Assembly: GCA_016165875.1 (NCBI GenBank)
Contig: JABBOT010000003.1
Coordinates: 25,500,983-25,564,982 of the forward strand
Direction: 5' to 3'
DNA length: 64,000 nucleotides
Origin: Acanthopleura granulata
Lineage: Eukaryota > Mollusca > Polyplacophora > Chitonida > Chitonidae
In this document: in pieces, positions 1 through 64,000 of the stretch
Numbering within the stretch: the stretch's first letter is position 1
Layout of the letters: the number at the start of each line of letters is the position of its first letter
The notes under the pieces: model-generated
Databases searched by the model: none
What the model saw: the letters and a program-made list of their open reading frames with translations, nothing else
What the model was told of the DNA's origin: nothing
Position numbers and translations under genes: made by a program

Positions 1-3000
1 TTTTCCTTGCCAAAGGGAGGCCTGTATTAAAACATTTATTAAACGTTCAGTACTCAAGCCTTTATACTCCTGTGTACACATGTACTGTTAGCTATGCCCA
101 CCACTGATCCTTCCGTTTGTCCATGCACAAAGCGTGCCGTAAGTTCAGATCCATGTCATGTTCACATACATGTGTATATGTCTACTTGTTATATTCCAAA
201 AAACATACCAGGTCTACATGTAAATTTAGTTTCTCAGCAACTTTTTACAGCTTGTCCGATGACCAGACTCCAATTATACCAGTTCCTAAAACATTCATAT
301 ATTTGCCCCATGAGCACTCCAATACACTGACATGTATCAGTCCTCAAGTTGTCACTCAGATTGTTATCTGGCATTAATCTGCACATAGTTCTTTGTGTTA
401 AAATGGGTCTCCTAAACATGAACAAACTGCAATCAAGATCAAATAATCAAGGACCTGTTGCTGAACCACCTGAAATAGAGCTATTATTGTAAGTTCATGC
501 ATTTGTGGGTTGTAACTGCGTTGAAAATGACCTTCAGTCGATTTGCAAAAATTGGCCTTGAAAATGGATTCAAGGGTCAAGGGAGCCGTATACAGTACTT
601 AAGTAGCCTTATACATACAGGGGAAAAGTTGGAGGAAGTACGTGTAAATTACAAACGGTTTGTAACTCTTGACTAGTCCAGCTGTTAGATAAAAGCAGAG
701 TCACTTCAGATGCAACCAACACCTTGCAACCTAGATTAACCGGTTCATTAACAGTTCCTCCCATGAATAAAATATGTGGTCTGGTCTGTCAAGGGACATA
801 TCAGCCCTTGGCAATACGTCAAGGTCGCCACTAAACTGCCACAGGTAAAGTCAACTCAGCTATGAGGCTTTAAGCAGTGAGCAGATGCCACACTGTCAGT
901 AACCATGGATATCTGAATCTACTGAGAGTAAAAGACTGCTTTGCTGCCACGATGCCAAACTTTGGCATCACTATTCAAAATGTACAATGCCTTGTACAGT
1001 ACTTCTTTTTTTTTTTACCATCTTCAACATCAGAACCAAATAGAGCTTCTGTTTGTAATTCAGCGCCAATCTTTTTAGAAACATAAATGTATACAATGTA
1101 TATCTGTGTAAAGATGGCATTACCTAGGCTTGTGTAACATCTCTCCTGGGAGTCATGGTACACTAATAATGCCTACATGATGGACACTGAATGTCTTGCT
1201 TTTGTGTGATACAGTAAATGACAGTTAAATCTGTTGAATGTTTAATTTCACCTTAGAGGATACTTCTTCGACAGTAATAGTACCTCATTAGAAAAAGCCA
1301 TCACAACTATATGACCACCTCATTACACAGTAAAAAGCCACCTGTAGGAACTTACAATAAAGGGTTTACAAAGTAGTGTACAATATAACAGAGTCTTGCA
1401 CTGGACTCAGAGGTTTGCAGTATAATGTACAGACAAAGTCAGATTGAGGTGATCCCTGTAGCATTGCATCAAGCTAACAGACACACCACCACCCAGTGTA
1501 CCAACAGATACTCTGAGTTATAATTACAAACTCACATCTCCGAGGAAATGTCGGATAATTGAAACATGTCCAGTGTGTCCTAAGCCGTGAAACTCCCCAC
1601 AAGGGTAACATCTTAATCCCCATTAGATACCCCTGTGACATTTACATGTAGTGGCTGTGAGGAGGGCAGTGGAGCAATTGACCATACAGTCGACTCTACC
1701 TCAAGGCCACATCACCAACAAGTCGAACAATTCCAGGGTTACTTGACAATCAATGAAACCACTTAACATAATGCAAGTAATCTCAAGCAAAATTCTATAC
1801 CAACAGTAAGATATTAACTATACGTATGGCACTAGAAACTACTGAACAATCAAATGGGGAACACATTCAGGGAATTTACATGTAATTAGCGTAAACAACC
1901 TAAAACTTTGTACAAAAGAAGGAATTTTTAGAAGCAAATAAATATCATAAAATATAACTTTTGGTGCTGAAAGTTACATAATGTCAGAAGGATATGATAC
2001 TACATTTCAAACAAGTCTAAAAATACCTTTCTTAAATGAATAAAACACCGAGAGTAAGACAAAATGCACAAGTTAGTCACGGACGACCAGCCATTTACTG
2101 TATTTAGCACTTCATGCATTGAAACACATTTATTCACCTACAAAGCTTTTGAAAGAGTAAAATCAATCGATAAAGTTAACACTGGTCAGTCTGAGCAAAC
2201 CTTAATGTTTTGAAATTTCTTCTCAAAGGTCTTTGAATGTCATAAACTGCCCAAAACTGCTCCATTTACTAGTAGGTAAAATGCACTACAAGAATGTGGA
2301 ATCAGACTGTTCTACTGCCAAGACGGGTATCACAGGAAGCAGCATACCCAAGTGTATGGCCTGGATATTATTACAAAGCACAAAACTTAGGCATAACCAT
2401 GAGAAACCTTGTCCGCCTTCCAAGAGACTGAGACCCAAACATCATCAGACCCATGGGAGCTGTAATTGGTAGGATCAGTTATTCGCCAGTCACGGTGTTG
2501 GCACATTACACAGAGGCCATGGAAGACAGGACTGTCCTCCCACGCAACCCAGCCCAGCAGGGCACAGTTTGGGTTGACCAGTATTGAATTATATCTCTAC
2601 ACGTACATGTTGAGCATAATGAAGAGTGAACTAATGTGCATGTTTACAGGTAACCATACACTTCCCTACTGACTTACATCTCCAAAAGGAAACAAATATT
2701 CATGACATCTCCTGATTACACTATCACGTGTAGGTCTTTCACACAGCAAACCATACTGACTACAGAATCATCACTTAGTAGTAGTTTGCTTATTTCCAAA
2801 CTTCTCCAAAAATGAGAAAAGAAAAATAAATATGTGTCAAGGTCATGTCATTAGGCTTTTTCCAGACCACGCATTTGATCAATCATACTTAATATTCGAG
2901 CAAATTGGTCAACAAGATGTCCCACAGGCTGGTTACAAATGTTCAATGTTTCTGTGACGCCACATTTGCATTCAGTGTGAATGTGATGTAAAGTAATGGG

Positions 3001-5531
3001 GAGATGTGATAGTTAACTACACATCAGGCATGTGAGATCCAATATCTTCATCGTATTAACTAAACAGGGGAAGGTGTATTATACATCAGATGACACAATG
3101 TCCCCTACATAAACTCCAATATATTTTAGCAATTAATTACTAAAATTAATGAAGCACTCAGAAGATCAAATGAGCATCTATTGAAGGATGTACATGTACA
3201 TATGAATATTCATGCACCATCCTGGACTAAACTAAAAAAAAAAAATTTCATTCTTTCTGATTCCTTCCTTTGGACCTACATGTATGCATAATGGTATAAT
3301 AAACACAATATTAGAGGATATAAATTACTGAGAAAGACTCACTTCATTAACTTTATCTGTCAATGAAGGTAAGGAATACCTCCAACAAAATTATTTTTTC
3401 TAGATGACTTGCAACACTGAGCAATATACATGTGTTGAGCACTAATCTGAGTTTTCCACACACACACACTAGTACTGTTTGGAATAATAAGCAAGGAAAC
3501 CTACATGTATCCTCAAATCTGGTCCATAGGCCATTCACAAAATTCCAATCATGAGAAGAATCAAACTGCCTCCCGGCTTTTGTTTTCTTTAGAAATCAAT
3601 ACAAAATTTGTCTCCCTTAACATCCGAGAAAAATAGCTTCTTTCACCCGCCTACAGAAGAACCATGTGAGATATGGTGTGAGGGATAAAGATAACTGTGA
3701 TTGCTTGCGGTTAAAAACAGACAGATTCCTTCTGCAATTGGCAGGTTACTGTCCGGGAACAGGACATCGGCCAGACCTACAATCACTGGCAGGGTGTCAA
3801 CCTGTTCAACGCAGAGAAAATCCCACAGAGCTGCACTGTCAGAAAAGCAGTTCAATTATAGCATTTCCGCAGTCCTGACCACTTGATATGTAACGGGCTA
3901 ATTCATAGGCTAACATGCCATTAGAGATGCATGTGCTGGTCCGTATTACAAAACACTCATGATCACTGTTTGCTCTCTTAACAGCATCATATGAACATTA
4001 CAGTGCTATTATGTTTATACAGAATTTGAAAATCTTTCACGTACATTTTGATCCGTTCATTTTCAAGTTACAATATCCACTGTTAGAATGTACATGTAGA
4101 TTTATAAAGATCAGTAATAATCTATACTGAAATGTAGATTTATAAAAATCAGCAATTATCTATGTGTAACACAGTATCTACTCAAAAATCAACCCTAAGG
4201 GCAGCAACAGCTCATAATTTCCTGTATTACTTTGTTCCTCCATTTTTGTCAAAATGCTGTATTATTTTGTTGACTCACCTCAAATGTTTATAAAATGATT
4301 AATGAAAAGATATCTCTATTGCAGGATTCTACATTTAAGTACCTAAAAACTATTAATTTCCTGTGAACAATTGTACATGTAGGCAGTTTAACGGTGGAGG
4401 CAACTGGAGGTTAAACATCTGACATACAGATATGTACACTGTACTGGAAGAAGACAAACGGTCCTCAACAAACGTTATGCTGCGCAAACAGCCACAAAAG
4501 CATCATTAACCTGCTACTGTTACCAAGGCCTCTACCCACTGGACCACAGCTCATTCTCTCAAGAGACTGAAACAAATGCTTGGCTTGACAGGCATTTTCT
4601 TGACCTAAATTTTTGGCTTAAATTAACCAATATGAACTTAATTTTGCTTTACTAGGTGAAGTTTCAACTGATGAAACAAGTTTATTTTTGTCTGGTTGTG
4701 TCAGTAGAAACATTCATCAAAGCATATGTATGAAGGCAATGTCCATACAGATTTAGTGGTCCAAACCTTCAATATTATACACAGGCTGGGATTTCCCAGT
4801 CCACAAAGAGCAGGTGTGCCAAGTGGCAGTTTGTGGAACTTAATAGGCTTAACTCTAAAGCAGAGCACATGAGCTAAAACGCATTCATCTCCTGTTGACA
4901 AAACCGCACCACATACCATACTGTGTCTCCCCATAAAAATCCTGTACAATCTGACACTCAATCAACACCCACATCACAGGTTTACAGCAACAAAACTGTC
5001 AGTCACCTTCTTAGGTACTACATTTCAAATAGTCACCTTCATGTATGGGAAGATCTACTTCTAACATATCAAACGGGCAGAAGCTAACAATTCTTTAACT
5101 TGAAATAAAACCGACGTAATGTGTATATGTTGAAAACTGCACTCCAAAGGAAACTTCTATCAAAAAAAGATAATAACAAAAGCAACTCTCATTGTGAATG
5201 TAAAGTTCCTCTCTCTTGGATACCACATGATGAATTATATGTACTAAAAAAACAAGAAGCTGGAAACGCTGGTAATGATTTCTTCAAGGAGACTATCAGA
5301 GAAGTACAACATTATATATACATGGTATCTCATCTAACAAGCATACATCTCTTCTTTGTTTCTGAGACCAGTGGATTTCAGTGTGCATGTGCCCACAGGA
5401 GCGGTGTAAATGATCGGCAAATTGTATACGGCTCTCCTGAGAAATTGGTTATCGTTTCAAGTGGCCGCTGACAGACATCAGGCCATCCCACAGGTTACTC
5501 TGGCTGTCATACATGTTTCAACAAGACTTAC
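1..5531 (-). other. RSK intron 3 (partial), no exon seen
   Basis: I looked on the minus strand for the expected next block (AMKVLKKATLK-like) and found none. The stretch is AT-rich non-coding sequence with frequent TACATGTA words, poly-A runs and a short local duplication near 4090-4160. Short open frames here, including a 116-codon one on the plus strand at 5121-5471, show no family resemblance. Confidence 0.6.
1880..1982. repeat. dispersed repeat, copy 1
   Basis: Shares ACCTAAAACTTTGTACAAAA, AGAAGCAAATAAATATCATA and TTTTGGTGCTGAAAGTTA with 32050-32150 in the same order and spacing (about 75% by eye). Family unknown. Confidence 0.6.
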
Positions 5532-5651
5532 CTTCCCAAATGAGCCCTGGCCCAGAACTTTAAGCAGATCAAAGTGGGACTGATCGGCCTTCTGACCCTC
5601 TTTTGCAAAACTACGCACTTCATACTCTTGTACTGCCACATCATTGTCATT
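5532..5651 (-). CDS. RPS6KA: RSK coding exon 3 (start of N-terminal kinase domain)
   Basis: 40 codons, acceptor TTACTTCCAG, donor GTAAGTC, phase 0 at both ends. It contains the motif [20 protein letters not shown], close to the vertebrate [22 protein letters not shown]. The exon stops after the Lys of GQGSFGK, so the VAIK lysine and catalytic loop are in exons outside the window. Confidence 0.92.
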
Positions 5652-8331
5652 CTGGAAGTAAAGAATCAAACACATACAAAATACTGCTGAATATTTGAAT
5701 ATGGATTACACGTCATCTAAATGGCACAAATACTCAACAACACTACTTCCTGCTCATATATTTATTTATTTATTTATTTATTTATTGGCGTGTTGTTCAA
5801 GGCCATGCTCAAGAATTTATGACCAATACGATAGCAAACAGCTCATGTGGGTGGAGGAAACCAAGGTTAAACCATTGACGTTTGGCAAATAATAGTAAAA
5901 CTTCCACACTGGTTAAGTACATACTTGCACTCCATATTAGAGAAAATCTAGAGTTTGCCTGTGAAGGTAAGGATTAACACCATGCCTAGATACACACAGA
6001 TGTACCTTACCACTATTAAAGCCATGTGATCTGCAGTTCTCGATTATAAGTACACATCCACAATATGCCGGGTTACCTTACATTCACTGAGGCTCTTCAG
6101 AAAGGTACAGTACACATACATGTATATGAAATTCCGTAAGCATGAACAGAATACTGCTCCTGCAATATCTGCTGCATCAGGTACAACCCATACAAAAATG
6201 AGACAAATGAGAATACCTGCAGATTCTGATGTTCCACAGCCCACATCACCAGCTAGGGTTCAGGTGTAAGTTTGCAGAATGTAAGCTGGGCTAGAATTAG
6301 GTACACTTTGTTTATTTTCATTGTTTACCAATAACACCAGCATGTATGCCATCAGTCAAATGTCAGAAACCTAAAGTAGTCCGAGCCCAAGTACTGAGGG
6401 CAAATAAGAGCACGGTGGGGTCTGGTTTTGGTGATGTGGAATATCTACCATAGGAATTGTTGGCAGGGCACCCTACATCAACATATTCTGTGGGTAGGAA
6501 AGTAGATCAGTTGCAGACAGTAACGGCTCCGGACACATGGCCAGTCTTACACTTTACCCTGTGCATGCATGTTCTTTCAACAGTTACAGTAACCTGAGAG
6601 AACTAATTCCCCACATTTTTTTCCACTCCACTGATGAAATGTGAAATACCTCATGTCTATTTTCAGCCATGTGTACAAGAGGGTACATGTAGTGGGAGAG
6701 ACGTTAATTTATAAGATTCTGGGTTCCTGGTTTTATTACATAGGGAGTACCCTTCTAAATTATTACAGTTGACTACTTGCAATAGAAACGTTGACTGCTT
6801 AGGCTGAACTGCACAGCTCTTAACTGTGTAAATGTTTCGCTTGTTATTGCCGCACAGCTGACGTTTACAAGACAATTAAATACACTATGTTTTATTTTAT
6901 AGATTTATTATTTATATACATGCACACATACACACATCTAACAAAGTATATTTTACTGTTACATGATCAGTATGCCATTCACACTAATTACCCAATTCCA
7001 AATGTATTCTTCGGTATGGCGTAACACATCAATCAAATAAGTAAAACGCTAATCAAATAAATAAACAAAAAACACCACCAAACGTTCATGTGACCTTCAC
7101 CTTAGACCACAGATGTACATGTAAAGCATGTATCAGGTGTGATATGTAAATTGCATATTGCCCTGCAAAAAGTAAATTCTAATCGAGTCTGCTTTAGGAG
7201 AACAACAGGGAGACAACTACTACCAGAAACCGTACATTTGCTATTGCAAAGCCATATATATGTATATACATACATGTCACAAGTGAGCATCTGAAACGAT
7301 ATCGTTGAGATGCCAGGGTAATGAAAAGACTTACAGCTAACCAGAACATAAACATCTAACAAATTATTCATGTGACTCAACAAAGTTTAGCATTTTGTCT
7401 TTTAACTTAATGCCAAAGAAGAGCCTTTTCTTAATTGATATACCCTATGTAACACAGATCTAGGTGTAATACAAAAGTAATTACATGAAAAACATTTGGC
7501 CAACTACTCACAAGTAAATGGCTGGCCTGATGCATACCAAAGAAAGGTAATAAGGTGTATTTATATTTAAAGTGGGTACATGTAACTCATCCCTTGGGTC
7601 TCCTGAAGTAATACAGGAATACATGTACATGCAAAATATGTTTGTAAAAATATGAACAATCAATAATAAATCCCTACAGCAAGTTTAATAACATAAGCTC
7701 TAATCATAAATAATAAAAAGCTGACTTGTTTGAGTGGCATTTAGAAGTTGGGATGGAAGTACACTAGACAGGTCTTTCTTATGGATATACAATTTCGTGA
7801 TTTATTAACACGACGTTTCGATGACAACACTCACTTGATTATCATGTCAGTGTCTACATCAAAACGTGTTAATAAAACAAGAAGTTGTATATCCATAAGA
7901 CCTGTCTAGTGTACTAAAATGCTGGACTAAATGTCATTATCTGAAATGGCGTTCAAATAGCAGGACAGAAAAAGGAAATATAAGACACGTGTCAGAAAAT
8001 CAGTAATTTGAACACAAAATTTTGGATTTCCTTCCAGTGTGTTCTGGACTATTGAACACCATACACCAAGCACACACTCTGTAGCCCTCACTCCACCTCA
8101 CATGCCTAAAGGTGGTACCCTACACTCTGTACAGGTAGATCTACAGGAATGTGAGTAGGCGGGTCGGCCTGACCTAGTTTATACCATGAGGCCTTAACCC
8201 CTTCACCAGACCAGAGCACTGTTTAAGTTCATCATCTGCCACACAAATGAGAATTTTCTGATCATGTATACATGTTCACTGAGTGGTATGTGACAATGTT
8301 ATGTCCCCAGAAACCCGCAACAAAAGTGAGC

Positions 8332-8368
<37 letters not shown>

Positions 8369-11300
8369 CAACATCTCACTAAAAGTGCCTGCACTCATAT
8401 GCCACGACCATACTTTTCCTCACAGACCATGGCACGCTGGGGTAATGCTCCCCTGGATGAAAAGCTACTACCCTACCTCCATGTACACTAATGTTACCAA
8501 GCACTTTTACCCAACACTTACATTGTATGTGCCGTCTGCTTTGGCATACATAGCTACTTGTATTAAACAGGCTTTTTATGACAAATGCCAACAATAGTAA
8601 ATCGATTCTCAATATGTAAAAAGTTAAATCAAATTCGCTATCCATGGAGGTATGTTTTTATTCAGATAATTTATTTCAGTGACTTGACAAAAAAACCTGA
8701 TCTCTAGATTACCAAGTTTGATGTTCAGCAGAACTATAACAATGGACTAAAATTTTTGCCATGTTAGTTGTAAGCCAAAATATTTATAGGTTCATCTCCC
8801 AAGAGTACTGTAGTAATGCACTGATCAAGTTAGGCCAATACAGATGAATTATTACATCCAATGTGAAGTAGGTCATGGCCTCTAAATATAAAGTAGCTAT
8901 CCTATTGTAACTGGGTGATGGACTACATATGGAAATCCATGTAACAAGAGTTTGTAATCGCCTGATACTATTTTTATTGCTTCTTACACCATATTGTCTA
9001 CACTGGGATTCTTATACATATATAATACACTGCACTTCTGTGACAGTACAATATGTAGTGTTAGGTTTTAAGGTGTACCAATGTCTAATCCAGTATATTA
9101 GACTCAACACTGTACTGCTGTTACCGTATCCAAACATCCAGCTGAGAAGGTTTTACCAAGTGTATTACTTTCATTACGATTGTACTGTCATTTTTTCTTC
9201 AGGCCAGTATTCAAATGTGACTGATGAATATCTCATGAGGTTTCTGAATATGACACTCAGATTCTGTAAATTTGTTATCTTGTCCAGGCCAGAATTTGAA
9301 AGTGGTTGGTGAATGTCTGGGGAGTGCATGAATATCACACTGTACTGAACTGTTGTTATCACGTCCACCCTAACATATGAATATTGTACATGTATGTATG
9401 CTTCGGTTTTATGTCGTACTCAACAATTTTTCAGTCCTTAGAATTTATATATTGTGTCTTTTTGTGGCAGGGCAAGTCTACATCACCAAAGAGCTTCCAC
9501 CACTTGAACATCATGCTGAAGGCACCAGACATTACACTTCACCCAGTCACATTATACAGAGAGTGGGTCAAACAGTTCTGTTTCCTGCTCTAAGCTCTCA
9601 GTTTTTGAGAGCCAAGCAGGGCGGCAACAAATACCATTTTTGATGCTTTGGGTTCATGAATGTCTTGCATAGTTAATGAATTTCAGGCCTACATATGAAT
9701 GTCTTATGCAGGCCTGCATATGAATGTCTTGGTCAGGCCAGATATGAATGTCTTGTCTAGGCATACATATGAATGTCTTGTCCAGGCCTACATATGAATG
9801 TCTTGTCCAGGCCTACATCTGAATGTTTTGCCCAGATCTGAATATGAATGTCTTGTACAGGTCTACATATGCATGTCTTGTTCAGACCTACATTCGAGTC
9901 TCTTGTCCAGGCTTACATATGAATGTTTTGTCCAGGCCTACATATAAATATCTTGTCTAGACCTACATATAAATGTTTTGTCCAGGCCTACATATGAATG
10001 TCTTGTTCAGGCCTATATATGAGTATCTTGTACGGGCCTACATATGAATGTCTTGTCCACGTCTATATATGAACGTCTTGTTCAGGAGTACATATAAATG
10101 TCTTGTCTACGCCTAAATATGAATGTTTTCCCTAGGCCTACATATGAATGTCTTGCGCAGCCCTATATATGAATGTCTTGTCCAGGCCTACATGTCTATG
10201 AGCATCTTGTACAGGCCTACATATGAATGTTTTCACCAGGCCTACATATGAATGTAGTGGTTCATGAAAGTCTCACAAAATACAAGCATGTATATTATCC
10301 CCTGATGCTTGACCCTCAGTAATGTTTCATTGCTTTCCAACATCATTTAAAAAGGCATCACCAGTTTCCAACTGATCTATTATATTCATAACTGTACTTA
10401 TAATACCCTATCCGCCAATGTTTACTGATAATCAGCACTATACTGTAGTTAGTTATGCTACAGATAAACTTTTATCCAGTCCATTTGAATGTACATCAAT
10501 TCACCCATGTCACACTCAATACTGTACAGCTGCTTGTCTAAGGAAAACCAGCCCACCATTTATTTGGGAGGTATGAGGATTTACTTCTGGCAATACTTAA
10601 ATTTGAGCACCAAATGTAACATTTTAAGACACACATTTATTTACTTAATTTCTGGTCATTTACCATATATTACGGTCAGTATGATATTGTTGTCGCCCTA
10701 TCCTTTCCTATAATACTATACCTCCAAATGCGTCCAAACTACCTCACTGTCTGTAGCTCCTCAACCTTTTCATATATGAAAGAGCAACTTTCAGTGCAGT
10801 TTAGGTACATTTTGATTTGATTTGGGAGACAAAACAACATTGTTTGGGCCGGCTTCACAAAAAGTATAATTTTATCAGTCTGCACAGAATAATGCCTTCA
10901 GATTTATTCATTTATTTGATTTGTATTTTACACTATACTCAAGAATATTTCACTTATAAGACGACGGCCAGTATTATGGTGGAAGGAAACCAGACAAAGC
11001 CCAAGGGAGACCCACAACCATCCAGAGGTTGCTAGCGGATCTTTCCACGTACGGCCAGAGAGGAAGCCAGCATGAGCTAAACTTTAACTCACAGTGATGG
11101 CACTGGTGAGAGACATGCGGTCATGACATCGTGCTGGCATGCTCACCCCCTTGGCCAGAGAGGCCCCCGAATGCCTTCAGAATACGCTTACATAAACGCC
11201 TTGCAAACATACTAAAAGGTTGAAGAATTACAGTATACTATCACCTATATGTATAGTACTGTTCCTACCCCTTCCAGTTCCCTGCTTAAATGCATTTCAA

Positions 11301-14300
11301 CAATCTAACACAGCCTGCGTACAACTATGGATAATGTAATCCAGCAAAAGAGATTTCTCCAATCTCTCAGGACCAAGTAACAAGCACCACCAGTCAATGG
11401 TGACAAAAGCACGGTCACTATAGATTGGACAGGCTATTAGCACCTTGAACAGACAAACCAATATTACCCAGTCTAGCGAGGGTGTCATGGTCACAGACAG
11501 CCACCTGTATAAATTGGCATACCCATAACAGAGGCAGCCACGTCCAGCCAAGCTTGTGCATACAGAAATTACTTCCAGTCCAATAAATCACTTCATTGTT
11601 CACACTATATTGTAATCCAACAGAAAACCCTGGTGCAGGTAAACCTACCCATCCTATTTACTATGTTAACACATGACAGAACCAAGATCTGCTACCATAC
11701 AGATAGACATCAAATATCCAATACTTTCTCCTTTTTAAGTCAGAGATTGGAACCCTGTGGATGATCTATAAAATGTGAGCACCAAGTTCTCTGGCCTATT
11801 TCTTACAATCCACATGCTGCCAGGTGAAACTTACACGCACGTGTTATGTACATGTACTGGTATGTCAATTTAGGCAAGACAACAAAATATTTCAGAAATC
11901 GGCTTAAATTCAATGTTGGCAATAACTCATGGAGACTAAACTACACAATAGTCAAATCTGAGAGAAACCCGATATTGTTGTTAACCAAAAAAAGATGTCA
12001 AAAAAGGCAACAATTTCATGCACTGAAGACAATTCATAAAACATTGTGTACAAAATACGGTTGATTACATTTACAAGTAAGTAAGGTAGATGTAGTAGTT
12101 GCCACTTTTTAATATTACCGGGAAGCATTTGAGGTGATTCCAGGCATCCAAGCCAAGTCAGATATCCACAAATTGAAAAATTACTTTTAAATGCAAACAG
12201 ATCTAAGTATGTTTACATTTGCAACTTATCATTCACAAGCGCACATCGGTGTGAAAAATAGGCAAATTTATATGGGCTGCAGTGTCAAATTAAGCAGTAT
12301 TAGGCACAATTATGAAACATAAATCCAGAGATAAAGTTTTAAATGTTAGAAACACCATTAGGTATAATGAAAACAGATACATGCAGATGTATAAAGCAAA
12401 TATGTGCTAGCACTCATAAAGTGGACTCCATGCACGCGGCAACTCAATGCAATGGTATAAACAATACCACCGAGTCAACATTCCTGCTCAAAATGTTTAC
12501 AGGTATACAGAAAGACATCATCTTCTAGAAATATATAGCTATTCTTATTTTATACGCCAGCAGCCTTTCAAATAGTGTGGATAAAGACAACACTGTCAAT
12601 AAAATAATTCTTACAAACTCTGGCAAAGCAAAGAAGTCATTTTCTTACATCATCAATATAACTTTTCCAAATGTATAAAATAATATCACAGAAAAGGCCA
12701 AAACAAGCATGTAATTTACACTTTACAAACTTCAAAATACAATGTAAGTACACTGTAAATTCATGACTATCACAGTATGAGCTTCATAGTCCTGCTGCAA
12801 AAAAGCAATTGTAAGTAAAATTGGTTTAATTACACATGGTTTGTGGAACAAGGCCTAGAGCTAATCTGCACATAGCAGGAACAGCCAACTGAATCTGTGC
12901 TATCTCCATAATGTGTTTTATGACAAACAACCACAACACTGTTATAAATACTAACCACTGTCTAAATGACCTATGACAGGTATAATCTTGTATGTTGCGC
13001 TTTGGGAGAGGTGTCGTTTTGATCATCAGAGTGGTAAAGCATGTTCGTCTTTCCAGTCAGATACCTCATATTATTTCTGGGAGACCCGTGGATGGCGTGG
13101 TCTCTTCTCCCAACATGTATGGCTGGTGATTTAGTATCCTTACTATGAGGTTGCTGGGGCGAAACCAGAACTGATTTTAATCAATATTCACCACTAAACT
13201 TCGTGCAACATATATGCTGAGTACATGGAAATGCAATCCGAAAAAAGAATAATATGAACGCTATTTTGTACATGATATTGTGCTATTTTGTACATAATAT
13301 GGATGCTATTTTGTACATGTTGACAGCTACAGTTTGTTACAAGGTATACGTGTTTGCATTAAACATTATCTTTCTTTCAGTGTAGTATCATTTTGGTGCT
13401 GTACACCCATTTCTAGGAAAACTTGACAAGCAGCTACAGAATCCACACTGTAAATTAATCTGTCACTCAAATTTCTGATATCCTATCTTTTAACATGAGT
13501 TATTCATTTAACAAAGGGTCTAAGTACATGATGACATTGATTTTTTGCAGGGCGTTGCAGCTATTACTATTTGCACTTTTCTAATTATTGATCTGATTGG
13601 TGAATCACACTGTACACAAGAACATTTCACTTATCTGACAGCTGTCATGTTTTTGAATAGAAGAAATCCAGCACGTCCCTGTCAAAAACCTGCACCTAGC
13701 CAGGTACAGGTCTACATGCACGAACATGCACCTGACAATCCTCACAAATGAAAGCTACATCCATACCACTGGAAGCTTCATTCATGCAATGTTATTCATT
13801 AGTCCAGGGCTGGTTGGCTTTATTCAACTCAGCCAGCACAAAAAGAAATTACAATGGCTTAAAATATACAGTAATAATTCAATATGGTGTAAATGACGTA
13901 AATGAAAGATAAGTTTACAGAATGATGCTATATGGTACAAACACAGAATCTTTGCTATAAGTCATGCAGTGTTTCAAGGCTTTGACACAATCTTCTGGCA
14001 TGCAGGATGTTTGCTACAACGTTATTATTATGTAAATGCTTGGGTAATTCAAAAAGAAAACGATTGCAGCAGGCTAATAATTAGATAGGCTATTTCCAAC
14101 ATAAAGAGACTGTATAAGGAAGCAAAACAAGACATCTACATGAATAAAAAATGATTAAGATCATTTATGAACTCATCGGTGTCATTCAAAATGCTAAATT
14201 GTGACAGGCTTTGATAGGGCATTGCAACTAAGTGAAAGTATCTGTAACCTCTCTTCTGTCAAACTTTGATTTTGAGTGCTATGTCATTATTAGGTTGTGT

Positions 14301-16083
14301 CCTCATCAGCTGTGTTACTGACAATACTCAATTCACCCAATTACCTTGCCACGAGACAGCTGTTGTAAGCAAAATCTGTAGGCAAAACACACTGATATAT
14401 TATGTAAAACAGTGCTTCCTCACCATGTTGGGTAAAGTTCTTGTTCATATGTCATTAATATCACACAGGTTAATGTGATGACACATGAAATGTACAACAC
14501 TTGACAGAGTATTATGCCATAATGGGATAAAAAAAAGGTGACACTGCGATAAGCTTGATTCACGAGTTAAAGGTAACAGATTAACCCCCAAACAGAGTTT
14601 ATTCTGACAACTTATTGATGTCAACAACAAGAGGCTGCAAACTTCTGTCTGAATGGGCAAAAGATTAGAACAGACCATATCCTTCGACATGGAGGAAACG
14701 TTTCTCAACTGAACATTCTACTTTTACAGTTACTTCCCATAATTTACGCATTGCACATTTATTTTAGATAGTCACATAGAAATAAAATTCATAGCTGTCA
14801 TTCAAAATGTAATCTTATATATGTATGAAAATGACACTTGCAACATAGCACTACATATGTTGCCATTGCCTTGCTATCACTTCATGCCAATTGGGCATTA
14901 ATGCCTCTGTCAATCCACTTTGCTTTGACTGTCTAAATTGAGGATTTGTATCATCTGTAGGCAATGTTCCCCCTATATAATGTTCCACAAGCACTTCCTT
15001 AGCAGAGCATAGCTGCTACATTTTCAGGAATAACTAGTAAAAAATGTGTAGTGTGTAGTAGTAGAAAGCTATCCATGACTGTTAATATCTGGGTATTTTT
15101 TGTTTTACTTGCACCTATAGGCTTTGCTTGCGCAGAAATACAGGTGAAAATCTTGTTCAAACAACATGGAAGTTAATGTACCAAAATCGCAACATAACTG
15201 ATAACTAAACTATGTTTTTAATACATTCACAATTTATATATGTGTTCTGTTGTCTATTTCAGTTTATTATCAAGCAGTTTCAGAAGATCGTCCATCATTT
15301 TTCACTTCCCTGTACCTTTCGAAGTTATCTTTTACCTCGTCGTCTGCTAGCCACGGCCCAAATGTGCCTGGTCTCATATATGTGCCACATATTACAATAA
15401 ACAAATTATACAATAAAACATTATCTCTTCTCTGTACTTAATATGTACCCAGTGTTTAAGAGTATGGCCTGTCGAGGCCTATTACATTCACACACAACAT
15501 CAAAGGCTTCAACTGGAAAATCTAACATATCACTTATTATCTTTCAATGGTAACTACTGTTCACAAGCATTTCTCTTCTACATGCATATGCTTTAATGTT
15601 ATCAAGATGACACAAAATCTATTATTTCCCAAATGGTGCTAAGTAAGACCATATCACACACTGTCCAGTCATGATAGTACTGAGTCGTGTAGCGTACTTT
15701 ATCTATAGGTGAAAATGAAGGCAGAAACTCATACCTGTTCGTCCACCAGCATGTCTTCAGTGCTACCCGCCTGAGAGGGGAAAGAAAAACAGTAAAGCGT
15801 TAGCAACCATGGTAAATGTCAGCTCGAGAAAAAACCTGCCGAGCACATGACGTGTGTGAGGGAAATACCAAATGACTACAAGGTTTTGTAAAGTTAGTCT
15901 ACTGTCAGAAAAGGCTTCAGGGGGAATGTGATAGTTCTGTGCTGTGTTAGTTATCTGGGAGAGAATGCATCACTCAACAAGCGGTTCCCCTCTGACAAAC
16001 GGTGTTATAAAAATAAAAGTCACCTCGGCTTCTTGGGCCAAATCCATTGGCTGCCAAGGGTCTACTAGCGGTGCCAACGGCAT
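5532..16083 (-). CDS. RPS6KA: p90 ribosomal S6 kinase (RSK), 5' part of gene, three coding exons
   Basis: Ser/Thr kinase of the AGC family acting downstream of ERK/MAPK. Three exons on the minus strand (16083-16024, 15770-15735, 5651-5532) join at phase 0 to give 72 residues. The first 11 residues, MPLAPLVDPWQ, closely match the start of vertebrate RSK proteins (MPLAQL.DPWQ). Exon 3 has the segment before the N-terminal kinase domain and ends in LLKVLGQGSFGK, the glycine-rich ATP loop. The start codon at 16083 is the family's conserved start; an in-frame Met further upstream (16248) belongs to 5' UTR sequence without homology. The remaining ~650 residues (rest of the N-terminal kinase, linker, C-terminal kinase) are not found in 1-5531 on either strand and should lie beyond the window. 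The paralogue (RSK1/2/3) cannot be assigned from this part. Confidence 0.9.
5755..5880 (-). mobile_element. degraded SINE fragment
   Basis: (TTTA)n, then CATGCTCAAGAATTTATGAC and GTGGGTGGAGGAAACC. Weak but ordered similarity to the tail half. Confidence 0.45.
7000..7068 (+). mobile_element. SINE tail fragment
   Basis: TATTCTTCGGTATGGCGTAA followed by CACATCAATCAAATAAG and AACGCTAATCAAATAAATAA; the 3' tail of the SINE in plus orientation, apparently duplicated. Confidence 0.5.
7759..7914. mobile_element. foldback / MITE-like inverted repeat
   Basis: Left arm GTACACTAGACAGGTCTT, TATGGATATACAA and TTATTAACACG; the right arm is its reverse complement (CGTGTTAATAA, TTGTATATCCATA, AGACCTGTCTAGTGTAC). 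Arms of about 55-65 bp with a few mismatches and a loop of about 35 bp. Confidence 0.85.
8335..8366. repeat. (TG)n microsatellite
   Basis: About 16 TG units in RSK intron 2. Confidence 0.95.
9654..10256. repeat. 25-bp minisatellite, about 23 copies
   Basis: Consensus CATATGAATGTCTTGTCC followed by AGGCCTA. Copies diverge by single substitutions (CTT/TTT, CCTAC/CCTAT) and a few indels. More diverged copies appear to extend left to about 9200 (GAATATCTCATGAGG, GTCCAGGCCAGAATTTG). Within RSK intron 2. Confidence 0.95.
10904..11172 (-). mobile_element. SINE copy, near full length, minus orientation
   Basis: Reads from its tail: TTTATTTGATTTGTATTTTA, ACTCAAGAATATTTCACTTA, GACGGCCAGTATTATGGTGG, GGCCAGAGAGGAAGCCAGCA, TTTAACTCACAGTGATGGCA, to GAGAGGCCCCC. 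Same family as 21294-21558. Confidence 0.8.
13574..13700 (-). mobile_element. degraded SINE fragment
   Basis: GATCTGATTGGTGAATCACA then CAAGAACATTTCACTTATCT and CACCTAGCCAGG. Diverged. Confidence 0.4.
15735..15770 (-). CDS. RPS6KA: RSK coding exon 2 (36-bp microexon)
   Basis: Acceptor CCCTCTCAG before 15770 and donor GTATGAG after 15735. It encodes AGSTEDMLVDEQ in phase 0, an acidic spacer like the poorly conserved MDEP..EEE stretch of vertebrate RSKs. It is too short to stand alone. The case rests on good splice sites, phase and position 253 bp from exon 1. Confidence 0.75.
16024..16083 (-). CDS. RPS6KA: RSK coding exon 1
   Basis: 20 codons from ATG (16083-16081) to GAG, with donor GTGACT at 16023. 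It encodes MPLAPLVDPWQPMDLAQEAE. The conserved N-terminal MPLA..VDPWQ identifies the family. Phase 0 junction. Confidence 0.88.
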
Positions 16084-16300
16084 TTTGGGACTGAAGAGCG
16101 GAATTTTGGAGAGTCGTGGAGATGAAACAAAACAGAAGTTAGGCGCTACGAAGCTCCGCACAGCCACCCTCAACAAGATGGCGAGCTCGGACAGTGAAAC
16201 GAGGCTGAGCGACTCGACTTCCTGTGTGACAGCGCCCTCCAACGTCAAACAAGCTCACCCGTTCAGCCGAGTGGATTGGCCGTTTTACCCCTGTTACACC
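16084..16300 (-). promoter_or_regulatory. RSK 5' UTR and probable promoter
   Basis: This is the least AT-rich stretch of the neighbourhood and lies directly upstream of the RSK start codon. It has several CpG-containing words and, on the plus strand near 16170, CAAGATGGCGAGC, which resembles the YY1-type motif AAGATGGCGGC common at animal start sites. The frame of the start codon stays open upstream (to 16248) without RSK homology, so I treat it as untranslated leader. Transcription start not determined. Confidence 0.45.
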
Positions 16301-16976
16301 TTTACCTTTTTACCTTTAAGAAATGGGCCAACAGGGCAAGAGAAAAATGACAAAGCATGTGCACAAGATACACACAGGGGCATTTACTATTGTCTTCCTC
16401 GGTAGATCTCATTGCTACACACCACTGCTAAGTAGACATTGCCCAGTGCATGGGTGCAACAATAGGCCATATGCTGTAGGCTAGCACAGAGAGTACCTGT
16501 ACCTCACAAGCATTGGTAGGTACACACGTTTTTTCGGTTTGTTGCCAATTCGCCTTGATAGCGGATGCACCATAACACCAGTATCTGTACCTAGATGTAA
16601 ACATGGCATAGGCCTATTGCAAACCCACTTTTCAACATGGTTATATTTAAAAATTTAATTTCCACCAGGTCGTTGGAGCAGACCTAGGCCTACAGCTTCA
16701 AGAATCAATGGATTTTTACCATGTCTGCCTAATGTATATAAAGCCTTCTTCTTCTATATGACCGAGAACAAAGCATGAAGCATACTTTCAAAGACTGATA
16801 AAACCAACATTCATTTCCATACATTTGTGCAAGACTCAGCTTATTCTCCTCCCCTATATTTAAGCTAGGCCTAATGCCATATATCTGAATGTAAAACCAC
16901 ATTAACTTCTCTCACACATAGGCCTATACATAGTGAACATACAGGCTGAGAGTGCAATGGCATTATGATGTGGCAC

Positions 16977-17095
16977 CTGTTCAACAAAGCAGTCGTAGAC
17001 TAAGTTGATTGTAACTACCATGACAACCAATGTTAAAGAAATAGGTAACCATAGTAGTTACAATCAACTTAGCCTACGATTGCTTTGTGGAACAG
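16977..17095. mobile_element. inverted repeat element, 50-bp arms
   Basis: Left arm 16979-17028 (GTTCAACAAAGCAGTCGTAG, ACTAAGTTGATTGTAACTAC) and right arm 17044-17093 its reverse complement with few mismatches; loop about 15 bp. About 0.9 kb upstream of the RSK start codon. Confidence 0.85.
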
Positions 17096-17420
17096 TACAT
17101 ACTGCATGGCACGTGCGCCTATGGTTTTCTCATGATGTATAGGTCTAGGTTATCACTCTGGTGCACAAAGGCCTATTAGCCCAAAGTTAGAAGCAGATTA
17201 TTTAGGCCAAACAACCCAATTCACGTACTGTAGTTTGAATAACATTTACGACAATTTGGCGTTTTAGGCCTAATTTGACTTCTGGCAAAGGTGCCTAACG
17301 GTGCATGACATTTATCAGCCCAACAAGTTTTGTCAAATAAAATAGTCTAGTCCTATTTGTTGTCGCGCTTTGAGCCTCATATTCAAGTCGGATGTGGTTT
17401 TGAATGTTTTGAATTGCAAT

Positions 17421-17545
17421 TATTTGTTTTATTGGGGTATTACGCCCTACTCAAGAATCTTTCGCTTATACCATGGCGACCAGCATTACGGTGGGAGGAA
17501 ACCGGGCAAAGCCCGGGGGCAACCCACAGCCATCCATAGGCGACT
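17421..17545 (-). mobile_element. SINE fragment (tail half)
   Basis: TATTACGCCCTACTCAAGAA, GACCAGCATTACGGTGGGAG, GGGGGCAACCCACAGCCATC. The tRNA head is missing. Confidence 0.7.
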
Positions 17546-19701
17546 GAATTAATTCGTTTTCAAGAACAACTGCCGCAAATGGTTTTAACCAAAATAAATG
17601 AATAAATTTTCACAAAAAAGAAGAAAAAGGGAAAAGAAATACTGACGTAATGTAGCCCGTACCTATGGGTTGTTACCATTCACCGTTTGAATGAGCTGTT
17701 ATATATGTCCAAAACCAGTATACCGTAGCCTGCCTTGGTTCCATTATAGCCCCTATGTACTCTGTTCAGCCCATATATACAGTGTAGGAGTTTTGGCACG
17801 TATAATTACATAACTGCTCGATAAGTCGCATTTGACTTAAAGGCTTAAATGTATAACAACATATTTATGAGTTGATCCTTATTTCACATAGCACATTGGC
17901 CTATAGACACTTAGTATCTGCAGTGTTTACAACTATATACTACTGCATGCATGTACAGAAAAGAAAACAGGCTGAGACACCACAAAATGCGAAGCTATAT
18001 GTTATGACCGTACATGTTGGCTAGGAATGTCACGGTTGCGAAATTTTCTGGTTGACTTGCACATTTATCATGCCACAGTTCATCTTCATTTTTTCAAGAC
18101 AGTGATCGACTTCGCCTATTGCTGTGTTTTAAACAGAGTGGTATAAAAGCGTAGTGACATACGAAGTGACGGGCTTGATTTGATGAAGACGAGCACCCCT
18201 AAATATATATAAAAAAAAAATAAATTTGAAAAGATTCTTCGAAACCATCTTTCACAAGTTTATTACTACAGAAGGCTAACTAAAATAACGTTATTAGTGT
18301 GTTTTATTCATTTGTGTGCTAAACATAGAGGCATGACATCTTTTCGAAGGTAAACATTTGTATGACATGTTCAAGATTCATTGAACCTAAGTGTCAAGTT
18401 CAACATTCAGGTCTACATGTGAAACGCTTAAACCATGAAATGTTGTTTTGTCAAGGTTTATCTATAATTGCAAGATCCATTTCCAAAACAAAGCACCAGT
18501 TCCCATGCGGAGGAACATATATGTAACAAATAATTATATAAATGGTAAATAAATCATTGCCAATCACGGCGCCCATGGTAGCGCAAGGCAAACAATCAGA
18601 ATTTATGTACATACAGCTGATTTGAATGACAGACGGTAGCCGCTCCCGCCCGCCCCCGGATAACAATGAATTGTATAATCAGTTGTCAAGTGTGGGCTTT
18701 TAGCATAAGCTGCACGACTTCTGATCGAATGAGTTGGATTTTTAACTGCTGGTCAAATATATCTGAATTACAACAACTCCGGCTCATTCAGTTTAAAATA
18801 AGGTATTGAAATAATTCAAGGACAGTAGAATTGACGTAGGGCCTACCCATCTATGTAAACTAATACAGGAATGTATATATAGCAATTAATCAATACCTTA
18901 ATTACAAGTACATTTTCGCAAATATATATGAAGTCTTGTCGCAACATTTTATAAGAATGCATGTTATAGCGCGATCGAGACTACCAGCGCAATGGAGAAC
19001 CTTTCCTACTCAAAGTAATTCCAACCCCTCGAGAGGGAAAAGGTACCACACTGAGTCTGCGTTGCTCTCGAATGTGCAGCATGTCACAAGGTAATGTTAT
19101 TTTGAGTCTTCGTGAAGACGTTACATTCTGTCTTTTTGAATGTGACAGGCCATTCCACCGACGATCTGTATACTTGGAGTACACAAAGAAGGTACATCCT
19201 CCTTTAATGCCACGTATCAAAGGAAGTCGAAACGTACAACCATGTATCACGAAAAGCTCTTCCTGATCACGTATGTAACCGTATCTCTTGAGTTGACAAG
19301 AACATACACGCTGTTCTCCCACGAATTAACTTCAGCAACCAGACTGACGCCCTGTCATTATAGGTGCCTTTAAATATTACGAAAACTGAAACGGCTATAG
19401 ACATTTACGTAATCAGCATATCTCAAAGGTTCTGCAACTCTGTGCACATTCACCTATATACACCCCTTGCCATGGTGTCAACCGACAAATGATGACGTCC
19501 CCGCTCATCCAAAATATTCGTCACCTGGCCAGACCACCCTTATGCCAAGGAATCAACAAACATTGCCGTCTATACATGGATAGATCGAAATTTACTGGAA
19601 ATTATTTGAAATAAATCGACCTGCATTTACGCAATGATGTACGTGGTCGAAACCATAACGTTCCTTTGAGTTTGTTCCACTGCGCGACTTTGCGTATATA
19701 T

Positions 19702-19850
19702 ATTATTTATTTATTTGATTGTCGTTGTTTTTTTTTACGCCCTTTTTTTCACTTATACGACGCCGGTCAGCATTATGGTGGGAGGAAACCGGGCAGAGAT
19801 TGGTGGAAACCCAGGACCCTACGCAGGTTGCTGGTGGATCTTCCACCAAG
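19702..19850 (-). mobile_element. SINE fragment (tail half)
   Basis: TTATTTATTTGATTGTCGTT, CACTTATACGACGCCGGTCA, GCATTATGGTGGGAGGAAAC, CGCAGGTTGCTGGTGGATCT. Truncated before the head. Confidence 0.7.
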
Positions 19851-21293
19851 CCTTGTATATATATAAGAATGCTTGTAATGTACCTGGATGTAGAGTGAAG
19901 GTTTCTTCTAAAACGATCGCGCATTAGACTGTACACCGTCATACATTAATGTCTTATCTTGTGCCATTTTCACGTTCAAAGAAGAAAGCTAAAAAGCTTC
20001 CATGTACTTTCATATGTTATAGGACACATCTTGAACTGCACATCGAGAAATAAAAACCAGATTTTTCACTTATCTTTTAGTAGTAACGCGCATGTGCAGG
20101 AGTTCTTCCACATTAAAAGCCTATACCTCAAGGGACAATGTTTGGGCAAGGAAATAAATGGTAATAACTGTGTGACATTTGTAGATATTGTCTCGCTATA
20201 AGATGTATATACCATATATGCACACGTACTCGTACCTTGCACTCTTATATACTGAAATGGGCATCAGTTCATTTGGCAAAAGTTTTCCTGGTCGTTACTT
20301 ATGGATACCCATATATGAATTACTGGAGGTCAAATCCTGCCGGACTGCTGAGGCGCTTCTGACAAAATTAAGGCATCTTGTTTTATTTTCAGCCGCCGAT
20401 AAATAAGGCCACGTCCACTTTCTCTGAGCGTCTGTGGCAATAAGCGATCTGCATGACTTATGCTTGGAAGCGTTGTTGTTCGTGTTACATAGAGGTTTGC
20501 TGTAGATTACTATTATCGATAGGATATACATGTAGGTAACGGAAAAAAACATTTACTTAAGTATGATCAAATCAGCAAAACAATGACAGTATCGCATCGC
20601 TCTAACCCTTTGCTCGTCCTCTAGCTTGAGGCTTAATGTCACTTTCAACATAAGCCACCCACTTATTTAAAAGGTTGCTCCCTAAAATTAATACATAAAA
20701 ATAGAATTTATTTTGCTGTTTCAATGGAACGCATCGCCCAGGAAGGTACAGATGAAGGTATGCTCATTGTATATCGTTATTATGTGTGTAACTTTTGTTT
20801 CTTGTAGAAACAACGTCTATTTATATCGGCCTTAGTAGCTTAAAACAGCACAATTACGGCGGCTTGATTAAAGAACGGCAAAGAAAAGAAGATGATCTAA
20901 ACAGTTTTTGCGATACGGACGTATAGTTTATATGTTGAGTGACAGACGAGATGGGTATAGAGATTGTATAAATATTTAAGCCTTAATATTAGGCGTAACC
21001 CAAACCGGAAGTGGACCAGGATCACCAGCTGCAGATCACGAGATCATTTATATCCGCAAGTTAGGATCAGGCAGCTGCACGCTCGGAGCGTCTGTGGATG
21101 TTTTATTACGTGCATCCTTGCATGCAAGGGTGTTTACCAAAAGTTATGCAAATAGTTATGCTACGTGAATTGCGTAAATTCAAATGGCCTTCTTGAATAA
21201 CTGAAGCTTTGCAATGTATTCAAGTGAACGTAAAGAAAATATATATACATGTAGATTACAGTAGATTTATTTATTTATTTATTTGGTTGTTCG

Positions 21294-21558
21294 GGTCCCT
21301 CCGTGGCGGAGTGGTTATACATCCTTCTGGCACAGCACAATGGCCAAGGAGCATCTCGCCAATGCAGTCGCTGTGAGTTCAAGCCCAGCTCAAGCTGGCT
21401 TTCTCTCCTGATATTGAGAGGTCTGCCAGCAACCTGCGATGGATGGTCGTGGGTTTCCCTCAATCTCTGCCCGCATTCCTCCACCATAATGCTGTCCGTC
21501 GTCTTGAAATATCCTTGGGTACGCCGTAAGCACCAGTCAAAGAAATATATAAAATAAA
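21294..21558 (+). mobile_element. tRNA-derived SINE, near full length (reference copy for this window)
   Basis: Starts GGGTCCCTCCGTGGCGGAG. The A-box TGGCGGAGTGG is at 21304-21314 and a B-box GTTCAAGCC at 21377-21385. It then has a body containing CCAGCAACCTGCGATGGATG and CCTCCACCATAATGCTGTCC, and a tail with CGCCGTAAGCACCAGTCAAA followed by A-rich sequence. The family resembles abundant SINEs known from molluscs (I recall RUDI / V-SINE-type and MetaSINE-type elements), but I cannot assign the name. Confidence 0.8.
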
Positions 21559-24500
21559 ACCTGATACCTTAATTTGGTGTTTTTCACCACATTCAGTTAT
21601 ATTTGACTTACATGTTTAAGTACCTACCAACTCTTGTGACTTATGGCCACAATCGAGCGGGTATTAGATTTAAACATGTGGTCTCTTTTTTTATGATCAA
21701 GAGCCGAAGAAAACTATGGTGACACTTAGATGAGACAAATTGTAAGAAGTATAAAACTACATAATAAGTTTCATAAGTATTATTTTGTTAGTTTTTTCTG
21801 CCTTTTTGGTAACCTAATGATTGAGGTTATGATTACCGTTCCAGAATAGGGGTCCGTCCTGTACAAGATCCATTGTACAACGTAGTTTGGTACGATCTCC
21901 TGAATGGCACGGCCGCTGGCCGTATTCTGGGTCCCAGGTAGTTTCGGGTGACCTCGCCTGAAAGTGGCATTTCCAATGAAGGGCATTTCCGATGAGTTAC
22001 GATACGAAGAACATGCCTGTTTTAATACGCATACAAATGGAACAGACACAGATGTGCTTCCCTCTGCCTTATATCAGAATAAATCCGGTACATAGACAGG
22101 ATACACAGAAGAGTTAGTATATTGACTGTGTATATAGCATATGTATATAGGAACCGCAAGGGAAGCCCAGTTTCCGCCTTTTATCCTAGGGTATGCGTAC
22201 AATTACATACAATTAGCACTAATCTTTGTTTTTGTTCATATAACACTGTAATATATAACCTACACATATAATTTCGCCCCACTTTTGAAATGGAAGCTGA
22301 TGGCATCGTATATTCAAATATGTACTTTCTCTACTTGGGCATACATTTACAAATGTTGCCTATCCATTTATACTAAAGTCTGTGTCACGGACGCAAATGT
22401 TATGGAGCTAGAATTCAGGGAATGTTTTCGGATGTGTTCCACTTACGATAGGTCGAGGACTAGCAGATAACCTATATACATGTCTATACATACCGTATAT
22501 CGGCCATAAGATGAAAACTGTACATGTACCAGGGTTGCTCCATATTAGACACATTTGCTAATATTAGCAGGATGTGTTCATGTTCGTGTTCTCTGGTAAT
22601 TAACATAACTGTGTTATTAAGCGATAAGAAAATATCCGGATTCCCGTCAGTGTGAATGCGCGGGAATGGGAAACTCATAAAACTCCTTCCCGATTTTTCC
22701 AAACGATCCAAAGTCGTGTGCTCCTTTGTTCTTTTTTGCATTACGTCAGACTTCTTGGTGCATGTGTTCTCGTAGAGCACCTAGGTGGTATACAAACACC
22801 TCAGCATCACAGCAGAAAACGGCATGTTTCACCACTATATTTGTTTTCTTCGGTGTAATGAAAAACTTCAGTGGTTGATTTAATATTATCCTGTGATAAA
22901 TGTGTGGGTGAACAAGCAGACAGGTCATTGTTGAAACTATGAACAATGTAGCTGAGCAACAGAGTACTCCGACAGTGCAAATCTCCGCCACACCTTAAGG
23001 TACGAATATTCCACTGTATTCCACTATATACAGACGAAGGGCCAATACTCTGCCTTTATATCATATATCGCAATTGTGAGAAACTGTTCGAACCCATTCC
23101 TAGGTCCTGATCCAGATCCGGATAGCACCAGAATATCAGGGATTGGTGCTGTACGCAGAATTTCCTCAAAATACGTGCATAACTTTTGAAGGCCATTTGG
23201 CAATGGTAAAAAAATCGTTTAATACAACTTGGATCCGATCGAGGTGCGGATAACTGCCTAACTGGGTAATGGGTTAGTCACTGCCAAAACAAAGCGGTAC
23301 GTACAGTTTTGTAGAAAGCCTGGTGTAACATTTTCCGCATACCGCTGACCACAGTGAAGAAAATTATTAATAGAATTCCGGGGTATTCATGCAGTTCAGG
23401 ATTACGACCAAAATTTGATGGACGGGTGCTTGGGCAATCTGTGAGCAACAAATTTCATCCAAATTCATCCATGAATTTTCATAGACTTACAGGCACACAA
23501 AAAGACAATTCATAAATGCCCTGCCGCCAAAAAAAAAAAGACCTCCTTCGTCGGAGAAAAAAAAATACACTGCTTGGCCAACCAGTCAAATATGTAAGAA
23601 CTGCGTTTACAGTCATTGGAAAAACGCAAGAAAACATCGGCCAAATAATTGCTTTTATGAATCGAAGGAACAAAAAGAAAACTTGGAGATTATTTCTATC
23701 ACGACATAACAGTCGTAGTCGTAACTCGAATCGTTCAAGTATGTTTAAATTTCCTGTACAAAAATGTTTCCTCGTAACTTTTGTCTTAATGCTACAAATT
23801 ATTTAAAAATATAAGAGTTGTGTGTCAGCCAGTCGATGCACGTGACATAGAATTTGTCAGTTAAGACTCAAAACCTAAAGAAACAAAGTTCGGCTGTTCA
23901 GCGGGGTCACTATACACGTACAGTTCAATCTCATTAAAATCAGATTCTTATACACTGTAGTTGCTCTACAGCGCAGCGGAAACGTAAGGATCGTTAAATA
24001 TATATATATAATGGTTTAACAACTTCATTGAGCCCCCCCCCCCCCAGTGGTTACTATGTCGCATAAGTCATAAATGTATCACCCCTCTGTGATAAATATA
24101 ACAGTTTTAATCAATCAACCCAAATTAAATCAGCAAAATATATATCCTAAAAAAAATTAAAAATCCGTTATTTAAGGTGTGGCGAAATACCAATAGCTAC
24201 CAGGAATGGATAAATTCGCTACCAGAAACGGATAAATTCTTTACCAGGAACCGATTAATTTTTAAGATGGACGAAAATACATCTTGTGATCACTCAAATA
24301 ACGGATTTGAGGGAAGATTTTTTGAGAGTAGGCTTTATTACAGCCATATGGTAAGAATCTGTTATCACCTGTTAATTTTTCCAAACAAATTCCAAGGTAA
24401 AGGTGTTGATGTGTAGGTCGATGATGCCTGACAGTGCTTCGTATGGGTTGTTGGAGACAGGATCAGCCGACTTGACCAGTTTAGCACAAGACACTATATA

Positions 24501-24596
24501 CAAATTCATGTTAAAATGCTACCATGAATACAATTTCCTCACATTGGTTTGTGTCAGGTTTCATTAGTACTTACCATGCAGGTGAAGAATTTTGAC

Positions 24597-24599
<3 letters not shown>

Positions 24600-24661
<62 letters not shown>
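24600..24661. repeat. (TA)n microsatellite
   Basis: About 31 uninterrupted TA units followed by TACATACATATA. Prone to cruciform formation and assembly length error. Confidence 0.97.
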
Positions 24662-24666
<5 letters not shown>

Positions 24667-26481
24667 CATATATCCAGCCAGACTATCAGCAATTACAAAA
24701 CGGGAGAAAAAGATGTAAGATTATTAAAGGCATTCATGGGTAGTTACAAACCGAATTGTGTAGGTTTAGTGATTTATTTGTTTAGTAATTGTTCTGACTA
24801 TTAATTAAAATTATCTATTTTCCCAAAACCGGCATAGAACTTTCTTTGATAAGTTTTCATGTATCTTGCATTTTAGACAAGGTGATTATTTCAGTTAAAT
24901 TTAGTGATAAACTACATGGCGACATGTGGTGTATAGGTATTACGCTCACCTATATAGCTTTACTCGGGGTTGGTAGAGTTGGTCCCTGATCGAATCATAT
25001 ATACAAGACTTTAAAGGTGACAACCTTGGTTTTTCGGACGCTCGTAAAGGTTATTAGCCGGTAACCTTTCAATACAAACAATTCCAACATTCGGGCTCAC
25101 TTGGCACTTAGTTACAGGGAAAGTATCAGATCGGCCAGGTGTGACTATTACTGCAGGTGGCTGCATGGGTGGGGTGTCAGGCCTGCTAAATCTTCTGTAC
25201 AGGCGTTCAAGTGAGGCAGCGCTAACATATCAGCATTATACCCATATTTGTATTTGACCTGGAAATTATTCACGGAGCAGGAGTTATAATTTTGAAATGG
25301 CTTTCATGCCTTACAATAGGCTGCCTTCCCTACATAATGCATTGAAAATTAATGGCGGCTTCTCACATACAGGTTGCCAGCTTTAATCATTTACCACTTG
25401 TATGTATTATATCCTTGGATTAGGACCGGCCTGCCTCTCAAGCGGAATAACGCGGACAAAGTGACGTTAAAGTGTAAGCAAACAAAGAAAATAAAATAGA
25501 AAGAAGGAAAAAAGTGCTGATTATAATTAATTACAAAGGTGTATTTCCAAGCATGTTATTTTGTGACTGGTGCGAATTAATAATGTGCATTTTTAAATGG
25601 TGTCTTTTATGTCACTGTCTATATAAAAGCTTCAACAAGGAAATGACAAAGCTTTGGAAACGTTACATTTCTCGATAAACATGTACTTATATACAGACCT
25701 GAATCTTTTGGGGGTAGGAAGGCCTAATTGCAGCTATCCGTACTGAAATTTGCCCCTAAGGATCCTCGACAAGGATCCTGTCTCGAATATCTAAATTCGT
25801 TTTTAAATCTCAACACGAGATGCAAAAGTGCCCAAAGGCCCGGCGCGTGTAGTGGTTATAGAAACATGAACAGAGCCTACATTACGTGTCTGTAGATAAA
25901 AGTCACAGGTGATGGACAGTTCCTCTATAAGTGCAGTCAACGATGATTGTTCGTATAGTTGAAAAGCATATATGCACATACAGATCATACGCTATAATAC
26001 CTCGGCCACCCTCCAGCCCCCACCCCACCCCCCGTCTCCCAAATATTTTGTTGGTATGTTCTCTTTAACGCCCTTCAGAAAAAAAGTCTTTTCCTGTGCA
26101 AAAACCGCTGTGGAGAATACCGAAGGGCTCCATATGCTGATCTCAGCTGATGAATGAGAATATATGAAAATGTCTATAGATTTAGTATGCTTGCATGGAA
26201 AATTGTTGATTAATGATGCTCTAACACTGTCCCGTGTTCTATATTCAACTGCTCAACATAAAGTAAATAAATAATAAATAATGTAATTGAATGTCATATA
26301 TTGGTGGAAGGCATATGATATCCACCGCATTTCACACCAGACCACATCACATAGGCCATGGCATAGCTGGCGACTGCGTATTGCCGGCAAGGCGACGAGA
26401 ACATGAGCTGCGGAATCCTGATGACTGTATCTGACGGAGGCTGCACTGAATCATCACCTTGCGTGTCCTGTATATATGACT

Positions 26482-26690
26482 ATATATATTTATTTATTTG
26501 ATTGGTGTTTTACGCTGTACTCAAGACTGTTTCACGGCGGCAGCCCGCATTATGGTGGGAGAAAAGCGCAGGACGATCCTCAGGTTGCTGGCAGACCTGG
26601 ACTTCAACTCTGCGACTGTATTGCTGAGAGGCGCCTGAGTCATTTTGCAGCACTAGCACGATAAACACTAGTTCACGGGGGCCCCTGTGT
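26482..26690 (-). mobile_element. SINE copy
   Basis: TTTATTTATTTGATTGGTGT, ACGCTGTACTCAAGACTGTT, GCCCGCATTATGGTGGGAGA, CAGGTTGCTGGCAGACC and a head ending GGGGCCCC. Internal deletions. Confidence 0.75.
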
Positions 26691-26809
26691 ACAGCTATGA
26701 GAAGAATCTCTCGGCCATACTCCTACGACTTCTTACATCGACCATGTGAAGAGGTGATGTTTTTTTTACTAGCGTTTCTTTGTCTAATGGTCTGTCTGAC
26801 ACGAATTTG

Positions 26810-26910
26810 ACGAATACATTCAAGAATATTTCAATTACACGACGGATGCCAGCATTGCGGTGAGAGGAAACTTACAACTCTTCGCAGGTTGCTGACAGAC
26901 CTTTCGACGC
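26810..26910 (-). mobile_element. SINE fragment next to another copy
   Basis: TTCAAGAATATTTCAATTAC, GGATGCCAGCATTGCGGTGA, CGCAGGTTGCTGACAGACC. Only 120 bp from the previous copy, in the same orientation. Confidence 0.65.
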
Positions 26911-27899
26911 ATTAAATCTTGGTGTTGATCTGGATCTTCATCCAGATTCATGCAGAAACCTTTTACTCTTGGTCAGTCAGATAAAATACAGATAAGTCTT
27001 GCCCCGTTGTCTGTAGTTGGGGGATTTGTAAATTTAGTTCAGCTGGAGGTTCGGTGGGGGGGAGCATATACTGTTGAAAATTGTGTCAGTTGTATATACC
27101 ATTCAATATTGACGTCACTCTCTATTGGTTACAGGTCTACGGGTTAATTGGTACTGTCTGGATACAGGATTACTGACACTTTACCATGCAGCTGGCAATG
27201 GGCAATGCTCTTTTTAAGACAGCTGGAATCGACAAGTACCTTGGCGTCCTTGCGTCTGTATTCAGACATCACTTCAACCTCGATCTTTAATTCGTCGGGA
27301 AAATTAAGGCCGACATTAATGGTAAGCCTAACAAAATAAAATAGTTTCACAACCCCCCCCCCCTCCAAATTCCTTATTGTGGATGTATTGTCATTGTAGA
27401 TTGAGGTTAACACTGTACTGTGAAGCATTTTGAAGAAATCTAGACAATTACGGAGCAAATATAGTCTATAGATCGCCTAAGGCTTGAGGGCTGAATGCAC
27501 AAAAAGTAGTATTACACTGTGTTTTAGGTTATTCTAAGACTTTTTAATCCTGTTTCTGATACAGACAAATCAGCGTGAATACAATGAAATGCAACAATTT
27601 AGTGTTTATCTATAACTATACAGAGAAGAAGGCTTTGATGAAGCGATAATCCATGGTATTTGAGTGATGCGGTAGTTATGACGAAACTTTTGTAATGATT
27701 TGGGTCCACCTGATATACGAAACCCCTTTAACGTTAAGAGTACGTAACTATCATGGTAACCAGCAGTGCAGGCGGGGCGTCGCCATGGGAGCTACGCGCT
27801 CATAACGTGAAGAAGACTTCGTGCAAGCGGGCCTTGTTCTTGACACATGCACCCTCTGAATAACAATCGCTGGCTCCGACGGCTGGCGTGCATCCTTCT

Positions 27900-28130
27900 T
27901 ATTCGGGCTTTGGAAAACGCCAAATATTCAGTTTGACTCACTCGCAAGAGGCTGGCTTGCTAAGATTGACCCGTCCTTGACCAAGGAGGTCGCCTGCACA
28001 AATCCAGCTCTCGTTACCTGTACTGCGACTTTAAATCAGGAGGATTGGCAAATACCTGGCGATGGACGGTGGTTTACTCCTGACATTTCTACAGGGTCAG
28101 ATTTAAGCAGCGGTCAAATGAATAAATAAA
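27900..28130. repeat. second SINE-like family, copy A
   Basis: Shares the order TTGACCAAGGAGGTCGCCTG, AAATCCAGCTC, GACTTTAAATCAGGAGG, TTGGCAAATACCTGGCGATG, GGTGGTTTACTCC with 46360-46570 and 60720-60870. B-box-like CAAATCC and pseudo-tRNA structure are possible. Family not named. Confidence 0.5.
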
Positions 28131-28522
28131 TATTAATAAATTACATGATTAAAGAAAGAATAAGTGACAATTAATTGCACGGTGGGACATGTAGTCCCTA
28201 CTACTGCCAACCACTTTGTTGGTTAATATTCAAACGAGGAAGAAAAACTGAATGTAACGGTGCATTCTTCAGCCACAAACTTTACCTTTTTTCCTCGTCT
28301 GCCGATTCATTTAAGAACAAATTGTGAAAGTATGGGACAGCAAAATGGGTGTATATTCGGCACCAGTTGTTAAGAAAGTGTTTGTATTTGTAGTAGGTAT
28401 GTTACATATGACAGGGCTGCTTCAACTTAACAGAGTATGTGCATGATGAGGACTATTGCTTTCCATCATGTATTTGTATTAAAAGATAGATCCTGTTCAT
28501 TTACACTGACGAATGTTTTGAT

Positions 28523-28720
28523 TTATTTAGCATTAAGGTGGTTGAGAAAACCGGGTACAGCCTGGGAGGAAACCCACAGCTATCCGCCGGTTGCTGGCAG
28601 GCCTTCCCACCTACGGCTGGAGAGAAACCCAGCATGAGCTCCACTTCATTTCAAAGCGAGCCATTAGCTCCTGATCCTGAGCCATTTTGCTGCACTAAAA
28701 GGCTAACCTCTTGTTCACGC
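28523..28720 (-). mobile_element. SINE fragment (head half)
   Basis: ATTAAGGTGGTTGAGAAAAC, GGAGGAAACCCACAGCTATC, CCGGTTGCTGGCAGGCCTTC, GGAGAGAAACCCAGCATGAG, ending near TGCTGCACTAAAAGGCTAAC. Confidence 0.65.
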
Positions 28721-29689
28721 TCCCCCCCTCTTGTTTTTTCACACTTAAAACAGTTCCTTGAAATATGCATGTCATGTTGAAATGGCAGACTGACTAAATA
28801 TTAGACATCTTGAAAATCATTCATGCATGTCTCAATGGGAGTGAGAAATGGGCAGCATTTTAGATAGATGTAATATGTGACTTCAGAATCACTTCTGCAT
28901 CATTTTGAGCTGGGTAGCATCCATGTAGCTTAGTGTCGGGTTACACCCAACAAACATTTTTTTTAAGCAAGGCCTTAACTTGGTTCAGCTGTTTGATGGT
29001 CTCCTGGTTTATCAAGAACTTAGCAAAAGGTGATGATTTCTTTGGGTTTCCTCTACCCATAAACCCAACCGCCATCATATAAGAGAAAAATTCTGGATAC
29101 ATTTAAATAATAATCAGCTCTTTTTTTTGTAAATAAACACAACTTAGGGGCAGACTCTGAAACAATAAACAAACAGAAGACTGAATATCCCATTTGAAGA
29201 TATATTTTCAACATATTATGCAGCTCTTAGAGGTAAGGAAGACATGCATCATATTTCAACAGCTGAGTAAAACACAGATGATTATCATTAAATAGCTGCA
29301 ATTGAGGTCATTAATTTCTCGCTTTAATTTCATTTTAGTACAGTAACATTATGTTCTGTTGGTGACAGATTTTACAATGAGGTGAGTTTGTCCTTGAATG
29401 CAATAAAAACTAATGAACACAGCAAAAATTTCATAAAAAAACTCTTTTGTTTGGTGCTATGCTACAATAAAAAAGTGAAAATATTGAAATTAACAACACT
29501 TTGAAACTTCCCAGGATTTAAGGTTTAAACGAGAGCATAAAATTTAATAAGCATCATAAAAACATTCACTGGCACTTTTCCAGATAGTGACATGAGCCAA
29601 ACATTGTAATGCAATCTCAACATGGATCTTTCAACATATCTAATTAGGTACACAAACAAGGGTTGTACACATCATCAGATTTCAAAGTC

Positions 29690-29823
29690 AGGGGTCTCTT
29701 TCCCAAAACTTCGTAAGTCTACTTTTCCTAATAGAAGTTCTCTAGGTTATAGTGCCTTAAGGCGACCTGGTTTACAAGAGAAGTTACGAGGAACTGAGTT
29801 ATGAATTCTTGTGAAAATGGGCC
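29690..29823. mobile_element. possible MITE with imperfect terminal inverted repeats
   Basis: Begins GGGGTCTCTTTCCCAAAACT and ends TTCTTGTGAAAATGGGCCC; the termini are partly complementary over about 26 bp. No second copy seen in the window. Confidence 0.35.
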
Positions 29824-31010
29824 CAGATAACAGATCCTGAGTTTACGACAGTTATCTACATGTTTTAAATGCACTTAGCAGTAACTCTTGTTCATGAGAA
29901 GTAAAAGTTATTAGTACCCATAGTAATATAATTAGCCATAGTACCCATGGAAATTTCAGACGAACCCTTTTGTTTCAACCCATTTCAATGAAATGTGTTT
30001 AAGCCAGTACACCTTGAAATGAAGGATTTCCATGCATCAAAAGTATACATAATTTTCGGTAAAGACATTTTCACAGTCATTTCTACTTTAAAAAGAAAAC
30101 AAAATACAAACAAATGTTCAGGTGTCAGAGATTGTAAATAAGCCATTCAGGTAAAGGGGGCAAACATACCGTGGACAGCATAGTGGAGCTAACAATAACT
30201 TTATACTGGTCACCATCTTTCAGATCAATTTGATATATATTTGAAAAATGAGTGTTGACATACCAGATAAGGATCTAATCATGTTTGTAGCACGCTAATG
30301 TGACTTTCCAAACGCAAATAAAACCGAAGAGACCCAATTTTCATGATAACAAGTCTGGAAAACACAAATATGGAAAGAATCCCACACTTCAAACCAATTT
30401 ACTGATCGGTATCGAATTCCATTAAATTCATTTCCACTATTAGAGTATTCATTAATCACTTGACGGGAAATAATGGTTCAAAGTTTTTTATGTCTTTCTT
30501 TATTTTCCCTACTTTGGGTATTGTACATTTTTTTTTCTTCCTTTCTTTTTCCAGAAAATCCAAGATGGCTCACCTCTTATATACCAGTAATCTAAATACG
30601 TTAATTTTCATATTCCTTATGTCTGCATTTTTTGCTAGGAGTTGTATCAGAAGATCCTGTACTGTTTTTTATCGGCAACAAATCGATACACACAGTTATA
30701 CAATAAAATAGAAAAAAAGCAACGTAAAGTACATATATGAACTGTAAAGGTCCATAATCAATGCAAATGGCAGTGACAAGAAACCACTTAACACATGGGA
30801 ATAAAATGCAAGATAATAAACCTAAATGCATTTGTACCAGTACTCAGTTAAAATAAAGAAAAAAGCAATGTCGTCAACTCCAGCTTCATAAAACCTGTTG
30901 TTAAAATTGCTACACTGCAGTCAGCACAAAAAGTATTATGTCACTGGTCAGATTCAAGGCTACATTTTCACAACAGCAACATCCTGGAGTCCATGCCATA
31001 TATTATAATA

Positions 31011-31350
31011 GCTCCAGGTAGCTTTGAAGCTTTTGCACCATGTTAAAAGATCCAAATTTGCCAACATAGCCACAACTAAATGTGCACAATAACCGAGTCG
31101 TGGAGAGTAACAGCTATGGCAGCCAATTTGGATCTTTTAACATGGGGCTTCGTACTTTGAGGCTGGCTGGAAGTTAAGACCACTGCATTTGTGGTTTTCC
31201 ATGGGTCTGAACTGTCGTTACATGCTCGCTATGTGTATCGAGAAGGCAACGTACAAGAACTCTGGGCTTACTACACGATTTTGCGATGTCAGCCGCTAGC
31301 TTTGGTGCTGTCAACGTAACGAGTGCAAGAGCTTCGAAGCTACCTGGAGC
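31011..31350. mobile_element. nested foldback just downstream of the CTPS stop
   Basis: The outer arms 31011-31038 and 31323-31350 match as inverted repeats at 26 of 28 positions (GCTCCAGGTAGCTTTGAAGC). The inner arms 31035-31070 and 31112-31147 are also inverted (CCATGTTAAAAGATCCAAAT). The left arm is continuous, while the right arm is split by about 175 bp. Confidence 0.8.
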
Positions 31351-31543
31351 TAACACTATACATATATATTTACAGTAAACTTCTGGCCATCTAAATTATT
31401 GTTCACTTTCAGCGAGCCACTGAACGTGCACACTGATTCATATTGTCAAATAGACCACACAATCAAAGTGGGAGACAGAAACTGGAAAAGCCATGTCCAT
31501 CACGTATAACAAACATCCTATCTACATAACACTTTGCACTCTT

Positions 31544-44742
<13,199 letters not shown>

Positions 44743-44756
44743 TGTGTCGTCTTCAC

Positions 44757-47249
44757 CTGTGAAAACAAAAATGTACAAACTGAGCCATCATTTTGTTGTC
44801 TTTATATAAGTGATGACATGGAAAATTCGAAACTACTCATTGCAAACATACAACACACAAAATGCCCCAATATAACTTCTCATAAAAAAAAATATATATA
44901 TATACACCAGGACATCAAGCCTAGAATCAACATCAAAACTGAAAACAATCCAACATCAAATGTCAAAAGGTAAAGTTGAATATCACTTTTGCCAATTATA
45001 CTGTTTGGAAGAGAGCTACTAAAGTGTACGAGTGACAAGACCACATACAGAACACTACCTATTCTTGCATTTCTTCAGAATGTGGATGGCAGCCTAGGGT
45101 ACAGAACAGTTACCATTCTAGTTACCAAATTACATGCGTATGATACATCCAAAAACAGTAGAATACTTACAGTACTGTTCATCTGCCATAACATTCTACA
45201 CAAAATTTAAAGCTTGATCAAGGTACATGTATTCATGGTGCCTGACAGGTTCTGTATTCTCTGACGCTTGAATTAATGCATTGAATTTGTGGATCATGTT
45301 TATGACAGCACAGGTGTAAAAGTACTTCCATAAATACATAACAAAACATGTTTACATGCCAGGTCCGGTTCCCAGCCTTCCTGATAACCTTTACAGTTGA
45401 CCTAAGGTTAACACTGACAAAAGGATATGTAAAAGGAATAACAGCACGAAAGGACATACATGTACATACACAAATGTGTGTGTGTGAACATGTACTGAAC
45501 AATAGCTTGTGAAGCACTCAGGAGAAAAGCAGACATAACACTATGCTTAGCACCACATAGCATTCAAACATGCTTAAGAAATATGGAAAGTGTCAGTCTT
45601 CTCTCACTTCATGTCAAAGTTGTCTACATTATAATATGCATCAACTTCACTGTCTGTTTAATGGCATATCCTGCCTATTTTATGCATTTGCTTTTTTCAC
45701 ATGTTTTAAATTTCTGAAGGCTCCCTGGAAAATTTTGTCAATAATGAAGAAAAAACAAGAATTAAAAATTTTACTCATAAAGTTCTTGAATCTTTGTTAA
45801 ATATAACATCACTGACTCTAACAAACATTCACATAGTTGTTTATAAGTTATTAGCTTGGAGACCCCCCCCTCCCCCCAAAATTTCCTGTTCCCAAACACA
45901 GCCTAGTCACAAAGGCAGATGAAGGCTTAAGGCTTTGCTTCCTGTTCCCCAAGTTACATGCTCTAATTAACATATGTGAGCAAGAAACAATGTATGAAAT
46001 ATTTCATTTCATCACAAATAGCTCTGATATCTCTGTATGTTAAATAAATATACCTGGGTTACACATACATGTATGTTAATATCAAATTACTGACAAAACT
46101 AGAGAAGACCTAATAGAGAAAACTTCAGAAAAATGATACGCCCAGTGCTTTATTCAACCTCTGCTTTTTGTTCCTGATAGTGGTCTCTCCCTGGCTGATT
46201 CGAATAAAGCATATCTGTAGCTGCCCAGGCTTTTTAGAACAAGAAAGGTGTTGCTCTCCGTTCTTTTTGGTCAGGCACAATGTTAATAGATAGGCAGTTC
46301 AAACTGCCACCCCATCTCATTTTGAGGAGGGCACAACACCTTTGCCCTCTGTCTGATTTCTAGCTAGAGGATTGATAAAGCATCCTCTCGCTGTACCCTG
46401 TCAGCACTTGACCAATGAGGTCGCCTGTCTGAACCCAGGTCACATTGGCTCTGCTGTGACTTAAGTCAAGAGGTGTGCCAGGTGTCTGGAGAAGAAGTGT
46501 TTTCACTGCTGATTTTTCTATCCACTATATATACCTGGATGAAATGAAAGACTCTTACAGTAAATGTGGTGTTAAGCCCCATCAATTATCCCATGACCAT
46601 TTCTGCAACAGGAAATAAAACTACTACCTTTCCTACATGTTTAGTTCTACTGAATGCCATGGGAAGGTTACTGAGCCATTTTATTTGAATCTCTTACATT
46701 CACTGGGACATTTATTTTATTTCAAAATAACACACAACTGGATAGTCCACTTAGACTGACTCTGTGTGTTATTTTAAAATTCTGATATTCATAACAACAC
46801 TGGTGAATGAATGAATTTTAAACTTACACATTAAGTCCACCTAGATGAACTAATTACTTGGACAACCAGTTAGATCACCAGTAACCGTAGGCCTGTATTT
46901 CTCATCATGTAATCACCGGTTGTCAGTTATAGTCAAGATCTAATGTTCTAAATCTAATCACTTCACCGACTGCTAATATATCAAACAGAAAGTCAAGATA
47001 TCTAGACCCAGCAGAAAATCAGCAATTTCAGAAAACAAACTGAATTCGACATCTGGCGCCAATAACCAGATTTGAATTACGTACAAGAAATTTTTTCATG
47101 AACAGGTACATATTCGTCACTGTTCGAAAAAAAGCGGGGAAACAATTCATCAGCCATAGCTTGAAACAGGTTTATCATTTCTGTCACTGTGAACTTTGTT
47201 ATAAGATTGAATACATAGGGATTTCTGAACATAGCACATGGTCACTTAC
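44757..47249 (-). other. CTPS 5' UTR intron
   Basis: Runs from the donor at 47249 (CAG|GTAAGTG) to the acceptor before 44756, if the 5' UTR exon is right. Holds a poly-C stretch near 45862 and a repeat of the second SINE-like family at about 46360-46570. No coding signal. Confidence 0.55.
46360..46570. repeat. second SINE-like family, copy B
   Basis: CTTGACCAATGAGGTCGCCT, GTCTGAACCCAGGTC, GCTGTGACTTAAGTCAAGAG, GTGCCAGGTGTCTGG. Lies in the CTPS 5' intron. Confidence 0.5.
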
Positions 47250-47330
47250 CTGCCAGTCGACCACGTTCCACTCACATTCACAATGAACGCAAAGGTGTGT
47301 AAGGGAGATAACTCAAGGAGGCAGGCTGAA
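47250..47330 (-). other. probable CTPS 5' UTR exon
   Basis: On the minus strand GACTGGCAG|GTAAGTGACC at 47250/47249 is a near-perfect donor, and the coding exon at 44756 is preceded by an acceptor with only 14 nt of leader. So an upstream non-coding exon is required, and this is the best candidate. The upstream end is a guess. Confidence 0.5.
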
Positions 47331-47560
47331 ACAGTTTTCCACTTGACCTGTTGTTGGCTTTATATTCTGAACAGTTCAACGACTAACTTTTTTTAAATTT
47401 ATGTATTAAATCTTAGTTTTGAAATAATTTTACGTTTTACAAGGGCAACGAACAAGTCTTCATTACAACGATGATCTCCCCTTATAGGAGATTTCGAGAA
47501 AGGGAGGTAGAAATATACATGGCGGGAAAGTGGATCCATGGTTGTGGCTTGGCTGGAAAT
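47331..47560. promoter_or_regulatory. candidate shared promoter of CTPS (-) and HDAC8 (+)
   Basis: Lies between the putative CTPS 5' exon and the upstream side of HDAC8. ATGGCGGGAAAG at 47518 carries the E2F-like core GGCGGGAA and a YY1-like ATGGCG. AAGGGAGATAACTC occurs at about 47300. A head-to-head pair fits, but neither transcription start is known. Confidence 0.35.
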
Positions 47561-47880
47561 AGCTTGTTGTAGACCACATTACCGCCAGAATACGCTACAC
47601 GTTGAACTCACAAATGCCTGTATGAATTACAGTGAAGTTGATGTTAATGGAAAGCCAAACATTGGCTATATTCTTTGCCCTGTCCGCCCTGCACCGAAAG
47701 ACTCAGCCCACACAGTTGATTGATCTGTAAATCCGGCAATGTGTCAGTCACTGACTGACTCAGTGGGTGAATCGGGATACACTTGTCAGATAACGCAAGA
47801 TTTCAGTGTATCATCCAAAGAGAAATAGAATACTGAATGAAAGTTGTGTGAGGAGACATGGTAAACTATACCGGGATTCG

Positions 47881-48434
47881 TAAAGTTGAGGTTGCTGGGC
47901 GTGTCGCTATCCAAGTTCTGTATGACGTCATTATTTTCCCACGGTCATGTGCTTGTGCGGTGTTTTCTTTAGTAAAGAAATGGAATTTTTGATTTTACAA
48001 AGAGAAAACAACTGAACATAACATGTTCAGTACTGAAAGCCTTACATGATATTGTCACATGTTCATCGTGCAGATCACACAAAGGTGTGTGTAGAGTTAC
48101 TGGACATGTTACCTTGAAATTTCTCGAGAGAATCGTTGGTGTTGAACTCCCACCACACACAATCAGTGTTGGGTCTGTAGGCAGATGTGTATACCACTAC
48201 ACCATTCAGTTTGTTCTGTCAGAAGCTGTTTTTTAGAAGATGTTAAGACAGATGAATTTAGTAAGGAATTAGCGCACTTGTGCGTATGTCACATGGTTTT
48301 GTCATGTGGACAACATTTGAGAAGGGGATCCTCCATGCTACAGTGAGCGTTCAACAAGACTCATTCAGGGAAGCATGAATGAATTGACTTCACATGCCGC
48401 TTGGAAAGCGACATGCCCAGCAACCTCATCTTTA
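47881..48434. mobile_element. foldback element upstream of the long HDAC8 exon
   Basis: Arms 47881-47915 and 48400-48434 are inverted repeats, 32 of 35 positions matching (TAAAGTTGAGGTTGCTGGGC in the left arm). Between them lie a tRNA-like block on the minus strand and unique sequence. Size and structure suggest a MITE or foldback element carrying a nested SINE. Confidence 0.65.
48135..48205 (-). mobile_element. tRNA-derived SINE head (pol III A and B boxes)
   Basis: On the minus strand, TGGTGTAGTGG (48204-48194) fits the A-box consensus TRGYNNARNGG, and GTTCAACACC (48147-48138) fits the B-box. There is no pairing acceptor stem, so it is a tRNA-derived element rather than a functional tRNA gene. 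Confidence 0.55.
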
Positions 48435-48609
48435 CTAAAACCACAATACCTCCAAATCTGATGTCAGAAAGTTATTCAGCCTGTACATCTATAATTTTAT
48501 TTCAATTAATTATATTAATTACATTTGCATATAAGCTACTAAAAGTCAGTTATGCCAAAATGTCATGGTAGAAAATAAATGTTGAAAAATGATGTTCTTG
48601 ATTTGACAG

Positions 48610-49728
48610 GAAAACTTGCTGTGTGAAACGGACATTCGGCAGGGTCCTGTAACAGCTACAAGTCCAGCTCAGAAGAAAATCAAGTTGGACTGTTCTGCTG
48701 AATGGAAAAAACCTTTCAAAAACATTGACTCTGTAGAAGGGTGTAACGTTTGCAAAGATACAAGGGTGACCATGTACTTTCAAGATAATGTGGATGAACT
48801 TGAAGCAAGGAGTCTTGGGGGAAAGATATCTCCGTCCCACAAAGCTGAACAGTTGATACATTGTATAAAGGACAAGAAAAGTTCTGCAGAGATCGAGAAC
48901 TCAAATGATGCAACTGTATTTTTGTATAATAACCACAGTCTGAACAACCATAGAAAATCAGATTTAGAAAAGTCAGAAATGAAAAATGATGTCACCCGAA
49001 ATGCTGTAAATCCTGTAGCTTGTCATGAAATTAAAAAGTTGGATGTTCTAGGTAGTTCTGAAGGTTCACTTGATAAGGAATTCAGTGAACATTTAGTAGT
49101 TGAAAATCATCAGTCTCAAGGAACAAATTTTGTTCAAGATCACGAGAACCTAATTTTGGCGAAGGAATCTTCAGTGACAGTTGATTTCTTACATAAGATG
49201 AATGGTGAAAAGGACACATTAATTAGTCATTCTTGTGCTACTGACCTGTCAGCCATGCCCATGACTGCCATAGGAAGAGGAGATCTGAAAAGAAATACTT
49301 CAGCCGTATCAAAAATTGTCTGTGATGAAAATACTACTACAGAGTGCCAAGAAGCCGCAGCGTTGACACGTGAGGAGAATATGATGAGTTGTGGCGACAC
49401 AGTGGTACTAGATGACCTGGAGAAAAGTGAAGTGGGGGAAGATGATCTTGTTTCAGATAATATGTCCTGTGAAAGCATTAAAATGCTGGAAGCTGACAAG
49501 GAAACACCATTAATGTGTGTCAAAAGTGATAAGGAGAAATATGAAGAAAATGCATGCAGATCGGGCAGTTGTAATATTGTTTTACGTCAAGGGAAGCAAT
49601 CCATTGCAGAAGATAAACTGATGTGTGGTAAAAACCCTAGTTCATCTGGAGGTAGACAGACTGTTGTGTATGTACACAGTGATGAATATATGCACCTGTG
49701 TGATGCCATGATTAGAGTGCCTGGAAGG
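48610..49728 (+). CDS. HDAC8: HDAC8 exon with N-terminal extension and first strand of the fold
   Basis: 1,119 bp, phase 0 at both ends. Acceptor TTGATTTGACAG, donor GTAAATAT. An in-frame TGA lies just upstream of the acceptor (48604), so the frame must come from splicing or begin at Met 48772. The first ~350 codons are rich in Ser, Asp, Glu and Lys without repeats or a recognisable domain, probably disordered. The end, [20 protein letters not shown], is the HDAC8 start (VYIYSPEYVSMCD). The in-frame reading continues past the donor into intron to 49935. Confidence 0.85.
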
Positions 49729-52700
49729 GTAAATATTTTACAGGCTGACATTTCATGTAACTTTGGTAAAGTATTTATACTTTTGAGTCCTTTTATATGT
49801 TGCAAAACAGAAATATTTCTGCAGATAGAGGTTATACAGAATAAATACAACCGGCCAAGGAAAAATTGCCATCATATAAGTGAAAATGCCAAACTATACT
49901 ATAGCATTAAAAAACAACCAAATGATCATATATAGTCTGTAAATTAAAATTTCGTATTTAAAAGGTACTTAAATATAGATTTTACCTAAAGTTACATAAA
50001 TTGCTTGTAGATAATGATGTGTGTACTTACGATTATGCTTTGTGTTCTAGGCATGCATGGTGCACAGATTGATTGAGGCTTATGGATTACTGAAATATCT
50101 CTGGTAAATATGATAATTATAAATATTGAATGTGAATGTACTGTTACATTTTGTGATAAAAAATAAAATTTTGAGTTTGGGAATGAAAGTAGAATGTTAT
50201 GGGAGAATGGCAAAAATGGGAAATGATAGGTAAATGTTAACAGAGAAAGACATTTACTTTTCTTTCCTGTTCCAGTGTGGTTCCGCCATCACAGCTAACC
50301 AGGGCAGAAATCTTGAAGTTCCACAGTGAGGAGTATGTGGGCGTGTTGGAGAGACTGGACAAGGATGGGGAGGAGGGATATGACGAGCAGGCACAGAGGT
50401 GTGGACTAGGTGAGGAGTGTGTGGATGTGTTAGAGAGACTGGACAAGGATGGGGAGGAGGGATATAATGAGCAGGCACAGAGGTGTGGACTAGGTGAGGA
50501 ATGTGTGGACGTGTTAGAGAGACTGGACAAGGATGGGGAGGAGGGATATAATGAGCAGGCACAGAGGTGTGGACTAGGTGAGGAGTGTGTGGATGTGTTA
50601 GAGAGACTGGACAAGGATGGGGAGGAGGGATATGACGAGCAGGCACAGAGGTGTGGACTAGGTGAGGAGTGTGTGGACGTGTTAGAGAGACTGGACAAGG
50701 ATGGGGAGGAGGGATATGACGAGCAGGCACAGAGGTGTGGACTAGGTGAGGAGTGTGTGGATGTGTTAGAGAGACTGGACGAGGATGGGGAGGAGGGATA
50801 TGACGAGCAGGCACAGAGGTGTGGACTAGGTGAGGAGTGTGTGGATGTGTTAGAGAGACTGGACAAGGATGGGGAGGAGGGATATGACGAGCAGGCACAG
50901 AGGTGGGACTAGGTGAGGAGTGTGTGGATGTGTTAGAGAGACTGGACAAGGATGGGGAGGAGGGATATAATGAGCAGGCACAGAGGTGTGGACTAGGTGA
51001 GGAGTGTGTGGATGTGTTAGAGAGACTGGACAAGGATGGGGAGGAGGGATATGACCTAACAGGCACAGAGGTGTGGGACTAGGTGAGGAGTATGTGGACG
51101 CAGCAGAGAGACTGGACATGATGGGAGTGAGGGATATAATGAGCAGGCACAGAGGTGTGGACTAGGTGAGGAGTGTGTGGCTGTGTTAGAGAGACTGGAC
51201 AAGGATGGGGAGGAGGGATATGACGAGCAGGCACAGAGGTGGGACTAGGTGAGGAGTGTGTGGATGTGTTAGAGAGACTGGACAAGGATGGGGAGGAGGG
51301 ATATAATGAGCAGGCACAGAGGTGTGGACTAGGTGAGGAGTGTGTGGATGTGTTAGAGAGACTGGACAAGGATGGGGAGGAGGGATATGACGACCAGGCA
51401 CAGAGGTGTGGACTAGGTGAGGAGTGTGTGGATGTGTTAGAGAGACTGGACAAGGATGGGGAGGAGGGATATAATGAGCAGGCACAGAGGTGTGGACTAG
51501 GTGAGGAGTGTGTGGATGTGTTAGAGACTGGACAAGGATGGGAAGGAGGGATATAATGAGCAGGCACAGAGGTGTGGACTAGGTGAGGAGTGTGTGGACG
51601 TGTTAGAGAGACTGGACAAGGATGGGGAGGAGGGATATAACGAGCAGGCACAGAGGTGTGGACTAGGTGAGGAGTGTGTGGATGTGTTAGAGAGACTGAA
51701 CAAGGATGGGGAGGAGGGATATGACGAGCAGGCACAGAGGTGTGGACTAGGTGAGGAGTATGTGGAGGTGAGGGTGTGGATGTGTTAGAGAGACTGGACA
51801 AGGATGGGGAGGAGGGATATGACGAGCAGGCACAGAGGTGGGACTAGGTGAGGAGTGTGTGGATGTGTTAGAGAGACTGGACAAGGATGGGGAGGAGGGA
51901 TATGACGAAAGCAAGGGCACAGAGGTGTGGACTAGTGGGGAGGAGGTGTGGATGTGTTAGAGAGACTGGGACGCGATTGGGAGGAGGATATGACGAAGCA
52001 ACAGAGGTGTGGACTAGGTGAGGAGGTGTGGATGTAAGTAGGAGAGACTGAACAAGGATGGGGAGGAGGGATATGACGAAAGCAGGCACAGTGGACTAGG
52101 TGAGGAGTGTGTGGCTGCCAGGTGAGACTGGACAAGGATGGGGGAGGAGGATAGACGAGCAGGCACAGAGGTGGACTAGGTGAGGAGTGTGTGGATGTGT
52201 TAGAGAGACTGAACAAGGATGGGGAGGAGGGATATGACGAGCAGGCACAGAGGTGTGGACTAGGTGAGGAGTGTGTGGATGTGTTAGAGAGACTGGACAA
52301 GGATGGGGAGGAGGGATATAATGAGCAAGCACAGAGGTGTGGACTAGGTGAGGAGTGTGTGGGCGTGTTAGAGAGACTGGACAAGGATGGCGAGGAGGGA
52401 TATAATGAGCAGGCACAGAGGTGTGGACTAGGTGAGGAGTGTGTGGGCGTCTTAGAGAGACTGGACAAGGATGGCGAGGAGGGATATAATGAGCAGGCAC
52501 AGAGGTGTGGACTAGGTGAGGAGTGTGTGGGCGTGTTAGAGAGACTGGACAAGGATGGGGAGGAGGGATATAATGAGCAGGCACAGAGGTGTGGACTAGG
52601 TGAGGAGTGTGTGGCTGTGTTAGAGAGACTGGACAAGGATGGCGAGGAGGGATATGACGAGCAGGCACAGAGGTATGGACTAGGTGAGGAGCGTGTGGAC

Positions 52701-55700
52701 GTGTTAGAGAGACTGGACAAGGATGGGGAGGAGGGATATCATGAGCAGGCACAGAGGTGTGGACTAGGTGAGGAGTGTGGGGACGTGTTAGAGAGACTGG
52801 ACAAGGATGGGGAGGAGGGATATGACGAGCAAGCACAGAGGTGTGGACTAGGTGGGGAGTGTGTGGCTGTGTTAGAGAGACTGGACAAGGATGGGGAGGA
52901 GGGATATGACGAGCAGGCACAGAGGTGTGGACTAGGTGAGGAGTGTGTGGACGTGTTAGAGAGACTGGACAAGGATGGGGAGGAGGGATATGACGAGCAG
53001 GCACAGAGGTGTGGACTAGGTGAGGAGTGTGTGGATGTGTTAGAGAGACTGGACAAGGATGGGGAGGAGGGATATAATGAGCAGGCACAGAGGTGTGGAC
53101 TAGGTGAGGAGCGTGTGGATGTGTTAGAGAGACTGAACAAGGATGGGGAGGAGGAATATGACGAGCAGGCACAGAGGTGTGGACTAGGTGAGGAGTGTGG
53201 GGATGTGTTAGAGAGACTGGACAAGGATGGGGAGGAGGGATATGACGAGCAGGCACAGAGGTGTGGACTAGGTGAGGAGTGTGTGGCTGTGTTAGAGAGA
53301 CTGGACAAGGATGGGGAGGAGGGATATGAGGAGCAGGCACAGAGGTGTGGACTAGGTGAGGAGTGTGTGGATGTGTTAGAGAGACTGGACAAGGATGGGG
53401 AGGAGGGATATGACGAGCAGGCACAGAGGTGTGGACTAGGTGAGGAGTGTGTGGACGTGTTAGAGAGACTGGACAAGGATGGGGAGGAGGGATATAACGA
53501 GCAGGCACAGAGGTGTGGACTAGGTGAGGAGTGTGTGGATGTGTTAGAGAGACTGGACAAGGATGGGGAGGAGGGATATGACGAGCAGGCACAGAGGTGT
53601 GGACTAGGTGAGGAGTGTGTGGATGTGTTAGAGAGACTGGACAAGGATGGGGAGGAGGGATATAATGAGCAGGCACAGAGGTGTGGACTAGGTGAGGAGT
53701 GTGTGGATGTGTTAGAGAGACTGGACAAGGATGGGGAGGAGGGATATAATGAGCAGGCACAGAGATGTGGACTAGGTGAGGAGTGTGTGGATGTGTTAAA
53801 GAGACTGAACAAGGATGGGGAGGAGGGATATGACGACCAGGCACAGAGGTGTGGACTAGGTGAGGAGGGTGTGGATGTGTTAGAGAGACTGGACAAGGAT
53901 GGGGAGGAGGGATATGACGACCAGGCACAGAGGTGTGGACTTGTTGAGGAATGTGTGGGTGTGTTACAGAGACATTTTCGAAATGTCCTTTCACATTTAT
54001 CACATGATGGAATGTTGTTATTGGCATCGTGTCACTACTGTAACATATAAATTCTGCACAATTGAAAACCTGATCACCTGAGGTCTTAAACTTTTGAACT
54101 GAATCAATGTTACTTACCCCTGTGAGATGTATCACGGGGGTGGGGGGGGAATTACATTAGGAGTAATGTAACTTCTCCAAAACTCCTGTTTCAGGTTATG
54201 ACTGTCCTGCAGAACCAGGGGTGTATGAATATGCGACCTCCGTGGCAGGGGCCACTGTCACAGCTGCCCAGTGCCTGATGGAGGGCAAATGTACAGTGGC
54301 CATCAACTGGTTTGGAGGATGGCATCATGCAAAGAAGTAAGAATAACACTGTCTTGTTTCCATATTTTCTCCAGCATGTGGAAAAATAAAATTTATAAAA
54401 TTATTTCAGTGAATATTGCTGAAAAATTAATGAAGGGCTGTACAGTAGGTTTGTTTATCACAATAAAATCAGAAGTTCCCAGACAATAAAGTTCTAGTTT
54501 CTGTACAAAAACAGAGTCTTTAATCTACAGGATGCTGCGAAGTACTTTGCAGATGATTTATTTTTTTCAGGTACATGAAACTCCAAACGTATCAGCGATT
54601 AAATTGAAAGATTGTGGTGCACAGATTAAAAGCTAATCCTTAGTGTTAAAAATATGTTTCATTTTGACCAAATTTGATGTGTTTAAGAGATGAAGCCTCT
54701 GGGTTTTGTTATGTGAATGACATTGTGCTGGGGATTCTGAAGCTGAGGGAGAAGTACCAGAGAGTTCTGTACATTGACCTTGACCTTCACCATGGTGACG
54801 GTATGATTGGCTACATTATATCCTCACAGCTGTTGCTGTAAATGATGTAAATAAAGTTTTAAAATATCTGGGAATTAAATGAATATATGTCCAAGCTTAA
54901 AGGAAATTTTTGCTTCCAATCTGAATAAGAAGCAGTTCACATGCAAAGAGAACACATTTTTACTACATTCTCAGGCTTTGTCGTATTGTCTGAAATGATT
55001 TTGTACTTCAACCTCACATAATTTGGTAAAAGAAAGAACAAGGAGAATTTATCCAGGAAATTAAATTGTTCAAAATGATTTATCTGCTGTGGTTTTGTGT
55101 TAACACAGGAGTTGAAGATGCCTTTACAGCAACCTCCAAAGTGTTCACGGTATCTTTTCATAAGTACTCTGCGGGATTTTTCCCTGGTAAGACGTTTTTA
55201 GAATAAGATATAACATTGGGTTTCCCCTGAATATAGCTTTGCTAACTGTCATAAATTACAGCAGTGCGCGAGGAACTGAAAAAAAGAAAATTGGGGGATT
55301 AAAGATGTCTGATTAACACAACATGTGAGATGATGATCCTGAATGTATTCAGCATTTTTTTCAACTCTAGTTGAAAATTTTTAGCCTTCCATACAAAACT
55401 GCATTCAACCATAAAAGTACTCTATAAAACACATGGGAGATGGGTTGATAGCATATAACATTTGTCATTTAATTCCCGTTATGTCTTTTTTACTTCAAAA
55501 CTAGGCACAGGCTCCATAAAGGATGTTGGATTTGGGAAAGGCCGTTTTTTCTCATTGAACATGCCTCTCCTTGATGGAATCCGAGATCAGCAGTTCTTCT
55601 CTTTATTTTCAAGGTATATTTTTAACTTTTGTTTTTACTTGTGAAAGGCGACAGATTGGAAACACTTGAGGAAATTTGCGTGTAGCAAACTTTAATACAT

Positions 55701-58700
55701 ATACATATATATGCACATCATTAATCGCAGCTTTTCATTAATCAGTTCAGGGGTTCATAGAATTCATTTTTCCACCAACCGACCATTTCTCTGAGGAGGA
55801 AATTGAGTTTTTCTTTCAATCGAAATTTAATTTTTTTTTTGTTTTGACCAGCTTTTTAAGGTACTGAAATTGAATGTTTTTGTAGTTAACATTCCTCATT
55901 AACTGAAGTAATTGTAAGTGTCTGTATATGAACTCAAGCTGGTCTTTGAACTGTAAGATATTACCAATTGATAACAAGTATAAATTGCTGTTGTCGTTAT
56001 TTCAAGCTTTCCACACACAAACATTGTTGAGGTCTGTGAAGACTCATCCAGAAGCTTACAACCAAGATAATCTGGATTGAAACTCTATGCCATTGGTGTT
56101 GACAGCACTTTGAACAACAAATACTTCAGCCTTGAATCATTATACAGTATTGGTGTCATACTGGATTAAGGAAATTGTAGCAGTGATTCTCAGTCAGTGA
56201 AAAGGCAGTAAAAAATGATGTACTTGAAAGGTTGAGGGAAAAGCACTAAATCACAACAACATACATGTACAAACAAAAAACAGTTGAGACAGATCATAGG
56301 TGATTAATAATCATGAAACATCTTACCTGAAAGTAATAATGGACGTAGATGAATATTCTATTAACTGTCAAAATTTTATTGAATTATTATCCTTACTTCT
56401 GAGGATAAACATTCCAGTTCACATCACCGGTCAGTTATAAAAGCCGACTTGGCTTTCCTTGACTCATTGTTGTTGTTTCACTCGTGATAACTAATGACAG
56501 CCTGACTGACAGAACTTCCATACAAGTCAGCAATCTGTTGGCCTAGTTCACAGTGCAAAACCTTGATGAGAATCCATATACACATGTAACTGGCACAGGG
56601 CTTTGTAAGGCTTGAAAATGTTGGTAAAAAGTGCGCAGGTTAGAATGCGGCATGTCCAGTGAAAAACTCTGTAAAAGTCTAAGCCATCTATCGAAGCTCA
56701 TGCAATCGAAAAAAGAGATTTAATTTTTTGGTCGCAGAAACCAAAATTTTAGTCGCATGTGTGACCAGTTAGTCGTTAACTTTAAGTCCTGATTTATTTT
56801 ATGGCTGTGTGCAATTAGCATCTGTCAAAGTTCACGCGATCAAAAAAGAAATCTGCAGCAAACTATGAGTGCAGTGTAAGTTGCTTTTGCTGGTAATGCC
56901 ACCTGGCGTGAGGGGGAAGGAACCGGCCAGACTGTGTGCCAGGTGAAGTCAAAAACAGAATTATCTGGAACCATAGAAATAGGTCAAGTTTATTCGCAAG
57001 GATTGGTAGAGACCCAAAAAGCTTAGTGTTCATCATGTTTGATTTTACAAGTTCCTCAGATGCCAAAAAAGCCCTCTCCAGTCTAAATCAACGCGCTTGG
57101 TCATGTGGATGACCATACAAGGGAGATAACTCGTAACACGCTATTCAAATTGAATTTATGTAAAGCTTTGAATATTTCTGTCCAAAAACATATATTGAAT
57201 AAATTGTAACCATGTAATAAGTTTTTTATTCAGTCAGCCAACCAAGTTCTGGTTGGTCCAGACAACATATGTAAACCCCTGCAGTTATATATTAACTATT
57301 GAAAGCAATAAACCAATTACATGCAAGTATTACATGCAAAATGTGATAATCAAACCTTATAGGTTGTCAGTTCCTGAGATTGTCTTAGCCTGGTTAAGCT
57401 GCTTGTTACTTGTGTGGGTAACTTTGAAGCTTAGTAAATACTCAGCGTTAAAAAGAATTGGTGAAAAAGATAAGATAGATGACCATTTTGAATTTCAAAA
57501 GTAGTCACAAGATTTTTTGTGTAAATTGTACCGCTTATCTTTCCCCGGGAAATGGTGTGTAGGCACTGGGAGAAGAATTTATTTTCAACACTTGTGCTTT
57601 GATAATGGATCCAGAACTCATTAGTATGTTTCTGTGATAGGTCAATGTTACATAGTACATGTAGAAAATCTTTTAAATAGTTTAATATTTTAGACTTAAC
57701 AGGTTAGGTTAACAGGATATGAAGAGGAAATAAGAGAAAAACGGAAAAGCAGTTATCAGTTTTTCAAAGAACAAGCAAGTGTATAGCAATACTACTGACA
57801 GTAAGCATGAAAATGCACTTGTCTAGGTTTTTCTTATAGGTGACAGAAATATGTATGTATAATATGATAAAATGGTATTTCGCCTCACCCTGCTTTAGAG
57901 TCATGGAGAAAGTGCGCGAAGTTTTCTCACCTGAGGTCGTAGTGTGCCAGTGTGGAGCAGATGGTCTAGCTGGTGATCCCATGAACGCCTTCAACCTGAC
58001 CCATCTCAGTTTGGGACGCTGTGTGTACTCTCTACTACATTGGAATCTTCCATTGCTGCTTCTTGGGGGAGGTTGGTTCTAGATCTTGTATTTCTCACCT
58101 TTCTGGCATCTGTTATAAACTAAATCCTGTGTGTTTTGTTGGTGGGAAGTATATGCTTAACCTTTTGAACTATATCACTTTGTAGAGAAATGCCATCGTG
58201 TAGAATGTCTCCGGTGCATGTTTACAACAGTGTTGGGTAAAAACAGATCTTAACCTTTCTGTTCCATTCAGTGAAGAGTATGTGTTTGTTAAAATTATAC
58301 ATATACCCGTACAGACAATTTAATTGCTGTGTTTAAGTTTATTATGTAAAAGTACACTTTCAGGCCTTAGAATGACACTTTTGATGCCAGTGAAAAATTT
58401 TTTCGCATAAGAAGTTAATGAAACTTCACAAAACAACCCCTAAGTGTCCATATAAGATGGATGAATCTGTCATGAATCAAGTTTAGTGTGTTCAGTAAAG
58501 AACTGAACTTTAGGTCCACTACAGCTTTTGTTTTTGTTTTTGTTTGGATGAAATCTAGATATGCAGCAAGATTTTTCTGCTCTGTCATGCAAATTTGAAA
58601 GAAATTTACAAGATGATTGTTATCAAAATTAATCAAGATTATAGTAAAACTAACCAAAAACTACTATACATTAATTCTAAATCTACCAAATGATAAAACC

Positions 58701-59963
58701 ATCACTATGTTGGCAGGTGGGTATGAGCATGCTAATACAGCCCGGTGTTGGACATTTATCACCAGTATTGCTGTGTCCAAGAAGTTACCTGAAGACATTC
58801 CAGATCATCAAGTAAGTGTACTGATCTCAAACCTTATGCTAAAAAAATAAAGTAAACACTTAAGTTCACACTGAACAATTATTTAGAATTCATATGTTCA
58901 CCCGCTTATATGACACTACCTGTTATGTTAGAGATCACTGTAGAAAAAGACGGAGACCTTCATGGCAGAGGGGGGTTAGCGTGCTAGTGCAGTGTAATAA
59001 CCCTTGTGCCTCTCACTGAGGTCGCTGTGAGCTCAAGCCTAGCTCATGCTTGCTTCCTCTTTGCTTGGTCAATTTATGTAAAATGTTACATCAACAATAT
59101 TCAGGTTTGAAAAAGTGCCTCAGAAGAGTGACTCCCTCCAAAAATGATGGTACAATTACATTAGTTTAATTCACTGAAGGGTTGTGGGTTTCCCCGAGTG
59201 CTTTCCCAGGTTTCCTCCCACCATAATGCTGGTCGCTGTAGTATAAGTGAAATATTCTTGAGTGTGGCTTAAAACACTAATCAAATAAATAAATAAACAA
59301 ATAGAACAAGAATATTGTTTGAGCAATTAATGTAAACTGCCACAATCTATCAAAATGTTATCACTAACTACATGTAAGCTTTTGTTGGCTTATACCTGTA
59401 AAGAAAACAAATCAAACATCGATTCATCAACCAGTTTAAGTTTAGACTCTGCTTAATGTTTTATTTTTTGATTTGCTTCGTTTTTGAAGTACTTCACGAA
59501 ATATGGTCCAAGCTATGAGCTGGCCATGACTGCTGGGAACAGGAAAAACTTGAACACACCAGAGTATTTGACAGACGTCTATCGCAAAGCTCTAGGTAGG
59601 TTTGTTTACCGTGGAGATATTTTCATATTTGGTGTTCCTTCCTGTGATGTCTGATTGACTGCCCGGTCTCAGTTGTAGGTTTCTTTATCAGTTGTCTACA
59701 GACAACCATGATTTCAAAAATGAAAAACAAAATACAATTAACAGCTTTTGAGTTGTGCCATTGTGACAACTGATGTCCCGGTGAAAAGTGACCTCATTGT
59801 TCAGGACTCTTTGACTATCTTTCTGCAAATTAGTATTTTAATGTGAAATGTGCTATCTCTTTCTTGCTAGTGGAAGCAGAGGTGTTTTAAACTGATGCTG
59901 TTTTGTATTTCAGGTATTTTGCAGAAGACATCCAAAATCTTGGCATGTAATGAGGTTGTTTAA
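48610..59963 (+). CDS. HDAC8: histone deacetylase 8, with long N-terminal extension and an amplified exon
   Basis: Class I zinc-dependent lysine deacetylase (histones, SMC3 cohesin). Eleven exons join in phase to 724 codons including TAA at 59961-59963. The last ~373 residues align throughout with human HDAC8 (377 aa): [105 protein letters not shown]. The zinc ligands (Asp178, His180 and Asp267 equivalents at 54782, 54788 and 57960), the His142/143 pair, catalytic Tyr306 (58722) and the HDAC8-type DPM are all present, as are the redox cysteines 102 and 153. The C-terminus ends just after the fold, as in HDAC8 and unlike HDAC1-3. The first exon with the start codon is not identified; the first in-frame Met of the long exon is at 48772 (ACCATG context). 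Oddities: N-terminal extension, 84-bp array after exon 3, Cys for PKA site Ser39. Confidence 0.93.
49729..50050 (+). other. HDAC8 intron between the N-terminal exon and the next
   Basis: AT-rich, 322 bp. The reading frame of the upstream exon continues open to 49935, which leaves room for intron retention, but a standard donor and acceptor are present. No other feature seen. Confidence 0.7.
50051..50103 (+). CDS. HDAC8: HDAC8 exon '[11 protein letters not shown]'
   Basis: Acceptor GTGTTCTAG, donor GTAAATATG; 17 codons plus 2 nt: [17 protein letters not shown]. Matches human ASMVHSLIEAYALHK. The human PKA target Ser39 is Cys here. Confidence 0.9.
50276..50409 (+). CDS. HDAC8: HDAC8 exon ending at the first array donor (array unit 1)
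   Basis: Acceptor CCTGTTCCAG at 50275. [20 protein letters not shown] then [25 protein letters not shown] plus 1 nt. Homologous to the human segment MATFHTDAYLQHLQK..EYGLG. The donor CTAG|GTGAGG at 50410 gives phase 1, joining the 54195 acceptor to restore GLG-YDCP. Bases 50326-50409 are array unit 1. In-frame donors also exist at 50494, 50578, 50662, 50746 and 50830. Confidence 0.85.
50326..53973 (+). repeat. 84-bp tandem array of an HDAC8 exon end plus its splice donor, 43 units and a partial
   Basis: Units start at 50326, 50410, 50494, 50578 and so on; from 52264 to 53944 twenty units are exactly 84 bp. Each begins GTGAGGAGT(A/G)TGTGG and ends GTGTGGACTAG. In the plus frame the unit reads [20 protein letters not shown] then QAQRCGLG. 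Unit 1 is the real exon; the rest is formally intron. Common variants: GACGAG/AATGAG (D/N), GTGGAT/GTGGGC/GTGGCT (D/G/A). Indels fall in units 7 (83 bp), 9-11, 15, 18 (97 bp) and 19-22. The unit 19/20 junction and the last junction (CTTG|TTGAGG at 53943) lack GT. The array ends about 30 bp into unit 44, then unique intron sequence. Confidence 0.97.
50410..54194 (+). other. HDAC8 intron made almost wholly of exon-derived repeats
   Basis: If the first donor is used, this 3,785-bp intron consists of 42 extra exon-end copies (50410-53943), a partial copy, and about 220 bp of unique sequence with acceptor CTCCTGTTTCAG before 54195. Confidence 0.8.
54195..54336 (+). CDS. HDAC8: HDAC8 exon with YDCP loop and HH pair
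   Basis: [20 protein letters not shown] then [20 protein letters not shown] and GGWHHAKK. Contains the L2 loop Tyr-Asp-Cys (human Tyr100-Asp101-Cys102) and the tandem catalytic His. Donor GTAAGAAT. Confidence 0.95.
54688..54800 (+). CDS. HDAC8: HDAC8 exon with zinc-binding DLDLH
   Basis: [20 protein letters not shown] then [18 protein letters not shown]; acceptor GTGTTTAAG, donor GTATGATT. Zinc ligands Asp and His at 54782 and 54788. Confidence 0.95.
55109..55186 (+). CDS. HDAC8: HDAC8 exon '[19 protein letters not shown]'
   Basis: Acceptor TTAACACAG, donor GTAAGACG; 25 codons plus split glycines, [20 protein letters not shown] then AGFFP. Phase 1 in and out. Confidence 0.95.
55505..55613 (+). 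CDS. HDAC8: HDAC8 exon '[15 protein letters not shown]'
   Basis: Acceptor CAAAACTAG, donor [28 protein letters not shown] then [15 protein letters not shown] plus 2 nt, matching human [20 protein letters not shown]. Confidence 0.95.
55614..57898 (+). other. HDAC8 intron (2.3 kb)
   Basis: Between the TGSIKDV exon and the zinc-ligand exon. AT-rich; contains AAGGGAGATAACTC at about 57119. No gene or intact mobile element recognised. Confidence 0.65.
57899..58071 (+). CDS. HDAC8: HDAC8 exon with third zinc ligand
   Basis: Acceptor CTGCTTTAG, donor [28 protein letters not shown] then [38 protein letters not shown]. The Asp at 57960 is the zinc ligand; GDPM is the HDAC8-type variant of the GDRL motif in HDAC1-3. 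Confidence 0.95.
58072..58716 (+). other. HDAC8 intron (645 bp)
   Basis: Plain AT-rich intron; nothing recognised. Confidence 0.65.
58717..58811 (+). CDS. HDAC8: HDAC8 exon with catalytic tyrosine
   Basis: Acceptor ATGTTGGCAG, donor [28 protein letters not shown] then [12 protein letters not shown]. The Tyr at 58722 corresponds to human Tyr306. Confidence 0.95.
58960..59300 (+). mobile_element. SINE copy in HDAC8 intron
   Basis: Head CATGGCAGAGGGGGGTTAGC then GTCGCTGTGAGCTCAAGCCT, then GTTGTGGGTTTCCCCGAGTG, GTTTCCTCCCACCATAATGC, GTGTGGCTTAAAACACTAAT and CAAATAAATAAATAAACAAA. Same orientation as HDAC8. Confidence 0.75.
59490..59595 (+). CDS. HDAC8: HDAC8 penultimate exon
   Basis: Acceptor CGTTTTTGAAG, donor [28 protein letters not shown] then [22 protein letters not shown] is the conserved class I ending. 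Confidence 0.92.
59914..59963 (+). CDS. HDAC8: HDAC8 last exon with stop
   Basis: Acceptor TTTGTATTTCAG. Encodes [19 protein letters not shown] at 59961-59963. Length and position match the short C-terminal helix of human HDAC8. Confidence 0.88.
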
Positions 59964-60360
59964 TATTCAGTCTCGCAAACTTTACCAGTATTATTGAATT
60001 TGAATGTTGGACAAATTGGAAGTGAAATTTTTATGTACAAGAATCCCAGGAAATGTAACAATTTGAAAATGAAGCTGTTCTGGAGCATGTTCATTTGGTA
60101 AGTGTTGTTTATTGATGAGTTTAAATTTGACTGTTGTACACACCTACTTATGGAATATCGTTAAATGACACAAGGTTACATGTATCAAAAATTTATTTAT
60201 GGCGGAATGGAAAATGTGGACATTAAGATATGATATTTTTTGTTCACACTTTTGTGATAGACATGGTGTAAGCAATGTCATTGAGGTTGTTGAAATAAAA
60301 CATTTAAAGCAGATTTTGTTTATATTTTACCTCCTTTTTTCATTTGAGACTTAATAAACA
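59964..60360 (+). other. HDAC8 3' UTR with candidate polyadenylation signals
   Basis: AATAAA occurs at 60294-60299 and 60353-60358, about 330-390 bp after the stop. Either could define the transcript end. Confidence 0.55.
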
Positions 60361-60719
60361 GATGTCTCAAGGTACTGCATGGAATTCTCAAGATCTACAT
60401 TTTGTGCTCCATATACTGTTATGATATTGAGTAGCTGTTCCACTTGTATGATAAGTGGAATCTACTGAACACACTTAATAAACAGAGTAACTCCCAAGAA
60501 ATTCAAGTTAACGAAATTAATTTTTAGTGAAATCATCATCAAGTGTGGACACTCTTTTGCTGATGCTGACCGAAAGTCAAAATGGTAAGATCTTCAGAAT
60601 CATTTTCTTTGGAGTTTCTTTGCTTGGTTGTGTTAAGTGGTCGTCTGGACTACTCATGATGCCACTTTGTGAAGGAAAAAGTTCAGCCATGTTTGGTACA
60701 GTAATGGCAAATATGATAA

Positions 60720-60870
60720 GTCTAGCCCCAGATCAGTGAGATCACAGGTTCAAATCCAGCGGTTTGGTGGTCTGGCTGTGACTTTGGGTAAGGTTTGTCA
60801 GGTACCTGGCAGAGGTGTGATGGTTTCCTCATCTCCATATATTAAAGTCAAATATTTTCAAGTGCAGCAT
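60720..60870. repeat. second SINE-like family, copy C
   Basis: CACAGGTTCAAATCCAGCGG (good B-box, GGTTCAAATCC), GGCTGTGACTTTGGGTAAGG, TTTGTCAGGTACCTGGCAGA, GTGTGATGGTTTCCTC, AAATATTTTCAAGTGCAGCA. Confidence 0.55.
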
Positions 60871-63800
60871 AAATACTATATAGTTCAAAATTCTTGATAT
60901 GGATAATGGATTTGCTAACTGAAGGAAATGGCTCACTGGCATCACCAAATACAGCTAATTTATTTATATAGCTATTTGAGTACAGTGTTGTGCAGACCTC
61001 ATGAATGTTTCACTTCCACCATGGCGACCAGCGTTATGCTGAAAGGAAAGCCCACAATCATCTGCAGGTTGCTGGCAGACCTCATGTATAGTCGGAGAGG
61101 AAGCCAGCTTAAGCTGGACTTGAACTCAAAGTGGTTAAATACTTTTAATTAGAGGAATTCATTGCAGAACGCAAAATGTTACAATACAATATGAAACAAT
61201 TTATTGAACATCGTACAGTGAAACAACTGCAAACAGTGTTGCATTGGTTGGCCCCTCATGGGTCATTCCTTAGGAAGACTTTGATTTTACTCTTAAAACA
61301 CATGAGCTTGGTCAATTCATTTAAAATATTACAATCAACAACATTCAGGTTTATAAACAATGCTTCAGAACAATGACTCCCCCCTCACAAATGATCGTAC
61401 AATCAGTGTAATTCATTATAGGGAGTTGTGAGCAGATGAGGTGTTATTGTTTTCTGAAGTTCAAATGTTAGCAGCAGAGAAGACGGTGCTTTACAACTTA
61501 TAAAGACATTGAGACATGGGCACAATTACATTCGGGACAAAGCTGGGTAGTTAAACTCCTGTAATAATGATGAATGAAGTCTCAATACACTGAAAACTCC
61601 CAAGAACAAATATGCTGAAATCAACTGGATCATACTACTATGGTGAGGAGGGTATAAAAATTGATCTAGCAGAGCAGGGCTCCAGCACTGTCAGGTCACC
61701 GTTTTATGACTTTATAAACACTGAGTGATGTTAAATTTGCCTGCTCTGTCTCACAGCTATAAGTTAATATTTCAATTAAAGAGAAGAGCTGTAGGCTGAT
61801 ATTTTAAATTGTTTTTGAACTGTTTGTCTCCTTCAAAGTAAAATACGTGTTCTAACACATGAAAATATGTGATCAATACATACTTGGCTGGTTTAATGAA
61901 AATATCACAACCAGACAGTATAACTATATGTAAAGGTAAAAATTACAAGATAACACAAATATCAAACAACGAAAGTGTATTAAGGATAGACAAGTCAGGC
62001 TTAATTTCTTATTCTGGCTCTGAACTCAAAACATGTCAGATGTCACTTTAGTCCAAACTAAAGTCATATCAGGTTTTTAGTCACATATTCTGACAAAAAA
62101 TTGTATGTGTTCATCTCACTAGAATTTCTCAGAGCTACTAAGTAGCTGGGAAGCCTAACAGCATATCTTATCCAATAGATTTTCTCTGAATAAAATCTAC
62201 CATTTTGGATGAAGCCAACAACATCCAAACCCTCAGTACAACACCATACCTGTAACCAGATAGGCAAATGTACGACAACAAACATGGACAGCTTTGGCAT
62301 TCACCTGTGCATGGACTCAATCAGGTTAAGTTAACAGTGACACAGCCTAAACTCATTCACCTCAAAGCAGTCTCACTATTCACATCATGGTTGTTCAACT
62401 TGCCCCAATAGAAGTCCCGCCCAGCATTTCCACACGTTAACAGTTACAACAACGAATAATGGACAACCCTATATACATTTACACAGACTACATGTTCAGG
62501 ACCAACATATTTGAGAAAGACTTCACTTGTGTGTAAAGTTAAGTACAAAGTTACTTGTGTATTCTTGTCTGATCTGACGAGACAGCCAGAATTGTTCGTA
62601 AATTGTTCGTATACTGCTTTGACATCACTATATCATCTGTATACAAGTACTGGCCATTCTCTGGAACTGATACAAGAAAATTCTTCAGCAATGCTCAAAT
62701 GCCACATTTTGTAATAACCTATGAAGACAAGTTCATGAATATTGGACATGAGTCCAGCTCAGGCATAAGTTTAGCCCAATCAGTGGCAAGTACCAAAACA
62801 GGAAATCCAATGACATGCATTTCTTGAATCATTTACATCTAAATTAAAACGCTGGTGAAGTACAATATACAGCATTATTATTTCATTTTGTGAAAGCAGC
62901 TGTAAAACTTTTCAACCACAAATAAAGGAAAACTCTGTGAATGACCTTCCTCTTAACAACTGTGACAAGCAAATGTGACGGGTGCATGACAGTTGATGCC
63001 ATTTGAAATTCACATACAAGTTATATATTTGATTGATATAGCATATATCTGATTTTGATTGTGGTCAGGTTTATGAGAAAACAAAAACCAGAGAACCTTG
63101 CCAGGAAACTGTAGAATTGTCTGACCACAAATGAGGTATATGGGCTGGATAAGAACACACTGGTAGTGGACTCATTCGTCAAGACATGGTGGTCCAAACC
63201 GAGGCCGTCTAGACCACTCTGCCAACAAGGGTTACTTGAATAGCTGTCCACAACTTAAGACCAGTCCAAGCTTAATACCATGACTGAACCAAGTGTTCTT
63301 CTTGTCCTTGGTGATTTCTGATCTTGCCCATTCCTTTGACAACACCACAACGTTCTCATGAAGAATACGTGTTATTTAACATATAAAAGGATGCATGAAA
63401 GTAAAGCAGAAATAGAAAGAAGTGCAGGTAAATGAATGTGGTTGTACCAGAAAATCTGCCCTGAAAACATGACAATGTATGACAGATGCTTGGCACCATT
63501 ATATCTCTAAAATTCTACATTTGAGTTTTGCACAAGATGCCATCAACCATGGTGTTGACTGAAAGAGTCTTCTGTTGATATCTTGCATATCTAACAACAA
63601 CTACAACATATAATGCTAACACACTACAACTGACAACCTAGTATTTAACTGGTGGCTTCAACTTGTAAGCAAGTCATTTCATTAATCCAATGTCACCACA
63701 ATTTTAAATCCATTGGCTTGTTCTGAATTCATTTTAGATTCACAAAAAGAAAAAAAAATACGTGAATGACCAACACTAATCTAAATTTTAAAGACATCCT

Positions 63801-63943
63801 AAAGTAAAAAAAATGCCATATCTTGTCTTCAGGATTTTTTTTAAAAATTGAATGTAAAATTTTGTAAAGAAATAGAATTGAAAAATTCATTCATCTATGT
63901 GCTTAAAACATTTGATTTACGGTACCCTTTTGGCTGTAGGATG
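60871..63943. other. 3' flank of HDAC8, no gene recognised
   Basis: AT-rich sequence with one SINE (60955-61140). Open frames are short and without resemblance to known families. Confidence 0.5.
60955..61140 (-). mobile_element. SINE copy downstream of HDAC8
   Basis: ATTTATTTATATAGCTATTT, ATGGCGACCAGCGTTATGCT, CTGCAGGTTGCTGGCAGACC, GGAGAGGAAGCCAGCTTAAG, GACTTGAACTCAAAG. Head truncated. Confidence 0.7.
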
Positions 63944-63944
63944 C

Positions 63945-64000
63945 ATATCCAAGACGTTTGACAAATATGGGAAAGTTTTCATCGTACATGAAGAGGCTTC
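63945..64000 (+). CDS. possible exon at the right edge (uncertain)
   Basis: After TTTTGGCTGTAG at 63944 a frame reads CISKTFDKYGKVFIVHEEA to the window end. The composition is protein-like and the preceding bases could be an acceptor. The frame is also open upstream, so the site is not decided. The minus strand is open too (SLFMYDENFPIFVKRLGYA). I do not recognise the product. Confidence 0.2.
   Translation, partial: MSKTFDKYGKVFIVHEEA

Follow-up and report, generated by a model that had tools for sequence, protein, structure and literature searches.

In the assembled sequence, the HDAC8 gene of the chiton Acanthopleura granulata carries, at the boundary of its third exon and third intron, a minisatellite in which the last 84 bp of the exon and the splice donor that follows them recur in tandem some forty times. 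We put at roughly three in four the probability that this array is a tolerated minisatellite that was seeded at the exon 3–intron 3 boundary and lengthened an existing intron, with the first donor mainly used and donors 2–6 perhaps leaking. The features are collected in Table 1; the window referred to throughout is the whole stretch of 64,000 nt that was analysed.

Table 1. Features of the HDAC8 gene and of its exon–intron boundary array. Positions are those of the window; the slash marks the exon–intron junction.
Feature	Position	Strand	Remarks
HDAC8 exon 1 as modelled	48611–49728	+	5' limit uncertain; start codon presumably in exon(s) further upstream
HDAC8 exon 2	50051–50103	+	53 bp
HDAC8 exon 3, first donor used	50276–50409	+	134 bp; final 84 bp are repeat unit 1
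84-bp minisatellite, 43 units and a 30-bp partial unit	50326–53973	+	unit 1 exonic, units 2–44 in intron 3
Donor 1 (TAG/GTGAGG)	50410–50415	+	yields normal HDAC8
Donors 1–6	50410, 50494, 50578, 50662, 50746, 50830	+	all keep HDAC8 open; 0–5 extra 28-residue units
Units 2–6, clean 84-bp units	50410–50829	+	
Units 7–22	50830–52179	+	all array indels; worst in units 18–22 (51751–52179)
Units 23–43	52180–53943	+	21 units of exactly 84 bp, single open frame
Partial last unit	53944–53973	+	30 bp; donor GT reads TT
Intron 3, non-repeat remainder	53974–54194	+	acceptor AG at 54193–54194
HDAC8 exon 4 ([14 protein letters not shown]...)	54195–54336	+	in the model, joined to whichever array donor is used
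HDAC8 exons 5–11, whole block	54688–59963	+	
HDAC8 exon 5	54688–54800	+	
HDAC8 exon 6	55109–55186	+	
HDAC8 exon 7	55505–55613	+	
HDAC8 exon 8	57899–58071	+	
HDAC8 exon 9	58717–58811	+	
HDAC8 exon 10	59490–59595	+	
HDAC8 exon 11	59914 to TAA at 59961–59963	+	

The gene lies on the + strand and was modelled with 11 exons. Its identification as HDAC8 in the first-pass annotation is borne out by a Pfam PF00850 (Hist_deacetyl) match in the predicted protein (E 2.6e-84) and by the comparison with PDB, in which the best matches are HDAC8 (E 3.5e-141, versus 2.3e-108 for HDAC2); the best named protein-database matches, among the best 120 of 7988 scored, are HDAC8 as well. The top protein match among those listed is the HDAC8-like protein of the chiton Liolophura sinensis (93% identical), which contains a single copy of the 28-residue unit. 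The product obtained with the first donor is identical to this protein in 350 of 377 aligned columns, with one 1-residue gap. Exon 1 encodes an N-terminal extension of about 350 codons that matches no Pfam family, after which the HDAC8 domain begins ([22 protein letters not shown]). The acceptor of exon 4 is where it had been placed.

The roughly 43-fold tandem copying of the final 84 bp of exon 3, proposed on first inspection, was confirmed by Tandem Repeats Finder (TRF; period 84, 43.4 copies, 91% matches, score 5966, over the full span in Table 1) and by a wrap-around alignment, which divides the array into 43 units of about 84 bp and a partial one. Unit 1 is coding and, according to the gene model, the later units (50410–53973) are intronic, the arrangement of a minisatellite that straddles a boundary. 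The earlier description of the array as intron growth thus holds for this intronic portion but not for unit 1. The 32 clean units differ from one another by 4.1% on average, and within units 23–43 the difference barely changes with the distance between units (3.6–4.8 bases): neighbours differ least (3.55 bases) and other pairs by 3.7–4.8, with no marked dip at spacings 1 to 12 of the kind looked for as a higher-order repeat. No further copies of the unit were found elsewhere in the window at E 1e-3, and no Rfam family reached its gathering score across the window.

The identical donor TAG/GTGAGG stands at 40 of the 43 junctions and GT is kept at 41, being lost only between units 19 and 20 and between units 43 and 44, so that the claim of a donor at nearly every junction is upheld by 40 exact copies and one GT variant. 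The exact nine-base word is absent from the rest of the window on both strands. With the matrix used, donor 1 scores highest of the ten donors of the gene model, and 18 sites in the 60,362 bases outside the array (7 on the + strand and 11 on the − strand) score at least as high as the array donor. Acceptor-like sites within the array number zero at three of four settings and five at the loosest, compared with means of 10–64 across settings in 13 control segments as long as the array; the four settings recover 8, 8, 6 and 4 of the 10 modelled acceptors. Since the array holds no acceptor-like sites at three of the four settings, its donors would share the acceptor before 54195.

All 30 indel events fall in units 7–22, where they affect 10 of 16 units, and the other 27 units have none; such crowding of ten indel-bearing units within a 16-unit span has a probability of 4e-5 by shuffling. 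Units 18–22 contain 22 indel events against 7 substitutions, and the density of substitutions in units 7–22 is about that elsewhere in the array. The confinement of the indels, together with the even substitution density, points to uncorrected long-read noise, which is probably what these indels are. The published A. granulata assembly is described as a Nanopore–Illumina hybrid (PMC7850002), and accurate HiFi reads are given as the source of other chiton assemblies (PMC12005716) and of that of Liolophura (PMC11068029). Indels crowded in 16 consecutive units would also be expected of unpolished long-read filling, in which case the whole array, or its length, might be wrong. However, variants that are in register and differ from unit to unit occur at either end of the array, with much the same density of substitutions, which plain duplication of reads would not produce, and both edges of the array run into unique sequence of the same HDAC8 gene, so we regard an artefact of assembly as highly improbable.

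Two further claims, that all units code for one 28-residue peptide and that the phase is identical at each donor, are contradicted. The 33 units of exactly 84 bp encode 15 distinct peptides, and with ten indel-bearing units in the block 7–22 only donors 1–6 of the 43 leave HDAC8 open; from donor 7 onward, the exon includes the TAG that ends unit 7. Six in-frame first donors and a unit length divisible by three are what a selected isoform ladder would also look like. In the sequence as assembled, use of a later donor would lead to a premature stop, and it might be supposed that such use is frequent and that the length of the array, through length polymorphism, tunes HDAC8 output by unproductive splicing. 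As assembled, 37 of the 43 junctions, including the two that lack GT, would indeed give an exon containing the TAG of unit 7, and the human CBS boundary VNTR is said, after Lievers in 2001, to be associated with lower enzyme activity. The frame breaks, however, sit in the noise-like block, so that the stops may not exist, and we consider a brake of this kind unlikely. If the indels of units 7–22 are noise, the array might be one open frame with some forty equal donors, and exon 3 would then act as a length dial, a reading that we think very unlikely; were it true, zero to about forty extra 28-residue helix-loop units would be placed close to the catalytic centre, and a single exon would give a graded enzyme series without cassette exons.

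The repeated peptide itself was compared with its relatives. In unit 1 the fourth codon encodes a tyrosine that is near-invariant among 33 aligned HDAC8s (Y in 31, F in 2). At this place the 43 later copies have cysteine in 37 cases, arginine in 2, glycine in 1 and tyrosine in 1, two copies being unreadable; unit 18 is counted as C although its insertion lies at this codon and Y is also possible. A 28-residue insert between FH and YDCP was found in none of the 108 measurable relatives (32–43 residues in this interval) among the best 120 of 7988; the remaining 12 of these 120 fall outside the FH-YDCP search pattern, and the 5 of them that were aligned are without the insert. Protein-database searches with array peptides, each covering the approximately 8000 candidates sharing most words, yielded no protein other than the Liolophura HDAC8, or none at all. 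That the repeated peptide forms a known domain was considered and dropped: Pfam produced six matches over 210 residues, DUF2795 (E 1.4e-10) and PPR exceeding whole-protein cut-offs, but no stretch passed alone, and the matches were taken as artefacts of the repeat. In the structure model of the Liolophura HDAC8-like protein, the unit corresponds to a helix (220–232), a short helix (239–243) and a loop of moderate confidence.

Signs of selection were sought in the 32 clean units of the 44, the ten indel-bearing units, unit 1 and the partial unit being the 12 set aside. Donor positions are not more conserved than others (2 of 9 vary, versus 19 of 84 overall, P 0.67), which led us to reject a conserved donor array. 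Selection on the repeated peptide was rejected likewise, as there is neither an excess of synonymous changes (8 of 23 distinct changes versus 6.1 expected, P 0.24) nor a shortage of stops (0 observed versus 0.64 expected). Neither the donors nor the frame show signs of selection in these tests, whose power is reduced by concerted exchange between units. The suggestion that selection keeps the array as a device for splice choice or as a decoy is accordingly unsupported, the donors being no more conserved and the balance of synonymous and amino-acid changes lying at chance. These results also weigh on the idea that several donors are used regularly, adding 28-residue helix-loop units before the Tyr-Asp-Cys-Pro motif in frame, and that the array has been kept for this use. 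Donors 1–6 are identical and HDAC8 stays open with each, 84 bp is divisible by three, the unit matches the helices and loop of the Liolophura model, and in human IFI6 downstream repeat donors are described as producing three mRNA species (PMC4526556). Nevertheless, the lack of donor conservation and of a synonymous excess, the replacement of the near-invariant tyrosine by cysteine, the want of any insert in the measurable relatives and a bare 210-residue repeat that gives no confident fold (mean pLDDT 45 from a single sequence, not usable) all stand against it, and we judge such a ladder improbable.

We favour instead the tolerated minisatellite, whose history may be reconstructed as follows. 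A segment of exon 3 spanning the exon 3–intron 3 boundary would have been duplicated in tandem, the likely seed being a GTGAGGA inside the exon (50326) that matches the donor GTGAGG, after which unequal exchange and slippage would have enlarged and homogenised the array to its present 43 or so units, so that a pre-existing intron became longer. This seed is conjectured from the junctions seen today, and the first event may have differed, since the match to the unit of the 30-bp partial copy that closes the array on the right is too good for chance. The last 221 bp before the acceptor contain only two chance 7-bp word matches to the unit or the exon, and this lack of similarity beyond 7-bp words indicates that an older intron was probably lengthened; gain of the intron from the exon was rejected on the same ground. 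From the original proposal of an intron grown by exon duplication, the lengthening by tandem copies survives and the gain does not. With a copy of the donor in nearly every unit and no convincing acceptor in any, the donors would compete for one acceptor. The spliceosome would most likely take the first donor, giving the 134-bp exon and normal HDAC8 and removing units 2–44 as intron, and we infer that this is the splicing that occurs in vivo; donors 2–6 may leak at a low level, each adding 28 residues in frame. The cell thus probably tolerates the array by using the first donor. Of the three options first offered, the best supported is the one in which the first donor is enough and the satellite is for that reason tolerated, given the normal first-donor product and the Tyr-to-Cys change in 37 of 43 later copies.

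The array appears to belong to a known kind, the boundary minisatellite, and to be unusually large for it; the nearest precedents are those of human IFI6 and CBS. IFI6 (G1P3, 6-16) was reportedly found by Turri, Cuin and Porter in 1995 to contain a minisatellite with multiple splice donor sites, and its unit is 12 bp. It resembles the HDAC8 array in drawing several donors from a minisatellite and differs in its short unit and demonstrated alternative use, the chiton array having 43 units of 84 bp in an otherwise ordinary gene. The CBS repeat is described as a polymorphic 31-bp VNTR of 16–21 copies named c.1444_1467+7 (PMC2630376); by this name its unit also crosses the junction (24 exonic and 7 intronic bases) and repeats the donor region, but 31 bp is not a multiple of three and the units are fewer and shorter than the 43 of 84 bp seen here. 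Boundary tandem repeats in human segmental duplications, described as altering the extent of introns and exons, are likewise minisatellites with shorter and fewer units, on average four of 30 bp (PMC2812944). Intron gain by tandem duplication of AGGT-bearing exon sequence, for which one account lists the Rogers model, ATP2A1, a potato RdRp and 24-bp repeats in fission yeast (PMC4974935), shares with HDAC8 the tandem copies of donor-bearing exon sequence, several times over in the fission yeast genes. There, however, the intron is new and, in the Rogers model, the repeats supply both GT and AG, whereas the HDAC8 units hold no convincing acceptor, the modelled acceptor lies within the non-repeat 221 bp, and an older intron was probably lengthened. 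The human DDX3Y minisatellite was considered as a precedent and dropped, as its repeats hold a transcription start and the excerpted account mentions no repeated donors (PMC3039753). No prior account of this array was found in the open-licence papers searched.

For the present, the array is most safely regarded as a large repeat that the cell tolerates. It amounts to a natural experiment in how the spliceosome chooses among many equal donors facing one acceptor, with some forty near-identical donors spaced about 84 bp apart, most of them far past ordinary exon length, and it records how an intron can grow from its own exon.

The gene around the array, an 84-bp minisatellite spanning the end of an exon, is HDAC8 on the + strand, its exons having been located with a human HDAC8 probe. 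Joined at GT/AG sites, these exons yield an unbroken 380-residue core, from exon 1 to the stop in exon 11, that matches Hist_deacetyl in Pfam (E 2.6e-84) and, among solved structures, HDAC8 (3.5e-141) and HDAC2 (2.3e-108). Among the matches listed (the top 120 out of 7988 proteins that scored), the closest is an HDAC8-like protein of the chiton Liolophura sinensis (93% identity, 99% of query); the second-closest reaches 62%. The source of the window is thus presumably a chiton, related to L. sinensis but apparently distinct from it. The long N-terminal extension matches no Pfam family and is shorter in the Liolophura protein, where residues 1-156 are modelled below pLDDT 50.

Tandem Repeats Finder reports a single array (period 84, 43.4 copies, 91% matches), which our own wrap-around alignment divides into 43 units followed by a partial one of 30 bp; it is 74% purine and 46% G. 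Unit 2 forms the start of intron 3, and GTGAGG opens nearly every unit. As the first-pass annotation had claimed, a donor sequence stands at nearly every unit junction, reading TAG/GTGAGG at 40 of 43, TAG/GTGGGG at one and lacking the GT at two, and the exon 4 acceptor lies where that annotation placed it. The nine-base word TAG/GTGAGG is absent from the rest of the window, and with a textbook matrix it outscores every other one of the ten donors in the gene model. On the two strands of the 60,362 bases beyond the array, 18 further sites equal or exceed its score.

Within the exon, GTGAGGA at 50326 lies 84 bp from the GTGAGG at the donor. Pairing of these sequences in replication or recombination could have duplicated exactly the 84-bp segment, and later unequal exchange would have enlarged and evened out the array. 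The 32 clean units (unit 1, the partial unit and ten indel units being left out) differ by 4.1% on average, and differences among units 23-43 vary little with the distance between units. The last 221 bp of intron 3 show no similarity to the exon past 7-bp words, and intron 3 thus probably predates the array. Three settings detected no acceptor-like site in the array and the loosest detected five, while averages in 13 control pieces of array length ranged from about 10 to 64, with settings that recover 4 to 8 of ten modelled acceptors; as far as this test shows, the unit therefore duplicates the exon end and not the exon start.

When spliced at donor 1 (50410), the HDAC8 product and the Liolophura protein are identical in 350 of 377 aligned columns, and the alignment has a single gap. 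The proposal that phase is the same at each intact unit holds for donors 1-6, donors 2 to 6 being in frame and each adding 28 residues if used, and fails from donor 7 onward, where indels in the assembled sequence cause every product to run into the TAG ending unit 7. All thirty indel events are confined to units 7-22, the remaining 27 units being free of them, with substitutions about equally dense along the array (12 in units 1-6, 32 in units 7-22, 53 in units 23-43). Evolutionary change should have left more substitutions, and we therefore think that the block consists mostly of long-read sequence left uncorrected, a reading strongest for units 18-22 (22 indel events, 7 substitutions) as compared with units 7-17 (8 and 25). 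Among chiton assemblies in print, one combines Nanopore and Illumina reads (PMC7850002) and others are HiFi (PMC12005716). The 686-codon frame antisense to the array exists because the unit lacks stop codons when read that way, and does not indicate a gene.

A role as a splice-choice device or decoy array had also been suggested. Three tests revealed no sign of selection within their power, which is weakened by exchange between near-identical units. Variable positions in the clean units number 19 of 84 overall and 2 of 9 at the donor, as expected by chance (P 0.67); 8 of 23 distinct changes are synonymous versus 6.1 expected (P 0.24); and in-frame stops number 0, with 0.64 expected. No extra segment occurs at the array site in the 108 measurable relatives among the best 120 of 7988; the other 12 fell outside the search pattern, and the five of these that were aligned have no insert. 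Of 33 aligned HDAC8s, 31 have Y and 2 have F at the position of the unit's tyrosine. Unit 1 retains it, and 37 of the 43 copies that follow carry cysteine instead, a pattern that seems to reflect HDAC8 constraint on unit 1. At 50340-50342 the exon copy reads Val-Gly-Val, with Gly in 0 of 33 aligned HDAC8s; this GGC codon recurs in units 25-27 (52362-52364, 52446-52448, 52530-52532), which could mean that sequence was exchanged between the coding exon and the array, or that the same change arose twice.

In the Liolophura structure, predicted from 33 sequences (mean pLDDT 71.6), the unit corresponds to a helix (220-232), a short helix (239-243) and a loop before Tyr248-Asp249; residues 231-250 have confidences of 67 and 71, below their surroundings. 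We take the equivalent loop of human HDAC8 to border the substrate site, its Asp101 presumably binding substrate. Extra units inserted here could be harmless or could interfere with the enzyme. Modelled by itself, the repeated peptide gave no usable structure.

Features of the window, with coordinates and strand
Feature	Coordinates	Strand	Remarks
Minisatellite, 25 bp x 22.8	9684-10255		78% matches
ORF	31547-31918	-	sub-threshold glutamine amidotransferase match (E 0.00091); resembles the final part of CTP synthase
Minisatellite, 51 bp x 6.1	36937-37245		92% matches; open frames on both strands; units contain TAGGTGAAG, a donor-like motif
HDAC8 N-terminal extension	48611-49728		
HDAC8 exon 3	50276-50409	+	last 84 bases are unit 1
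Array	50326-53973	+	
Antisense open frame	52096-54156	-	
HDAC8 exon 4	starts 54195	+	
Stretch with ATAAATAAATAAACAAATA at its end	59200-59310		resembles a SINE-like dispersed repeat that is common among molluscs

Related arrangements have been described elsewhere. In human IFI6 a minisatellite provides several donors, and splicing makes use of downstream ones (PMC4526556); PMC4974935 cites fission yeast genes in which 24-bp AGGT segments are repeated. The 31-bp VNTR of human CBS (c.1444_1467+7, 16-21 copies; PMC2630376) spans an exon end, going by that name, and the HDAC8 array does likewise on a larger scale. From the units of intron gain the HDAC8 unit differs, being without a convincing acceptor. 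Its array is presumably larger in scale than the IFI6 minisatellite as well. To the extent that a single assembly allows a judgement, it is a genuine, large boundary-spanning minisatellite, and the explanation already favoured by the likeness of the donor 1 product to the Liolophura protein, one of those offered at first pass, is the most likely: the array is tolerated, the first donor being sufficient.
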